DNA from: an uncultured Pelagibacteraceae bacterium
GTDB lineage: Bacteria; Pseudomonadota; Alphaproteobacteria; Pelagibacterales; Pelagibacteraceae
Length of the DNA: 64,000 nucleotides
Direction of reading: 5' to 3'
Assembly (NCBI GenBank): GCA_902610975.1
Contig: CACLXL010000001.1
Span: 1 to 64,000, forward strand
Below are positions 1-64,000 of the stretch, in pieces. A program made the position numbers and the translations under genes. The notes beneath the pieces were generated by a model. The model saw nothing but the letters and a program-made list of their open reading frames with translations. It searched no databases and had not been told where the DNA came from. Numbering within the stretch: the stretch's first letter is position 1; the number at the start of each line of letters is the position of its first letter.

Positions 1-268
1 ATCTGGTGTGGGTTACTTAAAAATTCCGAAATTTGTTTCAAAGGGCTATAAGAAATCAAAAATCGACGGCACAATCGATTTTATAAATGGAAATAAAATG
101 TTTTTAAGTGATAGTATTTATAATCATCAACCAAAAGAAGGAGATGTAATTCTTTTTCCACATTATTTGATGCATACAGCATATCCATTTAAAGCAAGTG
201 GAGAAAGAAGATCCTTTTCATTTAATCTAGAAATAGATAAAAAAATAGCTAATGTTTTTTCAAAATGA
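1..268 (+). CDS. 2OG-Fe(II) oxygenase-like protein, C-terminal part (5' end outside window)
   Basis: The frame is already open at the left edge, so only about the last 88 residues are visible. The segment GDVILFPHYLMHTAYPF resembles the distal part of a 2-oxoglutarate/Fe(II) oxygenase barrel, where its His would be the distal iron ligand. The Arg in GERRSFSFNLE sits where the family binds the 2OG carboxylate. The proximal HxD motif would lie outside the window. The next gene starts inside this stop codon (ATGA overlap), so the two are probably co-transcribed. Substrate unknown; the family call is inference from this short tail. Confidence 0.6.
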   Translation, partial: SGVGYLKIPKFVSKGYKKSKIDGTIDFINGNKMFLSDSIYNHQPKEGDVILFPHYLMHTAYPFKASGERRSFSFNLEIDKKIANVFSK

Positions 269-642
269 GCAATGAAATTCAAAAAAATGTTTTTGGTGAA
301 CCTTTAGAGCCTTGCTCTAATGATCCACTAACAGGTTGGTTTAGGGATGGATGTTGTAATACAGATAAAAAAGATAGAGGAGTTCATACAGTTTGTGCAA
401 AAGTGACGGATAAATTTTTACTTTGGTCAAAAAAGGTAGGTAATGATTTGATTACACCTCATCCTGAATTTGGATTTCCGGGTTTGAAAGATGGTGACTG
501 CTGGTGTGTTTGTGCAACTTGGTATGCTAGAGCTATTGAAGAAGACGCAGCCTGCTCAGTTTATTTGAAAAAGACGAATATTAAGACCTTAGAACTTATA
601 CCAATCGAAAAATTAAAAAAATTTGCTGTAGATTTATCTTAG
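265..642 (+). CDS. DUF2237 family protein
   Basis: A 125-residue cytosolic protein matching DUF2237 over its whole length: FGEPLEPCSNDPLTGWFRDG near the start, then CCNT, HTVCA, GNDL-TP-PEFGFPGLK and GDCWCVCA-W. Several conserved cysteines (CC near residue 30, CWCVC near 80) suggest metal binding or redox use, but no biochemical function is established. It overlaps the upstream oxygenase by 4 nt and the convergent TPR gene by 4 nt at its 3' end. Confidence 0.85.
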   Translation: MSNEIQKNVFGEPLEPCSNDPLTGWFRDGCCNTDKKDRGVHTVCAKVTDKFLLWSKKVGNDLITPHPEFGFPGLKDGDCWCVCATWYARAIEEDAACSVYLKKTNIKTLELIPIEKLKKFAVDLS

Positions 643-1124
643 TAAACTTTTGACCCTCGATTTTTTATAATCAACTCTAATTCGCCATATTCTTTACAAT
701 TACAACTTTTAAGAACTTTTAATCTTTCATTAGCTTTATCTATTTGATTGGTTTGTACGTAAAGTTCTCCTAAATACTCATTTATGCCATTGTGATCAGG
801 CTTAAGACTCAATCCCTCTAGATAAAATCTTTCAGCTTGCTCAAAATTTCCAGTTTTCCTAGACGTGTAACCAAGATAATTTAGTATATCTGGATTTTTT
901 TTATCTGATTTGAGCGCTTTTTCAAATTTTTTAAAAGCTTGCGTATAAAGTTTTTTAGCCTTTTTTGTTTTTTCTTTTTTTTCTAATTTACCAGCTCTTT
1001 TGACAAGATTGAGACCTTCTTCATAAATTGACTCTTTAGATGTATCGCTGCTACTATCGCTTCCAGCTGCCATCAAACTGGTACTTAAAAATAAAGTTAG
1101 GAATAAAATAAAAATTTTTTTCAT
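639..1124 (-). CDS. Exported TPR-repeat protein
   Basis: 161 residues with a typical Sec signal peptide (MKKIFILFLTLFLSTSLMAAG) and no lipobox Cys, so probably periplasmic. After a Ser/Asp-rich linker and a Lys-rich helix come about three TPR-like units (residues about 60-145), for example NPDILNYLGYTSRKTGNFEQ and INEYLGELYVQTNQIDKA. TPRs mediate protein-protein contacts; the partner is unknown. It has its own start 31 nt downstream of the SDR gene on the same strand. Confidence 0.8.
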   Translation of the reverse strand: MKKIFILFLTLFLSTSLMAAGSDSSSDTSKESIYEEGLNLVKRAGKLEKKEKTKKAKKLYTQAFKKFEKALKSDKKNPDILNYLGYTSRKTGNFEQAERFYLEGLSLKPDHNGINEYLGELYVQTNQIDKANERLKVLKSCNCKEYGELELIIKNRGSKVY

Positions 1125-1155
1125 AGAACTTATTTAGCAATTATTAGTAATATTG

Positions 1156-1866
1156 TTATGCGACAGATGATCTTCCTCCGTCAACACCTAAGATCTGGCC
1201 TGTAATCCAAGAGCTTTCATCTGTCAGGAGGAATTTAGCTAATGAGGCTGAGTCTCCGCCTTCTCCTATCCTTTTCATTGGGTGCATTTTGGCAATACCT
1301 TCAGCTACTTTTTCATTTTTAAGTAGAAAATTTGAAATTTTAGAATTTGTCAAACTAGGTGCAATACAATTTACTCTAACATTTGGCGCGAACTCAGCAG
1401 CTAAAGCTAAAGTCAAACCCTCGATGGCTCCTTTAGCAGATGAAACAATCGCATGATTTGGAAAGCCTTGTTTTACTGCAACAGTTGAAAATAAAACAAT
1501 TGAACCTTTATTTTTTTTTAAGTTATCTGCTAAAGTTTTAATTACTTCAGTTGCAGAAATAAGATTTAAATTGAATGATTGCATAAAGTCACTTTTTTTT
1601 GTTAACTTTAATGGTTTTAAATCAATTGACCCTACACAAAAAGCTAAACCATTAATTGGCTCATCTTTCAAATCATTTAGTATTTTTTCAGAAAAATTTT
1701 CCTCTAAAACATCACAAACTGTAAATGTAGAATTTAAATTTTTTGCTAACTCCGATAGACTTGTCTCATCTCTGCCTACTAAGTGCACCTGCTCTTCACT
1801 GTCAACTAATTTTTTTGCCAAAGAGGAACCAATTGATCCAGTTGCTCCTAAAATTACTTTTTTCAT
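1156..1866 (-). CDS. Short-chain dehydrogenase/reductase-like protein lacking the usual catalytic Tyr
   Basis: SDR fold with an N-terminal Rossmann motif (GATGSIG), CVGSID in the NNAG region, and a C-terminal WITGQILGVDGG typical of FabG-like members. In the active-site segment FPNHAIVSSAKGA the Lys is kept, but the position of the YxxxK Tyr is Val and the neighbouring Tyr-like site is His. The catalytic Ser region (LFSTVAV) is present. It may therefore be a degenerate or non-classical SDR. I chose MKKVILGATG as start; an in-frame ATG 15 nt upstream (1881) would add five residues. Neither start has a clear SD. Confidence 0.8.
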   Translation of the reverse strand: MKKVILGATGSIGSSLAKKLVDSEEQVHLVGRDETSLSELAKNLNSTFTVCDVLEENFSEKILNDLKDEPINGLAFCVGSIDLKPLKLTKKSDFMQSFNLNLISATEVIKTLADNLKKNKGSIVLFSTVAVKQGFPNHAIVSSAKGAIEGLTLALAAEFAPNVRVNCIAPSLTNSKISNFLLKNEKVAEGIAKMHPMKRIGEGGDSASLAKFLLTDESSWITGQILGVDGGRSSVA

Positions 1867-1950
1867 AATTAAAAATAACATTATTAAAGGTTATTTACAT
1901 GCAAATAATGACGCGTGTAATATCTAAATAAAATATGTATTTTGTTACTT

Positions 1951-3432
1951 ATGAAGCTTTTTATAATTTTAGGAAATCAACTTTTTAACCCAAAATATCT
2001 CTCTGATTATAAAGATCATACTTTTTTTATGGCAGAAGACTATGATTTATGCACCTTTGAAAAACATCACAAACTGAAAATACTGTTATTTTTATCTTCA
2101 ATGAGATCATTTAAAGATGAGCTTAAATCAAAAAATTTTAATTTAATATATAAAGATGTAAATAAAGATTTTAAATTATCCTACGAAAAAAAATTAGAAA
2201 AAACTATTAAAGAAAAAAAGATAAGAGAAATTACTTTTTTTGAAATTGAGGATAAATTTTTTGAAAAAAGAATATTAAATTTAGGAAAAAAAAATTCACT
2301 TAAGATTAACCAAGTTAGATCTCCAATGTTTTTAATGGAGAGACAGGAGTTTAAAGATTACCTTTCTAAAAATAAACGACCTTTCATGGCAAACTTTTAC
2401 AAAATTGTAAGAACAAAAATGAATTTATTGATGAATAAAAATGGAACTCCAAAAGGAAATAAATGGAGTTTCGATGAAGATAATAGAAAAAAACTTCCAA
2501 ATACCATTAAAGTGCCTGTAATTTCCAAGGCAAAAGAGACAAAGGAAACTATTACTCTTAAAAAATTTATAAATTCTAATTTCAAAGATCATCCAGGGAA
2601 TACTGATAAATTTTGGTTTCCAACAACACGAAAAGATGCAAGTAATTGGCTAGATGAATTTTTAAAAGAGAGAATAAAGCTTTTTGGTGATTATGAGGAT
2701 GCAGTAACAGACAAATCAAATACTGTTTTTCATAGCGCGCTAAGTCCACTTATAAACTTAGGGTTAATAGCCCCAGAAGAAATAATAGATAAGTTAAGAA
2801 AGATTGAAAATAAAGTGCCTATGAATTCTTTAGAAGGTTATATTCGACAGATTATAGGTTGGAGAGAGTTTATGAGAGGAATTTATCAAAACTATGATCA
2901 ACGATTAGATAAAACCAATTTTTTTAACCATAAAAGAAAAATGAAAAAATCTTGGTATGATGGAAACACTGGTTTAGATCCGTTAGACCATGCAATCAAT
3001 AATGCTAAAAACTTTGGCTGGTCACATCATATAGAGAGACTAATGATATTAGCCAACATAATGAATCTTTGTGAGATAAATCCTAAACAAGTTTACAAAT
3101 GGTTTATGGAAATGTTTGTGGATTCATCTGACTGGGTGATGGCGCCGAATGTTTATGGAATGGGATTATTTAGTGATGGCGGAATATTTGCAACTAAACC
3201 TTATATTTGTGGATCTAGTTATTTTCTTAAAATGATGCATTTTAAAAAAGGTCCTTGGTGTGATGTAATGGACGGATTATATTGGAAATTTATAGACAGA
3301 CATAAGAAATTCTTTTTAAAAAATCCACGTCTTGCAATGATGGTTAGAGTTTCTGAAAAAATGAATAAAGAGAGAAAAACAAGAATTTTTAAAGCAGCTA
3401 ATAATTTTATAAAAGAAAATACTAATGGTTAA
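1951..3432 (+). CDS. Cryptochrome/photolyase-related flavoprotein (COG3046 / FeS-BCP-like clade)
   Basis: About 493 residues. The N-terminal alpha/beta domain begins KLFIILGNQLF, as in the photolyase-related clade that includes bacterial (6-4) photolyases of the PhrB type. The C-terminal FAD-binding part carries WREFMRG, GWSHHIERLMILANIMNLC, APNVYGMGLFSDGG and ATKPYI. The four Cys that hold an Fe-S cluster in this clade are not apparent at the expected places: the helix before HHIxRLM reads TGLDPLDH, and the usual YCxxC is replaced by MMHFKKG. Only C374, C420 and C437 lie nearby. I start at the ATG giving MKLFIIL; a TTG 9 nt upstream is less likely. It overlaps the DCC gene by 8 nt. Likely role: light-driven DNA repair or photoreception. 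Confidence 0.85.
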   Translation: MKLFIILGNQLFNPKYLSDYKDHTFFMAEDYDLCTFEKHHKLKILLFLSSMRSFKDELKSKNFNLIYKDVNKDFKLSYEKKLEKTIKEKKIREITFFEIEDKFFEKRILNLGKKNSLKINQVRSPMFLMERQEFKDYLSKNKRPFMANFYKIVRTKMNLLMNKNGTPKGNKWSFDEDNRKKLPNTIKVPVISKAKETKETITLKKFINSNFKDHPGNTDKFWFPTTRKDASNWLDEFLKERIKLFGDYEDAVTDKSNTVFHSALSPLINLGLIAPEEIIDKLRKIENKVPMNSLEGYIRQIIGWREFMRGIYQNYDQRLDKTNFFNHKRKMKKSWYDGNTGLDPLDHAINNAKNFGWSHHIERLMILANIMNLCEINPKQVYKWFMEMFVDSSDWVMAPNVYGMGLFSDGGIFATKPYICGSSYFLKMMHFKKGPWCDVMDGLYWKFIDRHKKFFLKNPRLAMMVRVSEKMNKERKTRIFKAANNFIKENTNG

Positions 3433-3772
3433 AGTTTTTTTTAATAATTCATGTAATATTTGTAGAGCCGAAATCAATCATTACAAAAAACATAGTGATA
3501 ACAGTGTAGAGTGGATAGATGTAACTAATAATGAAGAAGCTCAGAAAGTTACCGCAAAATCATATAAAGAACTTTTAAGAAGAATGCATGTTATACAAGA
3601 TGGTAGAGTAATTGATGGAGCAGAGTCTTTTTTAGTAATTTGGAAAAATGTTCCTAAATATAATTTTTTATATAAACTATTTAAGATTAAACCTTTGTTT
3701 TTCATATTAAATATTTTCTATGAAATCGCAGCTTATTTTTTATTTATCAAAAACAAACATCTCCTTAAGTGA
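3425..3772 (+). CDS. DCC family (DUF393) thiol-disulfide oxidoreductase-like protein
   Basis: 115 residues. The N-terminal thioredoxin-like segment VKVFFNNSCNICRAEI has the CxxC of the DCC/DUF393 family, although the usual DGxCxxC is NNSCNIC here. ELLRRMHVIQDGRVIDGAES is the conserved middle block. A hydrophobic C-terminus (about residues 88-108) may associate with the membrane. It overlaps the photolyase stop by 8 nt and the DUF2256 start by 4 nt, forming a tight three-gene unit. DCC proteins often accompany photolyase-like genes; the substrate is unknown. Confidence 0.8.
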   Translation: MVKVFFNNSCNICRAEINHYKKHSDNSVEWIDVTNNEEAQKVTAKSYKELLRRMHVIQDGRVIDGAESFLVIWKNVPKYNFLYKLFKIKPLFFILNIFYEIAAYFLFIKNKHLLK

Positions 3773-3903
3773 TAAAAAAAACTGATCTTCCTAAAAAAAA
3801 CTGTCCAGTTTGTAATAAATCTTTTACCTGGAGAAAAAAATGGAGATTAAATTGGCCGATGGTTAAATATTGCTCTAAAAAGTGCTCAAAATTAAATAAA
3901 TAA
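3769..3903 (+). CDS. DUF2256 small zinc-ribbon-like protein
   Basis: 44 residues, GTG start overlapping the preceding stop (GTGA). The sequence shows the DUF2256 pattern: CPVC, then FTWRKKW, then YCSKKCSK, giving two Cys pairs likely to bind one zinc. DUF2256 genes are commonly found next to photolyase/cryptochrome-related genes, which fits the overlap chain here. It is short and has an alternative start, so it is easily missed in annotation. Function is unestablished. Confidence 0.8.
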   Translation: MIKKTDLPKKNCPVCNKSFTWRKKWRLNWPMVKYCSKKCSKLNK

Positions 3904-3980
3904 ACAAAACTAAATCCTCTTCAAGTCAGATATGCAAAAAATAAAGTAATAGTAAGACATAAAATTAGTATTCTAAAGTA

Positions 3981-6590
3981 ATGAGTAATTACGAACAATT
4001 TAGATCAGTTATGAAAGATGCTGGTTTTGCTCTATCGAGTAAACCAGTAACTAAAAAAATTTTAGAAAATGCTATTAAATTTTCAAAAAGTAAAGAAAAA
4101 ACCGTATTAGCAAAGCAACATGAAATATCTAAAAAAATTTATTTTCTTTTAGATGGAAATGTAAAATTTAATAAATATTTTGAAAAAAATTCTCTTACAT
4201 TTGCTAAGATCAATAAAAGAAATTCACCATTAGGTATTTCTGGATTAAATCCTCCAGGAAGATTTATGGCTGAAATATTAGTTGATAAAAATACTGAATA
4301 TTATTCTTTTGATTTAAGCTACATAGATGAAATCGAAAGTGTTGACCCAAACTTTCTTGCAACTTTTTTATCTTATATATTATTTTTTTCAACCAATCTT
4401 TTATGGTCAACTAGAAATCTTGAAAGTGCTTATAAGCAAAATAATTATCAAATATCTAAAGGGTCAAATTCTGGAATTAACGAGAGTAATTATGAAAAGA
4501 TAAAAGATACAATTTTTTTTTCTTCTATAGTTGAGGAAGATGTTAAAAAATTACTGAATTTAGGTGAGATAAAGTTATACTCTACAGATGAAATTATTAC
4601 ACTTGAAGGTAATGATAGCAGTGGATTAAATATATTGCTGTCTGGAAAAGTTGAAGGTTCATTTAATAGCAAAATAGATAATTCAATTAAGAAAAAATAT
4701 AGATCGATTGCGAGACCAGGAGTAGCGTTTTCGTTATCTTGCGGTAAAAGATTAATTAAATTTCCGTATTCAATTAAGGTAACTAGAGATACAAGAATTT
4801 TACATCTATCCAATGAGGTAATTAATAATTTAATAGTAAATAATCCTGTTCTAGCCATCAAGCTTCTCAAAAGACAAATTTGGCAATTAGGAAGATATCA
4901 GCAAAGCGCAACAGGGCTAGCAAGATACGCTGCTAAAAATGAAATAGAACTCTTGAAATTTTTAATACAAGATAATTTTTCTAAACTTCCTGTAAATTCA
5001 AAATTATATAGTGTGCCACACTTATTAGAAAATCGGTACTCTCATGAATTAGCTTTTGATATCATTTATAATCTAATGGTAACTGGTAATGAAATTGAAA
5101 AGTCTATTGCAAACTTGATGTCAGATGCACTTAAAAGTTTTGAAAAGCAGCAAAGATTTTTTAAAGAGTTAAATATTATTTATAATCGTGTAGAACAATT
5201 AAAAGAAATTGAAAGTAAAGACTCATTAGATAAATTAACACTTTCTAATTTTATTAAAGCATTTGATCATGTGCCTTACGTTATAAAGGGTATGGAAAAT
5301 CTTCCAAGTAAAGCTAATAATATTTTTTTTTACAATCATCTCGCAGCTAATGATGAAAATAAGTTACCTAATGGGCATGCTTTTTCAATAGATAGTCATT
5401 TCGTAAGTGCAAAAATTTTATATCCAAAATACGGTGATGGAGGAAAAAGAATAGTTCGTGCAAGTAGGAATACTGAGTATTGGAGGCATAATTTTTATGA
5501 AAATTTAGATTATATATTTGTTCATACTAAAGAGTCAGATTTACTAAATGAGACTCATGAGGAAAAAAAAGAGAGAAAAGATAAATTTTTTAAAGATGCG
5601 CAAGATATAATTAATAAAGGCCAGCCTTTAGTAATTGCTCCTGAGGGAACCTCTGAAACAGAAGAGAACTTTACTGAAACATCGCCTGGGCCCTTCAAAC
5701 TTGGTGCGTTTGCTTTGGCAAGTCAGTTGAAACCTGAACCTTATTTAGTTCCTATAGCTTTAGCAAACTTCGATAAACCAGTATCCTCGACTGTTTACTC
5801 GGCGATTATTAAGCGACCTGTAAAAATTTCAAATTTTGTAAAAGACACTACTAACATGGAAGAAATAAAGTCTTTTTTACTTGATTATAGAAAAACTTTT
5901 AGAAGTTATGTTGAAGAGGCACACGAGTTATCTAATAAAGTTAAGCTTGATACACATGATTTAACAAATTTAAGTACTAATTATAATCTTGTAAGTCCAA
6001 TCGAGGAAGAATTTGAATTAGATGTTAGAGAACTTGAATTGAACGCTATAAATAGCTCTATTAATCAGAAAGAAATAATATTATTCGGAAGTTCTACTTT
6101 TCGTATGTGGAAAAATTATGAACAAGATCTCGGTGGAAAAAATATTTTAAATCTTGCTTTTGGGGGTTCAACTTTATCTTCATGTAGAACATATTTTGAG
6201 AGAATTTTTTCAAATTATAGTCCAAAAATACTTTTATTTTACGCAGGCGATAACGATATCGGAAGAGGCTTAAATTCTGATCAAATTAATCAAGAATTTT
6301 TATTATTTGCGACTCAAGCTGCAGAAAAATTAAAGAATACAAAATGTTTTTTTATTTCAATAAAACCAAGTCCTTTTAGAAAAAAATTTTTAAAAGAGAT
6401 TACTAATACAAATAATAAAATAAAAAAAACAATAAATCATTTAGAAAAATGGAAATTCATTGATATCTGTAACCCAATGTTAAAAGCTGGATATGAAAAG
6501 TTTTATGATCAAGATCAATTACATATGAATGACTTAGGATATAGTTTGTTAAGCAAGTCTCTGAGAGACGAAATCGCAAAGTTAAATTAA
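3981..6590 (+). CDS. Three-part fusion: cNMP-binding-like region, PlsB-type acyltransferase, SGNH hydrolase
   Basis: An 869-residue protein with three recognisable parts. Residues about 15-300 look like one degenerate and one better cyclic-nucleotide-binding-like fold (for example ITLEGNDSSGLNILLSGKVE, then a helix with WQLGRYQQSA). Residues about 430-650 form a glycerolipid acyltransferase: HX4D at H453-D458 (NHLAAND) and PEGT at 554-557 followed by SPGPFKLGAF. Residues about 690-869 form an SGNH/GDSL hydrolase: GSS (nucleophile probably S705), GGS near 724, GDND at 756-759, and D845/H848. The likely role is acyl-chain transfer and removal on a membrane lipid, perhaps switched by a ligand. 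It lies 77 nt after DUF2256 and is convergent with the next gene. Confidence 0.8.
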   Translation: MSNYEQFRSVMKDAGFALSSKPVTKKILENAIKFSKSKEKTVLAKQHEISKKIYFLLDGNVKFNKYFEKNSLTFAKINKRNSPLGISGLNPPGRFMAEILVDKNTEYYSFDLSYIDEIESVDPNFLATFLSYILFFSTNLLWSTRNLESAYKQNNYQISKGSNSGINESNYEKIKDTIFFSSIVEEDVKKLLNLGEIKLYSTDEIITLEGNDSSGLNILLSGKVEGSFNSKIDNSIKKKYRSIARPGVAFSLSCGKRLIKFPYSIKVTRDTRILHLSNEVINNLIVNNPVLAIKLLKRQIWQLGRYQQSATGLARYAAKNEIELLKFLIQDNFSKLPVNSKLYSVPHLLENRYSHELAFDIIYNLMVTGNEIEKSIANLMSDALKSFEKQQRFFKELNIIYNRVEQLKEIESKDSLDKLTLSNFIKAFDHVPYVIKGMENLPSKANNIFFYNHLAANDENKLPNGHAFSIDSHFVSAKILYPKYGDGGKRIVRASRNTEYWRHNFYENLDYIFVHTKESDLLNETHEEKKERKDKFFKDAQDIINKGQPLVIAPEGTSETEENFTETSPGPFKLGAFALASQLKPEPYLVPIALANFDKPVSSTVYSAIIKRPVKISNFVKDTTNMEEIKSFLLDYRKTFRSYVEEAHELSNKVKLDTHDLTNLSTNYNLVSPIEEEFELDVRELELNAINSSINQKEIILFGSSTFRMWKNYEQDLGGKNILNLAFGGSTLSSCRTYFERIFSNYSPKILLFYAGDNDIGRGLNSDQINQEFLLFATQAAEKLKNTKCFFISIKPSPFRKKFLKEITNTNNKIKKTINHLEKWKFIDICNPMLKAGYEKFYDQDQLHMNDLGYSLLSKSLRDEIAKLN

Positions 6591-6591
6591 C

Positions 6592-7722
6592 TCAAATAAA
6601 TTTAGCTAGAATTTTTGGAATGTTATTTTTAAAATTAAAATATCCTTTATTGGAAAATTGCCAAGAAAACCTATCTTCCTCGTTCAAAACAAAGTTTAAC
6701 TCTAAATCTTGCTTTTTTCTTATAGTATTTAAATAAGAAAAATTCTCTCCGATGCTCGGGTGGAAGACATCAAAAGATTTAATTTCATGTGTTAGAGTTT
6801 TAAATTTTACTTCATCTATGATTTGTAAATCTTCAAACCTTTTTTTTTGGTCATTAATTATTTTTGACTTATAATCTAGTATTTTTTGCTCAAGCTTTAA
6901 TTTTCGAGCCTCATTACTTAATAAAACTAAATAAATATTTTCATATTTTTTTAAATATTTATTTTCTAAATTTAATTCGTTTTCAAAAACAATTAAATTT
7001 TTATTTGATTTATCTTCTGTAATTAAATTAAGTGGATTTAATTTATATTCCCTTTTGTCTGTTACAGGTAAAGCGTTCTCATTTAATTTAACATTCATAT
7101 ATTTATTATTAGTAAACTTGCTTATATTCCATGATTGAGCAACGTAGTGCTTACCTTTTGTTTGAAGACCAGCAACCCATCTCCAACTCAATGTATTAGA
7201 AGCAGCATCACCATCAAATAAATGTTTCATAAATAATTCTGCTCCTTTTTGCCAAGGTAAATTTAAAGTAAATATCCAAATGCTAGCAAACCACATTCTT
7301 GTATGATTATGTAAATAATTATTTTCTTTAAGCTCTTTTACCCAATCATTAAAACATTCAATTTGAGTTTCACCATTGATTGCCTTTTCATAATTTTCGT
7401 CTTCTTTTAATCCTTTTAAATCTTCTATAAAGTCAGTCCAAACTTGAGGTCTAAGTTCCAACCAACCTTTCCAATAAACTCTCCAAAATATTTCTTGGAT
7501 ATATTTTTCAACTTTTTGATATGGAAACTTTGCTAAAACTGACTTTGCAACTTCATATTCAGTTATTAATCTGTGAGATATGTAAGGTGATAAGCAAGAT
7601 ACATTTGATTTGTCTTTTGGCCCTAAATCAAAATTTCTTTTGAAACTATAATTTGCTAATTCACTATTTATAAAAGCATCGAGCTGCTTTAAGGCTCCCT
7701 CTCTTGAGATTTCGAACTTCAT
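6592..7722 (-). CDS. Photolyase-like FAD-domain protein with the flavin domain at the N-terminus
   Basis: 376 residues. Residues 1-215 are the photolyase/cryptochrome FAD-binding helical domain: GALKQLDAFI, ANYSFKRNFD, VSCLSPYISHRLIT, FWRVYWKGW, NHTRMWFASIW and SNTLSWRWVAGLQTKGKHYV. The antenna alpha/beta domain that normally precedes it is absent. After the flavin domain come about 160 residues starting NLIVFENELNLENKYLKK and then IYLVLLSNEARK, which resemble a photolyase alpha/beta start (LIWFRxDLRLxDN). The order may therefore be circularly permuted. It ends 1 nt from the convergent fusion gene and overlaps the upstream small membrane gene by 1 nt. DNA repair versus sensing cannot be decided. 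Confidence 0.75.
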   Translation of the reverse strand: MKFEISREGALKQLDAFINSELANYSFKRNFDLGPKDKSNVSCLSPYISHRLITEYEVAKSVLAKFPYQKVEKYIQEIFWRVYWKGWLELRPQVWTDFIEDLKGLKEDENYEKAINGETQIECFNDWVKELKENNYLHNHTRMWFASIWIFTLNLPWQKGAELFMKHLFDGDAASNTLSWRWVAGLQTKGKHYVAQSWNISKFTNNKYMNVKLNENALPVTDKREYKLNPLNLITEDKSNKNLIVFENELNLENKYLKKYENIYLVLLSNEARKLKLEQKILDYKSKIINDQKKRFEDLQIIDEVKFKTLTHEIKSFDVFHPSIGENFSYLNTIRKKQDLELNFVLNEEDRFSWQFSNKGYFNFKNNIPKILAKFI

Positions 7723-7922
7723 TAATCTTCGTCGTCCCTCCAGCCATCAATAAATAACTTCCAACATGCAAAGGATACGCTAATTATACCAACACAAAAC
7801 CCTAATAAAACTCCATTATGCTTACCTAAATAAATTGTTCCGTAATGAGTACTGAGTATTGGAGGCACTACTAATATTGCGCCAATAATTAAGTATCGAA
7901 TAGCAAAAGGTGGTCTTTTCAA
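7722..7922 (-). CDS. Small membrane protein
   Basis: 66 residues with two predicted membrane spans (about 8-25 and 37-58), a basic N-terminus (MKRPPFAIRY) and an acidic tail (WRDDED). I do not recognise a family. Its stop overlaps the photolyase-like start by 1 nt and its start overlaps the upstream stop by 4 nt, so it is translated as part of the msrA-to-photolyase run. Tight packing is the main evidence that it is real. Confidence 0.65.
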   Translation of the reverse strand: MKRPPFAIRYLIIGAILVVPPILSTHYGTIYLGKHNGVLLGFCVGIISVSFACWKLFIDGWRDDED

Positions 7923-8374
7923 ATTGAATTTCCTTGATCAAGTGGCATTGAAACTGCTGTAGTAAACCAACAATTTCTACAATTTTCTTCATTACCTTTA
8001 CTTACGTGCCATTCATAAAAAAATTGTTGCTTCTCATCACTTAAAACTTTTACTCCATAAACAAATTTGTTTTCGGTATTCGTAATTAAGTCTATTTTAT
8101 GTGAAAAATGGTTTAACAAAATTCTATAATGCACATCGTATAGCATAATTCTAAATCTGGGATATGGGCCAGTCATTTTTTTGTTTTCAGGATGAGCAAA
8201 TATCCATGTTTGTTTAATGCCGTTATCTTTATCATCATTATTTTTTAAAGCATCTAATTGTATTTTAATAACATCATAAGCAGATAAATTTTCAGCTGGT
8301 TTTATCATTTCGGCATTTGTTGAACTAACAAATCCCGCAAAAAAAATTGCTAAAATTATTTTTTTCAGTTCCAT
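7919..8374 (-). CDS. Exported protein, DUF4864-like
   Basis: 151 residues with a signal peptide (MELKKIILAIFFAGFVSSTNA). The mature part begins with a helix (LSAYDVIKIQLDALKNND) followed by TWIFAHPENKKMTGPYPRF, similar to DUF4864, a small NTF2-like fold; that assignment is moderate. The C-terminal part has ENCRNCWFTTAVS, a CxxC that could be structural or redox-active in the periplasm. It overlaps msrA by 10 nt and the small membrane gene by 4 nt. Confidence 0.65.
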   Translation of the reverse strand: MELKKIILAIFFAGFVSSTNAEMIKPAENLSAYDVIKIQLDALKNNDDKDNGIKQTWIFAHPENKKMTGPYPRFRIMLYDVHYRILLNHFSHKIDLITNTENKFVYGVKVLSDEKQQFFYEWHVSKGNEENCRNCWFTTAVSMPLDQGNSI

Positions 8375-8937
8375 ATTTCTCTCAAGGTATCTTCTCTTTT
8401 ACACGCCTTTTTATACATTAGATATCGAATAAAGTTTTTCTCATAATAATCTTGGTGATAATCTTCCGCTTGGTAAAATTCCTCAAATTCCCATACTAAG
8501 GTGACAATTTTTTTACCAAATTTCTTTTCTAGATTTTTGAAGGATTTATCAATCAATTCTTTTTCCAGTTGATTTTGATAAAAAATTACTGATCTATAGC
8601 TCTTACCTTTGTCGCAAAATTGACCTTCTGAGTCGAAGGGGTCTATATTTCTCCAAAAAATATTAAGTAATTTTTCATATTTTACTTTAGCTGGATCATA
8701 AATTATTTCTAAAGCTTCTACGTGGCCTGTATCTTTATAAATAACATCATGGTAGGTAGGATTTTTTAAATGTCCACCTGAATAACCTGAAACCGTTGAT
8801 AAAACACCCTCAACTCCATCAAAGGACTCTTCCATACACCAAAAGCATCCCCCAGCAAAATACACTTTTTTAAAATTTTTTGATTGAGCAGACGTGCTTA
8901 TCAAAAAAATCAATATCATAAATAAATATTTTTTCAT
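8365..8937 (-). CDS. msrA: Peptide methionine-S-sulfoxide reductase MsrA, exported
   Basis: Reduces the S-epimer of methionine sulfoxide in proteins. The active-site motif GGCFWC is at residues 29-34 with catalytic Cys31. It is followed by EGVLSTVSGYSGG, YHDVIYKDTGHVEA and FDSEGQFCDKGKSYRS, all typical of MsrA. A hydrophobic N-terminus (MKKYLFMILIFLISTSAQS) indicates export, so it probably repairs periplasmic proteins. Two msrB genes (R-epimer) lie about 43-46 kb away; one is also exported. It starts the minus-strand run msrA-DUF4864-membrane protein-photolyase. Confidence 0.95.
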   Translation of the reverse strand: MKKYLFMILIFLISTSAQSKNFKKVYFAGGCFWCMEESFDGVEGVLSTVSGYSGGHLKNPTYHDVIYKDTGHVEALEIIYDPAKVKYEKLLNIFWRNIDPFDSEGQFCDKGKSYRSVIFYQNQLEKELIDKSFKNLEKKFGKKIVTLVWEFEEFYQAEDYHQDYYEKNFIRYLMYKKACKREDTLREIWN

Positions 8938-8960
8938 ATTTTAATGATATATTAATTCTT

Positions 8961-9125
8961 ATGGAAAACGATGATCATATTGTCATAGACAATAACAAAG
9001 ATGCTGCAGATAATATTTGCGAAGAATGCAGAAAAGAAGACGAAAGTGTAAAACAGAACTTAATAATGCACAGCTACAAAATTTGTAACAGTTGCAATCT
9101 TTCAAAAAGAATTTTTCCTCTTTAG
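8961..9125 (+). CDS. 54-residue protein with two CxxC motifs
   Basis: The only open frame between msrA and the convergent YIP1 gene. The N-terminal half is acidic (MENDDHIVIDNNKD), then CEEC near residue 20 and CNSC near residue 43, a spacing suited to one zinc ribbon. It ends SKRIFPL. Its stop overlaps the YIP1-family stop by 4 nt, the packing typical of real genes in this window. No SD is visible. Family unknown; it could be a small nucleic-acid- or protein-binding zinc protein. Confidence 0.65.
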   Translation: MENDDHIVIDNNKDAADNICEECRKEDESVKQNLIMHSYKICNSCNLSKRIFPL

Positions 9126-9643
9126 AAACCTTTAAATAAAACAATTATTAGGAATAAAAAGAATGCTTGCACTAGCCAAGAAACTATTACAACTCCAAAT
9201 GCTTTCCAAAGGCTATCATAGTCTAATGCAGATTTTACTGCAACAACCATACAAGCAAGCATCCAGAAAGCTGAACCAACAAATGTTACTGTCATTAATT
9301 CTGGTGTGACTCCAAAAACTCTGATTAATCCAGGTGCACTTGAAAACCCAATCGTTCTTAAGAGTTCACCGTGATCACTTTTGGTTTTAATATCACCAAA
9401 GAGTTTTACGCCAACAAAATAAATTATATAAGCCCACACATACCAGCTTAAAAGAGAAAGCGCAGGAGCAATTAGAAAATTTGAAGCTCCCAAATGCAAA
9501 GATCCGACACCGGCAGCAAGACTTGATAACACAACTACAATACCTGCTTGAAAAGTCGCTTTTTTATCTTTTTCAACTTCTTCGTAAAGATCTATATCTA
9601 TTTTGATAGCCCTAAAAACTCTATTTATAAATAAATTTATCAT
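9122..9643 (-). CDS. YIP1 family membrane protein
   Basis: 173 residues, with a short soluble N-terminus (INLFINRVFRAIKIDIDLYEEVEKDK) followed by about five hydrophobic spans. The N-terminal YEEVEKD-LYEE block and the layout of spans match bacterial YIP1-domain proteins of alphaproteobacteria. GELLRTIGFSSAPGL in the middle is the conserved loop. Function is unknown. Its start overlaps the upstream hisN stop by 4 nt, so the two are likely translated together. Confidence 0.75.
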   Translation of the reverse strand: MINLFINRVFRAIKIDIDLYEEVEKDKKATFQAGIVVVLSSLAAGVGSLHLGASNFLIAPALSLLSWYVWAYIIYFVGVKLFGDIKTKSDHGELLRTIGFSSAPGLIRVFGVTPELMTVTFVGSAFWMLACMVVAVKSALDYDSLWKAFGVVIVSWLVQAFFLFLIIVLFKGF

Positions 9644-10434
9644 TTTTTTGTAAAAGGTTTTAGTAATCTTAGAATCTTGTTATGTAAAGCTTTATTAGAT
9701 GAAGCAATAATATTACCTCCAATTTCTGCGGGTTCATTTTTCCAGTTAGTTACAATTGCTCCTGAGTTTTTTATGATAGGTATTAAAGGTAAAATATCAT
9801 AAGGCTTTAAGTTAGCTTCTATCACAGCATCTACTGTTCCTTCGGCTAGTAAACAATAATTTAAAGCATCAAACCCAGCTAACCTAAATGACCAACCAAA
9901 TTTCTTTATAACTTTTCTTTGCCTTTCATAGCTTAAGGTTCCGTGAAAGTTTCCGATAATTTTGACTGTTTTTAAATTGCTAATATTAGAAGATTTAAGA
10001 ATTTTTTTTTTATTATTTTTAAAAATATAAGATTTTTTTTCATCATTTATATAAAATTTATTTAATTCTGGAAAATTTGCTAAACCAACTTTTGATTTTT
10101 TTTTAAAAGAAAGGCCTATTAAGTTGGACCAAGTCGGCGCTCCAATAACAAAAGCTCTAGTTCCATCTATCGGGTCGATTGACCATTGAAAATGATTATC
10201 AGACTTTTTATCCTCAAATTCTTCTCCAATAATAGAATCGTTAGGAAATTTTTTTAGAATTAAAGATCTTATATATTTTTCAAAAGATTTATCAAAATTA
10301 GTTACCGGATCAAAATCTTTCTTATTTTTTGATTTGTTATTAACTTTAATTTCAGATTTTGATTTTTTTTTGTAAAATGAATTTAATTTTTTAGGTAAAG
10401 ATTTTAAAAAATTAAAAGTTTTTTTGTAGTTCAT
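9640..10434 (-). CDS. hisN: Histidinol-phosphatase of the inositol monophosphatase family
   Basis: 264 residues. Metal-binding motifs of the IMPase superfamily are complete: DFDPVTNFDKSFE (Asp), IIGEEF (Glu pair), WSIDPIDGTRAF (DPxDGT) and a C-terminal YDILPLIPI in place of WDxAAG. The DPIDGTRAFVIGAPTWSNLIGL block and the YD-L-PI motif are closer to the monofunctional histidinol-phosphatase (HisN) group than to inositol phosphatases, so histidine biosynthesis is likely. A Lys/Ser/Asn-rich N-terminal 40 residues are unusual. It overlaps the YIP1 gene by 4 nt. Confidence 0.8.
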   Translation of the reverse strand: MNYKKTFNFLKSLPKKLNSFYKKKSKSEIKVNNKSKNKKDFDPVTNFDKSFEKYIRSLILKKFPNDSIIGEEFEDKKSDNHFQWSIDPIDGTRAFVIGAPTWSNLIGLSFKKKSKVGLANFPELNKFYINDEKKSYIFKNNKKKILKSSNISNLKTVKIIGNFHGTLSYERQRKVIKKFGWSFRLAGFDALNYCLLAEGTVDAVIEANLKPYDILPLIPIIKNSGAIVTNWKNEPAEIGGNIIASSNKALHNKILRLLKPFTKK

Positions 10435-10452
10435 GCGTGTGTATAGCTTAAT

Positions 10453-10917
10453 TTAGTTTAAAATAAAAATACTAAAATTTAATACTAAAGCGTAACCGCT
10501 CCATAAAAAGTATGGAACCATCAAAGAAAAACTTATCTTATCCTTCAAATAATAAATTTTCATTAAGAGAACTATAAATATAAGAATTAAAACTAAATCT
10601 AGTAATGCTAGTCCTATTTGATGAAAACCAAAAAAAATAACACTCCAAATCGTATTAAAAAAGAGGTGTAAAAAATATAAATTTAAAATCTTATTATCAT
10701 AGTATTTTATCCAAATACGCCAAATTGCAACTGACATTAAGATATACAAAATTGTCCATGTAGGCCCAAACACCCAGCTTGGAGGATTAAAACTTGGAAG
10801 AATTATCTGAGAATACCAAGGCTCTTTAAAAGTCGCAGTAGTAAATCCACCAATTCCAGATGCTAAAAATGTTATTAAAAGAATGAATGTAAGAGATAAA
10901 TATTTATTCTTAGTCAT
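10453..10917 (-). CDS. tspO: TspO/MBR family tryptophan-rich membrane protein
   Basis: 154 residues with five membrane spans. Diagnostic blocks are present: PSFNPPSWVFGPTWTILYIL, then AIWRIW, and LFFNTIWSVIFFG with the conserved N-x-x-W. TspO proteins bind porphyrins and related ligands, and in alphaproteobacteria they are linked to light/oxygen control of pigment genes and to tetrapyrrole photodamage. It is divergent from the SDR gene with only 21 nt between start codons. Confidence 0.9.
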   Translation of the reverse strand: MTKNKYLSLTFILLITFLASGIGGFTTATFKEPWYSQIILPSFNPPSWVFGPTWTILYILMSVAIWRIWIKYYDNKILNLYFLHLFFNTIWSVIFFGFHQIGLALLDLVLILIFIVLLMKIYYLKDKISFSLMVPYFLWSGYALVLNFSIFILN

Positions 10918-10938
10918 AATTTAAGGTATAACTAATTT

Positions 10939-11691
10939 ATGTCTGAAAATCAGAAAAAAATATGGATTACAGGTGCAAGTAGTGGAATAGGAAAGGCAGT
11001 AGCAAAAAAATTTGCAAACGAGGGATGGAAAGTTGCTGTATCTGCGAGAAGAAAAGAACTTTTGGATGAGTTAGCTAATCATAACAACATAAGTTCATTT
11101 CCCCTGGATGTGACTAACCAGTTCCAAATAAATAATGTTTTTAAAGATGTTTTAAATGCTTTTGGTGATATTGACATTTGTTTATTCTCCAGTGGGACTT
11201 ACGAGCCAAAAGATGAACAAAATATAGATCCAGATAAAATTAAAAATGTAATTAATGTTAATTTTTTAGGGGTTATTGATTGTGTAAAAGTTGTTGAAGA
11301 TTATTTTAAAAATAAGAAATCTGGACACATTTCAATAGTTTCTTCTATTGCAGGTTACAGAGGTCTGCCAAATTCAAGTGGTTATGGTCCCTCAAAAGCT
11401 GCACTAACTAATTTTAGTGAAAGTATTTACTTTGATTTTAAAAAATTTGGAGTGAGGGTCTCAGTTGTATCACCAGGTTTTATCAAAACTCCTTTAACTG
11501 ATAAAAATGAGTTTCCTATGCCATTTTTAAAAACTCCTGAATATGCCGCAGATAAAATTTATAATGGCTTGGTAAAAGGAAATGCTTTTGAAATTCATTT
11601 CCCAAAAGGATTAACTTATACATTAAAATTTTTAAGAATATTACCTTATAGACTTTATTTATTTTTAGTAGATAAACTTGTGAAACGATAA
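10939..11691 (+). CDS. Short-chain dehydrogenase/reductase
   Basis: 250 residues, classical SDR: cofactor motif TGASSGIG (residues 10-17), SSGTY in the NAG region, catalytic Ser in SIVSSIAG, and YGPSK carrying the Tyr and Lys. ARR after the second strand favours NADP(H). The C-terminus is longer and hydrophobic (LTYTLKFLRILPYRLYLFLV), suggesting membrane proximity and a lipid-like substrate. SDRs of this type occur with the Cfa/DUF1365/photolyase set in other proteobacteria; here it is convergent with sodB, with no gap. Confidence 0.85.
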   Translation: MSENQKKIWITGASSGIGKAVAKKFANEGWKVAVSARRKELLDELANHNNISSFPLDVTNQFQINNVFKDVLNAFGDIDICLFSSGTYEPKDEQNIDPDKIKNVINVNFLGVIDCVKVVEDYFKNKKSGHISIVSSIAGYRGLPNSSGYGPSKAALTNFSESIYFDFKKFGVRVSVVSPGFIKTPLTDKNEFPMPFLKTPEYAADKIYNGLVKGNAFEIHFPKGLTYTLKFLRILPYRLYLFLVDKLVKR

Positions 11692-12276
11692 TTAAAGAAG
11701 AGAATTAACATATTCCCAATTGATTAATTTATCAAAAAAATTTTCTATATAAGCTGGTCTTTTATTTCTGTAATCTAAGTAATATGAGTGCTCCCACACA
11801 TCACAACCCAATATAGGTTTCATATTGTGAATTATTGGGTTTTCAGCATTTGGTGATTTAGTTACTACAAGCTTATCTTCTTTTAAAGACAACCAACACC
11901 ATCCAGATCCAAACTGAGTAACTCCAGCATTGATAAATTCCTCTCTAAATTTTTCAAAGCCTCCAAAATCTTCTTTAATCTTATTTTCAAGCTTGGATGG
12001 AACATTTCCGCCGCCATTAGGTTTCATACATTTCCAAAAAAGATTGTGATTCCAATGTTGGCTTGCATTGTTGAAAATTCCTGCTTTTTTTTCGTTTGAT
12101 GATTTTTTAATTATATCTTCCAAAGACAATTCTTCGTATTCAGAACCTTTTATAAAGTTATTTAGATTTGTAATATATGTTTGATGATGTTTACCATGAT
12201 GTAAATCCAAAGTTTGCTCTGACATTATTGGAGAAAGAGCTGAATTACTGTAATCTAATTTAGGAAGCTCAAACAT
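11692..12276 (-). CDS. sodB: Superoxide dismutase, iron type
   Basis: 194 residues, a full-length Fe/Mn superoxide dismutase. Metal ligands are visible: His26 in LDLHHGKHHQTYI, the His in ASQHWNHNLFW (near 75), and Asp/His in DVWEHSYYLDY (near 155-160). The Gln in ASQHWNH sits at the position that favours Fe-SOD over Mn-SOD. No signal peptide, so cytosolic. It is the last gene of the minus-strand run descending from gcvT, 1 nt after the DUF3833 lipoprotein gene. Confidence 0.95.
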   Translation of the reverse strand: MFELPKLDYSNSALSPIMSEQTLDLHHGKHHQTYITNLNNFIKGSEYEELSLEDIIKKSSNEKKAGIFNNASQHWNHNLFWKCMKPNGGGNVPSKLENKIKEDFGGFEKFREEFINAGVTQFGSGWCWLSLKEDKLVVTKSPNAENPIIHNMKPILGCDVWEHSYYLDYRNKRPAYIENFFDKLINWEYVNSLL

Positions 12277-12277
12277 A

Positions 12278-12802
12278 TCAATCTTTTACAAACATTACTG
12301 TCAATTCTGCTACTTTAATTCCAAATTTAGTCATTGTCGCTCTGTTTATTGCCACACGGTCATCCTGCATGAAAATCCAATCATCAAAAGTAATTTTAAT
12401 ATTTTTGCCTTTAACCGGCACCAGCAATACATATTCAAATTTAAAAGTTGGGCCATATGAATATCCTTTAGCTGTTCCAACTACATCAGAGGCTGTTCCC
12501 TCATAGTTGTGTTCATCAATTTTTTTTATAGTCCATTGACGAGTTTGTCTTTCCCCATCATTCCAATCAAAAACTTCGTCTAAAATTAATTGAGAACCAT
12601 CCCATTTTCCGTTTAAATCAGCTTTAAATTGTCTAGTAACTTTTCCAGATCTATTTTGTAATACTCCCCAAGCTTTGACATTGCCAGATAAATAATTTTC
12701 GATGACTAATCTTGGTTTTTGATCTTTAAAATCTGTCGGTTTCATTTTATTTGCACATCCTGTTGTTAAAATTAGTAAAAATAGTACTATAAATTTTTTC
12801 AT
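12278..12802 (-). CDS. DUF3833 lipoprotein
   Basis: 174 residues with a lipoprotein signal (FLLILTTGC, lipidated Cys near residue 16). The rest matches DUF3833: IENYLSGNVKAWGVLQNRSG, then WDGSQLILDEVFDWNDGE, DVVGTAKG and DDWIFMQDDRVAINRATMTK. DUF3833 lipoproteins occur in the same neighbourhoods as Cfa-like methyltransferases and DUF1365 and probably act on or near modified lipids. It overlaps the cfa stop by 4 nt. Confidence 0.88.
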   Translation of the reverse strand: MKKFIVLFLLILTTGCANKMKPTDFKDQKPRLVIENYLSGNVKAWGVLQNRSGKVTRQFKADLNGKWDGSQLILDEVFDWNDGERQTRQWTIKKIDEHNYEGTASDVVGTAKGYSYGPTFKFEYVLLVPVKGKNIKITFDDWIFMQDDRVAINRATMTKFGIKVAELTVMFVKD

Positions 12803-13989
12803 GACGAATATCTATTAGACATAGAGAATTGAATCAAGTTAATGTTTCTAGACTTAAAACCACCTTCACAATAAGATAAGTAAAATTCCCACATACGCTT
12901 GAAATATTCATCAAAGCCAAGTGGGCTAATTTTTTCCCAAGCACCTAAAAAATTTTTTCTCCAAGTTGCTAAAGTTCTGGCATAATCGTCGGAGTATGTA
13001 TTAATTTTTTCTAGCTTTAGGTCATTCTTTTTAATTAGATTTTCCATAAATTGAATTGAAGGTAAAAACCCGCCTGGAAATATATATTTTTGAATAAAAT
13101 CCTCATTTGCTCTATATCTCTCAAATAAGTCATCTTTTATTACGATGCCTTGAATTGCAGCAGTTCCCCCGTAATTAAGAACATTTTTAATTGTACCAAA
13201 ATATTGGTCCATATATTTTTCACCAACAGCTTCTATCATTTCTATTGAAGCTACGTGATCATATTTTTCCTTGAGATCTCTGTAATCTAAAAATTTAACA
13301 TTAACTTTATTGTTTAGTCCTGAATTGAAAATCTTATTTTTAGTAAACTCATATTGATTTTTAGAAATTGTTATACAGTCTACACTCACATCATAATTTT
13401 TAGCCACGAATTCAGCAAATCCGCCCCAACCACACCCTATCTCTAAAACCTTGTTTCCATCTTTTATATTCATTAAATTTATAAGCTCTTGAAATTTATT
13501 TCTTTGAGCCATTTCTAAATCATCTTTCTCGTTTTTATAGACTGCGCTGGAATAAGTAAGAGATTTATCAAGCCATGACGAAAAAAATTCATTCCCTAAA
13601 TCATAATGTTTTGAAATATATTTTTTACTTTTAGATTTTGTATTTGATGCAAATATTTTTTTTAGAAAATTTTTTATTTTTTGTAATTTTAAACTTCCTG
13701 AAAAAGAATAGATAGTATTGATATTTCTCGCTGTAAGTTCAATTAAATTTGTTAAATTTGAGGAATAAAAATCTTTTTTCATGTGAGCTTCTCCCAAAGC
13801 GGAGCTTCCACCCATAATAACGTTTAGGTAAAAATTGGGTTTGTTAATTTTGATATCTGAAGATAATTTGCTCTCTAAGTCACCAAAATGAAAAACTTTT
13901 CCATCATAATTTATAAGCTTAAGATTCCCTTGTGAGATTTTTTTCAATTTATTAAGAACGAATCTTTCTGAAATTTTAATTAAACTCAT
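12799..13989 (-). CDS. cfa: Cyclopropane-fatty-acyl-phospholipid synthase-like methyltransferase
   Basis: 396 residues. The SAM-binding motif VLEIGCGWGGFAEFVA lies near residue 185, preceded by YDLGNEFFSSWLDKSLTYSS. Later blocks SIEMIEAVGEKYMDQYF, IQGI and FIQKYIFPGG are typical of the CFA-synthase family acting on unsaturated acyl chains. With DUF1365 and a flavoprotein beside it, the product could be a cyclopropane, methylated or furan fatty acid; Cfa-like enzymes of that last type are known in Rhodobacter. It uses SAM. Overlaps with both neighbours (4 nt and 1 nt) imply one transcript. Confidence 0.9.
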   Translation of the reverse strand: MSLIKISERFVLNKLKKISQGNLKLINYDGKVFHFGDLESKLSSDIKINKPNFYLNVIMGGSSALGEAHMKKDFYSSNLTNLIELTARNINTIYSFSGSLKLQKIKNFLKKIFASNTKSKSKKYISKHYDLGNEFFSSWLDKSLTYSSAVYKNEKDDLEMAQRNKFQELINLMNIKDGNKVLEIGCGWGGFAEFVAKNYDVSVDCITISKNQYEFTKNKIFNSGLNNKVNVKFLDYRDLKEKYDHVASIEMIEAVGEKYMDQYFGTIKNVLNYGGTAAIQGIVIKDDLFERYRANEDFIQKYIFPGGFLPSIQFMENLIKKNDLKLEKINTYSDDYARTLATWRKNFLGAWEKISPLGFDEYFKRMWEFYLSYCEGGFKSRNINLIQFSMSNRYSS

Positions 13990-14747
13990 TAATATTCCTC
14001 GTAACTTAAATTATTTTTTAGTTTAGTATTTCTTCTCCTGTATATTGCCCCTTTTTTCCATAAAAGTAATGCTTCAAAATGTATCGAGCCAATAATTTTA
14101 ATTGTCATTAGCGGATACTTAAAAAAGTTAGACATGAGTTGCTTTGAGCTGAATTCTTTTCTTTCTCCTGTTTGGGTAGCTGTTAAAACTGTTCCAATAG
14201 AGTCTGTTTGTTTTATAAAGACTGAGAGTTTATCATTGGGGTTAAGTAATTTAAAATTATAGTAAGTTTCCATATCCATAAATGGTGAAACGTAAAACTT
14301 TTTTTTGCATTTTTGAGCTATTTCTTCATTATTTTTAATTTTAAAAATATATGTATGCTGCTCATTAAAAGTATTTTTTACTTCATAAAAAATTGCCTTC
14401 AATTGATTATCCTCGTAGCAGTAAAAAATACTTAAAGGGTTGAATACATAGCCAAAAATTCTTGGATAACAAAGTATTTTAACTTTATTTATTTCACCTT
14501 TTATATTGAACTTACTAATGTTTTTAAGAACCCACTCTTTTAAATCACTTCCGTCACGTTCTCCATGATCTTTGTCGTAAAAGCTAAAAATGTTAAATTT
14601 ATTATGAGAGAAGATATTTATTGAACTGTCTAATTGATTGATTTCATCTAAATCAATTAAAAATGAAAAAGTTTTATATTTTAAGAAATGTCTTACAGGT
14701 TTAAATCTTGTATGAGTTACTTCACCGTTGTAAATGCAAGAGTTCAT
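13989..14747 (-). CDS. DUF1365 family protein
   Basis: 252 residues starting MNSCIYNGEVTHTRFKPVRH, the DUF1365 signature. Further blocks are KILCYPRIFGYVFNPLSIFYC, EVKNTFNEQHTYIF and KKFYVSPFMDMETYYNF. DUF1365 almost always accompanies a flavoprotein and a Cfa-like methyltransferase in light or singlet-oxygen stress loci; its own reaction is not established. I use the ATG that overlaps the upstream stop as TGATG; a TTG one codon earlier is less likely. Confidence 0.9.
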   Translation of the reverse strand: MNSCIYNGEVTHTRFKPVRHFLKYKTFSFLIDLDEINQLDSSINIFSHNKFNIFSFYDKDHGERDGSDLKEWVLKNISKFNIKGEINKVKILCYPRIFGYVFNPLSIFYCYEDNQLKAIFYEVKNTFNEQHTYIFKIKNNEEIAQKCKKKFYVSPFMDMETYYNFKLLNPNDKLSVFIKQTDSIGTVLTATQTGERKEFSSKQLMSNFFKYPLMTIKIIGSIHFEALLLWKKGAIYRRRNTKLKNNLSYEEY

Positions 14748-15973
14748 CAAATTTTAAAGTTATTTATCAAATCTATAGATGATTTTAATCCATCTTCATG
14801 AAATCCGTAACCAAAATAACTTCCACAAAACCAAGTTCTTTTTTTTCCTTGTATTAATCTTAGATCTTTTTGAAGTGAGGTATTCTTTGAATTCAAATAT
14901 GGGTGGGTAAAATCAACTTTTTTTATAACAGAATTTTCGTTAATTTTACAAATAGGGTTTAAAGTTAAAAAATAGTCTTTAGATGTATCTAAATTTTGTA
15001 GTTTATTTAACCAATAGGTAATGCATGTCTTTTCTCCATCAGAAACAGAGTTCCAACTAGACCAGGCCCTTTTTTTGTGAGGCATGAGTCTCTTATCAGT
15101 ATGTAAATAAGCTTCATTCTTCACGTAATTAAATTTTTCCAATATATTTTTTTCTTGTTCGGTTGGTTTTTCTATCATTCTTAAACTTTGGTCTGCATGG
15201 GAAGCTAGAACTACTTGATCATAGTCAACATATTCATTGCCTATAATTACCCTGACATTGTCTTCACTTCTAATTAATTTATCCACTTTATAATTTTTAA
15301 AAATTTCTCCACTAATTTTATCTGTTACTTTTTTAACATAAGCTCTACTTCTATTTGAAACTGTGTACCATTGCGGTCTATTTTTAAATTTAAATAAACC
15401 ATGATTAGTAAAAAAATTTAAAAAAAATTTTAATGGCATTTCCTTTGCCTTATTAAATGGCATCGACCAGATAGCAGCAACCATGGGGATTAAGTGATAC
15501 TCAATAAAGTATTTTGATAACTTTTTTTTATTAAGAAAATTTCCTAGAGTCTTTTCTTTAATTTCACTTTCAAGTAATTTTGGGGCAGTTTTATAAAATG
15601 AAATTATCTCTCTAATCATATATAAAAATTTTAAATTAAGAAGATTTAATTTATTGGCAAAAATACCTCCTAAACCGCTTCCGCTATATTCAACATTACT
15701 ATTCCTAATTGATACAGAAAATGACATGTCGCTTTTTTCATAAGGAACTTTTAATTCATTAAAAAAATTTACTAAATTTGGATAAGTAACCTCATTAAAA
15801 ACAATAAAGCCTAGGTCTACTGGAATAATCTTATCATCTTCTTTTATCTCGTAGGTAAAAGAATGACCTCCAAAGTGATCTTCTTTTTCGTATAGATCAA
15901 CTTTATATTTTTTTGAGAGAAAATATGCGGAAGATAATCCTGAGATACCTGAGCCGATAACAGCGATTTTCAT
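14747..15973 (-). CDS. FAD-dependent amine-oxidase-like oxidoreductase
   Basis: 408 residues. An N-terminal dinucleotide-binding motif (IAVIGSGISGLSSAYFL, then DLYEKEDHFGGHSFTY) identifies the amine-oxidase/phytoene-desaturase-type flavoprotein superfamily. VPVDLGFIVFNEVTYPNL and the C-terminal CGSYFGYGFHEDGLKSS are typical of the member paired with DUF1365 and Cfa. It probably desaturates or otherwise oxidises membrane lipid acyl chains before methylation (inference). It begins 9 nt after the gcvP stop with no terminator visible between them. Confidence 0.85.
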   Translation of the reverse strand: MKIAVIGSGISGLSSAYFLSKKYKVDLYEKEDHFGGHSFTYEIKEDDKIIPVDLGFIVFNEVTYPNLVNFFNELKVPYEKSDMSFSVSIRNSNVEYSGSGLGGIFANKLNLLNLKFLYMIREIISFYKTAPKLLESEIKEKTLGNFLNKKKLSKYFIEYHLIPMVAAIWSMPFNKAKEMPLKFFLNFFTNHGLFKFKNRPQWYTVSNRSRAYVKKVTDKISGEIFKNYKVDKLIRSEDNVRVIIGNEYVDYDQVVLASHADQSLRMIEKPTEQEKNILEKFNYVKNEAYLHTDKRLMPHKKRAWSSWNSVSDGEKTCITYWLNKLQNLDTSKDYFLTLNPICKINENSVIKKVDFTHPYLNSKNTSLQKDLRLIQGKKRTWFCGSYFGYGFHEDGLKSSIDLINNFKI

Positions 15974-15982
15974 TAAAAGAGA

Positions 15983-18850
15983 TTAAGCAGCTTCATCTTT
16001 ATATTCATCCATCGAAGGACATGAACATACTAAATTTCTATCTCCAAAAACGTTATCTACTCTAGCAACTGGTGCCCAATATTTATTATTTTTTACATAC
16101 TCAGTTGGAAAAGCCGCTTCCTCTCTTGAGTAAGCATGCTTCCAGTCGCTGGAAGCTAATTCGACATAAGTATGAGGTGCGTTTTTCAGCGGATTATCAA
16201 TTTTGTCAAACTTTGATGACTCCACTAAATTAATTTCTTTTTTAATTTTTATAAGTGCATGACAAAATTTATCAATCTCCTCCAAATTTTCACTTTCAGT
16301 TGGCTCAATCATTATTGTACCAGCAACAGGCCATGACATGGTTGGAGCATGGTAGCCAAAGTCAATAAGTCTTTTTGCTAAATCCTCCTCAGAGATTCCT
16401 GAACTTGCTTTTATTGGTCGAATATCAATTATACATTCATGTGCAACATTTCCATTTTTGCCAGTGTAAAGAACTTTGTAATCTTTGGATAATTTTTTTG
16501 AAATGTAATTTGCATTTAAAATTGAAACTTGTGAGGCTTTTTTCAATCCCTCAGCACCCATCATCTTTATATACATCCAGGATATTGGAAGTATGCTTGA
16601 ACTACCCCAAGGTGCAGCTGATACAGCCCCCATTCCATTCTTAGGGCCAGCTTCTTTAATAATTTCATGGGTTGGTAGAAAATCAGCTAAATGTTTTGCA
16701 CAAGCGATTGGTCCCATTCCTGGTCCGCCTCCACCATGAGGTATACAAAATGTTTTGTGTAAATTAATATGACAAACATCTGGTCCAAATTTCCCTGGTT
16801 TTGCAACACCCACAAGTGCATTTAAATTTGCCCCATCCATATAAACTTGTCCGCCGTGATTATGAATAACCTCACAGATATCCATGATTTTTTCTTCAAA
16901 TACTCCATGAGTAGAAGGGTAAGTAACCATTAAAGCAGCTAAATCTTTTGAGTGTTTTTCTGCTTTATTTTTAAGGTCATCTATATCAACGTTTCCGTCT
17001 TCGTCACAATTAACTACTACCACTTTCATCCCGCACATTTGAGCACTTGCTGGATTAGTTCCATGAGCTGAATCAGGAATTAGACAAACGTTACGATTTT
17101 CTTGTTTATTATTCTTATGAAATTTTCTTATGGTCATTAGACCTGCATACTCTCCTTGAGCACCAGAGTTAGGCTGTAAAGAAACTGCATCATATCCAGT
17201 AATTTCTTTAAGATCATTTATAAGATCGTTAAAAAGTATCTTATAACCTTCCATTTGATTTGTAGGAACAAAAGGATGTGGAAGTGAAAACTCTTTCCAT
17301 GTAATAGGAATTAATTCTGCTGTTGCATTGAGTTTCATTGTACAAGATCCTAAAGCAATCATTGATCTATTAAGTGCAATATCACAATCTTCAAGTTTCT
17401 TTAGATATCTCAGCATCTCAGTTTCGGAATGGTATTTATTAAAAACTGGATGAGTTAAGTATTTTGAAGTTCTTAAAAGATTTTTTGGAAGATTGTCTAG
17501 TTCAACCTTTACGTCTTGTTTTATAATTTTAGAAACTCCAAATAACTTTAATAGTAAATTAACATCATCAAGCTTTTTTGCTTCATCAAAAGCAACTGAT
17601 AAATGTTCTTTATCAACTTTTCTAAGATTTATATTCTCTTTTAATGCAGCTTCATAAATAGAATTTGTTTTTTCATTGGTCTTAATTGTAACGGTATCGA
17701 AGAAATAATCTGATAAAATCTTGTAACCACCTGTTTTAATGTTATCAGCAAAAATTTTAGCTAATTTAGAAGTTCTGTTAGCTATTTTAAGTATACCTTC
17801 AGGTCCATGATAAATTGCAAAGGCAGCAGAAATGATAGCTAATAATGCTTGAGCAGTGCAAATATTACTTGTTGCTTTATCTCTTCTAATGTGTTGCTCC
17901 CTTGTTTGTAAAGAAAGCCTGTAAGCTTTTTTTCCGTGTCTATCTTTTGAAACACCTATAATTCTACCTGGCATTGATCTTTTAAATTCCTCTTTAGTAG
18001 CAAAAAATGCTGCATGAGGTCCACCGTATCCCATTGGGATGCCAAATCTTTGAGCACTACCAACAGCAATGTCAGCTCCAAGTTCAGCTGGAGTTTTTAG
18101 TCTAGCTAAAGCTAATAGATCACAAACCAAAATAGCTTTCCCGTTTTTTTTGTGTATTTGACTAATACTTTCACTAGGATCATTTATCTCACCTAAAGTT
18201 CCAGGGTATGATAAAACTCCACAAATAATATCTTCGTTAATTTTAGTAAGATCTTTTTTTTCATCACCAATGATCAATTCTAAACCAAAAGGGTTTGTTC
18301 TTGTTTTTATGAGATCAATTGTTTGAGGATTACAATTGCTTGAGATAAATATTTTTTTTGAATTAGTCTTATCTAATCTCTGGCTTAAACCCACTGCTTC
18401 TGCTGTTGCAGTTGCTTCATCTAATAAAGAGGCATTAGCTATATCCATACCCGTCAAGTCAATTATTGATTGTTGAAAATTTAATAGCATTTCAAGTCGA
18501 CCTTGCGCCACTTCAGGCTGATAAGGTGTATAAGACGTGTACCAACCTGGATTTTCTAAAATATTTCTAAGAATTACATTAGGTGTAATAGAATTATAGT
18601 ATCCCATTCCAATAAAATTTTTAAAGATTTTATTTTTTTTAGAGATAGATTTTAATTTTTTTAAAGCATCATTTTCTGAAAGTGGCTGATCGATTTTAAG
18701 ATCATCTTTTAATAAGATTTTTTCTGGCACAGTATTGCTCATTAGATCTTCTAGTGACTTATACCCAACATATTGCAACATTTTGGACTGATCTTCATCA
18801 GAAGGACCAATGTGTCTTTTAATAAATTCTTTTGAATTATCGTCAATCAT
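15983..18850 (-). CDS. gcvP: Glycine dehydrogenase (decarboxylating), P protein, single chain
   Basis: 955 residues, the usual length of the fused P protein. It decarboxylates glycine with PLP and passes the aminomethyl group to lipoyl-GcvH. Visible motifs include RHIGPS at the N-terminus, SYTPYQPEVAQGRLEMLLNF, and the PLP-lysine block NLHKTFCIPHGGGGPG with Lys near residue 699. It is directly adjacent to gcvH with no gap and is third in the riboswitch-controlled gcvTHP unit. Confidence 0.97.
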   Translation of the reverse strand: MIDDNSKEFIKRHIGPSDEDQSKMLQYVGYKSLEDLMSNTVPEKILLKDDLKIDQPLSENDALKKLKSISKKNKIFKNFIGMGYYNSITPNVILRNILENPGWYTSYTPYQPEVAQGRLEMLLNFQQSIIDLTGMDIANASLLDEATATAEAVGLSQRLDKTNSKKIFISSNCNPQTIDLIKTRTNPFGLELIIGDEKKDLTKINEDIICGVLSYPGTLGEINDPSESISQIHKKNGKAILVCDLLALARLKTPAELGADIAVGSAQRFGIPMGYGGPHAAFFATKEEFKRSMPGRIIGVSKDRHGKKAYRLSLQTREQHIRRDKATSNICTAQALLAIISAAFAIYHGPEGILKIANRTSKLAKIFADNIKTGGYKILSDYFFDTVTIKTNEKTNSIYEAALKENINLRKVDKEHLSVAFDEAKKLDDVNLLLKLFGVSKIIKQDVKVELDNLPKNLLRTSKYLTHPVFNKYHSETEMLRYLKKLEDCDIALNRSMIALGSCTMKLNATAELIPITWKEFSLPHPFVPTNQMEGYKILFNDLINDLKEITGYDAVSLQPNSGAQGEYAGLMTIRKFHKNNKQENRNVCLIPDSAHGTNPASAQMCGMKVVVVNCDEDGNVDIDDLKNKAEKHSKDLAALMVTYPSTHGVFEEKIMDICEVIHNHGGQVYMDGANLNALVGVAKPGKFGPDVCHINLHKTFCIPHGGGGPGMGPIACAKHLADFLPTHEIIKEAGPKNGMGAVSAAPWGSSSILPISWMYIKMMGAEGLKKASQVSILNANYISKKLSKDYKVLYTGKNGNVAHECIIDIRPIKASSGISEEDLAKRLIDFGYHAPTMSWPVAGTIMIEPTESENLEEIDKFCHALIKIKKEINLVESSKFDKIDNPLKNAPHTYVELASSDWKHAYSREEAAFPTEYVKNNKYWAPVARVDNVFGDRNLVCSCPSMDEYKDEAA

Positions 18851-19231
18851 TTAACTTGGATTCTCCTTACAAAACTTATCATATTCGTCTTTAGACATTA
18901 GCGAGTCATACTCACCTTTATCATTTATCTTTAACTTAAAAAACCAGCTCGCTCCCTCAGGGTCTGAGTTAACGCTTCCAGGATCATCAGCGATAGCTTT
19001 ATTTCCCTCAGTAATTTCTCCAGAAATAGGAGAATATACATCACTCGCAGCTTTAGTAGACTCTACAACAGCTGCTTGACCCTCTTTTTCTACAGCTTTT
19101 CCTGCATCGGGAACCTCTACAAAAACTATATCACCTAGCATCTCTGTTGCATGCTTAGTTATTCCTACTGTGGCAACGTCTCCATCTAATGATACCCATT
19201 CGTGTTTTTTAGAAAATTTTTTTTCACTCAT
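18851..19231 (-). CDS. gcvH: Glycine cleavage system H protein
   Basis: 126 residues, lipoyl carrier of the glycine cleavage system. The lipoylation site is Lys60 in [10 protein letters not shown], with [19 protein letters not shown] before it and [11 protein letters not shown] after it. It shuttles the aminomethyl group from GcvP to GcvT. It lies 12 nt after gcvT and abuts gcvP. Confidence 0.97.
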
Positions 19232-19243
19232 ATTTGTTTCCCC

Positions 19244-20338
19244 TTATTTAACATAACTTTTTTTATAAAATGGAAGTTCAGAAATTTTACCCCCATATTT
19301 TTTTCCTCTTACTTCAAGCTGAATAGATGTGCCTATTTCAGAAAATTCAGATTTAACATATCCCATTGCAACTGGAGCGTTCACACTCGGGCCAAAAGTT
19401 CCACTAGTAACGAATCCTATTTCATTATTATCTGAAGAAAAGATTTTTGTATTTTCTCTGGCTATAACTTTTCCATCTGGTTTTATGCCAACTCTAATTT
19501 TTTCACTTCCGTTTGCTAATAAAGTTTTTATTTTTTCCCATCCATTAAATCCACCAACTTCTTTTCTTTTTTTTGCTATAGCCCATTTTAAATTAGCCTC
19601 AACCGGATTGATTTTTTCATTTAAGTCATGACCATATAAACATAGACCAGCTTCTAACCTTAATGTGTCTCTAGCACCTAATCCAATAGGTTTAACTTCG
19701 TTCGATATTAGGTAATCAATAAATTTTTCAACTTTTTTGTTAGAAATTGAGATTTCAAATCCGTCCTCGCCTGTATATCCGGACCTCGTTACATAAAGTT
19801 TTTCGCCTTCATAATCAAAATTGTTTCCTGTCATAAATTTTAAGTTAGCAACACCTGGTATTAATTTTTCTAAAATCTCGACAGATTTAGGTCCTTGTAA
19901 TGCTATTAAAGATAAATTATTGTTTAAAAATTGCTTATGATTTTCTGTTAAAAATTGTGAAATTTGTCTTATATCGTTTTCCTTACAGGCTGCATTTAAA
20001 ATTATACAAAAACCTTTTTCTGTTCTTGTAATAATTAAATCGTCAATTATTCCACCTTCATTATTAAGTAAAAAAGAATATTTTGAATGATTAATTTTTA
20101 AATTATTTAAATCTGCTGGTATAATTTTTTCTAAAGCAGTTATTAATGTTTTATCCCCTTCTAAAAAAAATTGCCCCATATGCGAGACATCAAAAAATCC
20201 AGCGTGAGTTCTTGTTGAAATATGTTCCTTAACAATACCGTCTTTGTATTGAATGGGCATTTCATAACCTGCAAAAGGAACAAACTTTGCTCCTAAGTTT
20301 TTATGATAATCGTATAAAGCTGTTTTTTGCACTTCCAT
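19244..20338 (-). CDS. gcvT: Glycine cleavage system T protein (aminomethyltransferase)
   Basis: 364 residues. Transfers the one-carbon unit from H protein to tetrahydrofolate. Diagnostic blocks: FVPFAGYEMPIQY, HTRTHAGFFDVSHMGQ-like STRTHAGFFDVSHMGQ, RSGYTGEDGFEI and GLGARDTLRLEAGLCLYGHD. The ATG directly abuts the 3' strand of the P1 helix of the second glycine aptamer, and there is no separate SD between them, so the riboswitch structure must decide access to this start. Confidence 0.97.
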   Translation of the reverse strand: MEVQKTALYDYHKNLGAKFVPFAGYEMPIQYKDGIVKEHISTRTHAGFFDVSHMGQFFLEGDKTLITALEKIIPADLNNLKINHSKYSFLLNNEGGIIDDLIITRTEKGFCIILNAACKENDIRQISQFLTENHKQFLNNNLSLIALQGPKSVEILEKLIPGVANLKFMTGNNFDYEGEKLYVTRSGYTGEDGFEISISNKKVEKFIDYLISNEVKPIGLGARDTLRLEAGLCLYGHDLNEKINPVEANLKWAIAKKRKEVGGFNGWEKIKTLLANGSEKIRVGIKPDGKVIARENTKIFSSDNNEIGFVTSGTFGPSVNAPVAMGYVKSEFSEIGTSIQLEVRGKKYGGKISELPFYKKSYVK

Positions 20339-20505
20339 AATAACTCTTGTCTAACCCCATCTGTCTATGTACCTGAGAGATTTAATCCTTCGGTGAGGCC
20401 TAAGCCTGCTTTCCAGAGTTATTAAGGTAACGGTCCTTTTGCCTGAGAGTTTCCGGGGTGGTTGCTCCTTCGGCGCCATAATGGTCTCTCCCGTTACATC
20501 GCGGA
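20339..20505 (-). promoter_or_regulatory. Tandem glycine riboswitch of gcvTHP
   Basis: Two aptamers are visible on the minus strand. Aptamer 1 spans about 20497-20427, closed by GTAACGG/CCGTTAC, with GGGAGAGACC, GCGCCGAAGGAGCAACC and AAACTCTCAGGCAAAAGGACC. Aptamer 2 spans 20423-20339, closed by a perfect 9-bp P1 (AATAACTCT with AGAGTTATT), with CACCGAAGG and AATCTCTCAGGTA. The linker is only about 3 nt. Glycine riboswitches on gcvT are established and usually switch expression on. No terminator hairpin lies between aptamer 2 and the ATG, so control is probably at translation initiation (inference). Confidence 0.93.
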
Positions 20506-20567
20506 CTTTGATATAAAAGAACTGAAAAGTCAATCTTAAATAAATACCTCTAAAACTAGAATTTTTA

Positions 20568-21275
20568 CTAATTAGAAAAAAGTGTTGAAGGACCCACCCT
20601 TTTATAGGTATTAAATTTACATTCTTTCATGTAATCGTTGATTTTGTCACAATCTCTAGATTTTGTACCGTCAACATTATGCGTTTCGATTGAAATAAGT
20701 GCTGGTTTAAGCTTGTGAGGTACTAATTGGGTTAAGATACTTAAATCTTTACCCTCTACATCAATATTGAGAAAATCTATATTTTTAAATTTACTCAATT
20801 TCAAAATTTCATCGATAGATTTTGATTTTATAGTTTTAAATGAAACCTCTTTAAAAAATTCCGACTTTAAAGAATCATAAAAAGTTTGGTCTAATGTATT
20901 TATGGGGCTAAACGGATGATCGAGATATACTTTAAATTCTTTACCGTTTTCATTTATAGTAGTACATAAATTTAAATCATTTGGTCTAATTATATTAAAT
21001 AAATCGATTGATGTCGGGTTTATATCAATGTTTATACCATTCCATCCATTTTTAAAAAGTAAACATGTGTTGCTATACATCAATGGATGAAAACAGCCAA
21101 CATCAAAATATACACCGTTTTTCTTTCCTCTAAAAAATTCATCAATAGATAAATCTTCACCCCATTGTGAATATCTTGATCTATCAATAAAACATTTGTG
21201 ACGAATATATAAATTATAATAAAGATATAATTTATAAGTGAAATTGGTTTTAAAAAAAAATTGTTTTAATGACAC
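20568..21275 (-). CDS. FkbM family methyltransferase
   Basis: 235 residues. The FkbM-type SAM fold is seen in SQWGEDLSIDEFF, GVYFDVGCFHPLMYSNT, GINIDINPTSIDLF and the C-terminal IDFLNIDVEGKDLSIL, where the Asp-Val-Glu-Gly motif is the family hallmark. Such enzymes usually methylate sugars or other small groups; the substrate is unknown. The start is GTG. It ends about 60 nt before the glycine riboswitch on the same strand, so gcvT needs its own promoter or read-through. Confidence 0.82.
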   Translation of the reverse strand: MSLKQFFFKTNFTYKLYLYYNLYIRHKCFIDRSRYSQWGEDLSIDEFFRGKKNGVYFDVGCFHPLMYSNTCLLFKNGWNGINIDINPTSIDLFNIIRPNDLNLCTTINENGKEFKVYLDHPFSPINTLDQTFYDSLKSEFFKEVSFKTIKSKSIDEILKLSKFKNIDFLNIDVEGKDLSILTQLVPHKLKPALISIETHNVDGTKSRDCDKINDYMKECKFNTYKRVGPSTLFSN

Positions 21276-21282
21276 AAATAAG

Positions 21283-22146
21283 TTACGTTTTTAATTTACT
21301 TTTATCAAAACTTTTTAAAATTATTGCTAAAATGATAACTGCACCTCCAAGAAATACACTAATAGGAGGAACTTCATTTAAAAAAATCCAAACCCAGAGT
21401 GGTGCACACAAAGTTTCCATTAGCATTAAAATACCAACCGTTGCTGACTCTACTGTTCTCGATCCAATGGTTATACATATAAAACTTATTGCTAATTGTG
21501 GCACTCCAAGTAAAAAACCCATAAAAAGATCGTGCCGAGTGAATTCGAATGACTCTGTTAATAAAAAACCATAAATAAGGCTAAATATTCCTGAGTAGAA
21601 AATCGCAGGTACCATGTCAACTTTATTATTTTTTCTTATGATCATTACTAAAATTGCAAAATTAATGGGTATAGCAAGCGCAACAATATTTCCAAATAAA
21701 GAACCAGTAGAAATAGAGTCCCCAACCATTACAATTATCCCGCTCATAGCAAGAAATATAGAAGTTGAACCAATTAATGAAACTTTCTCTCTCAAATAAA
21801 AATATCCAAAAATAGCTAGGAACATTGTTTGCGTACTAATGATAAAAACGACATTTGCGACAGTGGTATTGCTCATTGCAACCACAAAAGCAACAAAGCT
21901 AAATGATAAAACAAATCCACCTAATAATCCTGGGAAACCAGAATCTTTAATTACACTTAAAGTATTTTTTTTATAAGTTAACAAAAGAAAACCTATTAGG
22001 GCTATAAGGAAAAAAAATGATCTAAGAAATAATATCTGCCAGATACTTGCCTCTTCAAAAGATCTAATTATGAATCCTCCCCAGCTTAAACAAAATCCGC
22101 CAAATAATAGTAAAATATAACCTGGTACTTTATATAAAAACTGCAT
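21283..22146 (-). CDS. DMT superfamily (EamA) transporter
   Basis: 287 residues, about ten membrane spans arranged as two EamA repeats. Signals: GGFCLSWGGFIIRSFEEASIW-like first span, FLRSFFFLIALI in repeat one, and FLGVPQLAISFICITIGSRTVESATVGIL and LWVWIFLNEVPP in repeat two. Such carriers usually export or exchange amino acids or other metabolites; the substrate cannot be read from sequence. It abuts the MATE gene with no gap and lies 7 nt before fkbM. Confidence 0.85.
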   Translation of the reverse strand: MQFLYKVPGYILLLFGGFCLSWGGFIIRSFEEASIWQILFLRSFFFLIALIGFLLLTYKKNTLSVIKDSGFPGLLGGFVLSFSFVAFVVAMSNTTVANVVFIISTQTMFLAIFGYFYLREKVSLIGSTSIFLAMSGIIVMVGDSISTGSLFGNIVALAIPINFAILVMIIRKNNKVDMVPAIFYSGIFSLIYGFLLTESFEFTRHDLFMGFLLGVPQLAISFICITIGSRTVESATVGILMLMETLCAPLWVWIFLNEVPPISVFLGGAVIILAIILKSFDKSKLKT

Positions 22147-23472
22147 TTAAAATCTTTTCAAAATATTTTTAAAATAATATTGTAAAGTCAAGGATCTAAA
22201 TATCATAAATAACAAAAGAGATAACCAAATACCATGATTATTCAGATATTTTGTTAGAAGGATTGATACTCCAATATAACTTAAAACAGATATTATCATT
22301 GCATTTCTGATTTCTTTTGTTTGGGAGGCACCGATAAATATTCCATCTAATTGATAACAAAAACACGCAATTGGTGGAATAATAATAACCCATAAAACGT
22401 GTTTAAAAGAAATAAATCTTAAAATCTCAATATCAGTAAATATGTAAATTATTTCTTTAAAAAATATTAAATAGATTATTGAGATAATGATAGCAGTGAT
22501 AAAGCTTACCTGAATTGAATTTTTTACAACCTCTAAAAAAGATTTTCGATTTCTTCTTCCTATAGCAAAACCTACAATTCCTTCAGTCGAAAATGCATAG
22601 GCATCTAAAAAGAATGATGATAAAATTATAAATTGCATTAATATTGTATTAACTGCTAGATAATCCTCTCCAATTTTTGACCCAAGATAAGTTACCCATA
22701 GAAAAGCAAATGTGAGAAATAAAGTTCTTATAAAAATATCTAAATTAATATTAAAAAGTTTGATTAATTTAGACTTAACTACTAAATTTTCAAATTTAGG
22801 AATAATTTTAAATTTTTTAATAATAAAATTATAGGTAAATAACGTGAAAATTATTAAGGTTATATAACTTGAAATTAATGTTCCTAGAGCTACACCAAAA
22901 ACGTTTAAATTGTATGTCAAAACTAGAATAGAACTAAAAACAATATTCAAGCTTGATAGAACAATAATTAAAAGACTTGAAATTTTAGTTTTTTGTATTC
23001 CTAAATAAAAACCTACTAGAACATAAATAATTAATTCTGCAGGAATTGAAAAAATTCTTACGTTTAAATAAGTTTTTATTAATACCTCAGTTTCATCAGA
23101 GGGAGAAAAAAAATTACTTATTGCAATTTTTAAGATTGGGAAGAAAATAATTATTATAAATGCTGCAATTAGAGCAAGAACTAAATTTCTTAAAATTGTT
23201 TTTACTATCTCTCTGTAATCGCTTCTCCCATATGCCTGTGCAACTATCCCAACGGTCCCCATTCTTAAAAAGCCAAAACTCCAAACAATCATAGTCATAA
23301 CTGATGTGGCTATACTAGTAGCAGCTAAATACTTGGTTTCGCTTAAATTGCCCATTAAGCCTGTATCAACAATTCCTACTAATGGAATAGCTAAGTTTGA
23401 AAAAAAAACCGGTATGGACAACAAAATTATTTGTTTTTTTGAAAATTTTGATGAGCTTTTGAACAGTTCCAT
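22147..23472 (-). CDS. MATE family efflux transporter (DinF-like)
   Basis: 441 residues, twelve predicted spans. The N-terminal block ILLSIPVFFSNLAIPLVGIVDTGLMGNL, with Asp in the first span, and the second-half block VNTILMQFIILSSFFLDAYAFSTEGIVGFAIG match the MATE/DinF branch. Exports organic cations or oxidised compounds in exchange for H+ or Na+. It is divergent from the TerC-like gene with 47 nt between start codons that must hold both promoters. Confidence 0.9.
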   Translation of the reverse strand: MELFKSSSKFSKKQIILLSIPVFFSNLAIPLVGIVDTGLMGNLSETKYLAATSIATSVMTMIVWSFGFLRMGTVGIVAQAYGRSDYREIVKTILRNLVLALIAAFIIIIFFPILKIAISNFFSPSDETEVLIKTYLNVRIFSIPAELIIYVLVGFYLGIQKTKISSLLIIVLSSLNIVFSSILVLTYNLNVFGVALGTLISSYITLIIFTLFTYNFIIKKFKIIPKFENLVVKSKLIKLFNINLDIFIRTLFLTFAFLWVTYLGSKIGEDYLAVNTILMQFIILSSFFLDAYAFSTEGIVGFAIGRRNRKSFLEVVKNSIQVSFITAIIISIIYLIFFKEIIYIFTDIEILRFISFKHVLWVIIIPPIACFCYQLDGIFIGASQTKEIRNAMIISVLSYIGVSILLTKYLNNHGIWLSLLLFMIFRSLTLQYYFKNILKRF

Positions 23473-23519
23473 TTTATTCTTTAATATATCCTAAGAACCT
23501 TATATACATTGATTCTCGA

Positions 23520-24137
23520 ATGTTAGAGCAAGTAATTATCTCAATACAAATTATCCTCATAGACATCGTTATGGCTGCGGATAACGCGATCATAATAGGT
23601 TTAATTGCAGCAGGATTTGCAACGGATAATAGGAGAAAAATCATCGCTTGGGGAGTGGCAGCTGCGTTTTTATTTAGAATAGTATTTGCATCTGGAGCAA
23701 ATTACTTATTTGAATTTGCGTGGATTAAAATTTTAGGCGGTGTGTTACTTCTATGGGTAATAAATAATTTAAGACAAGATTTTTTTGGAAAAAATAAAAT
23801 AAAAACGCCACAGCTTAAATCGGGCGAAACTAAAAGTTTTGGTACGGGAGTTTATCAGGTATTAATTGCAGATCTTACGCTAAGTTTTGATAATACTATT
23901 GCAGTTGTGGCAGCCTCGAAAGGTAATTTTCATTTAATGGTAATAGGTTTACTTTTATCAGTTTTTTTAATTGCCACTCTTGCAAGTTATTTTGCTGAAT
24001 ATATAAAAAAACATATCTGGCTGGGATATTTAGGTTTATTTGTAATTTTGGTAATTTCAATACAATTAATAATTGGCGGGCTAGTAAACTACGAAGTTCT
24101 TTCAATTAACGAAAAATATCAATTTTTATTCTTATAA
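23520..24137 (+). CDS. TerC/YjbE family integral membrane protein
   Basis: 205 residues with about seven spans. The conserved acidic motifs of the TerC family are present in two places: IDIVMAADNAIIIG near the N-terminus and ADLTLSFDNTIAVVA in the middle. TerC-type proteins are linked to metal-ion (often manganese) export during protein secretion. It overlaps the next flavoprotein gene by 1 nt (TAATG). Confidence 0.9.
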   Translation: MLEQVIISIQIILIDIVMAADNAIIIGLIAAGFATDNRRKIIAWGVAAAFLFRIVFASGANYLFEFAWIKILGGVLLLWVINNLRQDFFGKNKIKTPQLKSGETKSFGTGVYQVLIADLTLSFDNTIAVVAASKGNFHLMVIGLLLSVFLIATLASYFAEYIKKHIWLGYLGLFVILVISIQLIIGGLVNYEVLSINEKYQFLFL

Positions 24138-25099
24138 TGATTGACTTTTGTGTTATAGGGTCGGGTGTATCTGGCTCTACGATAGCTCACCTTCTTTCAA
24201 AAAAGTATTCTGTACATATTCTTGATAAAGCAAGAGGTCCAGGTGGACGTGCATCGAATAAAAGGTTTAAACAAAATTTAAGTTTTGACCATGGCGTTCA
24301 ATACATATCTCCAAAATCTAAAGAATTTTTAAAGCTCATAAAAAATCTTTGCAAAAAAAAGGAGGCTAAGATTTGGACAGGAAATCATTTAGATTTTACT
24401 TTTGAAAAAAAGGATGTTTCTGAAAAATTTATTGGCACTAAAGGTAATAATTTTATTTCTAAATATTTTACTAAAAAAATTAAAAAAAGTTTTCAATCTC
24501 CAGTTAAATCAATTTTTTATAATAAATACTTCTGGGAAATTAAACTTGAAACTGGCGAAAATATTCAAGCTAAGTCGATAATTTTAACCTGTCCCTTCGC
24601 CCAATCAAAAAAAATTGCAGGTAAATATCTAGAAAAAAAAATATCAAATTTAAAGATAAACATGGAGCCCAATATTACTACAATGTTAGCTTTTAAAAAT
24701 CAAAAAACAGTTCCGATAAGTAGTATGAAATTTAATGACGACATTTTAACTTGGGCAGCTTTTGAAAATAGTAAAAATAGATTTCACTCTTCAAATTCAC
24801 TTTGGACATTACAATCTTCAATCGGGTGGGCCAGAAAAAATATTAGTATTTATAAAAAAAGTAAAAAAGTAGAAAATACTCTAATATCAAAATTTTTAAA
24901 CTTTACAGGGTATAAAAAAAATAAGATTATTTTTAAAAAAACACACGGATGGAGATATTCATATAATTTTGTTGGATCACCATATAAAAGTTATTGGAAT
25001 AAAAAATTAAGGTTAGGATTGTGTGCTGATTGGTTTATTGGTCCTAAAGTTGAAAGTGCTTGGTTAAGTGCTAATGATTTAGCAAAGAAAATCAAATAA
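24137..25099 (+). CDS. Renalase-like NAD(P)/FAD-dependent oxidoreductase
   Basis: 320 residues. The N-terminal motif CVIGSGVSGSTIAHLLS, then ILDKARGPGGRAS and FDHGVQYISPKS, identifies the COG3380/renalase-like flavoproteins. Bacterial renalases oxidise wrong isomers of reduced nicotinamide dinucleotides; whether this member does is unknown. C-terminal GLCADWFIGPKVESAWLSANDLA is the family FAD-closing motif. Translationally coupled to TerC by a TAATG overlap; convergent with prpD, no gap. Confidence 0.82.
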   Translation: MIDFCVIGSGVSGSTIAHLLSKKYSVHILDKARGPGGRASNKRFKQNLSFDHGVQYISPKSKEFLKLIKNLCKKKEAKIWTGNHLDFTFEKKDVSEKFIGTKGNNFISKYFTKKIKKSFQSPVKSIFYNKYFWEIKLETGENIQAKSIILTCPFAQSKKIAGKYLEKKISNLKINMEPNITTMLAFKNQKTVPISSMKFNDDILTWAAFENSKNRFHSSNSLWTLQSSIGWARKNISIYKKSKKVENTLISKFLNFTGYKKNKIIFKKTHGWRYSYNFVGSPYKSYWNKKLRLGLCADWFIGPKVESAWLSANDLAKKIK

Positions 25100-26605
25100 T
25101 TAAAAGATGCCTTTACTACTTTTGGATTTATCTTTTATTGATGATTTTACCTCAACGTTTAAACCCATTAAATCTTTTGCTTGTAATTTCGGAAGATTTT
25201 GCACGCAATTTAAAAATCTATCCGACTCTTTTTTTGAAATAATGCCATCAGTTAAACTTTTAAATTTATTTATATATTCTTTACGCATAAAAGGTTTTTT
25301 GCCAGCTGGATGTGCATCTGCAACGTTAATTTCCTCTGATATTGTAGACCCATCTTTCATTGTGATAACCACTTTTCCACCAAAGCATTTATTTTTAGGG
25401 TTAGGATCATGATATTTTTCAGTCCATCTAGGATCTTCCTTAGTTGAAATTTTTTGCCAAAGTTCAACTGTACTTTTTCTTTGCGCTCTTTTAGGAGTAT
25501 AAGATTTGACATGGTGCCAAGCACCATCTTCTAGCGCTACTGCAAATATGTACATTATAGAATGATCTAAAGTTTCCCTACTTGCTTTTGGATCCATTTT
25601 TTGAGGATCGTTTGCTCCGGTGCCAATTACGTAGTGAGTATGATGACTTGTCTCAATTACAATATTTTCTATATCACCAACATTAATAATTTTTTTATTT
25701 AGACTTCTAGCTAGATCAATCAAAGCTTGGGATTGATATTCAGCCGAATGCTCTTTAGTGTAAGTTTCAAGTATCGCTCGCTTAGGCTCATTAATATTTG
25801 GTAATGGAACTGAGTATTCTTTATCTGGTCCAGATAAAACATAAGCTATAACACTATCTTCTCCCTCATAAATCGGTGAAGGGGCGCCCTCGCCTCTCAT
25901 GCATCTATCGACTGCCTCCACCGCAAGTTTACCTGCATGTGCTGGTGCAAACGCTTTCCAACTAGATATTTCTCCTTTTCGAGATTGTCTTGTAGAGACA
26001 GTAATATGTAATGCTTGTTGAACAGATTGATAAATAACATCTGTTTTTAAATTTAATAAACTCCCTATGCCGGCTGCAACACTTGGCCCTAAGTGAGCTA
26101 TATGATCAATTTTATGTTCATGTAAGCAAATACCTTTTACTAAGTTTACTTGCACCTCATAACCGGTAAGTATTCCTCTTATTAAATCTTTACCATTACA
26201 TCCCTTTTGTTGTGCAACTGCTAAGATTGCAGGAATATTATCACCTGGATGACTGTAATCCGCTGCTAAAAAAGTATCATGATAATCTAGTTCTCTCACA
26301 GCTGTTCCATTTGCCCACGCAGCCCACTCACAATCTACTTTAATTTTTTGATTTAAACCAAAAACTGTAGCACCTTTTTTTCTAGAATGAGCTAAAGCCA
26401 TTGCTCTTGCTGAAGTAACTGGTGCTCTATTAAAAGAGGCAATAGCTACTGATGCATTATCAATAATTCTATTAATTACCATATCAACTGCATCTTTATC
26501 TAATTTCGCTTGATCTGATGCAATCTCAGCAATTTTCCAAGCTAATTGATCTTCTTTTTTTAAATTTGATTTTGACGGATGAACTTTTACTTTTATATTT
26601 CTCAT
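25100..26605 (-). CDS. prpD: MmgE/PrpD family protein, probable 2-methylcitrate dehydratase
   Basis: 501 residues, full-length for PrpD. Typical blocks: [66 protein letters not shown] and [21 protein letters not shown]. It would dehydrate 2-methylcitrate in propionate oxidation. prpB and prpC are not in the window. It abuts the aconitase gene with no gap, which suits a shared tricarboxylate pathway because aconitase can complete the methylcitrate isomerisation. Confidence 0.9.
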
Positions 26606-29281
26606 TTAATTAGCAAGCATATTTCTTAAAACATACTGTAAAATTCCTCCGTTTTTGTAGTACTCCACTTCATTAGCAGTATCAATTCTACAAAGCATTG
26701 GAATTTTTTTGCTAGTTCCATCTTGATATTTAATTTCACAAGTCACCTCTTGTCTTGGCTTTACACCTTTATCAATATCTACAACTGAAACTAACTCTGC
26801 TCCTGTAATATTCAATTTTTTTCGATCAAAACCCTCTTTAAACTGTAAGGGTAATACACCCATTCCAATTAAATTTGATCTATGAATTCTCTCAAAACTT
26901 TCTGCTAAAACAGCTTTAATTCCTAAAAGTTTAGTCCCTTTTGCTGCCCAGTCCCTAGATGAACCTGTTCCATATTCTTTACCGGCAATTACAACTAAAT
27001 CATTTTTTCTTTTTTTATATTCCATTGCAGCTTCATAAACACTCATTACTTTTCCGTCTGGCTGCAAAGTTGTAAATCCACCTTCAGTACCAGGAGCCAT
27101 TTCATTTCTAATTTTTATATTTCCAAAAGTTCCTCTCATCATTACTTCATGATTTCCTCTTCTCGCGCCATAAGAGTTAAAATCTTTTTGTTGTATTTGA
27201 TGCTTCATAAAATAATCGCCAGTTGGACTTTCTTTTTTAATACTTCCTGCTGGTGAAATATGATCGGTAGTTACTGTGTCAGCTAATAATAAAAGAATTC
27301 TTGCATCATTAATTGGTTTAAAGCCTTCTGGTTTATCAGGTAAATCATCAAAAAATGGTGGTCTTTTTACATATGTAGAATTAGCTTCCCAGTTATAAAT
27401 ATCACTATCTGTTGTGTTGATAGCTTGCCATTCTTTAGGTCCTTTTGAGACATTTGAATATCTTTGTTTAAACATTTCTGCGTTTAAAGAACTTAACATC
27501 AAATCTTCAATTTCTTTATTACTTGGCCAAATATCTTTTAAGAAAACATCTTTTCCATTTTTATCTTTACCAAGTGGCGACTTGTACATATCAAAATTCA
27601 TATTACCTGACAGAGCATAAGCAACTACAAGTGGAGGTGAAGCTAAGTAATTAGCTTTTACATCTGGATTAATTCTTCCTTCAAAGTTCCTATTTCCAGA
27701 TAAAACTGAGACAGCATAAAGATCATTTTTATTTATTGCATCTGATATATTTTGATTTAAAGGTCCAGAGTTACCAATACAAGTTGTGCAGCCATAACCA
27801 ACTAAATTAAAACCAAGTTCATCTAAATATTTATTTAAACCTGCTTTTTCTAAATAGTCAGTTACAACTTGTGATCCGGGTGCAAGTGAAGTTTTTACCC
27901 ATGGCTTAACTTTTAATCCTTTTTCATATGCTTTCTTCGCTAAAAGGCCTGCACCGAGCATTACACTTGGATTCGAAGTGTTTGTGCAAGATGTTATCGC
28001 AGCAATAACAATATCACCATCTTTTATATTGAAGTCAGTACCTTCAACTTTAACTTCGATAGCTTTATCTCTTTTTGTATTTTCTCTGTAAACTTTTGCA
28101 AAAGCAGTTGAAGCCTCGGTAAGTAAAACTTTATCCTGGGGTCGTTTAGGTCCAGAAATGCTTGTTACTACACTGCTAACATCTAATGAAAGGGTATCAG
28201 TAAACATAACATCATTGCTTGCCCAAAGACCTTGTTCTTTTGAATATTTTTCAACTAAACTAATTGTTTCTTGATCTCTCCCTGACAATTTTAAATATTT
28301 AAGAGTTTCATCATCAACTGGAAAGAAACCACATGTAGCTCCATATTCAGGAGCCATGTTTGCAATTGTTGCTCTATCAGCTAAAGTTAAATTTTTTAAA
28401 CCCTCTCCGTAAAACTCAACAAATTTTCCAACTACACCTTTTTTTCTTAGCATTTCAACAATGATTAAAACTAAATCTGTTGCAGTTGTACCTTCTTTTA
28501 ATTTTCCTTTGAGCTCTACACCAACGACTTCTGGAATTAACATTGAAATAGGCTGGCCTAACATTGCTGCCTCGGCCTCTATTCCTCCAACACCCCAACC
28601 CAAGACTGATAAACCATTCACCATTGTTGTATGACTATCAGTTCCAACTAGAGTATCTGGATAAGCGTACAAATCATTTCCGCTTTTTGATGACCAAACA
28701 ACTTTAGACAAATATTCTAAATTTACTTGATGACAAATTCCTGTACCGGGTGGTACAACTCTAAAATTATCAAATGCTTTTTGCCCCCATTTTAAAAAAG
28801 AGTATCGTTCGCCATTTCTTGAAAATTCTCTCTCAACATTTTGATTAAATGATTTTCCTGATGCATACTCGTCAACCATCACGGAATGATCTATAACTAA
28901 ATCAACGGTAGATAATGGATTAATTTTGTCTGGATTTTTATTTTTATCTTTTACTGCGTCTCTCATAGCTGCTAGATCAGCAATCGCAGGAATTCCTGTA
29001 TAATCTTGTAACAAAGTACGTGCTGGTCTGTAAGCTATTTCAGTATTAGACTTTTTATTTTTTAACCATTCTTTAATTGCTAAAATTTGTTTTTTATCGA
29101 CAGTTAAATCATCTTCGTATCTTAGTAAATTTTCTAATAAAACTTTAAGAGACTTTGGTAGTTTTGCAATTCCATCTAAACCATTCTTTTCAGCTTTTTT
29201 TAAGTTGAAAATTTTATAATCTTTACCTGATGATGAAATATTATCTAACGATTTAAAGGAATTTTTACTATTAAATTTCAT
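26606..29281 (-). CDS. acnA: Aconitate hydratase A
   Basis: 891 residues, normal AcnA length. The Fe-S cysteines lie in AAITSCTNTSNPSVM and GYGCTTCIGNSGPL. Substrate-binding blocks GTDSHTTMVNGLSVLGWGVGG and GKEYGTGSSRDWAAKG are intact, as is DYTGIPAIADLAAMRD. Isomerises citrate to isocitrate in the TCA cycle and possibly serves methylcitrate metabolism with the adjacent PrpD. It starts 3 nt after the LysE-family gene stop. Confidence 0.97.
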   Translation of the reverse strand: MKFNSKNSFKSLDNISSSGKDYKIFNLKKAEKNGLDGIAKLPKSLKVLLENLLRYEDDLTVDKKQILAIKEWLKNKKSNTEIAYRPARTLLQDYTGIPAIADLAAMRDAVKDKNKNPDKINPLSTVDLVIDHSVMVDEYASGKSFNQNVEREFSRNGERYSFLKWGQKAFDNFRVVPPGTGICHQVNLEYLSKVVWSSKSGNDLYAYPDTLVGTDSHTTMVNGLSVLGWGVGGIEAEAAMLGQPISMLIPEVVGVELKGKLKEGTTATDLVLIIVEMLRKKGVVGKFVEFYGEGLKNLTLADRATIANMAPEYGATCGFFPVDDETLKYLKLSGRDQETISLVEKYSKEQGLWASNDVMFTDTLSLDVSSVVTSISGPKRPQDKVLLTEASTAFAKVYRENTKRDKAIEVKVEGTDFNIKDGDIVIAAITSCTNTSNPSVMLGAGLLAKKAYEKGLKVKPWVKTSLAPGSQVVTDYLEKAGLNKYLDELGFNLVGYGCTTCIGNSGPLNQNISDAINKNDLYAVSVLSGNRNFEGRINPDVKANYLASPPLVVAYALSGNMNFDMYKSPLGKDKNGKDVFLKDIWPSNKEIEDLMLSSLNAEMFKQRYSNVSKGPKEWQAINTTDSDIYNWEANSTYVKRPPFFDDLPDKPEGFKPINDARILLLLADTVTTDHISPAGSIKKESPTGDYFMKHQIQQKDFNSYGARRGNHEVMMRGTFGNIKIRNEMAPGTEGGFTTLQPDGKVMSVYEAAMEYKKRKNDLVVIAGKEYGTGSSRDWAAKGTKLLGIKAVLAESFERIHRSNLIGMGVLPLQFKEGFDRKKLNITGAELVSVVDIDKGVKPRQEVTCEIKYQDGTSKKIPMLCRIDTANEVEYYKNGGILQYVLRNMLAN

Positions 29282-29284
29282 GCG

Positions 29285-29872
29285 CTATACATAGAACAAA
29301 ATCACACAAACGATAAGTAAAAAAGACATTGTGTAATTAAAATTCTTAATAAATTTATCACTTGTGGCGAATTTTCTCATGTATTTACCCATTAAACACC
29401 AAGCTGTTTGGCTGCCAACAGCCATCAAAAACCAAACAAATGTTAAAACAATTGAGTCTCTTAAATAATTATTTTGTGTATCAATGAATAAAGAAATTGA
29501 GGTTAGTCCAACTATAATGCTTTTAGGATTTACAAATTGAAACCAAAAAGTATTCAAAAAAGTAACTGGTTTTGGATCAATTTTTTTATCTTTTGTTTGT
29601 CCTGCAAAAGATAATTTGCATGCCATATATAACAAGTAAATAGATCCTAATATTTTAATTGTAGTTTGAATAAATGCATACTTTTGAAAAATAGCTCCAG
29701 AAGTTAGTTGCAAAAGAATAATTAAAAGCGTCCATCCAATTATAACTCCTAGCATTGTAGGAATGGCTTTTCTAAATCCAAAATTAAAAGCTGTATAAGA
29801 TGTCATAATATTATTTGGCCCAGGAGAAAACGCGGTTGCAATACCAAATAAGATTAATGGAAAAAGTTGCAT
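29285..29872 (-). CDS. LysE family exporter
   Basis: 195 residues with six predicted spans. Starts FPLILFGIATAFSPGPNNIM, the LysE/RhtB signature with SPGPNN. Exports amino acids or similar compounds; substrate not readable. It lies 6 nt after the cytochrome c-type gene and 3 nt before acnA on the same strand. A second LysE-type gene with altered signature (SPGPPR) is at about 50.1-50.7 kb. Confidence 0.88.
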   Translation of the reverse strand: MQLFPLILFGIATAFSPGPNNIMTSYTAFNFGFRKAIPTMLGVIIGWTLLIILLQLTSGAIFQKYAFIQTTIKILGSIYLLYMACKLSFAGQTKDKKIDPKPVTFLNTFWFQFVNPKSIIVGLTSISLFIDTQNNYLRDSIVLTFVWFLMAVGSQTAWCLMGKYMRKFATSDKFIKNFNYTMSFLLIVCVILFYV

Positions 29873-29878
29873 TTAGAT

Positions 29879-30328
29879 TTAATGAGGCGCTCTAAACTTA
29901 CTATGACAAGCCGAACAATTACTCCACATCATCTCTTTCTGCGCTGCTCTTAGATCTTCAGCAGTCTCAATAGCTTTGGCAAGTTTAATCATATCATCTG
30001 ATGCTTTTTTCATTAGAGCATTAAATTCATCTTTATTTTCCCAAATGCTCGGTAGTGCTCCTGTTTTAAACCCCTCTTTTGCATTTTCAGGAAAATAATC
30101 TAATAATTTTATATAATTATCTGAAATTTTTTTCATTAAAGGTTTTGCCTCCTCAATTCTTTTAGATTTCAGTAATATAGATATTTTTTTAGCATTTTGA
30201 TAATTTTCGCTAAACATTGCTTTCCTGCCTTTTATAATTTCTTCTACAGTTTGAGCATTGGCAGAAAAAGGAAAGGTTAAAGAAAAAATAATAATAAGTG
30301 TTTTTATTATTTTTATCTTTTGCATCAT
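29879..30328 (-). CDS. Class II cytochrome c (cytochrome c'-like), exported
   Basis: 149 residues with a signal peptide (FSLTFPFSANAQ). The mature part is a four-helix bundle and the haem motif CSACH is at residues 138-142 near the C-terminus, as in cytochrome c' proteins rather than class I. It would sit in the periplasm, with haem loaded by a cytochrome maturation system outside the window (ccdA is at 52.6 kb). It lies 4 nt after the DUF411 gene. Confidence 0.85.
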   Translation of the reverse strand: MMQKIKIIKTLIIIFSLTFPFSANAQTVEEIIKGRKAMFSENYQNAKKISILLKSKRIEEAKPLMKKISDNYIKLLDYFPENAKEGFKTGALPSIWENKDEFNALMKKASDDMIKLAKAIETAEDLRAAQKEMMWSNCSACHSKFRAPH

Positions 30329-30332
30329 AAAT

Positions 30333-30815
30333 TTATATTGTCATGAATACTGAAGATTTCCCATCTTTAAGTTGATAAATAACATAAGGCTCATCTTTAT
30401 CACCTGGCATTCCTGGTGTGCCAATCGGCATTCCAGGTAAAGCTATACCATCAATATCTGGTTGCTCTTTTAATAATTTATTTACTGCTTCAAGCGGGAC
30501 ATGTCCTTCAATAAAGTATTTACCCATAATAGTAGTATGACAAGACTGCATTTCTACCGGAATATTATATTTTTGTTTTATTGTTTGAAGGCTTCTCATA
30601 TCTGTTTGTTTTACTTTGAATTTTTCTTCTTCTAAAAATAAAACATACCCATAACAACATCCGCATGAAGGTGTCTTAAAAACTTCAACAAATTGTTTAT
30701 TGTTAATATTTGCTAAAGCTTCTTTTTTATCTGTGACAAAATTAAAGATATAAAATGCGGAGAATAATACTACTGTTAAGACAATGAATTTAGATATGGT
30801 GTTTTTAAATGACAT
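30333..30815 (-). CDS. DUF411 (CopG-like) metal-binding protein
   Basis: 160 residues with an N-terminal membrane anchor or signal (FIVLTVVLFSAFYIFNFV). The DUF411 core shows TPSCGCCYGY, MQSCHTTIMGKYFIEGHVP and GIALPGMPIGTPGMPG. The CxCC plus later Cys, His and Met are suited to copper. Related proteins (CopG) act in periplasmic copper handling. It is the first gene of a run into the c-type cytochrome and is divergent from a cytochrome b561 gene 18 nt away. Confidence 0.88.
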   Translation of the reverse strand: MSFKNTISKFIVLTVVLFSAFYIFNFVTDKKEALANINNKQFVEVFKTPSCGCCYGYVLFLEEEKFKVKQTDMRSLQTIKQKYNIPVEMQSCHTTIMGKYFIEGHVPLEAVNKLLKEQPDIDGIALPGMPIGTPGMPGDKDEPYVIYQLKDGKSSVFMTI

Positions 30816-30833
30816 ATTTAATTATAATTAAGA

Positions 30834-31364
30834 ATGAAAATTTTTAACAGTCAAAAGGAATATGGGCTATTGGCCAAATTGTTCCACTGGGTTACATTTA
30901 TTGTCTTAATAGCCCAAGTTCCTTTTGGATTTTATTTAGTAGGGCTTGAATTCTCTGATAAAAGAATTGAACTTGAAAATATACATATCCTAGTTGGAAT
31001 AACCGTTTTCTATCTTACTTTGTTTAGACTAATTTGGAAATTTTTTAACCCAAGTCCATCTGAAACTAAAAGTTTTTTTAAAGGCCAAGTATTTATCGGG
31101 AAGGCTAATCATTTCTTACTTTATTTAAGTATTTTTACTATAACTGTTTCTGGCATTCTTAAAAAACTTTATATGGGAGAAACACTTAATTTTATTTTTT
31201 TTAAATATGGATTTGAGAAAGATAATTTTGTTTTAGCTGATGCTAATTACCAAGTTCACATTTACGCTAATTACTTCTTATTAGCACTTGTAAGTCTGCA
31301 TATACTTGCAGTGATTGTTCATCATTTTATTTTTAAGGATAAAATCTTAAACAAAATTACTTAG
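30834..31364 (+). CDS. Cytochrome b561 family membrane protein
   Basis: 176 residues with four spans. Haem-ligand His candidates lie in LAKLFHWVTF, LENIHILVG, QVHIYANYF and SLHILAVIVHHFIF, the pattern of bacterial b561 di-haem proteins. These move electrons from the quinone pool or act as superoxide:quinone oxidoreductases. Its 3' end overlaps the convergent DUF4396 gene by 4 nt. Confidence 0.88.
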   Translation: MKIFNSQKEYGLLAKLFHWVTFIVLIAQVPFGFYLVGLEFSDKRIELENIHILVGITVFYLTLFRLIWKFFNPSPSETKSFFKGQVFIGKANHFLLYLSIFTITVSGILKKLYMGETLNFIFFKYGFEKDNFVLADANYQVHIYANYFLLALVSLHILAVIVHHFIFKDKILNKIT

Positions 31365-31798
31365 TGGCAAGCTTCATTAAATTTTTTAAGTCTCCAATAA
31401 TTATATGGCCAAGGTGTAACAAAACCAACAGCTAACATTATCGGCACAACCCACCAAGTTAAAATAGCTCCACCTGTAAGAAAATAATCAGTAGCATTCA
31501 TAGCAACTTCCATACTTACCATTGAGATTAAACTCATTCCAACAGCTGTTTTAAAAGCTAACTTTAAAGAAAAATTTTGTCTTAATAAGATAATTGTTTC
31601 TAAAATAATGCTTGTAATAATCCCATTGATTATAGCTAGAACCATGATTGCTAAAACAGGAAAGGGAATTTTAGTTAATTGAAAAAATAAAATAGTTCCA
31701 AAATCACCAATAGAACATCCAAGTAAACACCAAAATGTATTTTTTGCACTTCTAGACCAAGTGTGTTTACAGCTCCAATTAAATGTTTCAGAACTCAT
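31361..31798 (-). CDS. DUF4396 family membrane protein
   Basis: 145 residues with about four spans. W-rich N-terminus (FNWSCKHTWSRSAKNTFWCLLGCSIGD), MVSMEVAMNATDYFLTGG and MLAVGFVTPWPYNYWRLKKFNEACH are the DUF4396 conserved blocks. Cys, His and Met residues in the spans may bind metal. Related proteins occur near copper-handling genes, in line with DUF411 nearby. It overlaps the csaA start by 1 nt. Confidence 0.82.
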   Translation of the reverse strand: MSSETFNWSCKHTWSRSAKNTFWCLLGCSIGDFGTILFFQLTKIPFPVLAIMVLAIINGIITSIILETIILLRQNFSLKLAFKTAVGMSLISMVSMEVAMNATDYFLTGGAILTWWVVPIMLAVGFVTPWPYNYWRLKKFNEACH

Positions 31799-32133
31799 TA
31801 TGCAATATCTAAACCATTATCAGTTTTCTGAGATGGGTGCACTAGGACAACTTTTCCGTCTTTTTCTATAGCTCCAAGCACTAAAACTTCTGATACAAAG
31901 CCAGCTATATTTTTTGTCGGAAAATTACAAACTCCAATTACTTGTTTTCCCACTAAATTTTCAGGAGTGTAATAGTGAGTAATCTGCGCTGAAGATTGTT
32001 TAATCCCAATTTCTTTTCCAAAATCTACCTTAACTACTAATGAAGGTTTTCTTGCTTTTTCATTTACTTTTACTTCTAAGACAGTACCGACTTTAATTTG
32101 TACTTTTTTAAAATCATCATAAGTTATTTCCAT
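31798..32133 (-). CDS. csaA: CsaA-like tRNA-binding-fold chaperone
   Basis: 111 residues, the exact CsaA size. VQIKVGTVLEVKVNEKARKPSLVVKV-type start, EIGIKQSSAQIT, VGKQVIGVCNFPTKNIAGF and EVLVLG match CsaA, an OB-fold (EMAP/TRBD) protein reported to act as a secretion-related chaperone. It follows a strong terminator after livK and starts a short pair with DUF4396. Confidence 0.9.
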   Translation of the reverse strand: MEITYDDFKKVQIKVGTVLEVKVNEKARKPSLVVKVDFGKEIGIKQSSAQITHYYTPENLVGKQVIGVCNFPTKNIAGFVSEVLVLGAIEKDGKVVLVHPSQKTDNGLDIA

Positions 32134-32151
32134 AAATTCCTTTCTATAAAT

Positions 32152-32177
32152 AAAAAAGGGGGCCTAAGCCCCCTTTT
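32152..32177 (-). terminator. Intrinsic terminator after livK (system 1)
   Basis: On the minus strand, an A-tract and GGGGGC pair across a CTAA-type loop with GCCCCC, then a run of six U. The symmetric A/T flanks make it able to work in both directions. It separates the livK gene (stop at 32198) from csaA. Confidence 0.9.
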
Positions 32178-32197
32178 AAATTAGTTAAGCAATCGAA

Positions 32198-33301
32198 TTA
32201 CAGTTCTTTGTAATTACCTTTGCTCCACTCATAAAATACGTAACCTGGTAAGCTCACGTCACCTTTTTTATCAAAGCTTAATGAACCAATTACAGTATCA
32301 AACTTACCTTTTCTCATTACTTTAAGAACTTTAGCAGGGTCGTTTGATCCAGCTTGGTTAGCAGCTTGTTCAAATACTTGTAACGCAGCGTATGAGTAAA
32401 GAACATAACCTTCTGGTTCAATACCAGCAGCTTTAAATTCTTTTACAACATCTGCAGCCGCAGGATTATTTCTTGGATCTGGAGAGAAAGTCATTAACGT
32501 ACCTTCACCTGCATCACCTGTAATATCCCAATATTCAGCTGTAACTAAAGCGTCACCACTGATTAATTTAGTTTTCATACCTTGGTCTCTCATTTGTCTA
32601 ACGATCAAACCACCTTCTGTGTGGTAACCACCAAGATAAACTGCATCGATGTTATTAGATTTTAGTTTCGAAACTAAAGCAGAGTAATCTTTTTCACCTG
32701 CTGTATAAGCTTCGTACATAGCTTCTTTAAGGCCAGCTTTCTTCATATTTTTTCTAGTCGCATCTGCTAAACCTTTTCCGTAAGCAGTTTTGTCATGAAG
32801 AATAGCTACTTTTTTACCTTTATAGTTATCAGCTAAGAATTTACCAGCTACTTCACCTTGCTGGTCATCTCGACCACAAACTCTAAAAGTATATTTACCA
32901 CCTTTATCCGTTAACGCTGGATTTGTTGAAGCTGGTGAAACTTGAATAATTCCTTCTTCATTGTAAACCGCAGAAGCTGGAATTGAAGAACCAGAGCAGA
33001 AGTGACCTGCAACATAAGCTACTCCTTGACCAGCAAATTTGTTGGCTACAGCTACAGCTTGTTTAGGATCGCAAGCATCGTCTCCAATTTCTAATTTAAC
33101 TTTCTCACCATTAATTCCGCCTTTTTTATTAACGTGCTTTAACCACATTTCAGCTCCAGCTTTTAACTGAGAACCAAATGAAGCGTACTGACCAGACATA
33201 GGTCCAGCAGAAGCAACGACAACGTCAGCTTTAGCTGATACTGTTGCAAGCATTAATGTTCCGGCAATTAATGAAAGAAGTTTATTAAACATTCTAAACA
33301 T
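32198..33301 (-). CDS. livK: Branched-chain-type amino acid ABC transporter, periplasmic binding protein (system 1)
   Basis: 367 residues with a signal peptide ending in SAKA. Mature protein starts DVVVASAGPMSGQYASFGSQ, a LivJ/LivK-type fold, with KLEIGDDACDPKQAVAVANKF and VAGHFCSGSSIPAS. It binds amino acids in the periplasm for LivHMGF encoded just upstream. Unlike system 2, the binding protein is the last gene. A strong SD (AAAGGGAAATA) and an ATTAATTAATTAAT-containing leader precede the ATG, and a terminator follows. Confidence 0.93.
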   Translation of the reverse strand: MFRMFNKLLSLIAGTLMLATVSAKADVVVASAGPMSGQYASFGSQLKAGAEMWLKHVNKKGGINGEKVKLEIGDDACDPKQAVAVANKFAGQGVAYVAGHFCSGSSIPASAVYNEEGIIQVSPASTNPALTDKGGKYTFRVCGRDDQQGEVAGKFLADNYKGKKVAILHDKTAYGKGLADATRKNMKKAGLKEAMYEAYTAGEKDYSALVSKLKSNNIDAVYLGGYHTEGGLIVRQMRDQGMKTKLISGDALVTAEYWDITGDAGEGTLMTFSPDPRNNPAAADVVKEFKAAGIEPEGYVLYSYAALQVFEQAANQAGSNDPAKVLKVMRKGKFDTVIGSLSFDKKGDVSLPGYVFYEWSKGNYKEL

Positions 33302-33379
33302 ATTATTTCCCTTTGTTATTAATTAATTAATTATTGATATTGAACACCTTAAATATGAACTTGTAAATATGAAAAAAAC

Positions 33380-34099
33380 TTAATTTTTTGTCCCACCCTC
33401 GAGGTAGGCTGCTTGAATATCTTTGTTTTTAAGTAGGTCTTGACCAGAACCCATAATGGTAACTTTGCCATTAACTAAAACATAGGCACGATCTGCTAAC
33501 TCTAGTGCTTTTTTTGCATTTTGCTCAACTAGAAAAATAGTAACATTTTTTTCTTTATTAATATTTTTTATTGAGGCAAATATTTGATTTACCAGTTTTG
33601 GGGCTATCCCTAAAGAAGGTTCATCTAAGAGTAATACTTTTGGTTTACTCATTAGCGCTCTACCTATTGCCAGCATTTGTTGCTCTCCTCCAGATAATGT
33701 TCCCCCTCTTTGTGTTTTTCTGTCACTTAATACTGGAAATAAGTCATACACTTCTTTGATATCTGTCTCAAAATGTTTGCCTAGTTCATTTGTGTAAGCA
33801 CCTAATCTTAAATTTTCTTCAACAGTTAATCTTGAAAATATTCTTCTTCCTTCAGGGACTTGGCATATCCCTAGATCAACTATTTTATGTGGATCTCTGT
33901 TTTCAATTCTCTCACCATTAAAAGTTATGTTTCCATTTCTAGCTTTGTTAACACCACTTATGGTCATTAATAAAGTAGACTTACCGGCGCCATTTGAACC
34001 TATTAGAGAAACTATTTCCCCATCGTTAACGTCTATGTCAACTCCTCTCAGGGCTTGTATTTTTCCATAGAATGTTTCGACGTTTGAAATTTTAAGCAT
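33380..34099 (-). CDS. livF: Branched-chain amino acid ABC transporter ATPase LivF (system 1)
   Basis: 239 residues. Walker A GSNGAGKST, Q-loop in CQVPEGRRIFSRLTVEENL, signature LSGGEQQ, Walker B LLLDEPSLG and a switch His region (FLVEQNA) are intact. Starts LKISNVETFYGKIQALRGV, typical of LivF. Partner of LivG; overlaps livG by 1 nt. The 78 nt after its stop contain the leader of livK. Confidence 0.95.
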   Translation of the reverse strand: MLKISNVETFYGKIQALRGVDIDVNDGEIVSLIGSNGAGKSTLLMTISGVNKARNGNITFNGERIENRDPHKIVDLGICQVPEGRRIFSRLTVEENLRLGAYTNELGKHFETDIKEVYDLFPVLSDRKTQRGGTLSGGEQQMLAIGRALMSKPKVLLLDEPSLGIAPKLVNQIFASIKNINKEKNVTIFLVEQNAKKALELADRAYVLVNGKVTIMGSGQDLLKNKDIQAAYLEGGTKN

Positions 34100-34890
34100 T
34101 ATTCATCTACTCCTAGATATGCCTCAATTACTTCTTTACTTTTTTTTGTTTGCTCAGCAGTTCCTTCAAATATTTTTTTTCCATAATTCAATACTACAAC
34201 GTGGTCGGAAATACCCATCACAACGCTCATGTCATGCTCTATTAATAAAATTCCTGTTTTTTTTTCAGTTTTAATAAATTTTAAAAGTTTATTTAGTTCT
34301 GCTGACTCTTTTGGATTAAGTCCGGCTGCCGGTTCATCTAAACATAAGAGTTTAGGTTCAATACACATCGCTCTCACAATTTCTAATTTTCGTTGATCTC
34401 CATATGGTAGATCTCCTGCGTTATCATCAGCTCTATGAGTCAATCCTATAATGTCTAACCAATACTTTGCTTTATTCACCGCTAATTGTTCTTTATCTCT
34501 ATAGGATTTTAAATTAAGTAAGCCATAAAGTGAGTATCCTGAAGCAATCATTAACTCATTGTGTTGAGCAACTAAAAGATTTTCTAATACGGACATTGCT
34601 GGAAACAATCTTATATTTTGAAAAGTTCTAGCTACTTTTGCTACATGAGCTATCTTAAAATCAGTGTACTTTCTTAAGGAAACTTTATTGTCAGCCTGAT
34701 GTAAATACATCTGGCCAGTTGTCGGTTTATAAAAACCTGTTAAGCAATTGAAGACTGTAGTTTTTCCAGCTCCATTAGGACCGATAATAGAAGTGATTTG
34801 ATTTTTTTTTGCATCAAAACTTAAATTGTCTATTGCAATTAGACCACCAAATTTCATTGTCAATTTTTCAACTGATAATAAATTGCTCAC
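34099..34890 (-). CDS. livG: Branched-chain amino acid ABC transporter ATPase LivG (system 1)
   Basis: 263 residues. Walker A GPNGAGKTT, LivG-type ARTFQNIRLFPAMSVLENLLVA, an altered signature LPYGDQRKLEI, and Walker B LCLDEPAAGLNP. Larger than LivF because of the insert GLLNLKSYRDKEQLAVNKA. Overlaps livM by 4 nt and livF by 1 nt. Confidence 0.95.
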   Translation of the reverse strand: MSNLLSVEKLTMKFGGLIAIDNLSFDAKKNQITSIIGPNGAGKTTVFNCLTGFYKPTTGQMYLHQADNKVSLRKYTDFKIAHVAKVARTFQNIRLFPAMSVLENLLVAQHNELMIASGYSLYGLLNLKSYRDKEQLAVNKAKYWLDIIGLTHRADDNAGDLPYGDQRKLEIVRAMCIEPKLLCLDEPAAGLNPKESAELNKLLKFIKTEKKTGILLIEHDMSVVMGISDHVVVLNYGKKIFEGTAEQTKKSKEVIEAYLGVDE

Positions 34891-36155
34891 TTTTTATCTC
34901 CGTGCATTAAAATTGTTGGTTTTCTATTAGCTAAAATACCTTTAGGTTTAAAAACCATAATAAGAACCATAGCTCCTCCAAAAGCGATCATTCTGTATTG
35001 TTCTAAATCTCTAAATATTTCTGTTATTCCTATTAAAAAAATTGAAGCTAAGACTACTCCAGTCTGAGAACCCATGCCTCCAAGAACTACAATGGCTACT
35101 ATGATTGCTGACTCAATAAAAGTAAAACTTTCTGGACTTATAAAAGCTTGTCTTGTAGCAAAAAATGATCCTGCAAACCCTCCAAACATTGCTCCTATTG
35201 CAAATGCTGTTAACTTAGTATTTGTGGGATTAACACCTAAAGACTTGCAAGCAATTTCATCTTCTCTTAGAGCCTCCCATGCTCTACCAACTGGAAGTTT
35301 TCTTATCTTTAATGTGAAATAATTAGTGATTAAGGCTAAAACTAAAATTAGGTAATACAAGAAAATTATTCTATGCATAGTGGAATATTCTAATCCAAAA
35401 AAAGTATGAAAACTCATTTCACCTTCATCTGGCGATCTTTTAAAAGGTAAACCAAAGAATGATGGTCTAGGAATTCCTGTTATACCGTCTGGACCATTTG
35501 TAACTTCATACCAATTGATTAAAATAATTCTAATAATTTCTCCAAAACCTAATGTTACAATAGCTAGATAATCTCCTCTCAATCTTAAAACTGGAAAGCC
35601 TAGCAAAATTCCAAAGAACGCAGCGAAAAGCCCGGCTAATGGTAAACAAATCCAAAAAGACCAACCAAAAGTCGTTGCAATAAGTGCATATGAATATGCT
35701 CCAACAGCATAAAAGGCTACATAACCTAAATCAAGAAGACCGGCTAAACCAACCACAATGTTTAAGCCCCACCCTAACATGATATAAGTTAAAATCATTA
35801 TCGCTACATCCATAAAGTATCTGTCGGTAAATGGAAGAAACGGAAATACTACTGCAAACAAAATACCTGTAATTGCAAAATGTTTTGCTTTATCTTCGGT
35901 AATACTAGAAAACTTAGATGACAGTGTTGAAAAAATTTTAAATTCTGTTCTTCTTGCAGAATTAATATTAATTAAAAATCTTCCTAAAATACATAATCCA
36001 ACTAGTAAAAAAACTACTCCCCATTGCGGTGTTATGAATAACCCTTCACCTTTAGATGCAGTTCTAAGTCCAACAATAGGGCCAAATAATGCTAAAGCTA
36101 TCAAGCCAGTAAACAAACTATCTTTAAACGATTTAATTATATCCTGTTTTTGCAT
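34887..36155 (-). CDS. livM: Branched-chain amino acid ABC transporter permease LivM (system 1)
   Basis: 422 residues, longer than usual because of an extra N-terminal part with two or three additional spans before the LivM core. Core blocks: GWGLNIVVGLAGLLDLGYVAFYAVGAY, LRGDYLAIVTLGFGEIIRI and VGRAWEALREDEIACKSLG, with the EAA-type loop, then VLGGMGSQTG. Forms the channel with LivH. Overlaps livH by 1 nt. Confidence 0.94.
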   Translation of the reverse strand: MQKQDIIKSFKDSLFTGLIALALFGPIVGLRTASKGEGLFITPQWGVVFLLVGLCILGRFLININSARRTEFKIFSTLSSKFSSITEDKAKHFAITGILFAVVFPFLPFTDRYFMDVAIMILTYIMLGWGLNIVVGLAGLLDLGYVAFYAVGAYSYALIATTFGWSFWICLPLAGLFAAFFGILLGFPVLRLRGDYLAIVTLGFGEIIRIILINWYEVTNGPDGITGIPRPSFFGLPFKRSPDEGEMSFHTFFGLEYSTMHRIIFLYYLILVLALITNYFTLKIRKLPVGRAWEALREDEIACKSLGVNPTNTKLTAFAIGAMFGGFAGSFFATRQAFISPESFTFIESAIIVAIVVLGGMGSQTGVVLASIFLIGITEIFRDLEQYRMIAFGGAMVLIMVFKPKGILANRKPTILMHGDKK

Positions 36156-37066
36156 TAAACTTTTTCAATATCTGGTTTGCCAAGAAAACCTGTAGGGAAG
36201 AATATTAAAACAACAATTAAAACACTGAATGCTGCAACATCTTTATATTCAAGTGAAACATATCCAGCCCAGAAGGTTTCTATAAGTCCGATTAATAAGC
36301 CGCCTAACATTGCTCCAGGCAACGATCCTATTCCACCTAATACTGCTGCAGTAAAAGCTTTTATGCCAGCTAAAAATCCTATGTAAAAATCAATCACGCC
36401 GTAATAAAGTACAAACATCATTCCTGCTACTGATGCTAAAGAAGATCCGATTATAAATGTAATTGAAATTGTTCTATCGACATTAATTCCAAGTAAAGCG
36501 GTCATTGTTCTATCTTGTTCGCAGGCTCTTTGTGCTCTTCCTAAATCAGTTTTAGTGATTAAATATGTAAAAATTCCCATTAAAATAATTGTCAACACAA
36601 CTATAAAAATTTGGAGATAACTAACCGTAACAATAAATTCCGAATTCTTAAAAAACTCTAATCCTCCTGAAAATAACGGCTGCATTGGTTTTACTCTTGC
36701 ACCTTGAGAAACTTGGACATAATTTTGTAATACAATCGACATACCTAAAGCAGATATAAGCGGAGCTAATCTAAAAGATCCTCTTAAGGGCTTGTAGGCT
36801 AATTTTTCAACTGTCCATCCATAGCAAGCTGTAAAAAGCATAGCTATTAGTAAAACTAAAAGTAAAATAATTGGTAATGCCACCCCGGTTAAACCGAAGA
36901 TAATAAATGATATCAAAGCAACAAAAGCTCCGATCATAAAAATATCTCCATGAGCAAAGTTAATCATTCCAATAATTCCATAGACCATGGTGTAACCAAT
37001 TGCGATAAGTCCGTAAATTGAGCCTAAAGTAATCCCGTTAACCAATTGTTGTATAAAATATTCCAT
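36155..37066 (-). CDS. livH: Branched-chain amino acid ABC transporter permease LivH (system 1)
   Basis: 303 residues. Starts FIQQLVNGITLGSIYGLIAIGYTMVYGIIG and NFAHGDIFMIGAF, the LivH hallmarks, then LGRAQRACEQDRTMTALLGINVDRTI and VLGGIGSLPGAMLGGLLIGL. About eight spans. It lies 3 nt after the P5CR-like gene, so that gene may lead the operon. Confidence 0.95.
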   Translation of the reverse strand: MEYFIQQLVNGITLGSIYGLIAIGYTMVYGIIGMINFAHGDIFMIGAFVALISFIIFGLTGVALPIILLLVLLIAMLFTACYGWTVEKLAYKPLRGSFRLAPLISALGMSIVLQNYVQVSQGARVKPMQPLFSGGLEFFKNSEFIVTVSYLQIFIVVLTIILMGIFTYLITKTDLGRAQRACEQDRTMTALLGINVDRTISITFIIGSSLASVAGMMFVLYYGVIDFYIGFLAGIKAFTAAVLGGIGSLPGAMLGGLLIGLIETFWAGYVSLEYKDVAAFSVLIVVLIFFPTGFLGKPDIEKV

Positions 37067-37069
37067 GAT

Positions 37070-37834
37070 TTACTTGCTTACTCTTTTATTCACATTATCG
37101 AGGGCTTTGCTGAACTTAGTAAAGAATTTTCCTTTTTTCAATTCATTAAGAACCTGCATATTTAGGCCTTTTGGGGTCTGTGAGTCCGCTACGAGTTTTT
37201 TAAATCCTTGAGATGATTTATTTAAAGCGTCCTGACTTAACGCCAGAAATAATTCAGCTACATACTTATCAGCCAGCTTTTTGTTAATACCTTTTTTTGT
37301 TAACCATTTAGAACTCGTGTTTAATATCTCATAGTATGCTGCCATTAAAGAAGCTGTCGACCAAAACTTATAGCTTAGTTTTTCATTTCTCACTTCTAGT
37401 ACTTGACCTAAATGTTTAAAAATATTCTTAGCAAATTTACTTGGCGGACATACAATAACTGGTCCTTTTTTAATTTCAATTGGAGGTAAAGGTATAACTC
37501 TTGTAATATTTTTATTTTTTGTAATTTTTTTAAGTTTATCTAAATTTATTGTCGAAATAAGACTTATAATTTTTTTATTTATTGAAAATTTTAATTTAGG
37601 TAAAATTTTATTGCCAACATTAGGTGTTACACCTAAGAATACTACTGAAGATTTATCTATTATTTCTTGATTATTGTTTAATATTTTTATTTTACCATAA
37701 CTTTTAGAGAGTTTTTTAGCTATGTTTCTATTTCTCGAAGATATATAAATTCTCTTAATTTTTAGCTTTGATTTAAAAATACCAAAAATAATTGACGATG
37801 AAATTTTACCAGTTCCTATAAATCCTAAAATCAT
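37070..37834 (-). CDS. proC: Pyrroline-5-carboxylate reductase-like protein
   Basis: 254 residues. Rossmann start ILGFIGTGKISSSIIFGIF, then VFLGVTPNVGNKILPKL and a C-terminal dimer domain with LMAAYYEIL and LVADSQTPKGLNMQVLNEL, which matches the ProC signature in degraded form (TPKGLN in place of SPGGTT). It may make proline or may have another imine or ketone substrate. It heads the livHMGFK run with a 3-nt gap. Its ATG is 2 nt from the divergent AbrB-family ATG. Confidence 0.7.
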   Translation of the reverse strand: MILGFIGTGKISSSIIFGIFKSKLKIKRIYISSRNRNIAKKLSKSYGKIKILNNNQEIIDKSSVVFLGVTPNVGNKILPKLKFSINKKIISLISTINLDKLKKITKNKNITRVIPLPPIEIKKGPVIVCPPSKFAKNIFKHLGQVLEVRNEKLSYKFWSTASLMAAYYEILNTSSKWLTKKGINKKLADKYVAELFLALSQDALNKSSQGFKKLVADSQTPKGLNMQVLNELKKGKFFTKFSKALDNVNKRVSK

Positions 37835-37836
37835 GA

Positions 37837-38919
37837 ATGATGCAGAATAACCAAGCTCTTCCTTTTAATAAAGAAAATTTTAAACAGATATTTTCAATAC
37901 CGTTTATATCTGTCATCATAATATCAATACCTAGTGCTTTAATAGCTGAATATTTTAATATACCTTTAGCCTGGTTTTTGGGGCCAATGCTTATAACTTC
38001 CTTAGCTTCATTAATGGGTCTTAAAACTAAAATGCCAAGGTTGGTGTTATCTTCGATATTAATAATTCTTGGTCTTTATATCGGTAACTACATAGACAAA
38101 AATCTATTCAATCAAATGCAAGATTGGATCTGGACCTCTTTTATAATGTTAATTTATATAATTTTAAGTGTTCTAATCGTTTCAAAATATTTAGTAAGAT
38201 TTTCAAAATATGAGAAAAAAACTTCTATTTTTTCAGCCGCACCAGGTGCATTAGGCCCACTGATGATATTGGCTGAAGATGCAAAAACTGATCTAAGCCA
38301 GGTAGCTACGTCTCATCTAATAAGATTAATTATTATAATTACAGTTTTTCCATTTATTGTGAATAGTTTTTACGATGTAGATAACGTAAATATTTCTGAA
38401 AAAGTAATTGTAAATCAAAATTTATCTCACTTGATAATTTTAATTGTATCGTCAGTAATTTTAATTTTATTTTTTGAAAAGATGAAAGTTCCAGCAGCTT
38501 TATTGACAGGAACTTTAGTAGCAAGTGGTTTTTTGCAAATCACAGAAGTTGCAAGTTATCAAATATCTCCTGACATTATTGATTACTGTCTATTAATTTT
38601 AGGTTCTTCGGTGGGATGTAGATTTGCTGACAAAACATTCATTGAAATAGGAAAAAATGCTTTACATAGTTTTGTAGCGACTTTTTTATTAGTAGTGCTA
38701 GGTATCGCAGCAGCAGTTGTTGCAGGACTAGTAATTGATAAAAACTTCTTTACTTTATTGTTATCATATTGTCCTGGAGGAATTTATGAAGTTGCAGTGA
38801 TAGCAATTTTCTTTGATCTAGATCCTGAGTTTGTCTCTTTTCATCATATCATTCGATTATTAATGATATTATTTATAGTGCCTATAATATTAAGGTTTTT
38901 AAAAAAAAACCTGATTTAA
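37837..38919 (+). CDS. AbrB family (PF05145) membrane transporter-like protein
   Basis: 360 residues, about ten spans in two repeats: FNIPLAWFLGPMLITSLASLMG in the first half and MKVPAALLTGTLVASGFLQ in the second, and the hallmark LLSYCPGGIYEVAVIAIFFDLDPEFVSFHHIIRL near the C-terminus. The family has no fixed function (annotated as AbrB or ammonia monooxygenase). Tandem ATGs lie at its start. It is head-to-head with the ProC-like gene. Confidence 0.85.
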   Translation: MMQNNQALPFNKENFKQIFSIPFISVIIISIPSALIAEYFNIPLAWFLGPMLITSLASLMGLKTKMPRLVLSSILIILGLYIGNYIDKNLFNQMQDWIWTSFIMLIYIILSVLIVSKYLVRFSKYEKKTSIFSAAPGALGPLMILAEDAKTDLSQVATSHLIRLIIIITVFPFIVNSFYDVDNVNISEKVIVNQNLSHLIILIVSSVILILFFEKMKVPAALLTGTLVASGFLQITEVASYQISPDIIDYCLLILGSSVGCRFADKTFIEIGKNALHSFVATFLLVVLGIAAAVVAGLVIDKNFFTLLLSYCPGGIYEVAVIAIFFDLDPEFVSFHHIIRLLMILFIVPIILRFLKKNLI

Positions 38920-38966
38920 ACTATCTTTTTTTTGACTTTAATCCTTAATCAATCTAATTTTTTGAT

Positions 38967-39353
38967 ATGGCAAATGTTTTTGACTTAATTGGAAGAATTC
39001 TTATTTCGACTTTGTTTTTGATTTCAGCTTACAATAAAATTTTTAATTTGGATGGATCCATGAGTTGGATGGAGAGTTTTGGGGTGCCTGGTTTTTTTAT
39101 ATTTCCTGCAATAGTTATTGAAACAATTTTACCCGTTTTTATTATTGTGGGATATCAAGCAAGAATTGCTGCAGGTATTCTTGCAATATTTTGTTTAACG
39201 ACTGCTTTTCTTTTTCACTTTGATTTTTCAAATCAATCACAATTAATTTCATTTCTTAAAAATATCGGCTTAGCAGGTGGATTTATGTTTATTGTTACAA
39301 ATGGAACAAAAGATTGGGCTGTAGATAGAGAAAAAAAATACGTGAGGTTATAA
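38967..39353 (+). CDS. DoxX family membrane protein
   Basis: 128 residues with four spans: GRILISTLFLISAYNKIFN, then IFPAIVIETILPVFIIVGYQARIAA and SFLKNIGLAGGFMFI are the DoxX pattern. DoxX/DoxD-like proteins are often linked to thiol or quinone redox at the membrane; the role here is unknown. It is followed at once by a symmetric terminator shared with the convergent outer-membrane protein gene. Confidence 0.88.
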   Translation: MANVFDLIGRILISTLFLISAYNKIFNLDGSMSWMESFGVPGFFIFPAIVIETILPVFIIVGYQARIAAGILAIFCLTTAFLFHFDFSNQSQLISFLKNIGLAGGFMFIVTNGTKDWAVDREKKYVRL

Positions 39354-39382
39354 AAAACCCACAAATTTTATGTGGGTTTTTT
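39352..39382. terminator. Bidirectional intrinsic terminator
   Basis: AAAAAACCCACA and TGTGGGTTTTTT form a 12-bp stem with a 7-nt loop. U-runs exist on both strands, so it can end both the DoxX transcript (plus) and the beta-barrel gene transcript (minus). Confidence 0.92.
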
Positions 39383-39397
39383 ATCAATAATATTTAT

Positions 39398-40027
39398 TTA
39401 AAAACCGTAAGATACTTTAAATGTAAGTGCATCTGCATCAGCTTCAACTTTCGAAGAGCCAGAAGATGAATTTAATGAGATATCTTCAAAGTCTGAATAG
39501 CTAAATTCATATTTTAATTTATCTCTTTTAATTCCAAAACCGATTTGAGCACCATAAACATCTTCATTACCGTAAGTACCATTTGGTAAGCTCTCTGATG
39601 TTGTAATCTCCGCCATATGTATACCGAATAACCCATAAGCTCCATTATCTCCTACTGGTATATTCGTATATAAAGTGATTAAGTCTTCAACGTCTGCTGA
39701 CGCGCTATATGTACCGCTATCATCAGTGTCTTCATTACTGTCAGATGTTGTATCTGTTCTTTTTCCACTTCCTAACTCAAGTGATAAAGGAACATAATCA
39801 ATACCGAAAACAATTCCATTAGCGCTCTCTGTTTCAAAATATACAGAGGCTCCATAGAATATTTCGCTTATGTCATGATGGTTGCTCTCAGGACCTTTTT
39901 CTCCTGATTTTTCTTTCTCAGTACCGGAAGTACTTAATTGACCTCCCATTACTGATATTCCCATACCTGCTTGGGCTACACCATTTAAAAATAATACGCT
40001 AAATAAAATAGCAATTACTTTTTTCAT
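39398..40027 (-). CDS. Outer-membrane beta-barrel-like protein
   Basis: 209 residues with a signal peptide (KKVIAILFSVLFLNGVAQAG). The mature chain alternates polar and hydrophobic residues and ends in KVSYGF, with a terminal Phe typical of barrel-assembly signals. Two acidic Ser/Thr/Asp-rich stretches (around TSDSNEDTDDSG) are probably surface loops. I start at MKKVIAIL because it has a signal peptide and an upstream AAGGATA; an upstream start would add 21 unlikely residues. Family unknown. Confidence 0.8.
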   Translation of the reverse strand: MKKVIAILFSVLFLNGVAQAGMGISVMGGQLSTSGTEKEKSGEKGPESNHHDISEIFYGASVYFETESANGIVFGIDYVPLSLELGSGKRTDTTSDSNEDTDDSGTYSASADVEDLITLYTNIPVGDNGAYGLFGIHMAEITTSESLPNGTYGNEDVYGAQIGFGIKRDKLKYEFSYSDFEDISLNSSSGSSKVEADADALTFKVSYGF

Positions 40028-40061
40028 ACTTATCCTTAATTTATAAATTAACGTTAGAAGA

Positions 40062-40090
40062 TAAATACACATTACGCATTGAGTGGTCAA
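40062..40090 (-). promoter_or_regulatory. Predicted sigma70-type promoter of the beta-barrel gene
   Basis: On the minus strand TTGACC, a 17-nt spacer and TATTTA precede the ATG at 40027. The -35 matches five of six consensus bases, the -10 only about half. The rest of this 145-nt gap holds a small GTGTTG/CAACAC hairpin at about 40142-40161 without a U-run on the minus strand. Confidence 0.4.
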
Positions 40091-40172
40091 TTGATAAAAT
40101 GTAAGAGAATCCGTTAAACCGTTGATTTTTATGGATTTTTGTGTTGCAAATATTCAACACCTCTAAATTTAA

Positions 40173-41672
40173 TCACTTATTTTTAAAGAAACTTCCGTAA
40201 ATTTGCCATCCAATAATAGTCAGTATTGTTAACATAATTATTAGTGTTAAAGGCCTGTCCCAAAGAAATGTCCACGACCCATCGCTTATAAGTAAAGATC
40301 TTCTCAAATTTTCCTCCATTAAGCCACCTAACACAAACGCAAGTATTAATGGTGGCATAGGAAAATCATATAATCTTAGAATAGTCGCAACAACTGCGAT
40401 CCCGATCATCATATAAATGTCAAAATTATTAAACGACATTAAATAAATTCCTGTGACTGAAAAAAATAAGATCAATGGAATTAAAAAAGTTCTCGGTGTA
40501 GCTAAAACTCTGGCAATGTAAGGAATTAATGGAAGATTTAATATTAATAAAATTACCATACCAATGTACATTGACATTATTACAGACCAAAAAATTTCAG
40601 GATTCGTTTGGTATAATCTAGGGCCTGGTTGTATTCCAAATCCTAATAAAGCTCCAAGCATCACCGCAGTAGTTCCACTACCTGGTATGCCAAGCGTGAG
40701 TAAAGGTACAAATGAACCTGAGCAAGCAGCATTATTTGCGGTTTCAGGTGCTGATAAACCGTTAACACTGCCTTTACCAAATTTTTGTTTTTCTTCATCG
40801 TTAACAAAATTTCTTTCCATTCCATAGGCTAAAAAGGAAGCAATAGTAGATCCAGCACCCGGCAGAACTCCAATAACAAATCCTAAAACCGAAGAGCGTG
40901 GAATAGTAGTTACCATTTTTTTTGTTTCAGTTTTGTCTAATTTGATTGAACCTAATTGAGATAATGAAATTTGTTTAGCAACTCTCGTTGGATCATTAGC
41001 CTTAAAAATTATTGTTAAAGCCTCACTCATTGCAAAAGTAGCCATAACTACTAAAACAAAACTTATACCATCTGATAAATTCATATTTTGAAATGTAAAT
41101 CTTGGTATATCTGAAAGAGTGTCTTGACCTACACTTGCTAACATAAGACCTAAAACTACCATCATCATAGCTTTTAAAAAATGTCCTTTTGCAGAAAATG
41201 CTGAAACTGCAGTCAAACCTAAAATCATTAAACCAAAATAATCTGGAGATCTAAAAGCCAAACTTACTTTAGATAGACTTGGTGCAGCAATTAAAAGAAA
41301 TATTGCTGCAATAGTTCCTCCTGCAAAAGAACTATAGGCTGCGATTGCTAATGCTTTGCCAGCTTTTCCTTGTTGTGCCATTGGATAGCCATCGAATGAA
41401 GTTGCTACAGTTCCGGGTATGCCTGGAGCATTTATTAGTATTGAAGAGGTCGATCCTCCGAAAACAGCTCCATAGTAAACACCAGCCATTAGAATTAAAC
41501 CAGTAGATGGTTCGAAACCATAAGTTATTGGGATCATTAATGCTATTGCAGTCATTGGTCCCAAACCAGGAAGCATACCAATTATGGTTCCTGCGAAACA
41601 TCCAATCATTACCATCATTAAATTTTTTAACGAAAAAGCAGTTTCTAATCCTATTAGAATACCTTCGATCAT
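40173..41672 (-). CDS. tctA: Tripartite tricarboxylate transporter, large permease TctA
   Basis: 499 residues, about eleven or twelve spans. Diagnostic blocks GTIIGMLPGLGPMTAIALMIP, YYGAVFGGSTSSILINAPGIPG, FVIGVLPGAGSTIASFLAYGMER and NNAACSGSFVPLLTLGIPGSGTTAVMLGAL are all TctA hallmarks. It forms the transport channel energised by ion gradient. Overlaps tctB by 4 nt. Substrate class is carboxylates; see the glaH neighbour. Confidence 0.97.
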   Translation of the reverse strand: MIEGILIGLETAFSLKNLMMVMIGCFAGTIIGMLPGLGPMTAIALMIPITYGFEPSTGLILMAGVYYGAVFGGSTSSILINAPGIPGTVATSFDGYPMAQQGKAGKALAIAAYSSFAGGTIAAIFLLIAAPSLSKVSLAFRSPDYFGLMILGLTAVSAFSAKGHFLKAMMMVVLGLMLASVGQDTLSDIPRFTFQNMNLSDGISFVLVVMATFAMSEALTIIFKANDPTRVAKQISLSQLGSIKLDKTETKKMVTTIPRSSVLGFVIGVLPGAGSTIASFLAYGMERNFVNDEEKQKFGKGSVNGLSAPETANNAACSGSFVPLLTLGIPGSGTTAVMLGALLGFGIQPGPRLYQTNPEIFWSVIMSMYIGMVILLILNLPLIPYIARVLATPRTFLIPLILFFSVTGIYLMSFNNFDIYMMIGIAVVATILRLYDFPMPPLILAFVLGGLMEENLRRSLLISDGSWTFLWDRPLTLIIMLTILTIIGWQIYGSFFKNK

Positions 41673-42139
41673 CCCATTATTCCTATAAATTGTAAAAATG
41701 GATCACGAAGGTAAATATTTAATAATCCGTGCAGAAGATACATAAAAATTGCAACAAATGGGAAAGATAAAATGAAAATCCATATCCATTTTCTCTCTCC
41801 TAAAACGATATAAGATAGAACTAAAAATATCGAGGTTGATAGAAAATATCCTACTCTTAATATTGTTAGCCCATACAAAATCATTAAAATGACTAGAGTG
41901 ATTGTCTTTTTATAATCTAAAACTTTTAAGTCGACATTTGAAGGTTTTGTTTCTGGTAAGATAATGTATAAAGCTGAAAAAACTAATCCAGCGTATCCCA
42001 AATAAATTGGAAATGTTTTTGCATTAAAAGCAGCATTTTCATCAAAAGTAAAAACTTGAATTTGATGGGCAGTGTAAAGGTAAAATCCTGAAAAAATAAA
42101 AAAGAGCAGTGAAATAATCTTTGAAGGACTTATTTTCAC
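41669..42139 (-). CDS. tctB: Tripartite tricarboxylate transporter, small membrane subunit TctB
   Basis: 156 residues with four spans, size and layout of TctB; sequence is poorly conserved, as usual for this subunit, so the call rests on its place between tctC and tctA. The start codon is GTG and lies inside the 5' strand of a long terminator-type hairpin. It starts 18 nt after the tctC stop and overlaps tctA by 4 nt. Confidence 0.88.
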   Translation of the reverse strand: MKISPSKIISLLFFIFSGFYLYTAHQIQVFTFDENAAFNAKTFPIYLGYAGLVFSALYIILPETKPSNVDLKVLDYKKTITLVILMILYGLTILRVGYFLSTSIFLVLSYIVLGERKWIWIFILSFPFVAIFMYLLHGLLNIYLRDPFLQFIGIMG

Positions 42140-42147
42140 TGCTCTTT
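42101..42147 (-). terminator. Intrinsic terminator/attenuator spanning the tctB start codon
   Basis: On the minus strand, 10 nt after the tctC stop, AAAGAGCAGTGAAAATAA pairs with TTATTTCACTGCTCTTT (17 bp, one bulge, 12-nt loop) and is followed by a U-rich tract (TTTATTTTTT). The GTG start of tctB and its upstream AAGGAAAG lie inside the first arm. It should end most transcripts after tctC and also hide the tctB start, giving more binding protein than permease. Formation in vivo is inference. Confidence 0.75.
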
Positions 42148-42157
42148 CCTTAACTAT

Positions 42158-43150
42158 TTATTTAATTACGCCTAAATTTTTTAACAACCCAGTCATCTCA
42201 ACTGTTTGTTTCTCTAAAAATTTAACGAATTTTTTATCTGGGTTGTAAATATTTACCCAAGCATTTCTTTTTCTGACTGCTTCCCATTCAGATGTTTTTT
42301 GAACATCACCTAACATTTTAGCAATCTTCTTTCTCTCACCATCACTCATACCTGGAGGGCCAAAGAAACCTCTCCAATTTACGAAGATAGCGTTTGTTCC
42401 TTGCTCTTTTAAGGTTGGAACATCTGGAGCATCAGAAACTCTTTTAGGAGCTGTAATACCAAGAATTTTTACTTGATCTCTAGCACCCATTACTTCTCCC
42501 AAACCAGTTGAAAGAATTTGAGTTTCTCCTGACAATAGTCCTGCTAATGCTTTACCACCTGCATCGTAAGGAATGTAAACAACATCATTTGGATTAGCAC
42601 CAGCTTCTTTAAATGCTAATGCGCCAATCAAATGGTCCATACTTCCTCTAACAGATCCACCAGCCATTTTTACTGACTTTGGATTTGCTTTGTAAGCAGC
42701 TACTACATCTTTCCAAGAATTGTATGGTGAATTTTTTGCAGCAACAATTGCGCCGTAGTCACCTATTACACCAGCTATTGGCACTACATCTTTATAAGAT
42801 GTAACCTTTGCTGCATTCTTTTTATCTACATAACCAGAGTGTCTAGTTATTGATCTAAGAACTAATGGAGTAGATTGAACTAAAATCGTATCTGATGGTT
42901 TAGTATTTATCATGTATGATAAAGCTTTTCCTCCACCACCACCTGACATATTTTCAAATGATGCACTTTTTAAAAAACCAGCTTTAGTTAAAGCTTCACC
43001 AGTTCCTCTAGCAGTTCCATCCCAGCCACCACCAGCGCCACCACCAATTACAAAGTGTAATTTGTCAGTAGCGAAAGATGTGTTTGAAATTGAAGTTAAA
43101 AGAACAGTTGCGAAAACTAGGCTGATAAGTTTTTTGAACTTATTGAACAT
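42158..43150 (-). CDS. tctC: Tripartite tricarboxylate transporter, periplasmic binding protein TctC (Bug family)
   Basis: 330 residues with a signal peptide (VFATVLLTSISNTSFA). The mature part starts KLHFVIGGGAGGGWDGTARG, the Bug/TctC ligand loop, followed by FENMSGGGGGKALSYM, and later VVYIPYDAGGKALAGLLSGE. Binds a carboxylate in the periplasm. It has a good promoter, a strong SD (AGGGGGAAATA) and a terminator directly after, all consistent with abundant expression. Confidence 0.96.
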   Translation of the reverse strand: MFNKFKKLISLVFATVLLTSISNTSFATDKLHFVIGGGAGGGWDGTARGTGEALTKAGFLKSASFENMSGGGGGKALSYMINTKPSDTILVQSTPLVLRSITRHSGYVDKKNAAKVTSYKDVVPIAGVIGDYGAIVAAKNSPYNSWKDVVAAYKANPKSVKMAGGSVRGSMDHLIGALAFKEAGANPNDVVYIPYDAGGKALAGLLSGETQILSTGLGEVMGARDQVKILGITAPKRVSDAPDVPTLKEQGTNAIFVNWRGFFGPPGMSDGERKKIAKMLGDVQKTSEWEAVRKRNAWVNIYNPDKKFVKFLEKQTVEMTGLLKNLGVIK

Positions 43151-43179
43151 TATTTCCCCCTGTGTTTATTGTTTAATGT

Positions 43180-43208
43180 ATTAAAATAAATATCTATTCT
43201 AGAGTCAA
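43180..43208 (-). promoter_or_regulatory. Predicted sigma70-type promoter of tctCBA
   Basis: On the minus strand TTGACT, exactly 17 nt, then TTTAAT; both boxes match five of six consensus bases. The predicted start of transcription is about 20-25 nt before the tctC ATG. It begins only 8 nt beyond the glaH stop, so tctCBA can be expressed separately from glaH. Confidence 0.55.
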
Positions 43209-43215
43209 CTATGTA

Positions 43216-44112
43216 TTAATTGAAAAAAGTTCCTCGAATTCTCAGTAATTCTCTAGATAACCCAGAATGCTCTTTAAAAGCTTTTCTTCCATGCAACCAA
43301 AAATAGTTATTTGAGAAGATTGTCGATCCAACAGGTAGTGGAAAGCTTATTTTATTTTTACTTTGTTCTAAAGCATCAGATAATTTTTGTAAAAACAAAC
43401 CTTGTTTCATATTTTTTGGTTCGGGAAATTGATCAATATAGGAAATAACTGGCTTGCCATTTTTATCTTTTGAAAATACTGGATGTTCAACCTTATAATC
43501 AACATTCTTACTTTTTGGTGATCCCCATACAAAATCTTCTTGACCCACAGGATCATTACTTAAATCTTCCAAGTGTTCCCAATCATCTAAATGTAAAATT
43601 ACACTTTCTCCTCCACCGACATTCTGTTCCTCCATTTTGGTCATTATAATCCAATCAGTTTTCTCTTTTACATATGTACCATCCGTATGAAGATCTAAAT
43701 TTGTATAGGCTTTTCTTAGATAAGAGTCGCTGCTATCTTGATGCTTTACATGAAATCTTGCATAATATTTACCTGTCATAGAGTCAAAGTTAGGATTGCC
43801 AATTAGATAAGCAAGACCTGTTGAAAGCTTGACTAAAAAATTTTTATCAAATTTCTTATTTTTTATATCAGGCTCAACGATGGCAGTCCCAGTTTTTCGA
43901 TCATTAAGAATTTCACTTAAAGTTTTACTTAGTTTATTTTCAAATACCTCATCTAAGCTTTTTGCCAAGCTAAATCTAGAAAATGGTTTATATTCTAAAG
44001 ATAAAATTGAATGTTTTTTAAAAGGAAAAATTAATCTATCAAGATCACTTTCATTTAACTTAATTATACGAACTCTTTTAGAGTTATTATGATCTGAAAT
44101 CGAAAAACTCAT
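43216..44112 (-). CDS. glaH: Glutarate 2-hydroxylase GlaH (CsiD), 2OG-Fe(II) dioxygenase
   Basis: 298 residues, matching E. coli CsiD/GlaH along its length: LEYKPFSRFSLAKSLDE, LIGNPNFDSMTGKYYARF, SDSYLRKAYTNLDLHTDGTY (iron HxD), MEEQNVGGGESVILHLDDWE, YIDQF and NNYFWLHGRKAF (distal His). It converts glutarate to L-2-hydroxyglutarate with 2-oxoglutarate and oxygen, a step of lysine and glutarate catabolism. The usual partner lhgO is not seen in the window. It follows a 23-residue peptide gene with no gap and precedes tctCBA. Confidence 0.93.
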   Translation of the reverse strand: MSFSISDHNNSKRVRIIKLNESDLDRLIFPFKKHSILSLEYKPFSRFSLAKSLDEVFENKLSKTLSEILNDRKTGTAIVEPDIKNKKFDKNFLVKLSTGLAYLIGNPNFDSMTGKYYARFHVKHQDSSDSYLRKAYTNLDLHTDGTYVKEKTDWIIMTKMEEQNVGGGESVILHLDDWEHLEDLSNDPVGQEDFVWGSPKSKNVDYKVEHPVFSKDKNGKPVISYIDQFPEPKNMKQGLFLQKLSDALEQSKNKISFPLPVGSTIFSNNYFWLHGRKAFKEHSGLSRELLRIRGTFFN

Positions 44113-44184
44113 TTAATTAACAGTGCCCATGATCCATAAAACAATAAAAATTGCTAATATTGGTTCCATTTTTAATTTTACCAT
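44113..44184 (-). CDS. 23-residue predicted membrane microprotein between azlD and glaH
   Basis: An ATG-started frame fills the gap exactly: it starts 3 nt after the azlD stop and its TAA touches the glaH ATG. The N-terminus is basic (MVKLKMEP) and is followed by one hydrophobic helix (ILAIFIVLWIMGTVN), ideal for a single membrane span. Packing like this is the rule in this genome, which supports translation. No family recognised; it could help AzlCD or simply keep ribosomes running into glaH. Confidence 0.5.
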   Translation of the reverse strand: MVKLKMEPILAIFIVLWIMGTVN

Positions 44185-44187
44185 AAA

Positions 44188-44514
44188 TCAAATTTTAGTC
44201 AAAAAACTTAATAAAATTGCTGAAGCAATAGTAGGAATCACCAAATTTTTTTTAGAAATTATAAATATAGCAATACAAGTGAAGAATACTATTAGTCTTA
44301 TTGTTAGCTCCGAGTCAGCTAAAACTCCAGCAGGAAATATTATCATTCTTCCAAGCAGTGCAGCCAAAGTTGAATAGGCAACACAATTGAACCATTTAAA
44401 AATTTTTGATTTAACACTAACTTTTTCTGAGGTAACTGCTCCCATGAATCTAGATATATATGTAGCAATTGAAGTTGCTATAATTGCAAAAATTATAATT
44501 TGACTACTTGCCAT
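44188..44514 (-). CDS. azlD: AzlD family branched-chain amino acid exporter subunit
   Basis: 108 residues, three or four spans, with TYISRFMGA near residue 20 and FNCVAYSTLAALLGRMIIFPAG, the AzlD pattern. Works with AzlC to export branched-chain amino acids or analogues. I start at MASSQIII, which has GGAGAAAAAG as SD inside the azlC end and overlaps it by 11 nt; an upstream start would add eight residues. Confidence 0.88.
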   Translation of the reverse strand: MASSQIIIFAIIATSIATYISRFMGAVTSEKVSVKSKIFKWFNCVAYSTLAALLGRMIIFPAGVLADSELTIRLIVFFTCIAIFIISKKNLVIPTIASAILLSFLTKI

Positions 44515-45208
44515 CTTTTTCTCCAAATAAATAAGCAATAGTCCCTGCTATCAATCCAGCAAATAATAATGACCACTCAGTAGAAAATAAATAAATTATT
44601 GGTCCTAAAGTTGTTCCTAAAATAACTGAAATTGATATAGCTATATTTCTCATAGCGCCTATCATCATACAAAAAAAATAAATTGGATTAACTATTGCTA
44701 ATCCAATTAACATTTCTTTATTTAAAAGATCTGCTACTAAGTACCCAATAACTGTCATGAGTACAGCTGTTAACCAAGTACCAGTACCAATACCTATCCA
44801 AAAATCTATTCGATATTTTGCATTAATCTTTTTATAAGTGTCTTTAGCAATTAACCACGATGAAACTGCAAGAAAATGACAAGATAAATAATATTTCCAC
44901 TTAGGTTGAGATTTATGCTCAAGTAGAGGGAACAATGAAACTGTCATTGGATAAAGTCTAAAATTAACTAACCAAACTGCTAAAAAAATATTTACTATAG
45001 ATGCGCCTAGTAATAATGACTCCGCCATTACTAATTGTCCTGGTAACGCATAAGTAAAAAAACTTGATGCTGCACTTTGTTGGATATTAAATCCAGCATC
45101 TTTAAGTAAAGCTCCTAAAGCAACAAAACACGCTGCCAAAGGTAACGCTGGACTTCTAGCACCTTTTAAAGATTTCAAACCTGTAAAGAAAGCTTGTGAG
45201 TTAATCAT
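44504..45208 (-). CDS. azlC: AzlC family branched-chain amino acid exporter subunit
   Basis: 234 residues with about seven spans. AACFVALGALLKDAGFNIQQSAASSFFTYALPGQLVMAESLLLGAS and WLVNFRLYPMTVSLFPLL are AzlC blocks. Forms an exporter with AzlD. Its start overlaps the livF2 stop (ATGA), so an amino acid exporter is translated from the same run as an amino acid importer. Confidence 0.92.
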   Translation of the reverse strand: MINSQAFFTGLKSLKGARSPALPLAACFVALGALLKDAGFNIQQSAASSFFTYALPGQLVMAESLLLGASIVNIFLAVWLVNFRLYPMTVSLFPLLEHKSQPKWKYYLSCHFLAVSSWLIAKDTYKKINAKYRIDFWIGIGTGTWLTAVLMTVIGYLVADLLNKEMLIGLAIVNPIYFFCMMIGAMRNIAISISVILGTTLGPIIYLFSTEWSLLFAGLIAGTIAYLFGEKDGK

Positions 45209-45990
45209 CCACCAAGGAATAATCTTCCTACGTCTGGATTTTTTAAAAGATCATCCCCTTTACCAGCAATAGCAGTTTGGCCTGATACTAAAACGTAACC
45301 TATATCTGCAAACTCTAACCCTTTTTTTGCGTTTTGCTCTACAAGTATTATTGTTTTCTTCTCTGCTTTTTGAAGATCTTCTAAAATTTCAAAAACCATA
45401 TTTATATATTTTGGTTCCAAACCAATTGATGGTTCATCTACTAATAAAACTGATGGCTTCATAACTAATGCTCTTGAAATCTCTAATAATCTTCTTTCAC
45501 CACCTGATAAAACTTTTGCAGGTTGATTTCTTCTATTTCTTAATCTCTCATATTTTTGAAAAATTCTTTCCGCTTCTTCATAAGCCTCATCTTGTTTATC
45601 TTTAATGTATCCACCCATTAAAAGATTTTCCTCAACCGTCATATCAGGAAATACTGAGTTATCTTGTAAGATATAAGCTATGCCCACTTTACTAAGTTTC
45701 TGTGCAGGAGTTAATGTCGTAATTTCATTTCCTTCTAATTCAATTTTCCCATCAAATATATTTGTAAATCCATATATTGAGTGAAGTATTGTAGATTTTC
45801 CTGCTCCGTTTGGACCTATTAAACATAAAGATTGAGCTTTACTGACTGTTAAATCAAAATTGTGTAGTATCTCCATTTTTCCATAGCCAGCATTTAAACC
45901 TCTTATAGTAAGATGAACATCGTTAGGAGATAATCTATTCAAATCTTCTAAACCAGGTGCTTTACCTAAAACATCGTATTGATTTGCCAT
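45205..45990 (-). CDS. livF: Branched-chain-type ABC transporter ATPase LivF (system 2)
   Basis: 261 residues. A roughly 27-residue N-terminal extension (MANQYDVLGKAPGLEDLNRL) precedes a LivF core with Walker A GPNGAGKST, signature LSGGERRLLEISRAL and Walker B LLVDEPSIG. Overlaps livG2 by 1 nt and azlC by 4 nt. Confidence 0.94.
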   Translation of the reverse strand: MANQYDVLGKAPGLEDLNRLSPNDVHLTIRGLNAGYGKMEILHNFDLTVSKAQSLCLIGPNGAGKSTILHSIYGFTNIFDGKIELEGNEITTLTPAQKLSKVGIAYILQDNSVFPDMTVEENLLMGGYIKDKQDEAYEEAERIFQKYERLRNRRNQPAKVLSGGERRLLEISRALVMKPSVLLVDEPSIGLEPKYINMVFEILEDLQKAEKKTIILVEQNAKKGLEFADIGYVLVSGQTAIAGKGDDLLKNPDVGRLFLGG

Positions 45991-46724
45991 TATTGAGCTC
46001 CTAAATAAGCGTCAACAACCCGCTTATCGTTTTTAATTTGATCTGGTGAACCTTCTGCTAGCATTTTACCGTGCGCTAAACAGAAAATTTTTTGTGCTAA
46101 ACTCATAATTACTTTCATATTGTGCTCTATGACTAATAAAGTAATTCCATAATCTTTATTTATTTTAATTAATCTATCTATAATTCCATTAATTAAAGTC
46201 GGGTTAATTCCAGCTGTAGGTTCGTCTAATAAAAGCATTTTAGGCTCATTCATCAAAGCCATTGCTAATTCAAGTAATTTTTGCTGCCCAAATGATAAAT
46301 CACCTGCTCTCAAATTTCTTTTTTGATAAAGACCAACAAAGTTTAAAATATTCTCTGCTTTCTCAGTAAGTTCAACGGGTACTTTTGCAAAAATAAATCC
46401 TGAGTCACTAGCTTTGTGACTTATTAGCATATTTTCTACACAATTAAGTTTTGAATAAATTCTTGTTTGTTGAAAGGTTCTTAACAAACCAAGTTTAGCA
46501 ACTGCCGGCACAGGCATTTCGGAAACTTCTGTATTATCAAAAACAATTGATCCTTTATCAATCGGATGAGTTCCTACAATAGAATTAAATAAAGTAGTTT
46601 TGCCTGAACCATTAGGTCCTATTAAACCAACAATAGATCCCTGTTCTACTGAAACAGAAATATCTACGTTAGCTTGAACACCGCCAAAAGATTTACTAAC
46701 ATTTTTAACTTGTAAAATACTCAT
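45990..46724 (-). CDS. livG: Branched-chain-type ABC transporter ATPase LivG (system 2)
   Basis: 244 residues. Walker A GPNGSGKTT, LLRTFQQTRIYSKLNCVENMLI, signature LSFGQQKLLELAMAL and Walker B LLLDEPTAGINP, then LLVIEHNMKVIM with the switch His. Overlaps livM2 by 4 nt. Confidence 0.95.
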   Translation of the reverse strand: MSILQVKNVSKSFGGVQANVDISVSVEQGSIVGLIGPNGSGKTTLFNSIVGTHPIDKGSIVFDNTEVSEMPVPAVAKLGLLRTFQQTRIYSKLNCVENMLISHKASDSGFIFAKVPVELTEKAENILNFVGLYQKRNLRAGDLSFGQQKLLELAMALMNEPKMLLLDEPTAGINPTLINGIIDRLIKINKDYGITLLVIEHNMKVIMSLAQKIFCLAHGKMLAEGSPDQIKNDKRVVDAYLGAQ

Positions 46725-47785
46725 TTTAATTCTACCTGTGCTTTACGATCTTTTTCATCTATTACTTCACCAAATCTTTCAGGGTATTTTTCTCGCAACC
46801 AACCCATTAATCCTTCTGGGAAATAAACTACGATTACAACAATTAAAACTCCCAGTGCAACATACTGCCAGCCTAAAATTAATGTCCAAAGACCTTCTTT
46901 GAAGAAATGGAATAAAGTTGCACCAATCACTGGGCCCCACAAGGTTCCTTTACCGCCTAGAATTGCCATAAGAACCATGAATACTCCCATCTCTCTTCCG
47001 TCAAAAGCAACATCTGTAGAGTCTATGTACCCAATTAGTCCACCCATAATTCCACCAGCAAGACCACAGAAGAAGGCTGAACACATCCAACCTACAATTT
47101 TATATTTCATAGTTTGAATACCCATAGCTTCCGCCTTATCTTCATTGTCTCTTATCGCATTTAAAATTAATCTAAATCTAGAACCATAAATGTATTTAAC
47201 AAAAATAAATGTTCCAACTAATAATGCGAAACTTAAAAAGTAGAAAAATTTTCCTCTTGCCTCAGTATCAACTATTTCAGCAGGAAAAGGTGGTGTAGTG
47301 AAACCTTGGCCGGCTCCGATAATTTCTATTCCTCCAGCAATTTCACCTGCCGCGATACCTAAACCTAAAGTACAAATAGCAAAATAGTGCCCCCTTAATC
47401 CCAAAATTGCGTAACCTATAGCGCCAGCAATAACAGCAGGAACAATTGCTGAAACTAATAATCCGACACCTATTCCTTGAAAATATTGTGCCGTAGTATG
47501 AACAAATGTTTTTTCTCCGCCACTTTCAGTCCACTCAGCTAACGGGAAAAACATTCCTACTTGAACCGAGGCAGTTAGATACATTCCTAAACCATAAAAA
47601 AGAATATTTCCGAAAGTATTGTAACCCATCTCTCCACCTTGTAAATTCCAAGTCATTGCTAGAACAATCAAAACACAAAGATAAGTAAGTTGAACTTTAA
47701 AAGCAGAAAATAAATATGGTGCAGCTAAACCTAAAATAATTAGACCTGAGTATAAAATTAAATCCTTTTGTTTTAATTTTTCCAT
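46721..47785 (-). CDS. livM: Branched-chain-type ABC transporter permease LivM (system 2)
   Basis: 354 residues, about ten spans. Blocks MTWNLQGGEMGYNTFGNILFYGLGMYLTA, LRGHYFAICTLGLGIAAGEIAGG and LNAIRDNEDKAEAMGIQTMKYKI, with the ATPase-coupling loop, then ILGGKGTLWGPVIGA. It differs from LivM1 in length and in its periplasmic loops, so the two systems are not recent duplicates. Directly abuts livH2. Confidence 0.93.
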   Translation of the reverse strand: MEKLKQKDLILYSGLIILGLAAPYLFSAFKVQLTYLCVLIVLAMTWNLQGGEMGYNTFGNILFYGLGMYLTASVQVGMFFPLAEWTESGGEKTFVHTTAQYFQGIGVGLLVSAIVPAVIAGAIGYAILGLRGHYFAICTLGLGIAAGEIAGGIEIIGAGQGFTTPPFPAEIVDTEARGKFFYFLSFALLVGTFIFVKYIYGSRFRLILNAIRDNEDKAEAMGIQTMKYKIVGWMCSAFFCGLAGGIMGGLIGYIDSTDVAFDGREMGVFMVLMAILGGKGTLWGPVIGATLFHFFKEGLWTLILGWQYVALGVLIVVIVVYFPEGLMGWLREKYPERFGEVIDEKDRKAQVELK

Positions 47786-48679
47786 TTATTTTAAATACTC
47801 CCTTTTTCTCGAAAGTTTAAATCTTCTGTAAACCAATATTAAGACTAAGAGTAAAAATACTGCTCCTATTCTAAATTCTGTTCCCAAAATATAATCAGCA
47901 AATTCTTCAAAAAGTCCTAATCCCATCCCTGAAACTGCTACTGCAGGTAAATTTCCAAGACCTGCAACAATAACTATCATAAAAGATCTTACTGTGTATG
48001 GAAGACCTACATAAGGATGAAGTGTAAGAGTTATTGAAATTAAAGCTCCTGCAATTCCACATAGCGCAGCGTTAATTCCAAACGTTGCAGCATAAACTTT
48101 TTCTGTATCAACACCTAAAATTTTTGCAGCTCTAGCATTTTGTGCTGTTGCTCTAATAGCCCTTCCAAGTTTAGATTTCCTCATATAAATAACTAGAGCT
48201 ATTGCATATAAAACACTAATAAAAGCTGAGAATATTTTTGAATTTGGTAGTGTTACTGAATTATCAAATAACATTGTTGTTCCGTATTCAGATTGTGCAA
48301 CAACAACGTCAGCGCCAAAAATAAAATTCATTAGTTGTTGGAATACGATAGCAATACCAAAAGTTGCTAATATTGAAATAAATAAATCTCGGTCTACAAC
48401 TTTATTAATTACAAGTTTATAAAGTACCCATCCCACAAAAAACATTATAATCGGAGAGATAATAACTCCCCAAGCAGGATGAATTCCCCAAAGATAAATG
48501 GTGTACGCAATATAACCTCCAAGAATTACTAGATCACCTTGCGCAATATTAATTATATTCATCACTCCCCACTGGAGAGCCATTCCGTATGCGATCAATG
48601 CAAATAATATGCCTAAAAGAATTCCGTCCAGTGAAGCCTGGACCATTAACATTGGAGCTTTAAAAATAAGAAAGTCCAT
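47786..48679 (-). CDS. livH: Branched-chain-type ABC transporter permease LivH (system 2)
   Basis: 297 residues. SLDGILLGILFALIAYGMALQWGVMNIINIAQGDLVILGGYIAY is the LivH N-terminal pattern, with LGRAIRATAQNARAAKILGVDTEKV as coupling loop and IVAGLGNLPAVAVSGMGLGL. It follows an 11-bp terminator hairpin placed after livK2, so it is expected to be expressed less than the binding protein. Confidence 0.94.
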   Translation of the reverse strand: MDFLIFKAPMLMVQASLDGILLGILFALIAYGMALQWGVMNIINIAQGDLVILGGYIAYTIYLWGIHPAWGVIISPIIMFFVGWVLYKLVINKVVDRDLFISILATFGIAIVFQQLMNFIFGADVVVAQSEYGTTMLFDNSVTLPNSKIFSAFISVLYAIALVIYMRKSKLGRAIRATAQNARAAKILGVDTEKVYAATFGINAALCGIAGALISITLTLHPYVGLPYTVRSFMIVIVAGLGNLPAVAVSGMGLGLFEEFADYILGTEFRIGAVFLLLVLILVYRRFKLSRKREYLK

Positions 48680-48701
48680 AAAATTTCAAAACTTATAAAA
48701 G

Positions 48702-48728
48702 AAAAGCCCCTAGAAAACTAGGGGCTTT
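48702..48728 (-). terminator. Intrinsic terminator between livK2 and livH2
   Basis: A perfect 11-bp stem (AAAGCCCCTAG with CTAGGGGCTTT, 4-nt loop), about 20 nt after the livK2 stop on the minus strand and followed by TTTTCTTTT. The U-run is broken by one C, so partial read-through to livHMGF2 is likely. Confidence 0.85.
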
Positions 48729-48747
48729 CCAAATTATTCAGAAGTTA

Positions 48748-49989
48748 TTAGCTTCTTTCAGACCATTTCGGGATTGGATGATAGAACTTATCAGAAGCCC
48801 ATTTTGTAGGAGCTACTACTCTATTCTCACAATCATCGCCTTTACATCTTACTTGAAACAAAATCATTGGCTTAGCAACGTTTTGGCCACCAGGTCCAAA
48901 TTTAATGTTTCCATAGAAAGTTTGCATTTCAGTATCAACTAGCGCATCTCTAACTGCATCTCTGTCAAAAGAATTTGCTCTTTCGAACGCATCTTTAAAC
49001 ACTAACAATGCTGCAGAAGATTCTGCTGATTGATATGGCGGGTCATATCCAAATTCTTTTTGGAAGTCTTTAGCGTATTTCTTACCAGAGCCAAAGAATT
49101 TATCTTTGTAAGATAAATTTTTGTGCCACTGAGAAGCACACAATGCGAATTCTGATTTCTTTCCGTGTTGTTTAGAAAGTTTAGCAGCATCACAGTGTGT
49201 CATTGCTAACATAGGAACATCAACTTTCATTTCAGAAATTTGTCTGATCGCAGTTAATGCACCTTTTGTGTGACCTGATACAACAAGTACATCTGGCTTA
49301 ACAGCTTTTACTTTAGCTAATGTAGCTGCCATATCGTTAAGTTCTTTTGGTAGTTTGTCATCGATGATGATCTCAGATCCAGTTCTTTTTGCTGCATCTA
49401 AAATACCAAGTCTCACGTCTTGTGAGAAAGCATCTTGTTCAAACGCTTGAGCAATTTTTACTCCTTTACCACCGTTTTTTTCTACCGCTAAATCGATAGC
49501 TACTTCAAGGTATTGGTTAGCTGGTGATAACACCGCGAACAAATATTTATATCCTTTAGTAAATAAAGATCTAGATGCACCATTCGCTTCAACCATAGGA
49601 ATTTTATATTTCTCGGTTACTGGTGCAATGGCTTTCGTTAAACCTGAACTGTATGGTCCAAGCATGTAATGAACGCCATCTTGTTTAATTAGTCTTTCAG
49701 CTAACTGAGCGGCTCTTTTTGGGTTTGACTCATCATCATAGTAAATGATCTCAAACTTATATTTCTTACCTTGTACTTCTACTCCACCCATTTTGTTAAT
49801 TCTGTCAACGGCCATGTTATAACCATTTTGAGTATGAACTCCATTTGAAGAGTATTTACCTGTAAGAGATATTGCAGAACCTAACACAATGTATTCACCC
49901 TCTACTTTTGCAAAAGAAGAAGTAAAAGATACAAGTGCTAAAGTTATTGCTGAAATAAATGTAACAAATAGTTTTGCTATTTTATTCAT
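48748..49989 (-). CDS. livK: Branched-chain-type ABC transporter, periplasmic binding protein (system 2)
   Basis: 413 residues with a signal peptide (ITLALVSFTSSFAK). Mature part begins GEYIVLGSAISLTGKYSSNG, with YYDDESNPKRAAQLAERLI and VHYMLGPYSSGLTKAIAPVTEKY. It has two Cys in RCKGDDCENR near the C-terminus, absent from system 1. The ligand could be an amino acid, amide or related compound. Strong SD (AAGGGAAATA), predicted promoter upstream and terminator downstream. Confidence 0.92.
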   Translation of the reverse strand: MNKIAKLFVTFISAITLALVSFTSSFAKVEGEYIVLGSAISLTGKYSSNGVHTQNGYNMAVDRINKMGGVEVQGKKYKFEIIYYDDESNPKRAAQLAERLIKQDGVHYMLGPYSSGLTKAIAPVTEKYKIPMVEANGASRSLFTKGYKYLFAVLSPANQYLEVAIDLAVEKNGGKGVKIAQAFEQDAFSQDVRLGILDAAKRTGSEIIIDDKLPKELNDMAATLAKVKAVKPDVLVVSGHTKGALTAIRQISEMKVDVPMLAMTHCDAAKLSKQHGKKSEFALCASQWHKNLSYKDKFFGSGKKYAKDFQKEFGYDPPYQSAESSAALLVFKDAFERANSFDRDAVRDALVDTEMQTFYGNIKFGPGGQNVAKPMILFQVRCKGDDCENRVVAPTKWASDKFYHPIPKWSERS

Positions 49990-50025
49990 TATTTCCCTTC
50001 TTGTTAATTAATTAATTAATGATTA

Positions 50026-50054
50026 ATTAAAACAAGAAATAGAGATTTTGACAA
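50026..50054 (-). promoter_or_regulatory. Predicted sigma70-type promoter of livK2
   Basis: On the minus strand TTGTCA, 17 nt, TTTAAT; each box matches five of six consensus bases. The predicted leader is about 30 nt and contains ATTAATTAATTAATTAA and the SD. The -10 and 17-nt spacing are the same as for tctC. Confidence 0.5.
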
Positions 50055-50067
50055 CAGTTAGAATTGA

Positions 50068-50682
50068 TTAAAAATTCTGTGTCGCAGCAATGTAAACTGC
50101 TAAAATTAGAAGAACACACGCAGAAATTGTATTTAATAGCTTTGGTTTACTTCTCAACCATACTGAAATTTTTTCAGCTGCCAATCCATAAATCATTAAC
50201 GTTAAAAAATCTAAAACTACATAAGTAATTAATAAAATTACAAACTGTGAAATGATATTTGATCCGAAATCAATAAAAGTAGGAAAAATTGTTCCAAAAA
50301 ATAAAAGTGCTTTTGGGCTTAAACCTGCAACTAATAATCCATCTTTATAAAACGATATTGGTGATTTCAAGTTTTGATCTCTGGAATTAAAACTTTTTAT
50401 TTTAGAATTAAAAGTGTCATAGGCTAAATAAACTATATAAAATATCCCTGCCCATTTTAAATAGTAAAGGACTTGAGGGTTATCACTTAAAAAAGAGCCA
50501 ATTAAAAACACTACTAAAATAGCCTGGATAGTATTTGCGGATATATCTCCTAAGGCAGTCCAAACAGATCTATCTAATCCATAATTTAAGGTGTGTGAAA
50601 CAATTACAACTCTGGGCGGACCTGGAGAAATAAATAAAAATAAAATGATTTGTAAAAATATTATATAGTCTGTTGGAAACAT
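50068..50682 (-). CDS. LysE family exporter-like protein
   Basis: 204 residues with about six spans. The LysE N-terminal signature reads LFLFISPGPPRVVIVSHTLNYG, with SPGPPR in place of the usual SPGPNN, so the substrate may differ from that of the other LysE-type gene. I start at MFPTDYII (ATG); a GTG 12 nt upstream is possible. It is divergent from the TIGR03643-type gene. Confidence 0.82.
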   Translation of the reverse strand: MFPTDYIIFLQIILFLFISPGPPRVVIVSHTLNYGLDRSVWTALGDISANTIQAILVVFLIGSFLSDNPQVLYYLKWAGIFYIVYLAYDTFNSKIKSFNSRDQNLKSPISFYKDGLLVAGLSPKALLFFGTIFPTFIDFGSNIISQFVILLITYVVLDFLTLMIYGLAAEKISVWLRSKPKLLNTISACVLLILAVYIAATQNF

Positions 50683-50707
50683 TTGTTTAGTCACTATATA
50701 TAAATTT

Positions 50708-51004
50708 ATGAAGAAAAAAAGTTTTATCCCTCAAACACGAGTTAAAAATCCCGAGCCAAAAGAAAAGGATGATAATTGGATTATTTGGGCTGCTTGGGCA
50801 GATAGGATTACTTTTGAAGAGATAAAAGAAAAAACTGGAAAGAATGAGTCTCAAGTCATTAAAATAATGCGAAAAAATTTAAAACCAGGCTCCTTCCGCT
50901 TATGGAGAAAAAGAGTACATAATACTAGCATCAAACATAGGAAAAAGTTTCAATTAGGCAGAAAAAAACTAAGAGAAAAAATAAAATTAACTGATATATA
51001 TTAA
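50708..51004 (+). CDS. DUF2805 (TIGR03643) family protein
   Basis: 98 residues, basic. Core: IWAAWADRITFEEIKEKTG, then ESQVIKIMRKNLKPGSFRLWRKRV, the DUF2805/TIGR03643 signature with a helix-turn-helix-like look. The family is often found near photolyase-related genes and DUF2256, both present at 2-4 kb. Possible nucleic-acid binding; function not established. It heads the run to grxC and msrB. Confidence 0.88.
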   Translation: MKKKSFIPQTRVKNPEPKEKDDNWIIWAAWADRITFEEIKEKTGKNESQVIKIMRKNLKPGSFRLWRKRVHNTSIKHRKKFQLGRKKLREKIKLTDIY

Positions 51005-51006
51005 TT

Positions 51007-51267
51007 ATGAAAAAAGTCACAATGTATACTGGCAATCCATGCTCATTTTGTGCAGCAGCCAAAGCGTTATTAAAAACAAAAAATGTTGAAATTGAAGAAA
51101 TCGATATTTGGGCAGATCCAGCTAACGCAAAAGAAATGTTACAAAGAACAAATGGCGCAAGAACTATTCCTCAAATTTTTATCGGCGATCATTACATTGG
51201 TGGAAATGACAAACTTCAGGAAGCCAATAGAAATGGCGAATTAGATAAAATAATAGATGGAAAATGA
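51007..51267 (+). CDS. grxC: Glutaredoxin 3
   Basis: 86 residues. VTMYTGNPCSFCAAAKALL has the CxxC active site (CSFC, variant of CPYC), then TNGARTIPQIFIGDHYIGG with the cis-Pro and glutathione site. Uses glutathione made by GshA and GshB encoded 4.5 kb away. Overlaps msrB by 4 nt and follows the DUF2805 gene by 2 nt. Confidence 0.95.
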   Translation: MKKVTMYTGNPCSFCAAAKALLKTKNVEIEEIDIWADPANAKEMLQRTNGARTIPQIFIGDHYIGGNDKLQEANRNGELDKIIDGK

Positions 51268-51716
51268 GAAGAAATTTTTTAAAATATTTAAGCTTAACAA
51301 TTTTTTCTTCTTTTATTCTTCCTTTAAACTCACTATTTGCTAATACAAAAAAAATTATCAATAAAAACCTTACAAAAAAACAAAAAGAAATTATGTTTAA
51401 CGAGGGTACTGAAAGACCCTTTTCTAGTGATTTACTTAGAGAAAGTAGAAAGGGTTTTTATCATTGCGCTAATTGTGGAAATAAACTTTTTGCTTCTACT
51501 AGTAAATTCGACAGTGGCACTGGTTGGCCATCATTTTCAGAGGCTTTACCTGGAGCATTTAAAACTAAGATAGATTATAAATTTGGAATTAAAAGAACAG
51601 AATATCATTGTGCTAAATGCGGTGCACATCATGGACATGTCTTTAACGATGGACCAACAAAAAGTGGTAAAAGATTTTGTAATAATGGTCTTTGTTTAAT
51701 TTTTAAGCCTGAATAA
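51264..51716 (+). CDS. msrB: Peptide methionine-R-sulfoxide reductase MsrB, exported
   Basis: 150 residues. An N-terminal signal (RRNFLKYLSLTIFSSFILPLNSLFA) with RRNF is Tat- or Sec-type, so it acts in the periplasm. MsrB core: ERPFSSDLL, YHCANCG and YHCAKCGAHHGHVF (zinc Cys pairs), SGTGWPSFSEA, and RFCNNGLCLIF with the catalytic Cys. It repairs the R-epimer, complementing exported MsrA at 8.4-8.9 kb. Confidence 0.94.
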   Translation: MRRNFLKYLSLTIFSSFILPLNSLFANTKKIINKNLTKKQKEIMFNEGTERPFSSDLLRESRKGFYHCANCGNKLFASTSKFDSGTGWPSFSEALPGAFKTKIDYKFGIKRTEYHCAKCGAHHGHVFNDGPTKSGKRFCNNGLCLIFKPE

Positions 51717-51718
51717 AA

Positions 51719-52621
51719 TTATTTAATATCTTGGATAAAAGGCATTGCATCCCCTGCTCCAAGTTTAGTTGTAGATATTCCAGCAACTTTATTTGCGAAC
51801 TCTAAACAATCTTTAATAGGTTTTTCTTTCAATAAACAGAAAGCTAAACCTCCATTAAAAGCATCTCCTGCTCCAGTAGTGTCAATGGCTTTTACTGCAC
51901 TAGCTTTTAAATAAATTTCCTCTTTTCCATCAGAATAAAATAAACCTTTTTCTCCTAGAGTAATTATTACTTTTTTTATTCCTAGATTTATTAATTTATC
52001 TGCTGCCTGCTTTGCTTCTTGATCATTAGTAATCTTTATGCCTGTATAAAATTCAGCCTCGGTTTCATTAGGTGTAAAAAAATCGATATTATTATAAAAC
52101 TCATTTGAAATTTCAGATGCTGGTGCAGGATTTAAAATTGTAGTACATCCATTTTCTTTAGCAGTTTTCAAACAATGTAAGGTAACATCTTTTGGGACTT
52201 CTAATTGAGTTAAAAAAATTTTTGATTTTTTTATTAAATTAATTTGTTTTTCAATTTCACTTATTTTTAAAGAACTTGGAGCGCCTACAATTACATTTAT
52301 TGCATTTTTTCCAGTATTTTGATCAACTAAAATTCCAGCTACACCAGTTTGTTGATTGCCATCTTGAATAACATTTTCTATAGAAATTTTATTTTTTTCA
52401 AGAGTTTTAAGAGCTAAATCTCCGTATGCGTCCTTACCAATTTTACTTATAAAGTTTGTATTTCCGCCAAGTCTTGAAATTGCTATGGCTTGATTACAAC
52501 CTTTTCCACCTGGACCCACATTATATTTTTTTCCCAGAATAGTTTCACCTATTGATGGAATTTTAGGTCCAGAAAAACTGATGTCAGCAACAAAAATTCC
52601 TAAGACTGTTATTTCGCTCAT
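51719..52621 (-). CDS. rbsK: Ribokinase (PfkB family)
   Basis: 300 residues. N-terminal GLGxxxD-type start is ITVLGIFVADISFSG, then GPGGKGCNQAIAISRLGG and C-terminal DTTGAGDAFNGGLAFCL with the catalytic Asp. The VGPGGKGCNQA block fits ribokinase. No other ribose genes are present. It overlaps ccdA by 1 nt and is convergent with msrB. Confidence 0.88.
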   Translation of the reverse strand: MSEITVLGIFVADISFSGPKIPSIGETILGKKYNVGPGGKGCNQAIAISRLGGNTNFISKIGKDAYGDLALKTLEKNKISIENVIQDGNQQTGVAGILVDQNTGKNAINVIVGAPSSLKISEIEKQINLIKKSKIFLTQLEVPKDVTLHCLKTAKENGCTTILNPAPASEISNEFYNNIDFFTPNETEAEFYTGIKITNDQEAKQAADKLINLGIKKVIITLGEKGLFYSDGKEEIYLKASAVKAIDTTGAGDAFNGGLAFCLLKEKPIKDCLEFANKVAGISTTKLGAGDAMPFIQDIK

Positions 52622-53337
52622 TAACCAACCTTAGCGAGAATTGGAAAGGTCGTCAAAATATAATAACTTATAACTTGAATATAATTTGTAGTAATCAAGA
52701 TGCCAGTAATTAAAAGAATAGCTCCGCCAGATTTTGTAATAGCCCCATAATATTTTCCAAAACCTTTTTTAGTATTTAAAAATCTACTCATGTAATAACC
52801 GGATAATATAAATGGGATAGCTAAACCTAAAGAATAAAATGATAATAATAAAATTCCTTTACTAATTGTAGCTTCTGTAGCAGATAAAGCAATTATAGAT
52901 CCCAAAACAGGACCAATACATGGTGTCCAGCCAAATGCAAAAGCAGCGCCAACTATAAACGGAAATGCATAATTGTCTTTGTAATTTGAATTAGTCTGAA
53001 TTCTTTTTTCAGTATTTAAAAAAGAAAAATTTAAAAAACCTAACATTTGTAATGAAAAAATAATAATTATTAATCCTGCGACTATTCTTAACTCACTCGA
53101 AAAGAAAAGAAGTACGTTTCCTATTGCAGAGGCAGCTGCTCCAAGTGTTATAAAAACAAATGAGAAACCAAGTGAAAAAAGAATAGTTTTAGTCAAAACT
53201 ATTGATTTGTCTTTATCTATTTCCCCTAAATCTTTTCCAGTAATATAAGAAATATAACCCGGGATAATTGGAAGTACGCAAGGGGTGAGAAAACTTATAA
53301 ATCCAGCCCCAAAAGCAAACACAAGTTTAATGATCAT
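52621..53337 (-). CDS. ccdA: CcdA-type cytochrome c biogenesis / thiol transport protein
   Basis: 238 residues with six spans. The two redox Cys lie in SFLTPCVLPIIPGYISYITG and FGWTPCIGPVLGSIIALSA, the DsbD/CcdA pattern. Carries electrons from cytosolic thioredoxin to periplasmic thiols, for c-type cytochrome maturation and possibly to drive exported MsrA and MsrB. The start is 50 nt from the divergent small membrane gene. Confidence 0.93.
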   Translation of the reverse strand: MIIKLVFAFGAGFISFLTPCVLPIIPGYISYITGKDLGEIDKDKSIVLTKTILFSLGFSFVFITLGAAASAIGNVLLFFSSELRIVAGLIIIIFSLQMLGFLNFSFLNTEKRIQTNSNYKDNYAFPFIVGAAFAFGWTPCIGPVLGSIIALSATEATISKGILLLSFYSLGLAIPFILSGYYMSRFLNTKKGFGKYYGAITKSGGAILLITGILITTNYIQVISYYILTTFPILAKVG

Positions 53338-53387
53338 ATTACGTTTATATTTGCCTTTGAACTTTACCGCAATTACAATATTGGCTC

Positions 53388-53732
53388 ATGATAATTAAAT
53401 ACGCAGGTTTTTTATTCACTCTTTTGTGGTCATATACTTTTATTAAGTCTCAGAGTATTTTTAAAAAAGGATCAGGTATTTTGATTACTTTATTTGTAAC
53501 CAATATATCCTGGTTCACTTTTATCGCAGCTTGCTTTTATGGCCTTAAAAATTTTAGCTTTTACCATGCTTTACTTGGTATAGCTTTAAGTATTATTTTG
53601 GTTCACTTGGCTTTTTCTCGATTAACTTTATTCATCAATAACAAATTTCAGGATAAGAAAACTCTTTTAAAAATTAAAACATTTATTGAATATTTAATTT
53701 TAATAACAGTTGGATATTTTATATTTTTTTAA
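53388..53732 (+). CDS. Small membrane protein of unknown family
   Basis: 114 residues, four predicted spans (about 3-18, 29-51, 58-78, 95-113) with basic loops. No family recognised. It is divergent from ccdA and its stop overlaps the convergent phosphatase gene by 4 nt. Confidence 0.65.
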   Translation: MIIKYAGFLFTLLWSYTFIKSQSIFKKGSGILITLFVTNISWFTFIAACFYGLKNFSFYHALLGIALSIILVHLAFSRLTLFINNKFQDKKTLLKIKTFIEYLILITVGYFIFF

Positions 53733-54286
53733 AAAGTATTAATTGTAGATAAAACTTTGAAATTTTTATCAGTTATGACTAGTTCACCAGATCGTGTTGT
53801 TTCTCCGGTTATTGCCAAGATAATTACATAATGCGTAACTAAAACTAGATTTCCCCCTTTACCGTTCCAATTATTTGCATATTTTTTTAAGTCCTTAATC
53901 TGCTGTTTTTCATTTTGGTCGTATGGTGGAGTATAAGTAGAATTTAACGCGGAAAATTCTTTAAAATTACCAAAAGCATATTTTGCGGTATCTTTGCATC
54001 TACACCACTGGCTTGATAAAACTTGATCAATTTTAACTTTTTTTTCTCTAAAAAGTTTACCAATTTTTTTCGCTTGATTAATGCCCATCATGTCGAGATT
54101 TCTTTGAGTTTTACAATCTTCAATTTTAAATCCTTCTGGGTCTCCGCCTCCAGGAGCTTTAGCATGTCTAATTAAAATGATTTTATCTCCATCCTGAGCT
54201 GGTTTCCAATTTTGTTCTGATGCGTGAGTATGAAATGAAATTAACGAGAATATAATTATAAGTAGGGAAATAATTTGCTTCTTCAT
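53729..54286 (-). CDS. Exported histidine phosphatase superfamily protein
   Basis: 185 residues with a signal peptide (LLIIIFSLISFHTHAS). The catalytic block IILIRHAKAPGGGDP has the RH motif, followed by NLDMMGINQAKKIGKLF and VLSSQWCRCKDTAKYAF, and the second His in LVTHYVIILA. Periplasmic phosphatase of unknown substrate. Its start lies 14 nt after the long inverted repeat at 54300-54354. Confidence 0.85.
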   Translation of the reverse strand: MKKQIISLLIIIFSLISFHTHASEQNWKPAQDGDKIILIRHAKAPGGGDPEGFKIEDCKTQRNLDMMGINQAKKIGKLFREKKVKIDQVLSSQWCRCKDTAKYAFGNFKEFSALNSTYTPPYDQNEKQQIKDLKKYANNWNGKGGNLVLVTHYVIILAITGETTRSGELVITDKNFKVLSTINTF

Positions 54287-54299
54287 GGTGGATGAAATG

Positions 54300-54354
54300 A
54301 TAATCTTACAAACTTGTGTCTCCTTGGTCTAGAGGACATGACAAGTAAGATTAT
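54300..54354. repeat. Long imperfect inverted repeat between msrB and the phosphatase gene
   Basis: ATAATCTTAC (54300-54309) and GTAAGATTAT (54345-54354) form a perfect 10-bp outer stem. Inner partial pairing (TTGT/ACAA, TGTC/GACA) allows an extended hairpin. On the plus strand it is followed by six T, as in a terminator, but no plus-strand gene needs one there. On the minus strand it sits in the leader of the phosphatase gene. Possible RNase barrier, attenuator or small RNA. Confidence 0.6.
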
Positions 54355-54401
54355 AATTTTTTGATAAGTTGTATTAAAACACTTAATTGGTTTGTGTATA
54401 A

Positions 54402-54779
54402 CTACTCGCCTTTTGGTTTAAATACTAAACAGATACCATTGTTACAATATCGTTTTCCAGTAGGTTTTGGACCGTCATCAAATACATGACCGTGATGACC
54501 TCCACATTTTTTGCAATGATACTCAGTTCTTGGATAACCAATATGCATATCTTTTTTTTCTTCAAATACCTCTGGAATAGATTCGAAAAATGAAGGCCAG
54601 CCTGAACCACTCTCATATTTAGTTGAAGATTCAAACAATTTTGTTCCACACCCAACACAGTGATAAGAACCCTCTCTTTTTTCATGATTTAATGGACTGC
54701 TACCTGGAGACTCTGTTCCTTCTTGTTTTAAAACATAATTTTGTTCTGGAGTTAAATTTGGATCCCAATCTTTACTCAT
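54402..54779 (-). CDS. msrB: Peptide methionine-R-sulfoxide reductase MsrB, cytosolic
   Basis: 125 residues without a signal. Core: [27 protein letters not shown] and [14 protein letters not shown] (zinc Cys pairs), [11 protein letters not shown] and [11 protein letters not shown]. It shares the unusual CNNG-CL active-site end with the exported copy at 51.3 kb. Its start overlaps the cysE stop by 8 nt. Confidence 0.95.
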
Positions 54780-55347
54780 CTTTTACTTTATCATCTACAC
54801 CATAAGGTCTAAAGCTACCTTTATTTTCCAACTTGACTGCTCTAGCAGGGATGCCAACCATCGTTGCGTTTTCTGGTACATCTTTTACCACAACTGCGTT
54901 AGCTGCAATTCTTGCATTGTTACCAACTTTAATTGGCCCAATTATTTGTGCTCCAGACCCGATCACAACATCATTGCCAATGGTAGGATGTCTTTTTTCA
55001 TATCGTTGTCTCTCGCTATCTATACTGGGAGAACTCCCACCTAAAGTGACGTTGTGATAAATAGTAACATTGTCTCCAATTTCAGAAGTTTCGCCGACTA
55101 CTACACCCATACCATGATCAATAAATAAATTTTTTCCAATCTTGGCCCCAGGATGAATTTCAATACCTGTAAAAAATCTTATTGTTTGTGATATAATTCT
55201 TGCTATTAGGTCAAATCCAGCCTTGTAAAAAAAGTTTGATATTTGATGAAAGAAAACTGCCTTAACTCCCGGATACGTAAGTATGATACTAATTATAGAT
55301 TTTGCCGCAGGATCTCTTTTTTTTATAGATTCTAAATAGTCGTTCAT
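54772..55347 (-). CDS. cysE: Serine O-acetyltransferase
   Basis: 191 residues. Hexapeptide-repeat barrel: [40 protein letters not shown]-type [30 protein letters not shown] and [15 protein letters not shown]. The Asp-His pair (IDHGMG) is catalytic. Acetylates serine for cysteine synthesis. I start at [14 protein letters not shown] as in short EpsC-type CysE proteins; an upstream start would add 19 unlikely residues. Feeds GshA and GshB just beyond. Confidence 0.93.
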
Positions 55348-55396
55348 AAGATGTATATAATGACTACTTGATAAATTTAAAGAAGAATATATATAA

Positions 55397-55795
55397 ATGC
55401 GCATGAGCAGCTCATTTCATTTGGCAATCCCAGCTGGAGATTTAAAAAAAGCAGAGGCTTTTTATACCGATATTTTAGGATGTAAAACTGGAAATCGTGA
55501 AGACGGTAAGTGGGTAGACATAGATTTTTGGGGTAATGAACTTACCTTACATCAAACATCCATGAAACTTCCAAGAGAAAGACACGACGTTGATATGGGT
55601 CAAGTTCCAGTTCCACATTTTGGAGTGCATTTAAAAAAAGATGTTTTTAATAAAATTAAAGCAAATATTGAGGCAAATAAAATTGACTACATCGACAAAC
55701 CTTACACTAGATTTGAAGGTACTGAATTTGAGCAAAATACATTTTTTATTGAAGATCCAAACGGAAATGTATTAGAGTTAAAAACGTTTGACTAA
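55397..55795 (+). CDS. VOC (glyoxalase/bleomycin resistance fold) family protein
   Basis: 132 residues. One VOC domain with [42 protein letters not shown] and [14 protein letters not shown]; His and Glu are in metal-ligand positions. Could be a glyoxalase-like enzyme, which would suit glutathione genes directly downstream, but the reaction cannot be named. Starts at either of two nearby ATGs (55397 or 55403); overlaps gshA by 8 nt. Confidence 0.82.
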
Positions 55796-57131
55796 TAAAT
55801 CAAATTCATTCATCGAAAATAAAATTCAGTTAATCCAATATTTTAAGGATGGGATAAAAAAAGATACTGATCTTAGAATTGGTGTTGAACATGAAAAATT
55901 TCTTTTTAATAGAACAGATTTAAAAAGAATTAATTATGATCAAATTAAGAAAATATTTGAAATCTTAAAAGAAAAAGGTTGGGAACCTCAATTAGAGGGA
56001 GATAAACTAATCGGGTTAAAAAGACTAAATCAAAAAATTACGACTGAACCTGGATTTCAATATGAATTATCAGGTGCGCCATTTAAAAATATACATTCAG
56101 TTTGTTCAGAAAATAGTTCTCATTTTAATGAACTGAAAGAAATTTTTAAGTCGACAAATATTACTACTTCATCAATTGCATACGATCCTTTTAATAAATT
56201 AATTGAAATCCCTAAAAGCCCTAAAGAGCGTTACAAAATTATGACATCAGAAATGCCAAAAGGTGGCAAATTAAGTTTAGATATGATGTACAAAACTGCC
56301 GGTATTCAAATTAATTATGATTACACTTCTGAAGAAGATTTTGAAAAAAAATTTAGAATTGGAAACTATTTAGCTCCCTTAACTATTGCTCTTTTTGCAA
56401 ACTCTCCTTTTAATGAAAACAAGCTTTCAGGTTTTTTATCTTATAGAGGAAAAGTTTGGCAAGAAACTAATAGAGGCGGAATAATGCCAATTACTTTTGA
56501 AAAACTAAATTTTGAAAAATATATTGATTATGCAATCAATTGCCCAATTTTATTTCTTAAAAAAAAAGGAAAATATTTCTCGCCCAATGGTCAAACTTTT
56601 AAAGACTTTTTAGATGGTAGTTTAAATTTTCTTAAAGGAGAAAAGCCCTCTTTAGAAGATTTTGAAAATCACCTAGGCACTATTTTTACTGAGATAAGAT
56701 TAAAGCAAGTTATAGAATTTAGATCTTTAGATACATGTAATTTTGGTTGTATTTGTAACGGCCCCTCATTTTTTACTGGATTAATTTATGGATCTTTAGA
56801 TGAGACTTATGAAATAATTAAAAACTGGAAAAAAGAAGAAGTAATGGATGCGTATTTGAACGCGCCCAAACAAGGATTAAACACTATGCTTAGAAATAAA
56901 AAATTAATCGACTGGGGAAAAATATTTTTAGATTTATCTAAAAAAGGCTTAGACAAAAGAAATGAGCTTAATAAAAGTGGAAAAAATGAGACAATCTACT
57001 TAAAACATATAGAGGAAATAATTGAGAGTAAAAAAACTAGAGCAGAAATGTTAATTGAACAATTTAATAAAACGAAAAACTTAAGCTTTTTGGTAAATCA
57101 TGACGAAAATTTTAGCTATTCAGGGTTCTGA
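55788..57131 (+). CDS. gshA: Glutamate-cysteine ligase (plant/alphaproteobacterial type)
   Basis: 447 residues. RIGVEHEKFLF, TTEPGFQYELSGAPFKNIHS, MPKGGKLSLDMMYKTAGIQINYDY, SYRGKVWQETNRGG and VIEFRSLDTC match GCS2-type GshA. Joins glutamate and cysteine for glutathione. The start is TTG: no ATG or GTG occurs in the N-terminal region until residue 148, and the TTG lies inside the VOC gene end. Overlaps gshB by 32 nt. Confidence 0.93.
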   Translation: MTNKSNSFIENKIQLIQYFKDGIKKDTDLRIGVEHEKFLFNRTDLKRINYDQIKKIFEILKEKGWEPQLEGDKLIGLKRLNQKITTEPGFQYELSGAPFKNIHSVCSENSSHFNELKEIFKSTNITTSSIAYDPFNKLIEIPKSPKERYKIMTSEMPKGGKLSLDMMYKTAGIQINYDYTSEEDFEKKFRIGNYLAPLTIALFANSPFNENKLSGFLSYRGKVWQETNRGGIMPITFEKLNFEKYIDYAINCPILFLKKKGKYFSPNGQTFKDFLDGSLNFLKGEKPSLEDFENHLGTIFTEIRLKQVIEFRSLDTCNFGCICNGPSFFTGLIYGSLDETYEIIKNWKKEEVMDAYLNAPKQGLNTMLRNKKLIDWGKIFLDLSKKGLDKRNELNKSGKNETIYLKHIEEIIESKKTRAEMLIEQFNKTKNLSFLVNHDENFSYSGF

Positions 57132-58017
57132 TCTTAAAAGAGTAAATCTTAAAACAGATACGACCATACTCCTAGCTACAGAAGCGCAAAAAAGAGGTTA
57201 TAAAATATTTTATTTTGAGCCAGAAAATTTAAGTTTTTTAAATGGTAAAGTTGTAGCTTTATGTAAGCATATTAAGATTCTTAATAGCAAAAAAAAATTT
57301 TACTCATTATTAAAAACGATCAATTTTAACCTTGAAAAATCAAAGGTAATTCTAATTAGAAATGATCCTCCTTTTGATAATCGTTATTTATATACAACGT
57401 TTTTGCTTAACCATATTTCCAAAAAAGTAAAAATAATCAATAATCCATCTGCAGTAAGAAATGTTTCTGAAAAGCTTTTTTCTATTAATTTTATGAAGTA
57501 TATGCCTCCTACTCTAATCAGTGAAAATCTTAATGAGATAAGGAATTTTTTTAAAAGATATAAAGCTGTTGTAGCTAAACCTATTAACGGTTTTAGTGGA
57601 AATAACGTTATTTTACTAAAATCTTTTAATGCTAGTAAAATAAAAAAATTAATAAAAACACATAATCATGTATTTTTTCAAAAGTTTTTACCTGGAGTTT
57701 CTAAAGGAGATAAAAGAGTATTCATTATTAAGGGAAAGATTGTAGGCGCAATATCTAGAGTGCCTAAAAAAGGGAGTATTTTATCGAACATGAGTAAGGG
57801 AGCTCTGGCTAAGTTAACTAAACTTACAAAAAAAGAGGTTAATGCAAGTGAAGTAATTGGTAAATTACTCATTAAAAATAAGATATATTTTGCTGGAATT
57901 GACTTTGTTCAAGAAAAATTAATAGGTGATATTAATGTTACTAGCCCTACTGGGCTGGCTGCATACAAAGATTTATCTGGAATAAACATTGCAAAACAGT
58001 TCTGGAATAATATTTAA
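57100..58017 (+). CDS. gshB: Glutathione synthetase (ATP-grasp)
   Basis: 305 residues. ILAIQGSDLKRVNLKTDTT N-domain, RNDPPFDNRYLYTTFLL, INNPSAVRNVSEKLF, and ATP-grasp blocks VVAKPINGFSGNNVILL, KGDKRVFIIKGKIVGA and FAGIDFVQEKLIGDINVTSPTGL. Adds glycine to gamma-glutamylcysteine. Starts within the last 32 nt of gshA, so translation is coupled. Its stop borders the metY promoter. Confidence 0.94.
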   Translation: MTKILAIQGSDLKRVNLKTDTTILLATEAQKRGYKIFYFEPENLSFLNGKVVALCKHIKILNSKKKFYSLLKTINFNLEKSKVILIRNDPPFDNRYLYTTFLLNHISKKVKIINNPSAVRNVSEKLFSINFMKYMPPTLISENLNEIRNFFKRYKAVVAKPINGFSGNNVILLKSFNASKIKKLIKTHNHVFFQKFLPGVSKGDKRVFIIKGKIVGAISRVPKKGSILSNMSKGALAKLTKLTKKEVNASEVIGKLLIKNKIYFAGIDFVQEKLIGDINVTSPTGLAAYKDLSGINIAKQFWNNI

Positions 58018-58024
58018 TTGACAG

Positions 58025-58054
58025 TTGACAAAATCCTGAATTTCTTGCTATAGT
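58025..58054 (+). promoter_or_regulatory. Predicted sigma70-type promoter of metY
   Basis: TTGACA, 18 nt, TATAGT. Transcription would start at about 58060, exactly where the SAM-II aptamer begins. The -35 box lies just past the gshB stop. A second TTGACA overlaps 7 nt upstream. Confidence 0.7.
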
Positions 58055-58060
58055 TCTTAT

Positions 58061-58111
58061 AGCGCTGAGTTAAGGCAACTTGCGGGCGCTTTATAAATCC
58101 TGCTAAAGCGC
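58061..58111 (+). promoter_or_regulatory. SAM-II riboswitch aptamer of metY
   Basis: AGCGCTGAGTTAAGG, then TTGCGGGCGCTTTATAAAT and TGCTAAAGCGC follow the SAM-II pattern: P1 pairs AGCGC with GCGCT, and a 3' GCTAAA segment joins the pseudoknot. The 3' GCTAAAGCG is also exactly complementary to CGCTTTAGC at 58130-58138, inside the following terminator, which gives a simple antiterminator. SAM binding would free the terminator and stop transcription. SAM-II family is established; the switch pairing is read here. Confidence 0.88.
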
Positions 58112-58124
58112 ATAAGTCATTTAG

Positions 58125-58153
58125 ACCACCGCTTTAGCCGGTGGTTTTTTTTT
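58125..58153 (+). terminator. SAM-II-controlled intrinsic terminator
   Basis: ACCACCG and CGGTGGT form a 7-bp stem around CTTTAGC, followed by nine T. The loop and two stem bases are covered when the GCTAAAGCG of the SAM-II 3' strand pairs with CGCTTTAGC, so ligand state can decide termination. Confidence 0.9.
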
Positions 58154-58170
58154 GGAACAATCTGAAATTA

Positions 58171-58226
58171 AACCGGGTATTTGAACCATATTGTACACCT
58201 GGCATATGCCGAAGTACTAAAAAGGA
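58171..58226 (+). promoter_or_regulatory. SAM-V-like second element of the metY leader
   Basis: After the terminator comes GGGTATTTGAACC, ATATTGTACACC, the palindrome GGCATATGCC, and GAAGTACTAAAAAGGAG. The TACTAAAAAGG end resembles the 3' core shared by SAM-II and SAM-V, and tandem SAM-II/SAM-V leaders are known in marine bacteria. Here the core runs into an SD (AAGGAG), consistent with translational control. The fold is not checked, so the class is tentative. Confidence 0.6.
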
Positions 58227-58230
58227 GAAG

Positions 58231-58284
58231 ATGAACAGAATTAAACTTCGTTCATTCTTCTCCAGAAAAATGGAGAAAAAATGA
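58231..58284 (+). CDS. Leader peptide 1 of metY (17 codons)
   Basis: ATG preceded by AAAGGAGAAG, whose AAGGAG is part of the SAM-V-like core. Encodes MNRIKLRSFFSRKMEKK: basic, with two Met and no run of one amino acid. It ends as ATGA, overlapping the start of leader frame 2. Position right at the riboswitch-controlled SD suggests the riboswitch acts first on this frame, with metY coupled behind it. Translation is not proven. Confidence 0.5.
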   Translation: MNRIKLRSFFSRKMEKK

Positions 58285-58286
58285 AC
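58250..58286 (+). promoter_or_regulatory. Alternative hairpin arms in the metY leader
   Basis: Three arms compete. Arm A at 58224-58236 (GGAGAAGATGAAC) holds SD1 and start 1. Arm B at 58250-58263 (GTTCATTCTTCTCC) is complementary to A with one bulge. Arm C at 58272-58286 (GGAGAAAAAATGAAC) holds the GGAG and start of frame 2 and pairs with B through about 13 bp. Only A:B or B:C can form at once, so one start is hidden while the other is free. Confidence 0.65.
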
Positions 58287-58328
58287 GAAACAATAAGAGA
58301 AACAATAAGGGGGAAAATCAATGGCTGA
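58281..58328 (+). CDS. Leader peptide 2 of metY (15 codons)
   Basis: Starts in the ATGA that ends leader frame 1 (GGAG 5 nt upstream) and encodes MNETIRETIRGKING. Its TGA overlaps the first codons of metY (ATGGCTGA). metY also has its own strong SD (AAGGGGGA) 6 nt before its ATG, so the peptide may tune rather than replace initiation. The chain of overlaps is the evidence; translation is not shown. Confidence 0.45.
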   Translation: MNETIRETIRGKING

Positions 58329-59613
58329 TTTTAAACATCCGGAAACTATTGGCTTACATGGTAGTGATTATAGAGCTGATCCTACTACAACGGCTGTAGC
58401 AGTTCCTATTTACCAAACAACTTCTTATCAATTTAAAAATGCAGAGCATGCTGCAAATTTATTTGGTCTAAAAGAGTTTGGTAATATTTACACACGTATC
58501 ATGAACCCGACTGTAGATGTGCTAGAAAAAAGAGTTGCAGCGCTTGAAGGAGGTGTAGCAGCATGCGCAGTTGGATCAGGTCAAGCAGCTTCGGCAATGT
58601 GTATTCAAAACTTAGCACAAGCTGGAGATAACATTGTTGCTTCGACTGATTTATACGGAGGTACAGTTAACTTATTCAAAAATACTTTAAGGCAACAAGG
58701 TATTGAAGTTAGATTTGCAGATCCTGCGGATCCAAAAAACTTCGAAAAAGTGACTGATGATAAAACAAGGGCTTACTATGGTGAGACTCTGCCAAATCCT
58801 TATCTTCGTGTTTTTCCGATTAAAGAAGTTTCTGATATTGGTAGAAAAAAAGGCATACCTTTAATTATCGATAACACAGCTTCACCAGTAATATGTAAAC
58901 CTTTAGCTCATGGAGCTGCAATTGTAATGCACTCTTTGACAAAATATATCGGTGGTCATGGTACTTCAATTGGAGGAATAATTGTAGATGGGGGAAATTT
59001 TGATTGGATAAAAGATAGAAAAAGACAACCTCTTTTAAATGAACCAGATCAAAGTTATCACGGTGCAGTTTGGGCAGATGCAGTTCCGCAACTAACTGGT
59101 GCTAATATTCCATTTGTGATCAGAGCGAGAGTGGTTTTATTGAGAGACTTAGGTGCTCCGTTAAGTCCATTCAATGCATTTCAAATCATTCAAGGTTTGG
59201 AAACTGTGGCTTTAAGAATGAAACAACACTGTAGTAATGCAGAAAAAGTTGTGAATTTCTTAGATGGTCACAAAAAAGTTAAAAAGGTTATCTATCCGAC
59301 TAATTATCAAGGTGAAATTAGAGATAGAGCTAAAAAGTATATGCAAGGAGGGTACGGATCTTTAATTGGTATGGACCTTGGAACAAAAGAGGCAGGAGCT
59401 AAGTTTATTGATAACTTAAAAATGCTTTACCACGTTGCAAATATTGGTGATGCAAGAAGTTTAGCAATTCACCCGGCAACAACAACGCATAGTCAGCTTA
59501 CAGAAAAAGAGATGTTAGCTGCTGGTGTCACACCAGGTTATGTCAGATTATCAATTGGCATAGAACATCCAGACGATATTGTTTCGGATATCAAGCAAGC
59601 TTTGGCTGCATAA
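58321..59613 (+). CDS. metY: O-acetylhomoserine sulfhydrylase (MetY), PLP enzyme
   Basis: 430 residues. Cys/Met-metabolism PLP fold: HPETIGLHGSDYRADPTTTAVAVPIYQTTSY, YTRIMNPTVDVLEKRVAALEGG, and the PLP-lysine block MHSLTKYIGGHGTSIGG. Makes homocysteine from sulfide or methionine directly from methanethiol; the second would suit SAR11, which depends on reduced sulfur (established for the group). Controlled by the leader above; strong SD AAGGGGGA. Confidence 0.95.
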   Translation: MADFKHPETIGLHGSDYRADPTTTAVAVPIYQTTSYQFKNAEHAANLFGLKEFGNIYTRIMNPTVDVLEKRVAALEGGVAACAVGSGQAASAMCIQNLAQAGDNIVASTDLYGGTVNLFKNTLRQQGIEVRFADPADPKNFEKVTDDKTRAYYGETLPNPYLRVFPIKEVSDIGRKKGIPLIIDNTASPVICKPLAHGAAIVMHSLTKYIGGHGTSIGGIIVDGGNFDWIKDRKRQPLLNEPDQSYHGAVWADAVPQLTGANIPFVIRARVVLLRDLGAPLSPFNAFQIIQGLETVALRMKQHCSNAEKVVNFLDGHKKVKKVIYPTNYQGEIRDRAKKYMQGGYGSLIGMDLGTKEAGAKFIDNLKMLYHVANIGDARSLAIHPATTTHSQLTEKEMLAAGVTPGYVRLSIGIEHPDDIVSDIKQALAA

Positions 59614-59626
59614 AAAATAACTTTGG

Positions 59627-59658
59627 TGGTCCCAATGACTAAACTAGTATTGGGGCCA
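59627..59658 (+). terminator. Probable terminator after metY
   Basis: TGGTCCCAAT and ATTGGGGCCA pair over 10 bp (one G-U) with further pairing in the loop (ACTA/TAGT), followed by CTTTT about 14 nt after the metY stop. The short U-run makes it moderate. Confidence 0.65.
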
Positions 59659-59678
59659 TCTTTTAAGATGTAATTGAA

Positions 59679-60086
59679 TTACCTTCTATTATAAATAATT
59701 GATTTTTTTGCTATCTTTTCAATCTTAGATATTTCTTCAATTTTATTTTTTGGAAATTCTTTCACAATATCTTTAGTCTTTTCTATAATTGCGGTACTTT
59801 TAACTTTAATTTGTTTTTTAACAATTGTACAAAATTCTGACTTTGTTATTTCAAAGGATGATATGCAGGTTTCTTTATTTCTATCTGGATTTTTTTCCTC
59901 TGCGTAAGCAATGGCATGTTCCAAAGGTGTTTTTCCTGTTTGTTTTTTAACTCCATAACTTACTGCTGAATTTAAACTGGATTGAAGAAACTTTCCGTTC
60001 GACGTTCCTGGGCCGAGTAATGCTAATGACTCAGCGCAGCCGTTCAGCAAAAAAATAGTTGATAATAAAAGCAATATTTTTTTCAT
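59679..60086 (-). CDS. Tandem-duplicated small lipoprotein, copy 1
   Basis: 135 residues with a lipoprotein signal (LLSTIFLLNGC). After the Cys comes AESLALLGPGTSNGKF, then NSAVSYGVKKQTGKTPLEHAIAYAEEKNP, a Cys near 73 and one near 86, and a Lys-rich C-terminus. It is a paralogue of the next gene on the same strand (identical length, same blocks), so a local duplication occurred. Family not recognised. Intergenic space upstream (136 nt) holds small hairpins but no clear terminator. Confidence 0.75.
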   Translation of the reverse strand: MKKILLLLSTIFLLNGCAESLALLGPGTSNGKFLQSSLNSAVSYGVKKQTGKTPLEHAIAYAEEKNPDRNKETCISSFEITKSEFCTIVKKQIKVKSTAIIEKTKDIVKEFPKNKIEEISKIEKIAKKSIIYNRR

Positions 60087-60222
60087 GATTATAATCTGTT
60101 TTAGATGGTTCCATATATCTGCTTCATCCTTAAATAAAAGATAATTTTTAGTGTATTAATTTTATTAACACAACCCATGGTGGTTAAAATCCTCAATTGA
60201 GATTAAGATTTTTTATGATTAA

Positions 60223-60630
60223 TTAATCTAAGTACTTAACTTTTGAATTTTTGTTAATTTTAGGCCGAAGCGATGATGTAAGGTCTTTTATAGATTTATC
60301 CTTAGTTTTTAAAATCTTAGATTTAGTCATTTTTATTTGCTTTTTTACAATTGAACAAATTTTTGAGTTAGTTTTTCCAGTAAATGATAAGCAAGGTTCC
60401 TTTTTTTTGTGAGGATTTTTCTCCTCTGCATATGAAACAGCATGTTCTATAGGAAGTTTTCCAGTGGTTTTTTTTATTCCGTAGCTTACTGTAGAAGTAA
60501 AAGCCCCTCTAGCTACATTTCCACTTGCTCCACTTGCTGCAGTTGTTGAAGCTGGTCCTAGAAAAGCAACTGATCCAAAGCAACCGCTCAATAAGGTAAA
60601 AATTAACAACAAGCAAAAATTTTTTTTCAT
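60223..60630 (-). CDS. Tandem-duplicated small lipoprotein, copy 2
   Basis: 135 residues with lipobox LLSGC, then FGSVAFLGPASTTAAS and the shared block STVSYGIKKTTGKLPIEHAVSYAEEKNP, plus the two later Cys of copy 1. C-termini diverge, both Lys-rich. I start at MKKNFCLLLI, which has AAAGGGAGT as SD; an upstream GTG would add 21 residues before the signal peptide. A GTTTGTT/AACAAAC hairpin lies in the 109-nt leader region at about 60669-60686. Confidence 0.75.
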   Translation of the reverse strand: MKKNFCLLLIFTLLSGCFGSVAFLGPASTTAASGASGNVARGAFTSTVSYGIKKTTGKLPIEHAVSYAEEKNPHKKKEPCLSFTGKTNSKICSIVKKQIKMTKSKILKTKDKSIKDLTSSLRPKINKNSKVKYLD

Positions 60631-60739
60631 ACTCCCTTTTATACTTCTCCTGATTAAACCAGAGATTTGTTTGTTATAAAACAAACGAATCACCCAAATT
60701 GAGTTTATAGCTAATACAACCTGTAATGGAAATACTTTT

Positions 60740-61690
60740 TTATGAAATTATTCTTATAGGCTTATTTTTTAAGCAACTTTCTAGATTTTCGATCATTTGA
60801 GAATAAAATTTTGCGTAATTTTCAGCTGTTACGTAACCGATATGTGGTAGTAACAAAGCATTAGGAAGAAATCTTAGTTTATGGTCTTGCGGAAGAGGTT
60901 CTTTTTCATAAACATCTAAACCAGCGCCAGCTATTTTTTCGTCTTTTAAAGCCTCAACTAAATCGTTTTCATTAATAATTGGGCCTCTCGAAGTGTTGAT
61001 TAAATAACTTGTTTTTTTCATCATTTCTATCTCTTTTTTTGTAATTAAGTTTTTATATCTTTCGCCTAAAACTAAATGAATAGAAATAATATCTGAATTT
61101 TTAAGTAAATCTTCCTTGCTCATGGGTAATACTCCAAGTTCATTTGCATGGGATAAATTTAGATTTTCACTCCAGGCGCAAACTTCCATTCCAAAAGCTT
61201 TACCTACCTTTGCAACTTGCGTCCCAATTTTTCCTAAGCCTATTAATCCCAACATTTTGCCTTTTAGTTCTGAGCCAATCGTAGTCTGCCAATATCCCTG
61301 AAACATATTATCAATTTCTTGTTTTACGTTTCTTAAAAGACCTAAAATTAAAGCCCAAGTGATCTCAGCTGCAGGATTTGAGTTTATTTCAGTGCCGCAA
61401 ACCAAAATTCCTTTTTTTTTTGTTTCTTCCAAATTAATAGAATTATTACGCATTCCTGAAGTCATAATGTATTTAAGATTTGGTAAGTTTTTTAATAAAT
61501 TTTTTGTGATGGGGGTTCTTTCTCGCATTATGAATAATGCTTCAAATTCCTGCAAGGCATCAATAGCTTCATTTTCATCGTTGAAGGCTTCATTAAAAAT
61601 TTTAAAATCAAATTTATTATTTAATTTTCGAATTTCGATAATCTCTTCAAAAGCACTTTGATAATCATCCAGTACTGCAACTTTAATCAT
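60740..61690 (-). CDS. D-2-hydroxyacid dehydrogenase
   Basis: 316 residues. NAD motif LGLIGLGKIGTQVAKVGKAFGMEV, catalytic Arg in LINTSRGPIINENDLVEAL, Glu in GLDVYEKEPLP and His in LLPHIGYVT. Substrate may be a 2-hydroxyacid or 3-phosphoglycerate-like compound; it lacks the C-terminal ACT domain of long SerA. Overlaps the EamA gene stop by 4 nt. Confidence 0.9.
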   Translation of the reverse strand: MIKVAVLDDYQSAFEEIIEIRKLNNKFDFKIFNEAFNDENEAIDALQEFEALFIMRERTPITKNLLKNLPNLKYIMTSGMRNNSINLEETKKKGILVCGTEINSNPAAEITWALILGLLRNVKQEIDNMFQGYWQTTIGSELKGKMLGLIGLGKIGTQVAKVGKAFGMEVCAWSENLNLSHANELGVLPMSKEDLLKNSDIISIHLVLGERYKNLITKKEIEMMKKTSYLINTSRGPIINENDLVEALKDEKIAGAGLDVYEKEPLPQDHKLRFLPNALLLPHIGYVTAENYAKFYSQMIENLESCLKNKPIRIIS

Positions 61691-62577
61691 TGAGTTTTCC
61701 TATTTGATAAATAAATACCGGATATAATAAATGATGCTCCAATAAAATGGAATAATTGAAATTTTTCTTTAAAAATTATAATTGCCATTAATGCACTGAA
61801 AAGTGGCATTAACTGAATAAACATCGACGATCTGTTTGGCCCTATTAATTCTATAGCTTTTTGCCAACAATAATAAGCTGCGATTGCAGGAAAGATAACC
61901 ACATAAATTAAAATTAAGAAAAAAGCTTTATTAATTTTTATATCTAATCCAATTGATTGTTCGTATAAAAATTGCGGAACTAAAAATATTAATCCTACTG
62001 TTACCATAATTTGAATTAAAGAAAATTGAGACAACTCAAATTTATTTTTTTTAAGTAAAGTCGAATATAACGACCAGCTCATAACACAAACTAGCATCCA
62101 TATATCTCCTTTATTAAAACTTAAAGAAATTATTTTTTGAATATCCGCATTCGAAATAATTGTTGCAACTCCAAATATTGATAAAAACAATCCAGATAAT
62201 TGAAATAAATTTGTTTTTTCAATTTTCATAAGTGACGAAAAAATTATTATCATGGGTGGAATAGCAGCTAACATTAAAACTGCATTAATTACTTGAGTAA
62301 AATTTAAAGCAAAATAAACTACAGAATTAAAGGTGCTAATGGATAATATCCCCATTATACCAATGACAAAAAAGTTTTCTTTAATATAGTTTTTCTTTGC
62401 TAAAATTTCTTTTATTGTGAATGGAATTAAAATAAACCATACCATAACCCATCTTAAAAAGTTTAAAGTTAGTGGTGGAACTTCAAATAAAGTAGCGAAT
62501 TTTCCAATTATAAAATTTCCTGACCAGAATAAAGCCGCGAACGTAAGAAATATATAAGCTATATAATTTTTTGACAA
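61687..62577 (-). CDS. DMT superfamily (EamA) transporter
   Basis: 296 residues, ten spans, two EamA repeats: FAALFWSGNFIIGKFATLFEVPPLTLNFLRW and YYCWQKAIELIGPNRSSMFIQLMPLFSALMAIIIFKE. The start is TTG (no ATG until about residue 44), with AGGA upstream. Lies 7 nt after the FAD oxidase gene and overlaps the dehydrogenase by 4 nt, so the three may handle one amino or hydroxy acid. Confidence 0.85.
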   Translation of the reverse strand: MSKNYIAYIFLTFAALFWSGNFIIGKFATLFEVPPLTLNFLRWVMVWFILIPFTIKEILAKKNYIKENFFVIGIMGILSISTFNSVVYFALNFTQVINAVLMLAAIPPMIIIFSSLMKIEKTNLFQLSGLFLSIFGVATIISNADIQKIISLSFNKGDIWMLVCVMSWSLYSTLLKKNKFELSQFSLIQIMVTVGLIFLVPQFLYEQSIGLDIKINKAFFLILIYVVIFPAIAAYYCWQKAIELIGPNRSSMFIQLMPLFSALMAIIIFKEKFQLFHFIGASFIISGIYLSNRKTQ

Positions 62578-62584
62578 AAAAATC

Positions 62585-63844
62585 CTAATTAAATCTTTTA
62601 GAGCTGTAAGGAGATAAATCTAAATTAGTTTTTTCCCCTGCAACTACACCAGAAATAATTTTGCCTGTTACTGCACCTAAAGTCCAGCCTAAATGCTGAT
62701 GACCAAACGCGTAAATTATATTTTTATTTTTTAGCGAAGGGCCAAGAATGGGTAAAAAATCTGGTAAAGTAGGTCTAAACCCAAGCCATTCATCATCATG
62801 CTTGCCGAGTTGTGGTAATAATTCTTTTGCGCAATTAATAATATATTCAATTCTTTTTTTCGAAGGAGGGTTTTTTAATCCTCCTAATTCAACTGTTCCT
62901 ACGGCTCGTAAACCTTGGTTCATTGGTGTCATGCCAAATCCTCTATCTAAGAAAATTACAGGTCTAGAGATTAATTTATCCTTGTCTTTAAAATGCACAT
63001 GATATCCTCTCTCGGTATCTAAGGGAATATTTTCACCAAGTTGATCAGTCAATTTTTTTGAAAACGCTCCTGATGCAATCACTGTCTTTTCAAATCTATA
63101 CACATCATTTGCCGATTTGATTATTGTCTCATTAGCTGTTTTTTGTTCTATGCTATTTATATCTGATTGAATAAATTTACCACCTCTTTTTATATATAAT
63201 TTAAAAATTTCTTTAAGAATTCCATGAGGGTCTCTGGCATGCATAGCGTTTTCAAATATAACACCAGCATCAAATACTGGGTTTAAGTTTGGCTCTAAGT
63301 GAAGTATCTCTTCACGAGTTAATAATTTTTGTTTCACACCAAGGTCATCTCGAACTTTAATTTCAAGTTTTCTGCTTTTTAAGTTTTTATTTGTCCACAC
63401 ATAAATTATTCCTTTTTTTTCAACTAATCCATCTACATTTATTTCTTGAAATATTTCTTCATAGGCGTCATTCGATAAACTTAAAATTTGATGCATGTAC
63501 TTAGCTGTATGTAACATAGATTTTTTATTACAGTTTTTTAAATAATATAAAAACCAATTAATCATTTTTAGTATATAATTCCATTTTAAAGCTAGAGGTC
63601 CATAGGAACTAAAAAGCATTTTCGGAACATCGTATAAAATATCTGGGCGATTAAATTGTAAAACTGCGTAAGGTGAAAAATGACCAGCGTTACCATATGA
63701 TGCTGGTTTATATTCTGGTGATAAAGGATCTTGTCGGTCAAAAATTGTAACTGGTATGCCTTTTTTTATAAGTTGAAGACCTGTGCACACTCCCTGAATA
63801 CCTGATCCTACTATCCCTACAGATTTACATTTATAATTTTCCAC
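62585..63844 (-). CDS. FAD-dependent D-amino acid dehydrogenase-like oxidoreductase (DadA family)
   Basis: About 419 residues. SVGIVGSGIQGVCTGLQLIKKGIPVTIFDRQDP is the FAD-binding start; YGNAGHFSPYAVLQF, EKKGIIYVWTNKN, RDPHGILKEIF, TERGYHVHF and the C-terminal GHQHLGWTLGAVTGKIISG match DadA-type enzymes. Oxidises a D-amino acid or secondary amine. No ATG is in frame; I choose the GTG giving (V)ENYKCKSVGIVGSG, with a TTG at 63862 as alternative. Confidence 0.85.
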   Translation of the reverse strand: MENYKCKSVGIVGSGIQGVCTGLQLIKKGIPVTIFDRQDPLSPEYKPASYGNAGHFSPYAVLQFNRPDILYDVPKMLFSSYGPLALKWNYILKMINWFLYYLKNCNKKSMLHTAKYMHQILSLSNDAYEEIFQEINVDGLVEKKGIIYVWTNKNLKSRKLEIKVRDDLGVKQKLLTREEILHLEPNLNPVFDAGVIFENAMHARDPHGILKEIFKLYIKRGGKFIQSDINSIEQKTANETIIKSANDVYRFEKTVIASGAFSKKLTDQLGENIPLDTERGYHVHFKDKDKLISRPVIFLDRGFGMTPMNQGLRAVGTVELGGLKNPPSKKRIEYIINCAKELLPQLGKHDDEWLGFRPTLPDFLPILGPSLKNKNIIYAFGHQHLGWTLGAVTGKIISGVVAGEKTNLDLSPYSSKRFN

Positions 63845-63889
63845 TAAGAAATTATATTGCAATGTTTGTGAAAATAGTAGTGCGGTAGA

Positions 63890-64000
63890 TTAGGCTAAAG
63901 CTTCTTTGTTTACAACTTCAGGTCTGTCTTCTGAACTTTCTGAAGACTCTTTCTTTTCTTTTTTCTTAAACAGGAAGTCACCAGTTAGTGTTGATTTAGA
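63890..64000 (-). CDS. C-terminal 36 residues of a gene running off the right edge
   Basis: Frame open to the window edge on the minus strand, ending GDFLFKKKEKKESSESSEDR and then PEVVNKEALA. A Lys/Ser/Glu-rich tail like this is often a cytosolic extension of a larger protein. Too short to assign a family. The 27 nt to dadA hold no clear structure. Confidence 0.6.
   Translation of the reverse strand, partial: SKSTLTGDFLFKKKEKKESSESSEDRPEVVNKEALA

Follow-up and report, generated by a model that had tools for sequence, protein, structure and literature searches.

A SAM-V riboswitch predicted to reach metY through an RNA relay and a coupling mini-ORF in Pelagibacteraceae

SAM-V, the riboswitch through which some of the most abundant marine bacteria sense SAM, has been described as a direct cover of the SD of the gene that it precedes. 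In the sections of PMC2704228 considered here, the aptamer typically lies within ten nucleotides of the gene start and its GGAG is taken as the SD of that gene, and the corresponding sections of PMC6061858 propose that SAM binding forms a helix, P2a, with part of this SD-like end. These direct-cover leaders, found in front of metY and mmuM (Meyer 2009, PMC2704228; Huang and Lilley 2018, PMC6061858), have the same aptamer, the same 3' GGAG, and the same proposed hold by SAM via P2a as the leader described in this work, in which, in contrast, the GGAG is predicted to pair with an anti-SD arm and is separated by approximately 50 nt from a short upstream frame (uORF2) and by approximately 95 nt from metY. 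The tandem SAM-II/SAM-V leader of bhmT in “Ca. P. ubique” (PMC11508383, PMC9481103) follows the same plan, and the strands S1, S2, and S3 defined below are found there by the present comparison. For that leader, a direct action of SAM-V on the RBS is described in the sections considered of PMC9481103, and neither these nor the sections considered of PMC11508383 mention a decoy SD. No description of a decoy relay for SAM-V was found in the literature searched, which did not extend to the key SAM-V paper of Poiata 2009, and a word search in PMC12452182 did not retrieve SAM-V.

The window, that is, the whole stretch of 64,000 nucleotides that was analyzed, contains metY with a glutathione synthase gene as its upstream neighbor and a leader composed of several elements (Table 1). 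The aptamer at 58166..58230 is a SAM-V, as judged by its profile match. The first-pass annotation had described two coupled short frames in this leader, each preceded by GGAG, and a separate SD for metY, and the sequence bears this out, as it does the placement of the 17-codon frame directly behind the SD that closes the SAM-V core, the aptamer ending at 58230. The GGAG of uORF1 lies at 58224-58227 with a 3-nt gap to the start, the stop of uORF1 and the start of uORF2 overlap as ATGA, and uORF2, with its own GGAG at 58272-58275, ends as ATGGCTGA across the metY start at 58321. Two short frames of this kind are by themselves weak evidence, and the same bases form a strong hairpin that the first-pass annotation had missed. 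The SAM-II-like element of the tandem remains a weak match, and among 20 loci scanned, such an element was found at E values up to 0.05 only in L162, L156, and L155 (28 to 31 bits). Other RNA-family matches in the leader (E values up to 1: sau-66, mir-7950, and anti-hemB) are far under their cutoffs. A small A/T-rich inverted repeat (AAAATCA/TGATTTT) at 58314-58332 holds the metY ATG in its loop, and in one relative (L072), it is changed on both sides, to GAAATC/GATTTC.

Table 1. Elements of the metY leader in the window
Feature	Position	Strand	Evidence
SAM-II-like aptamer, first of the tandem	58052..58126	+	RF00521, 20.8 bits against a cutoff of 36 (weak match)
Terminator-like stem with T tract, downstream of the SAM-II-like element	58125..58153	+	Inverted repeat 58125-58131 / 58139-58145, then T run
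SAM-V aptamer	58166..58230	+	RF01826, 72 bits, cutoff 41, E 1.5e-11
S1, decoy SD and start (GGAGAAGATGAAC), proposed anti-anti-SD	58224..58236	+	Complementary to S2; cross-lineage covariation
S2, anti-SD arm (TTCGTTCATTCTTCTCC)	58247..58263	+	Pairs with S1 (-18.6 kcal/mol) or S3 (-19.1 kcal/mol)
S3, real SD and uORF2 start	58272..58289	+	Hairpin with S2, z -4.45
uORF1, 17 aa (MNRIKLRSFFSRKMEKK), possible helper, frame not conserved	58231..58284	+	Start in 55/55 metY leaders
uORF2, 15 aa (MNETIRETIRGKING), coupling mini-ORF	58281..58328	+	Overlapping stop in 72/72 non-direct g1 metY loci
SD-like AAGGGGG of metY, within uORF2	58307..58313	+	Sequence; GGGGG predicted mostly closed
metY, O-acetylhomoserine sulfhydrylase	58321..59613	+	TIGR01326, 573.7 bits, cutoff 495.1; PF01053

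SAM-V is present in 131 of 169 genomes of the genus of the window (g1) and in 190 of 397 genomes drawn from the order. The 131 g1 genomes gave 133 matches, from which 110 and the window were taken and 22 were left out; three of the 110 (L097, L121, and L135) have no metY in the stretch. Among the resulting 108 g1 loci with metY (window included), SAM-V lies directly before metY in 36 and does not in 72. The latter comprise 55 loci of the window type (SAM-V, S1-S2-S3, uORF2, metY), 16 with a bhmT-like gene between S3 and uORF2, and 1 with a metE-like gene in that place. PF02574 identifies the bhmT-like protein as a homocysteine S-methyltransferase, yet this protein scores below every NCBIfam equivalog cutoff. 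The metE-like protein matches B12-independent methionine synthases of NCBIfam only weakly and gave nothing in Pfam at an E value of 1e-5; these searches were run on one or two proteins each, and the remaining loci were sorted by motif.

A frame behind an SD with its stop across the metY start occurs in all 72 g1 loci without SAM-V directly before metY, the loci to which the search for overlapping frames was confined. The stop overlap anticipated for relatives is thus retained throughout, as TGA in ATGNNTGA in 70 loci and as TAATG in 2 (L127 and L134), with distances of 37, 40, 43, 44, or 47 nt between the starts of uORF2 and metY. The T at the end of metY codon 2 is present in 72 of 72 non-direct loci versus 25 of 36 direct ones. 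Because of this invariant overlap, translational coupling from uORF2 into metY is likely on comparative grounds. The synonymous bias expected by the first-pass annotation was not seen when uORF2 was analyzed: its single-step changes comprise 12 synonymous and 26 other changes (32% synonymous versus 26% expected by chance), with no sign of amino acid selection on the peptide. A functional uORF2 peptide was rejected on this basis, and so was an attenuator-type leader peptide, given that no conserved peptide or control codons were found (uORF2 changes near chance, and the uORF1 frame is broken in 13 of 55 metY leaders). From its sequence pattern, uORF2 looks like a device for ribosome handover rather than a peptide signal. 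The first codons of uORF2 in the window (58281-58289) resemble a bhmT start (ATGAAC or ATGAGC versus ATGAGT; compare L047, L075, and similar loci), and uORF2 may therefore be a fusion left after loss of the bhmT-like gene.

The hairpin formed by 58247-58263 and 58272-58289 was not equaled in stability by any of 200 shuffled sequences. A terminator role was rejected for it, as no T tract follows. Its 5' arm (S2) is also complementary to S1, which comprises the GGAG at the aptamer end and the uORF1 start, so that two mutually exclusive helices are predicted, S1:S2 and S2:S3, the latter covering the SD, for the window as well as for the other lineages compared. A scan of 108 SD-preceded ATGs on the two strands of the window showed the one at 58281 to be an outlier in its three-way fit (-15.6 versus -8.1 kcal/mol for the next); because it requires a GGAG 45 to 110 nt upstream, the scan finds only this type of arrangement. 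The best duplex of S1 with downstream sequence averages -14.6 to -21.9 in leaders of this design (relay leaders) versus -5.5 to -6.4 in direct metY, bhmT, and mmuM leaders. Within g1, the alignment shows S1, S2, and S3 as the best conserved parts of the leader, whereas the loops vary.

Comparison across lineages shows that the pairing is kept while the sequence changes. S1:S2 helices of 11 to 17 bp with differing sequences occur in 13 leaders from g1, g2, g3, g5, and named Pelagibacteraceae records, for example, GGAGAAAAGAGAGCTC with GAGCTTCTTTTCTCC, GGAGATGTTGAACAAAT with ATTTGTTCAACTTTCTCC, and GGAGAAGGGGTTTCAT with ATGAGCTTCTTCTCC. With GGAG and CTCC left out, native S1 and S2 of 23 representatives pair at -10.19 kcal/mol versus -5.67 kcal/mol for swapped partners, a value reached by none of 5,000 permutations. 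The same test gave 0 of 5,000 for 15 bhmT representatives outside the g1 type and 11 of 5,000 doing as well for 8 g1 and metE representatives. S1 is nearly invariant in 40 g1 leaders, and covariation is weak inside the g1 metY leaders because the strands hardly vary there. S1:S2 could partly mirror S3. Six relay leaders (L207, L245, L254, L257, L262, and L264) were missed by the search pattern and are absent from the relay-leader counts and the covariation tests; all but L207 are included in alignment A1.

Folding calculations, run from S1 onward with the aptamer pseudoknot excluded and SAM represented only as blocked bases, link S1 to the accessibility of S3. Blocking the GGAG of S1 lowers the predicted access of S3 more than 3-fold in all 86 unique leaders, with group medians of at least 1.7e5-fold; the weakest effect is a ratio of 0.0013, whereas blocking loops instead gave a median ratio of 1.02 and 0.0035 at the strongest. 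In the window, S3 is predicted to be open at 1.9% with S1 free and at 4e-9 with its GGAG blocked, and it is predicted to be 2 to 4% open without SAM. The MFE structure changes from open to closed upon blocking of S1 in 33 of the 86 leaders. In the other 53, including the window and all 14 unique g1 bhmT leaders, it has S3 closed even with S1 free, which implies that the relay must act there before S3 is complete or with the help of a ribosome. The aptamers themselves also differ, the facing pair in P2a being CC in 30 of 30 unbiased unique relay aptamers versus 4 of 89 direct ones, in a count that left out loci retrieved with a GAACC-containing pattern and, likewise, one further locus set. As we read the considered text of PMC6061858, this CC faces the GG of S1 in the way that P2a would. 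Such a CC is expected if P2a must outcompete S1:S2.

These observations suggest that the SAM-V aptamer probably controls metY through an RNA relay and a coupling mini-ORF; the SAM response, the direction of switching, and the coupling are what we infer from them. Without SAM, the 3' GGAG of the aptamer (S1) would be free to pair with the anti-SD arm S2, which would release the real ribosome site S3, where ribosomes would start uORF2, terminate inside the start region of metY, and then move on to that gene. When SAM is bound, the GG of S1 would be held by the aptamer in the P2a helix, and S2, thus released, would close over S3, so that uORF2 would not be started and metY would stay low. The “SD” of this SAM-V is best read as a decoy that is predicted to act as an anti-anti-SD, because S1 and S2 covary and blocking S1 affects S3 in every leader folded.

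The first-pass annotation had instead placed a peptide first, with metY following by coupling. Applied to the strands described here, SAM-V would control the start of uORF1, translation of uORF1 would melt S2:S3, and uORF2 and metY would follow by termination-reinitiation. The second half of this scheme stands, since uORF2 and its coupling are likely, while a conserved cascade led by uORF1 does not, and taken as a whole we consider it unlikely. The start of uORF1 is kept in all 71 g1 leaders of this type, namely, 55 of 55 before metY (54 ATG and 1 GTG) and 16 of 16 before bhmT, and the frame is open through S2 in 50 of the 55 metY leaders and, before bhmT, terminates across the gene start in 15 of 16 leaders. 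A ribosome modeled on S2 raises the predicted access of S3 in the window from 1.9% to 83%, and there is a precedent in the ppe2 B12 riboswitch, which, in the considered text of PMC11260477, works through a uORF with an AUGA overlap. Against this stands the fate of the frame, which the first-pass annotation had expected to be kept in close relatives. It ends at uORF2 as in the window in 35 of the 55 metY leaders and is fused with uORF2 in 7, but it is frameshifted in 8 and stops before S2 in 5, and no fewer than 12 changes on the metY tree are required to account for these broken states when every window-type locus not listed as broken is taken as intact. Nor is the start general to the leader design, as a start codon is lacking within 12 nt of S1 in 23 of 25 unique bhmT leaders of non-g1 type; S1 continues there with a different sequence, and S2 changes along with it. 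Moreover, an open frame is cheap here, with few stops in S2 and S3 and, at the bhmT start, a stop in two of the three frames, and a ribosome stopped at codon 3 of uORF1 leaves S3 closed in the model (2e-7). A conserved leader peptide encoded by uORF1 was rejected as the main explanation on the grounds of the nonsense changes, the frameshifts, the changes on the tree, and the leaders lacking a start. In g1 metY leaders, the start of uORF1 can be explained as a pairing image of the S3 start because S2 pairs through both, whereas pairing cannot explain it in g1 bhmT leaders, where it is possibly a real start. A ribosome that uses S1 as a start site may thus add a layer in g1 by helping to open S2:S3, and on present evidence uORF1 is at most a helper. 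A literature search for ribosome profiling of Pelagibacter found none.

Another reading, which takes the hairpin for an ordinary mRNA structure and has metY start from its own SD largely outside the control of SAM-V, is very improbable. The AAGGGGG before metY and a metY ATG predicted to be approximately 98% unpaired are in its favor, but the GGGGG itself is predicted to be only 2.6% open and 2.0% open with S1 blocked, that is, 97 to 98% closed and insensitive to S1. Such an SD, predicted to be closed whatever the state of S1, fits a need for coupling. Furthermore, this reading does not account for the high score of the aptamer or for S1, S2, and S3 being conserved above the loops. The least probable explanation is that the aptamer GGAG is a standby site loading 30S subunits that start at the distant S3, since it leaves the covarying S1:S2 helix unexplained, even though Sinorhizobium metA has the same geometry, with an SD needed at the aptamer and a start 74 nt downstream according to the considered text of PMC9373788.

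The relay, as proposed, appears as a module that precedes different genes. The distance from the GGAG to the gene start is bimodal, at most 10 nt or 56 to 107 nt, in a survey whose SAM-V pattern missed L121, L161, L163, L184, L185, L203, and L204 and in which L155 and L156 appear at 31 and 0 nt, measured to an upstream in-frame start; measured to the start that follows the second GGAG, both fall into the far group. In the window, 93 nt separate the end of the GGAG from metY, with S3 in between, and the SD of metY is not in the 3' end of the aptamer. On the g1 metY tree, built with FastTree only and interpreted as if leader and metY had not recombined, the bhmT-like gene comes or goes at least 9 times across well-supported branches, with the leader and uORF2 kept on either side, and the direct and relay states interchange twice. 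The 55 window-type loci of the tree and the 55 metY relay leaders, where identical 200-base stretches were merged, are overlapping sets and not identical ones. The same leader design is found upstream of bhmT-like genes of g3, of g2, and of named Pelagibacteraceae records, as well as upstream of a metE-like gene of g5. Genome G011, which we take to be HTCC1062, carries a relay leader before bhmT with S1, S2, and S3 (L166). Its SAM-V places agree with the table in the considered part of PMC2704228. One locus (L006) was grouped under “no gene” although it is a direct metY locus, and a match in an archaeal record (L261) is no SAM-V and was left out.

Several side observations concern these leaders. 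The loop between S1 and S2 of bhmT leaders has a recurrent CCCTC or CCCTCTTAGTT motif, for which we know of no role. Six orphan leaders (L142, L240, L244, L252, L255, and L259, with L142 and L252 possibly being one locus) keep SAM-V, S1, and S2 but have lost S3 and the bhmT-like gene, and a gene on the opposite strand, HAD-like by eye, lies behind them. They may be a relic or a SAM-sensing small RNA. In other alphaproteobacteria, no clear relay was seen behind SAM-II among 27 loci, none of them from Sinorhizobium, that were read by eye and without a statistic because the anchor was found (30 loci were returned); a run of at least five T occurs in 22 of these 27 stretches.

More tentatively, and perhaps not in every part, these features can be joined into one picture. 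SAR11 would have a modular SAM-V relay in which a decoy GGAG and the real site exchange strands over a shared anti-SD arm, the decoy also being a working start in g1. Pairing and ribosome passage would together open the site, a mini-ORF would carry ribosomes to metY, and the module would serve metY, bhmT-like, and metE-like genes.

If the relay proposed here holds, direct cover fails for a substantial group of SAM-V leaders, to which the HTCC1062 bhmT leader of structural work apparently belongs, and probes that end at the aptamer miss the part that gives the output. It would also show how a riboswitch can become independent of the gene start and be put to use with other genes. Both kinds of component are already known, anti-anti-SD platforms from btuB and riboswitch-uORF coupling from ppe2. 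What would be new, as predicted by folding, is their combination: a decoy SD held by the aptamer, an anti-SD arm that it shares with a real site placed further away, and a mini-ORF that in g1 provides the coupling to metY. The btuB B12 riboswitch, as presented in the considered sections of PMC11162775, likewise has exclusive anti-SD:SD and anti-SD:anti-anti-SD helices, but it belongs to another aptamer class, and the proposed anti-anti-SD of the window itself resembles an SD and is located where the aptamer ends. In ppe2, also of the B12 class, an overlapping stop-start uORF likewise carries riboswitch control to the gene, but in the sections considered of PMC11260477 that uORF is itself under the switch and shown to be translated, whereas the uORFs of the window are predicted. 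Finally, the SAM-II leader of Sinorhizobium metA shares the requirement for an SD at the aptamer and the far downstream start, which the considered text of PMC9373788 explains as a standby site with no mention of an anti-SD arm; for this odd result, a relay like the one proposed here offers a testable alternative.
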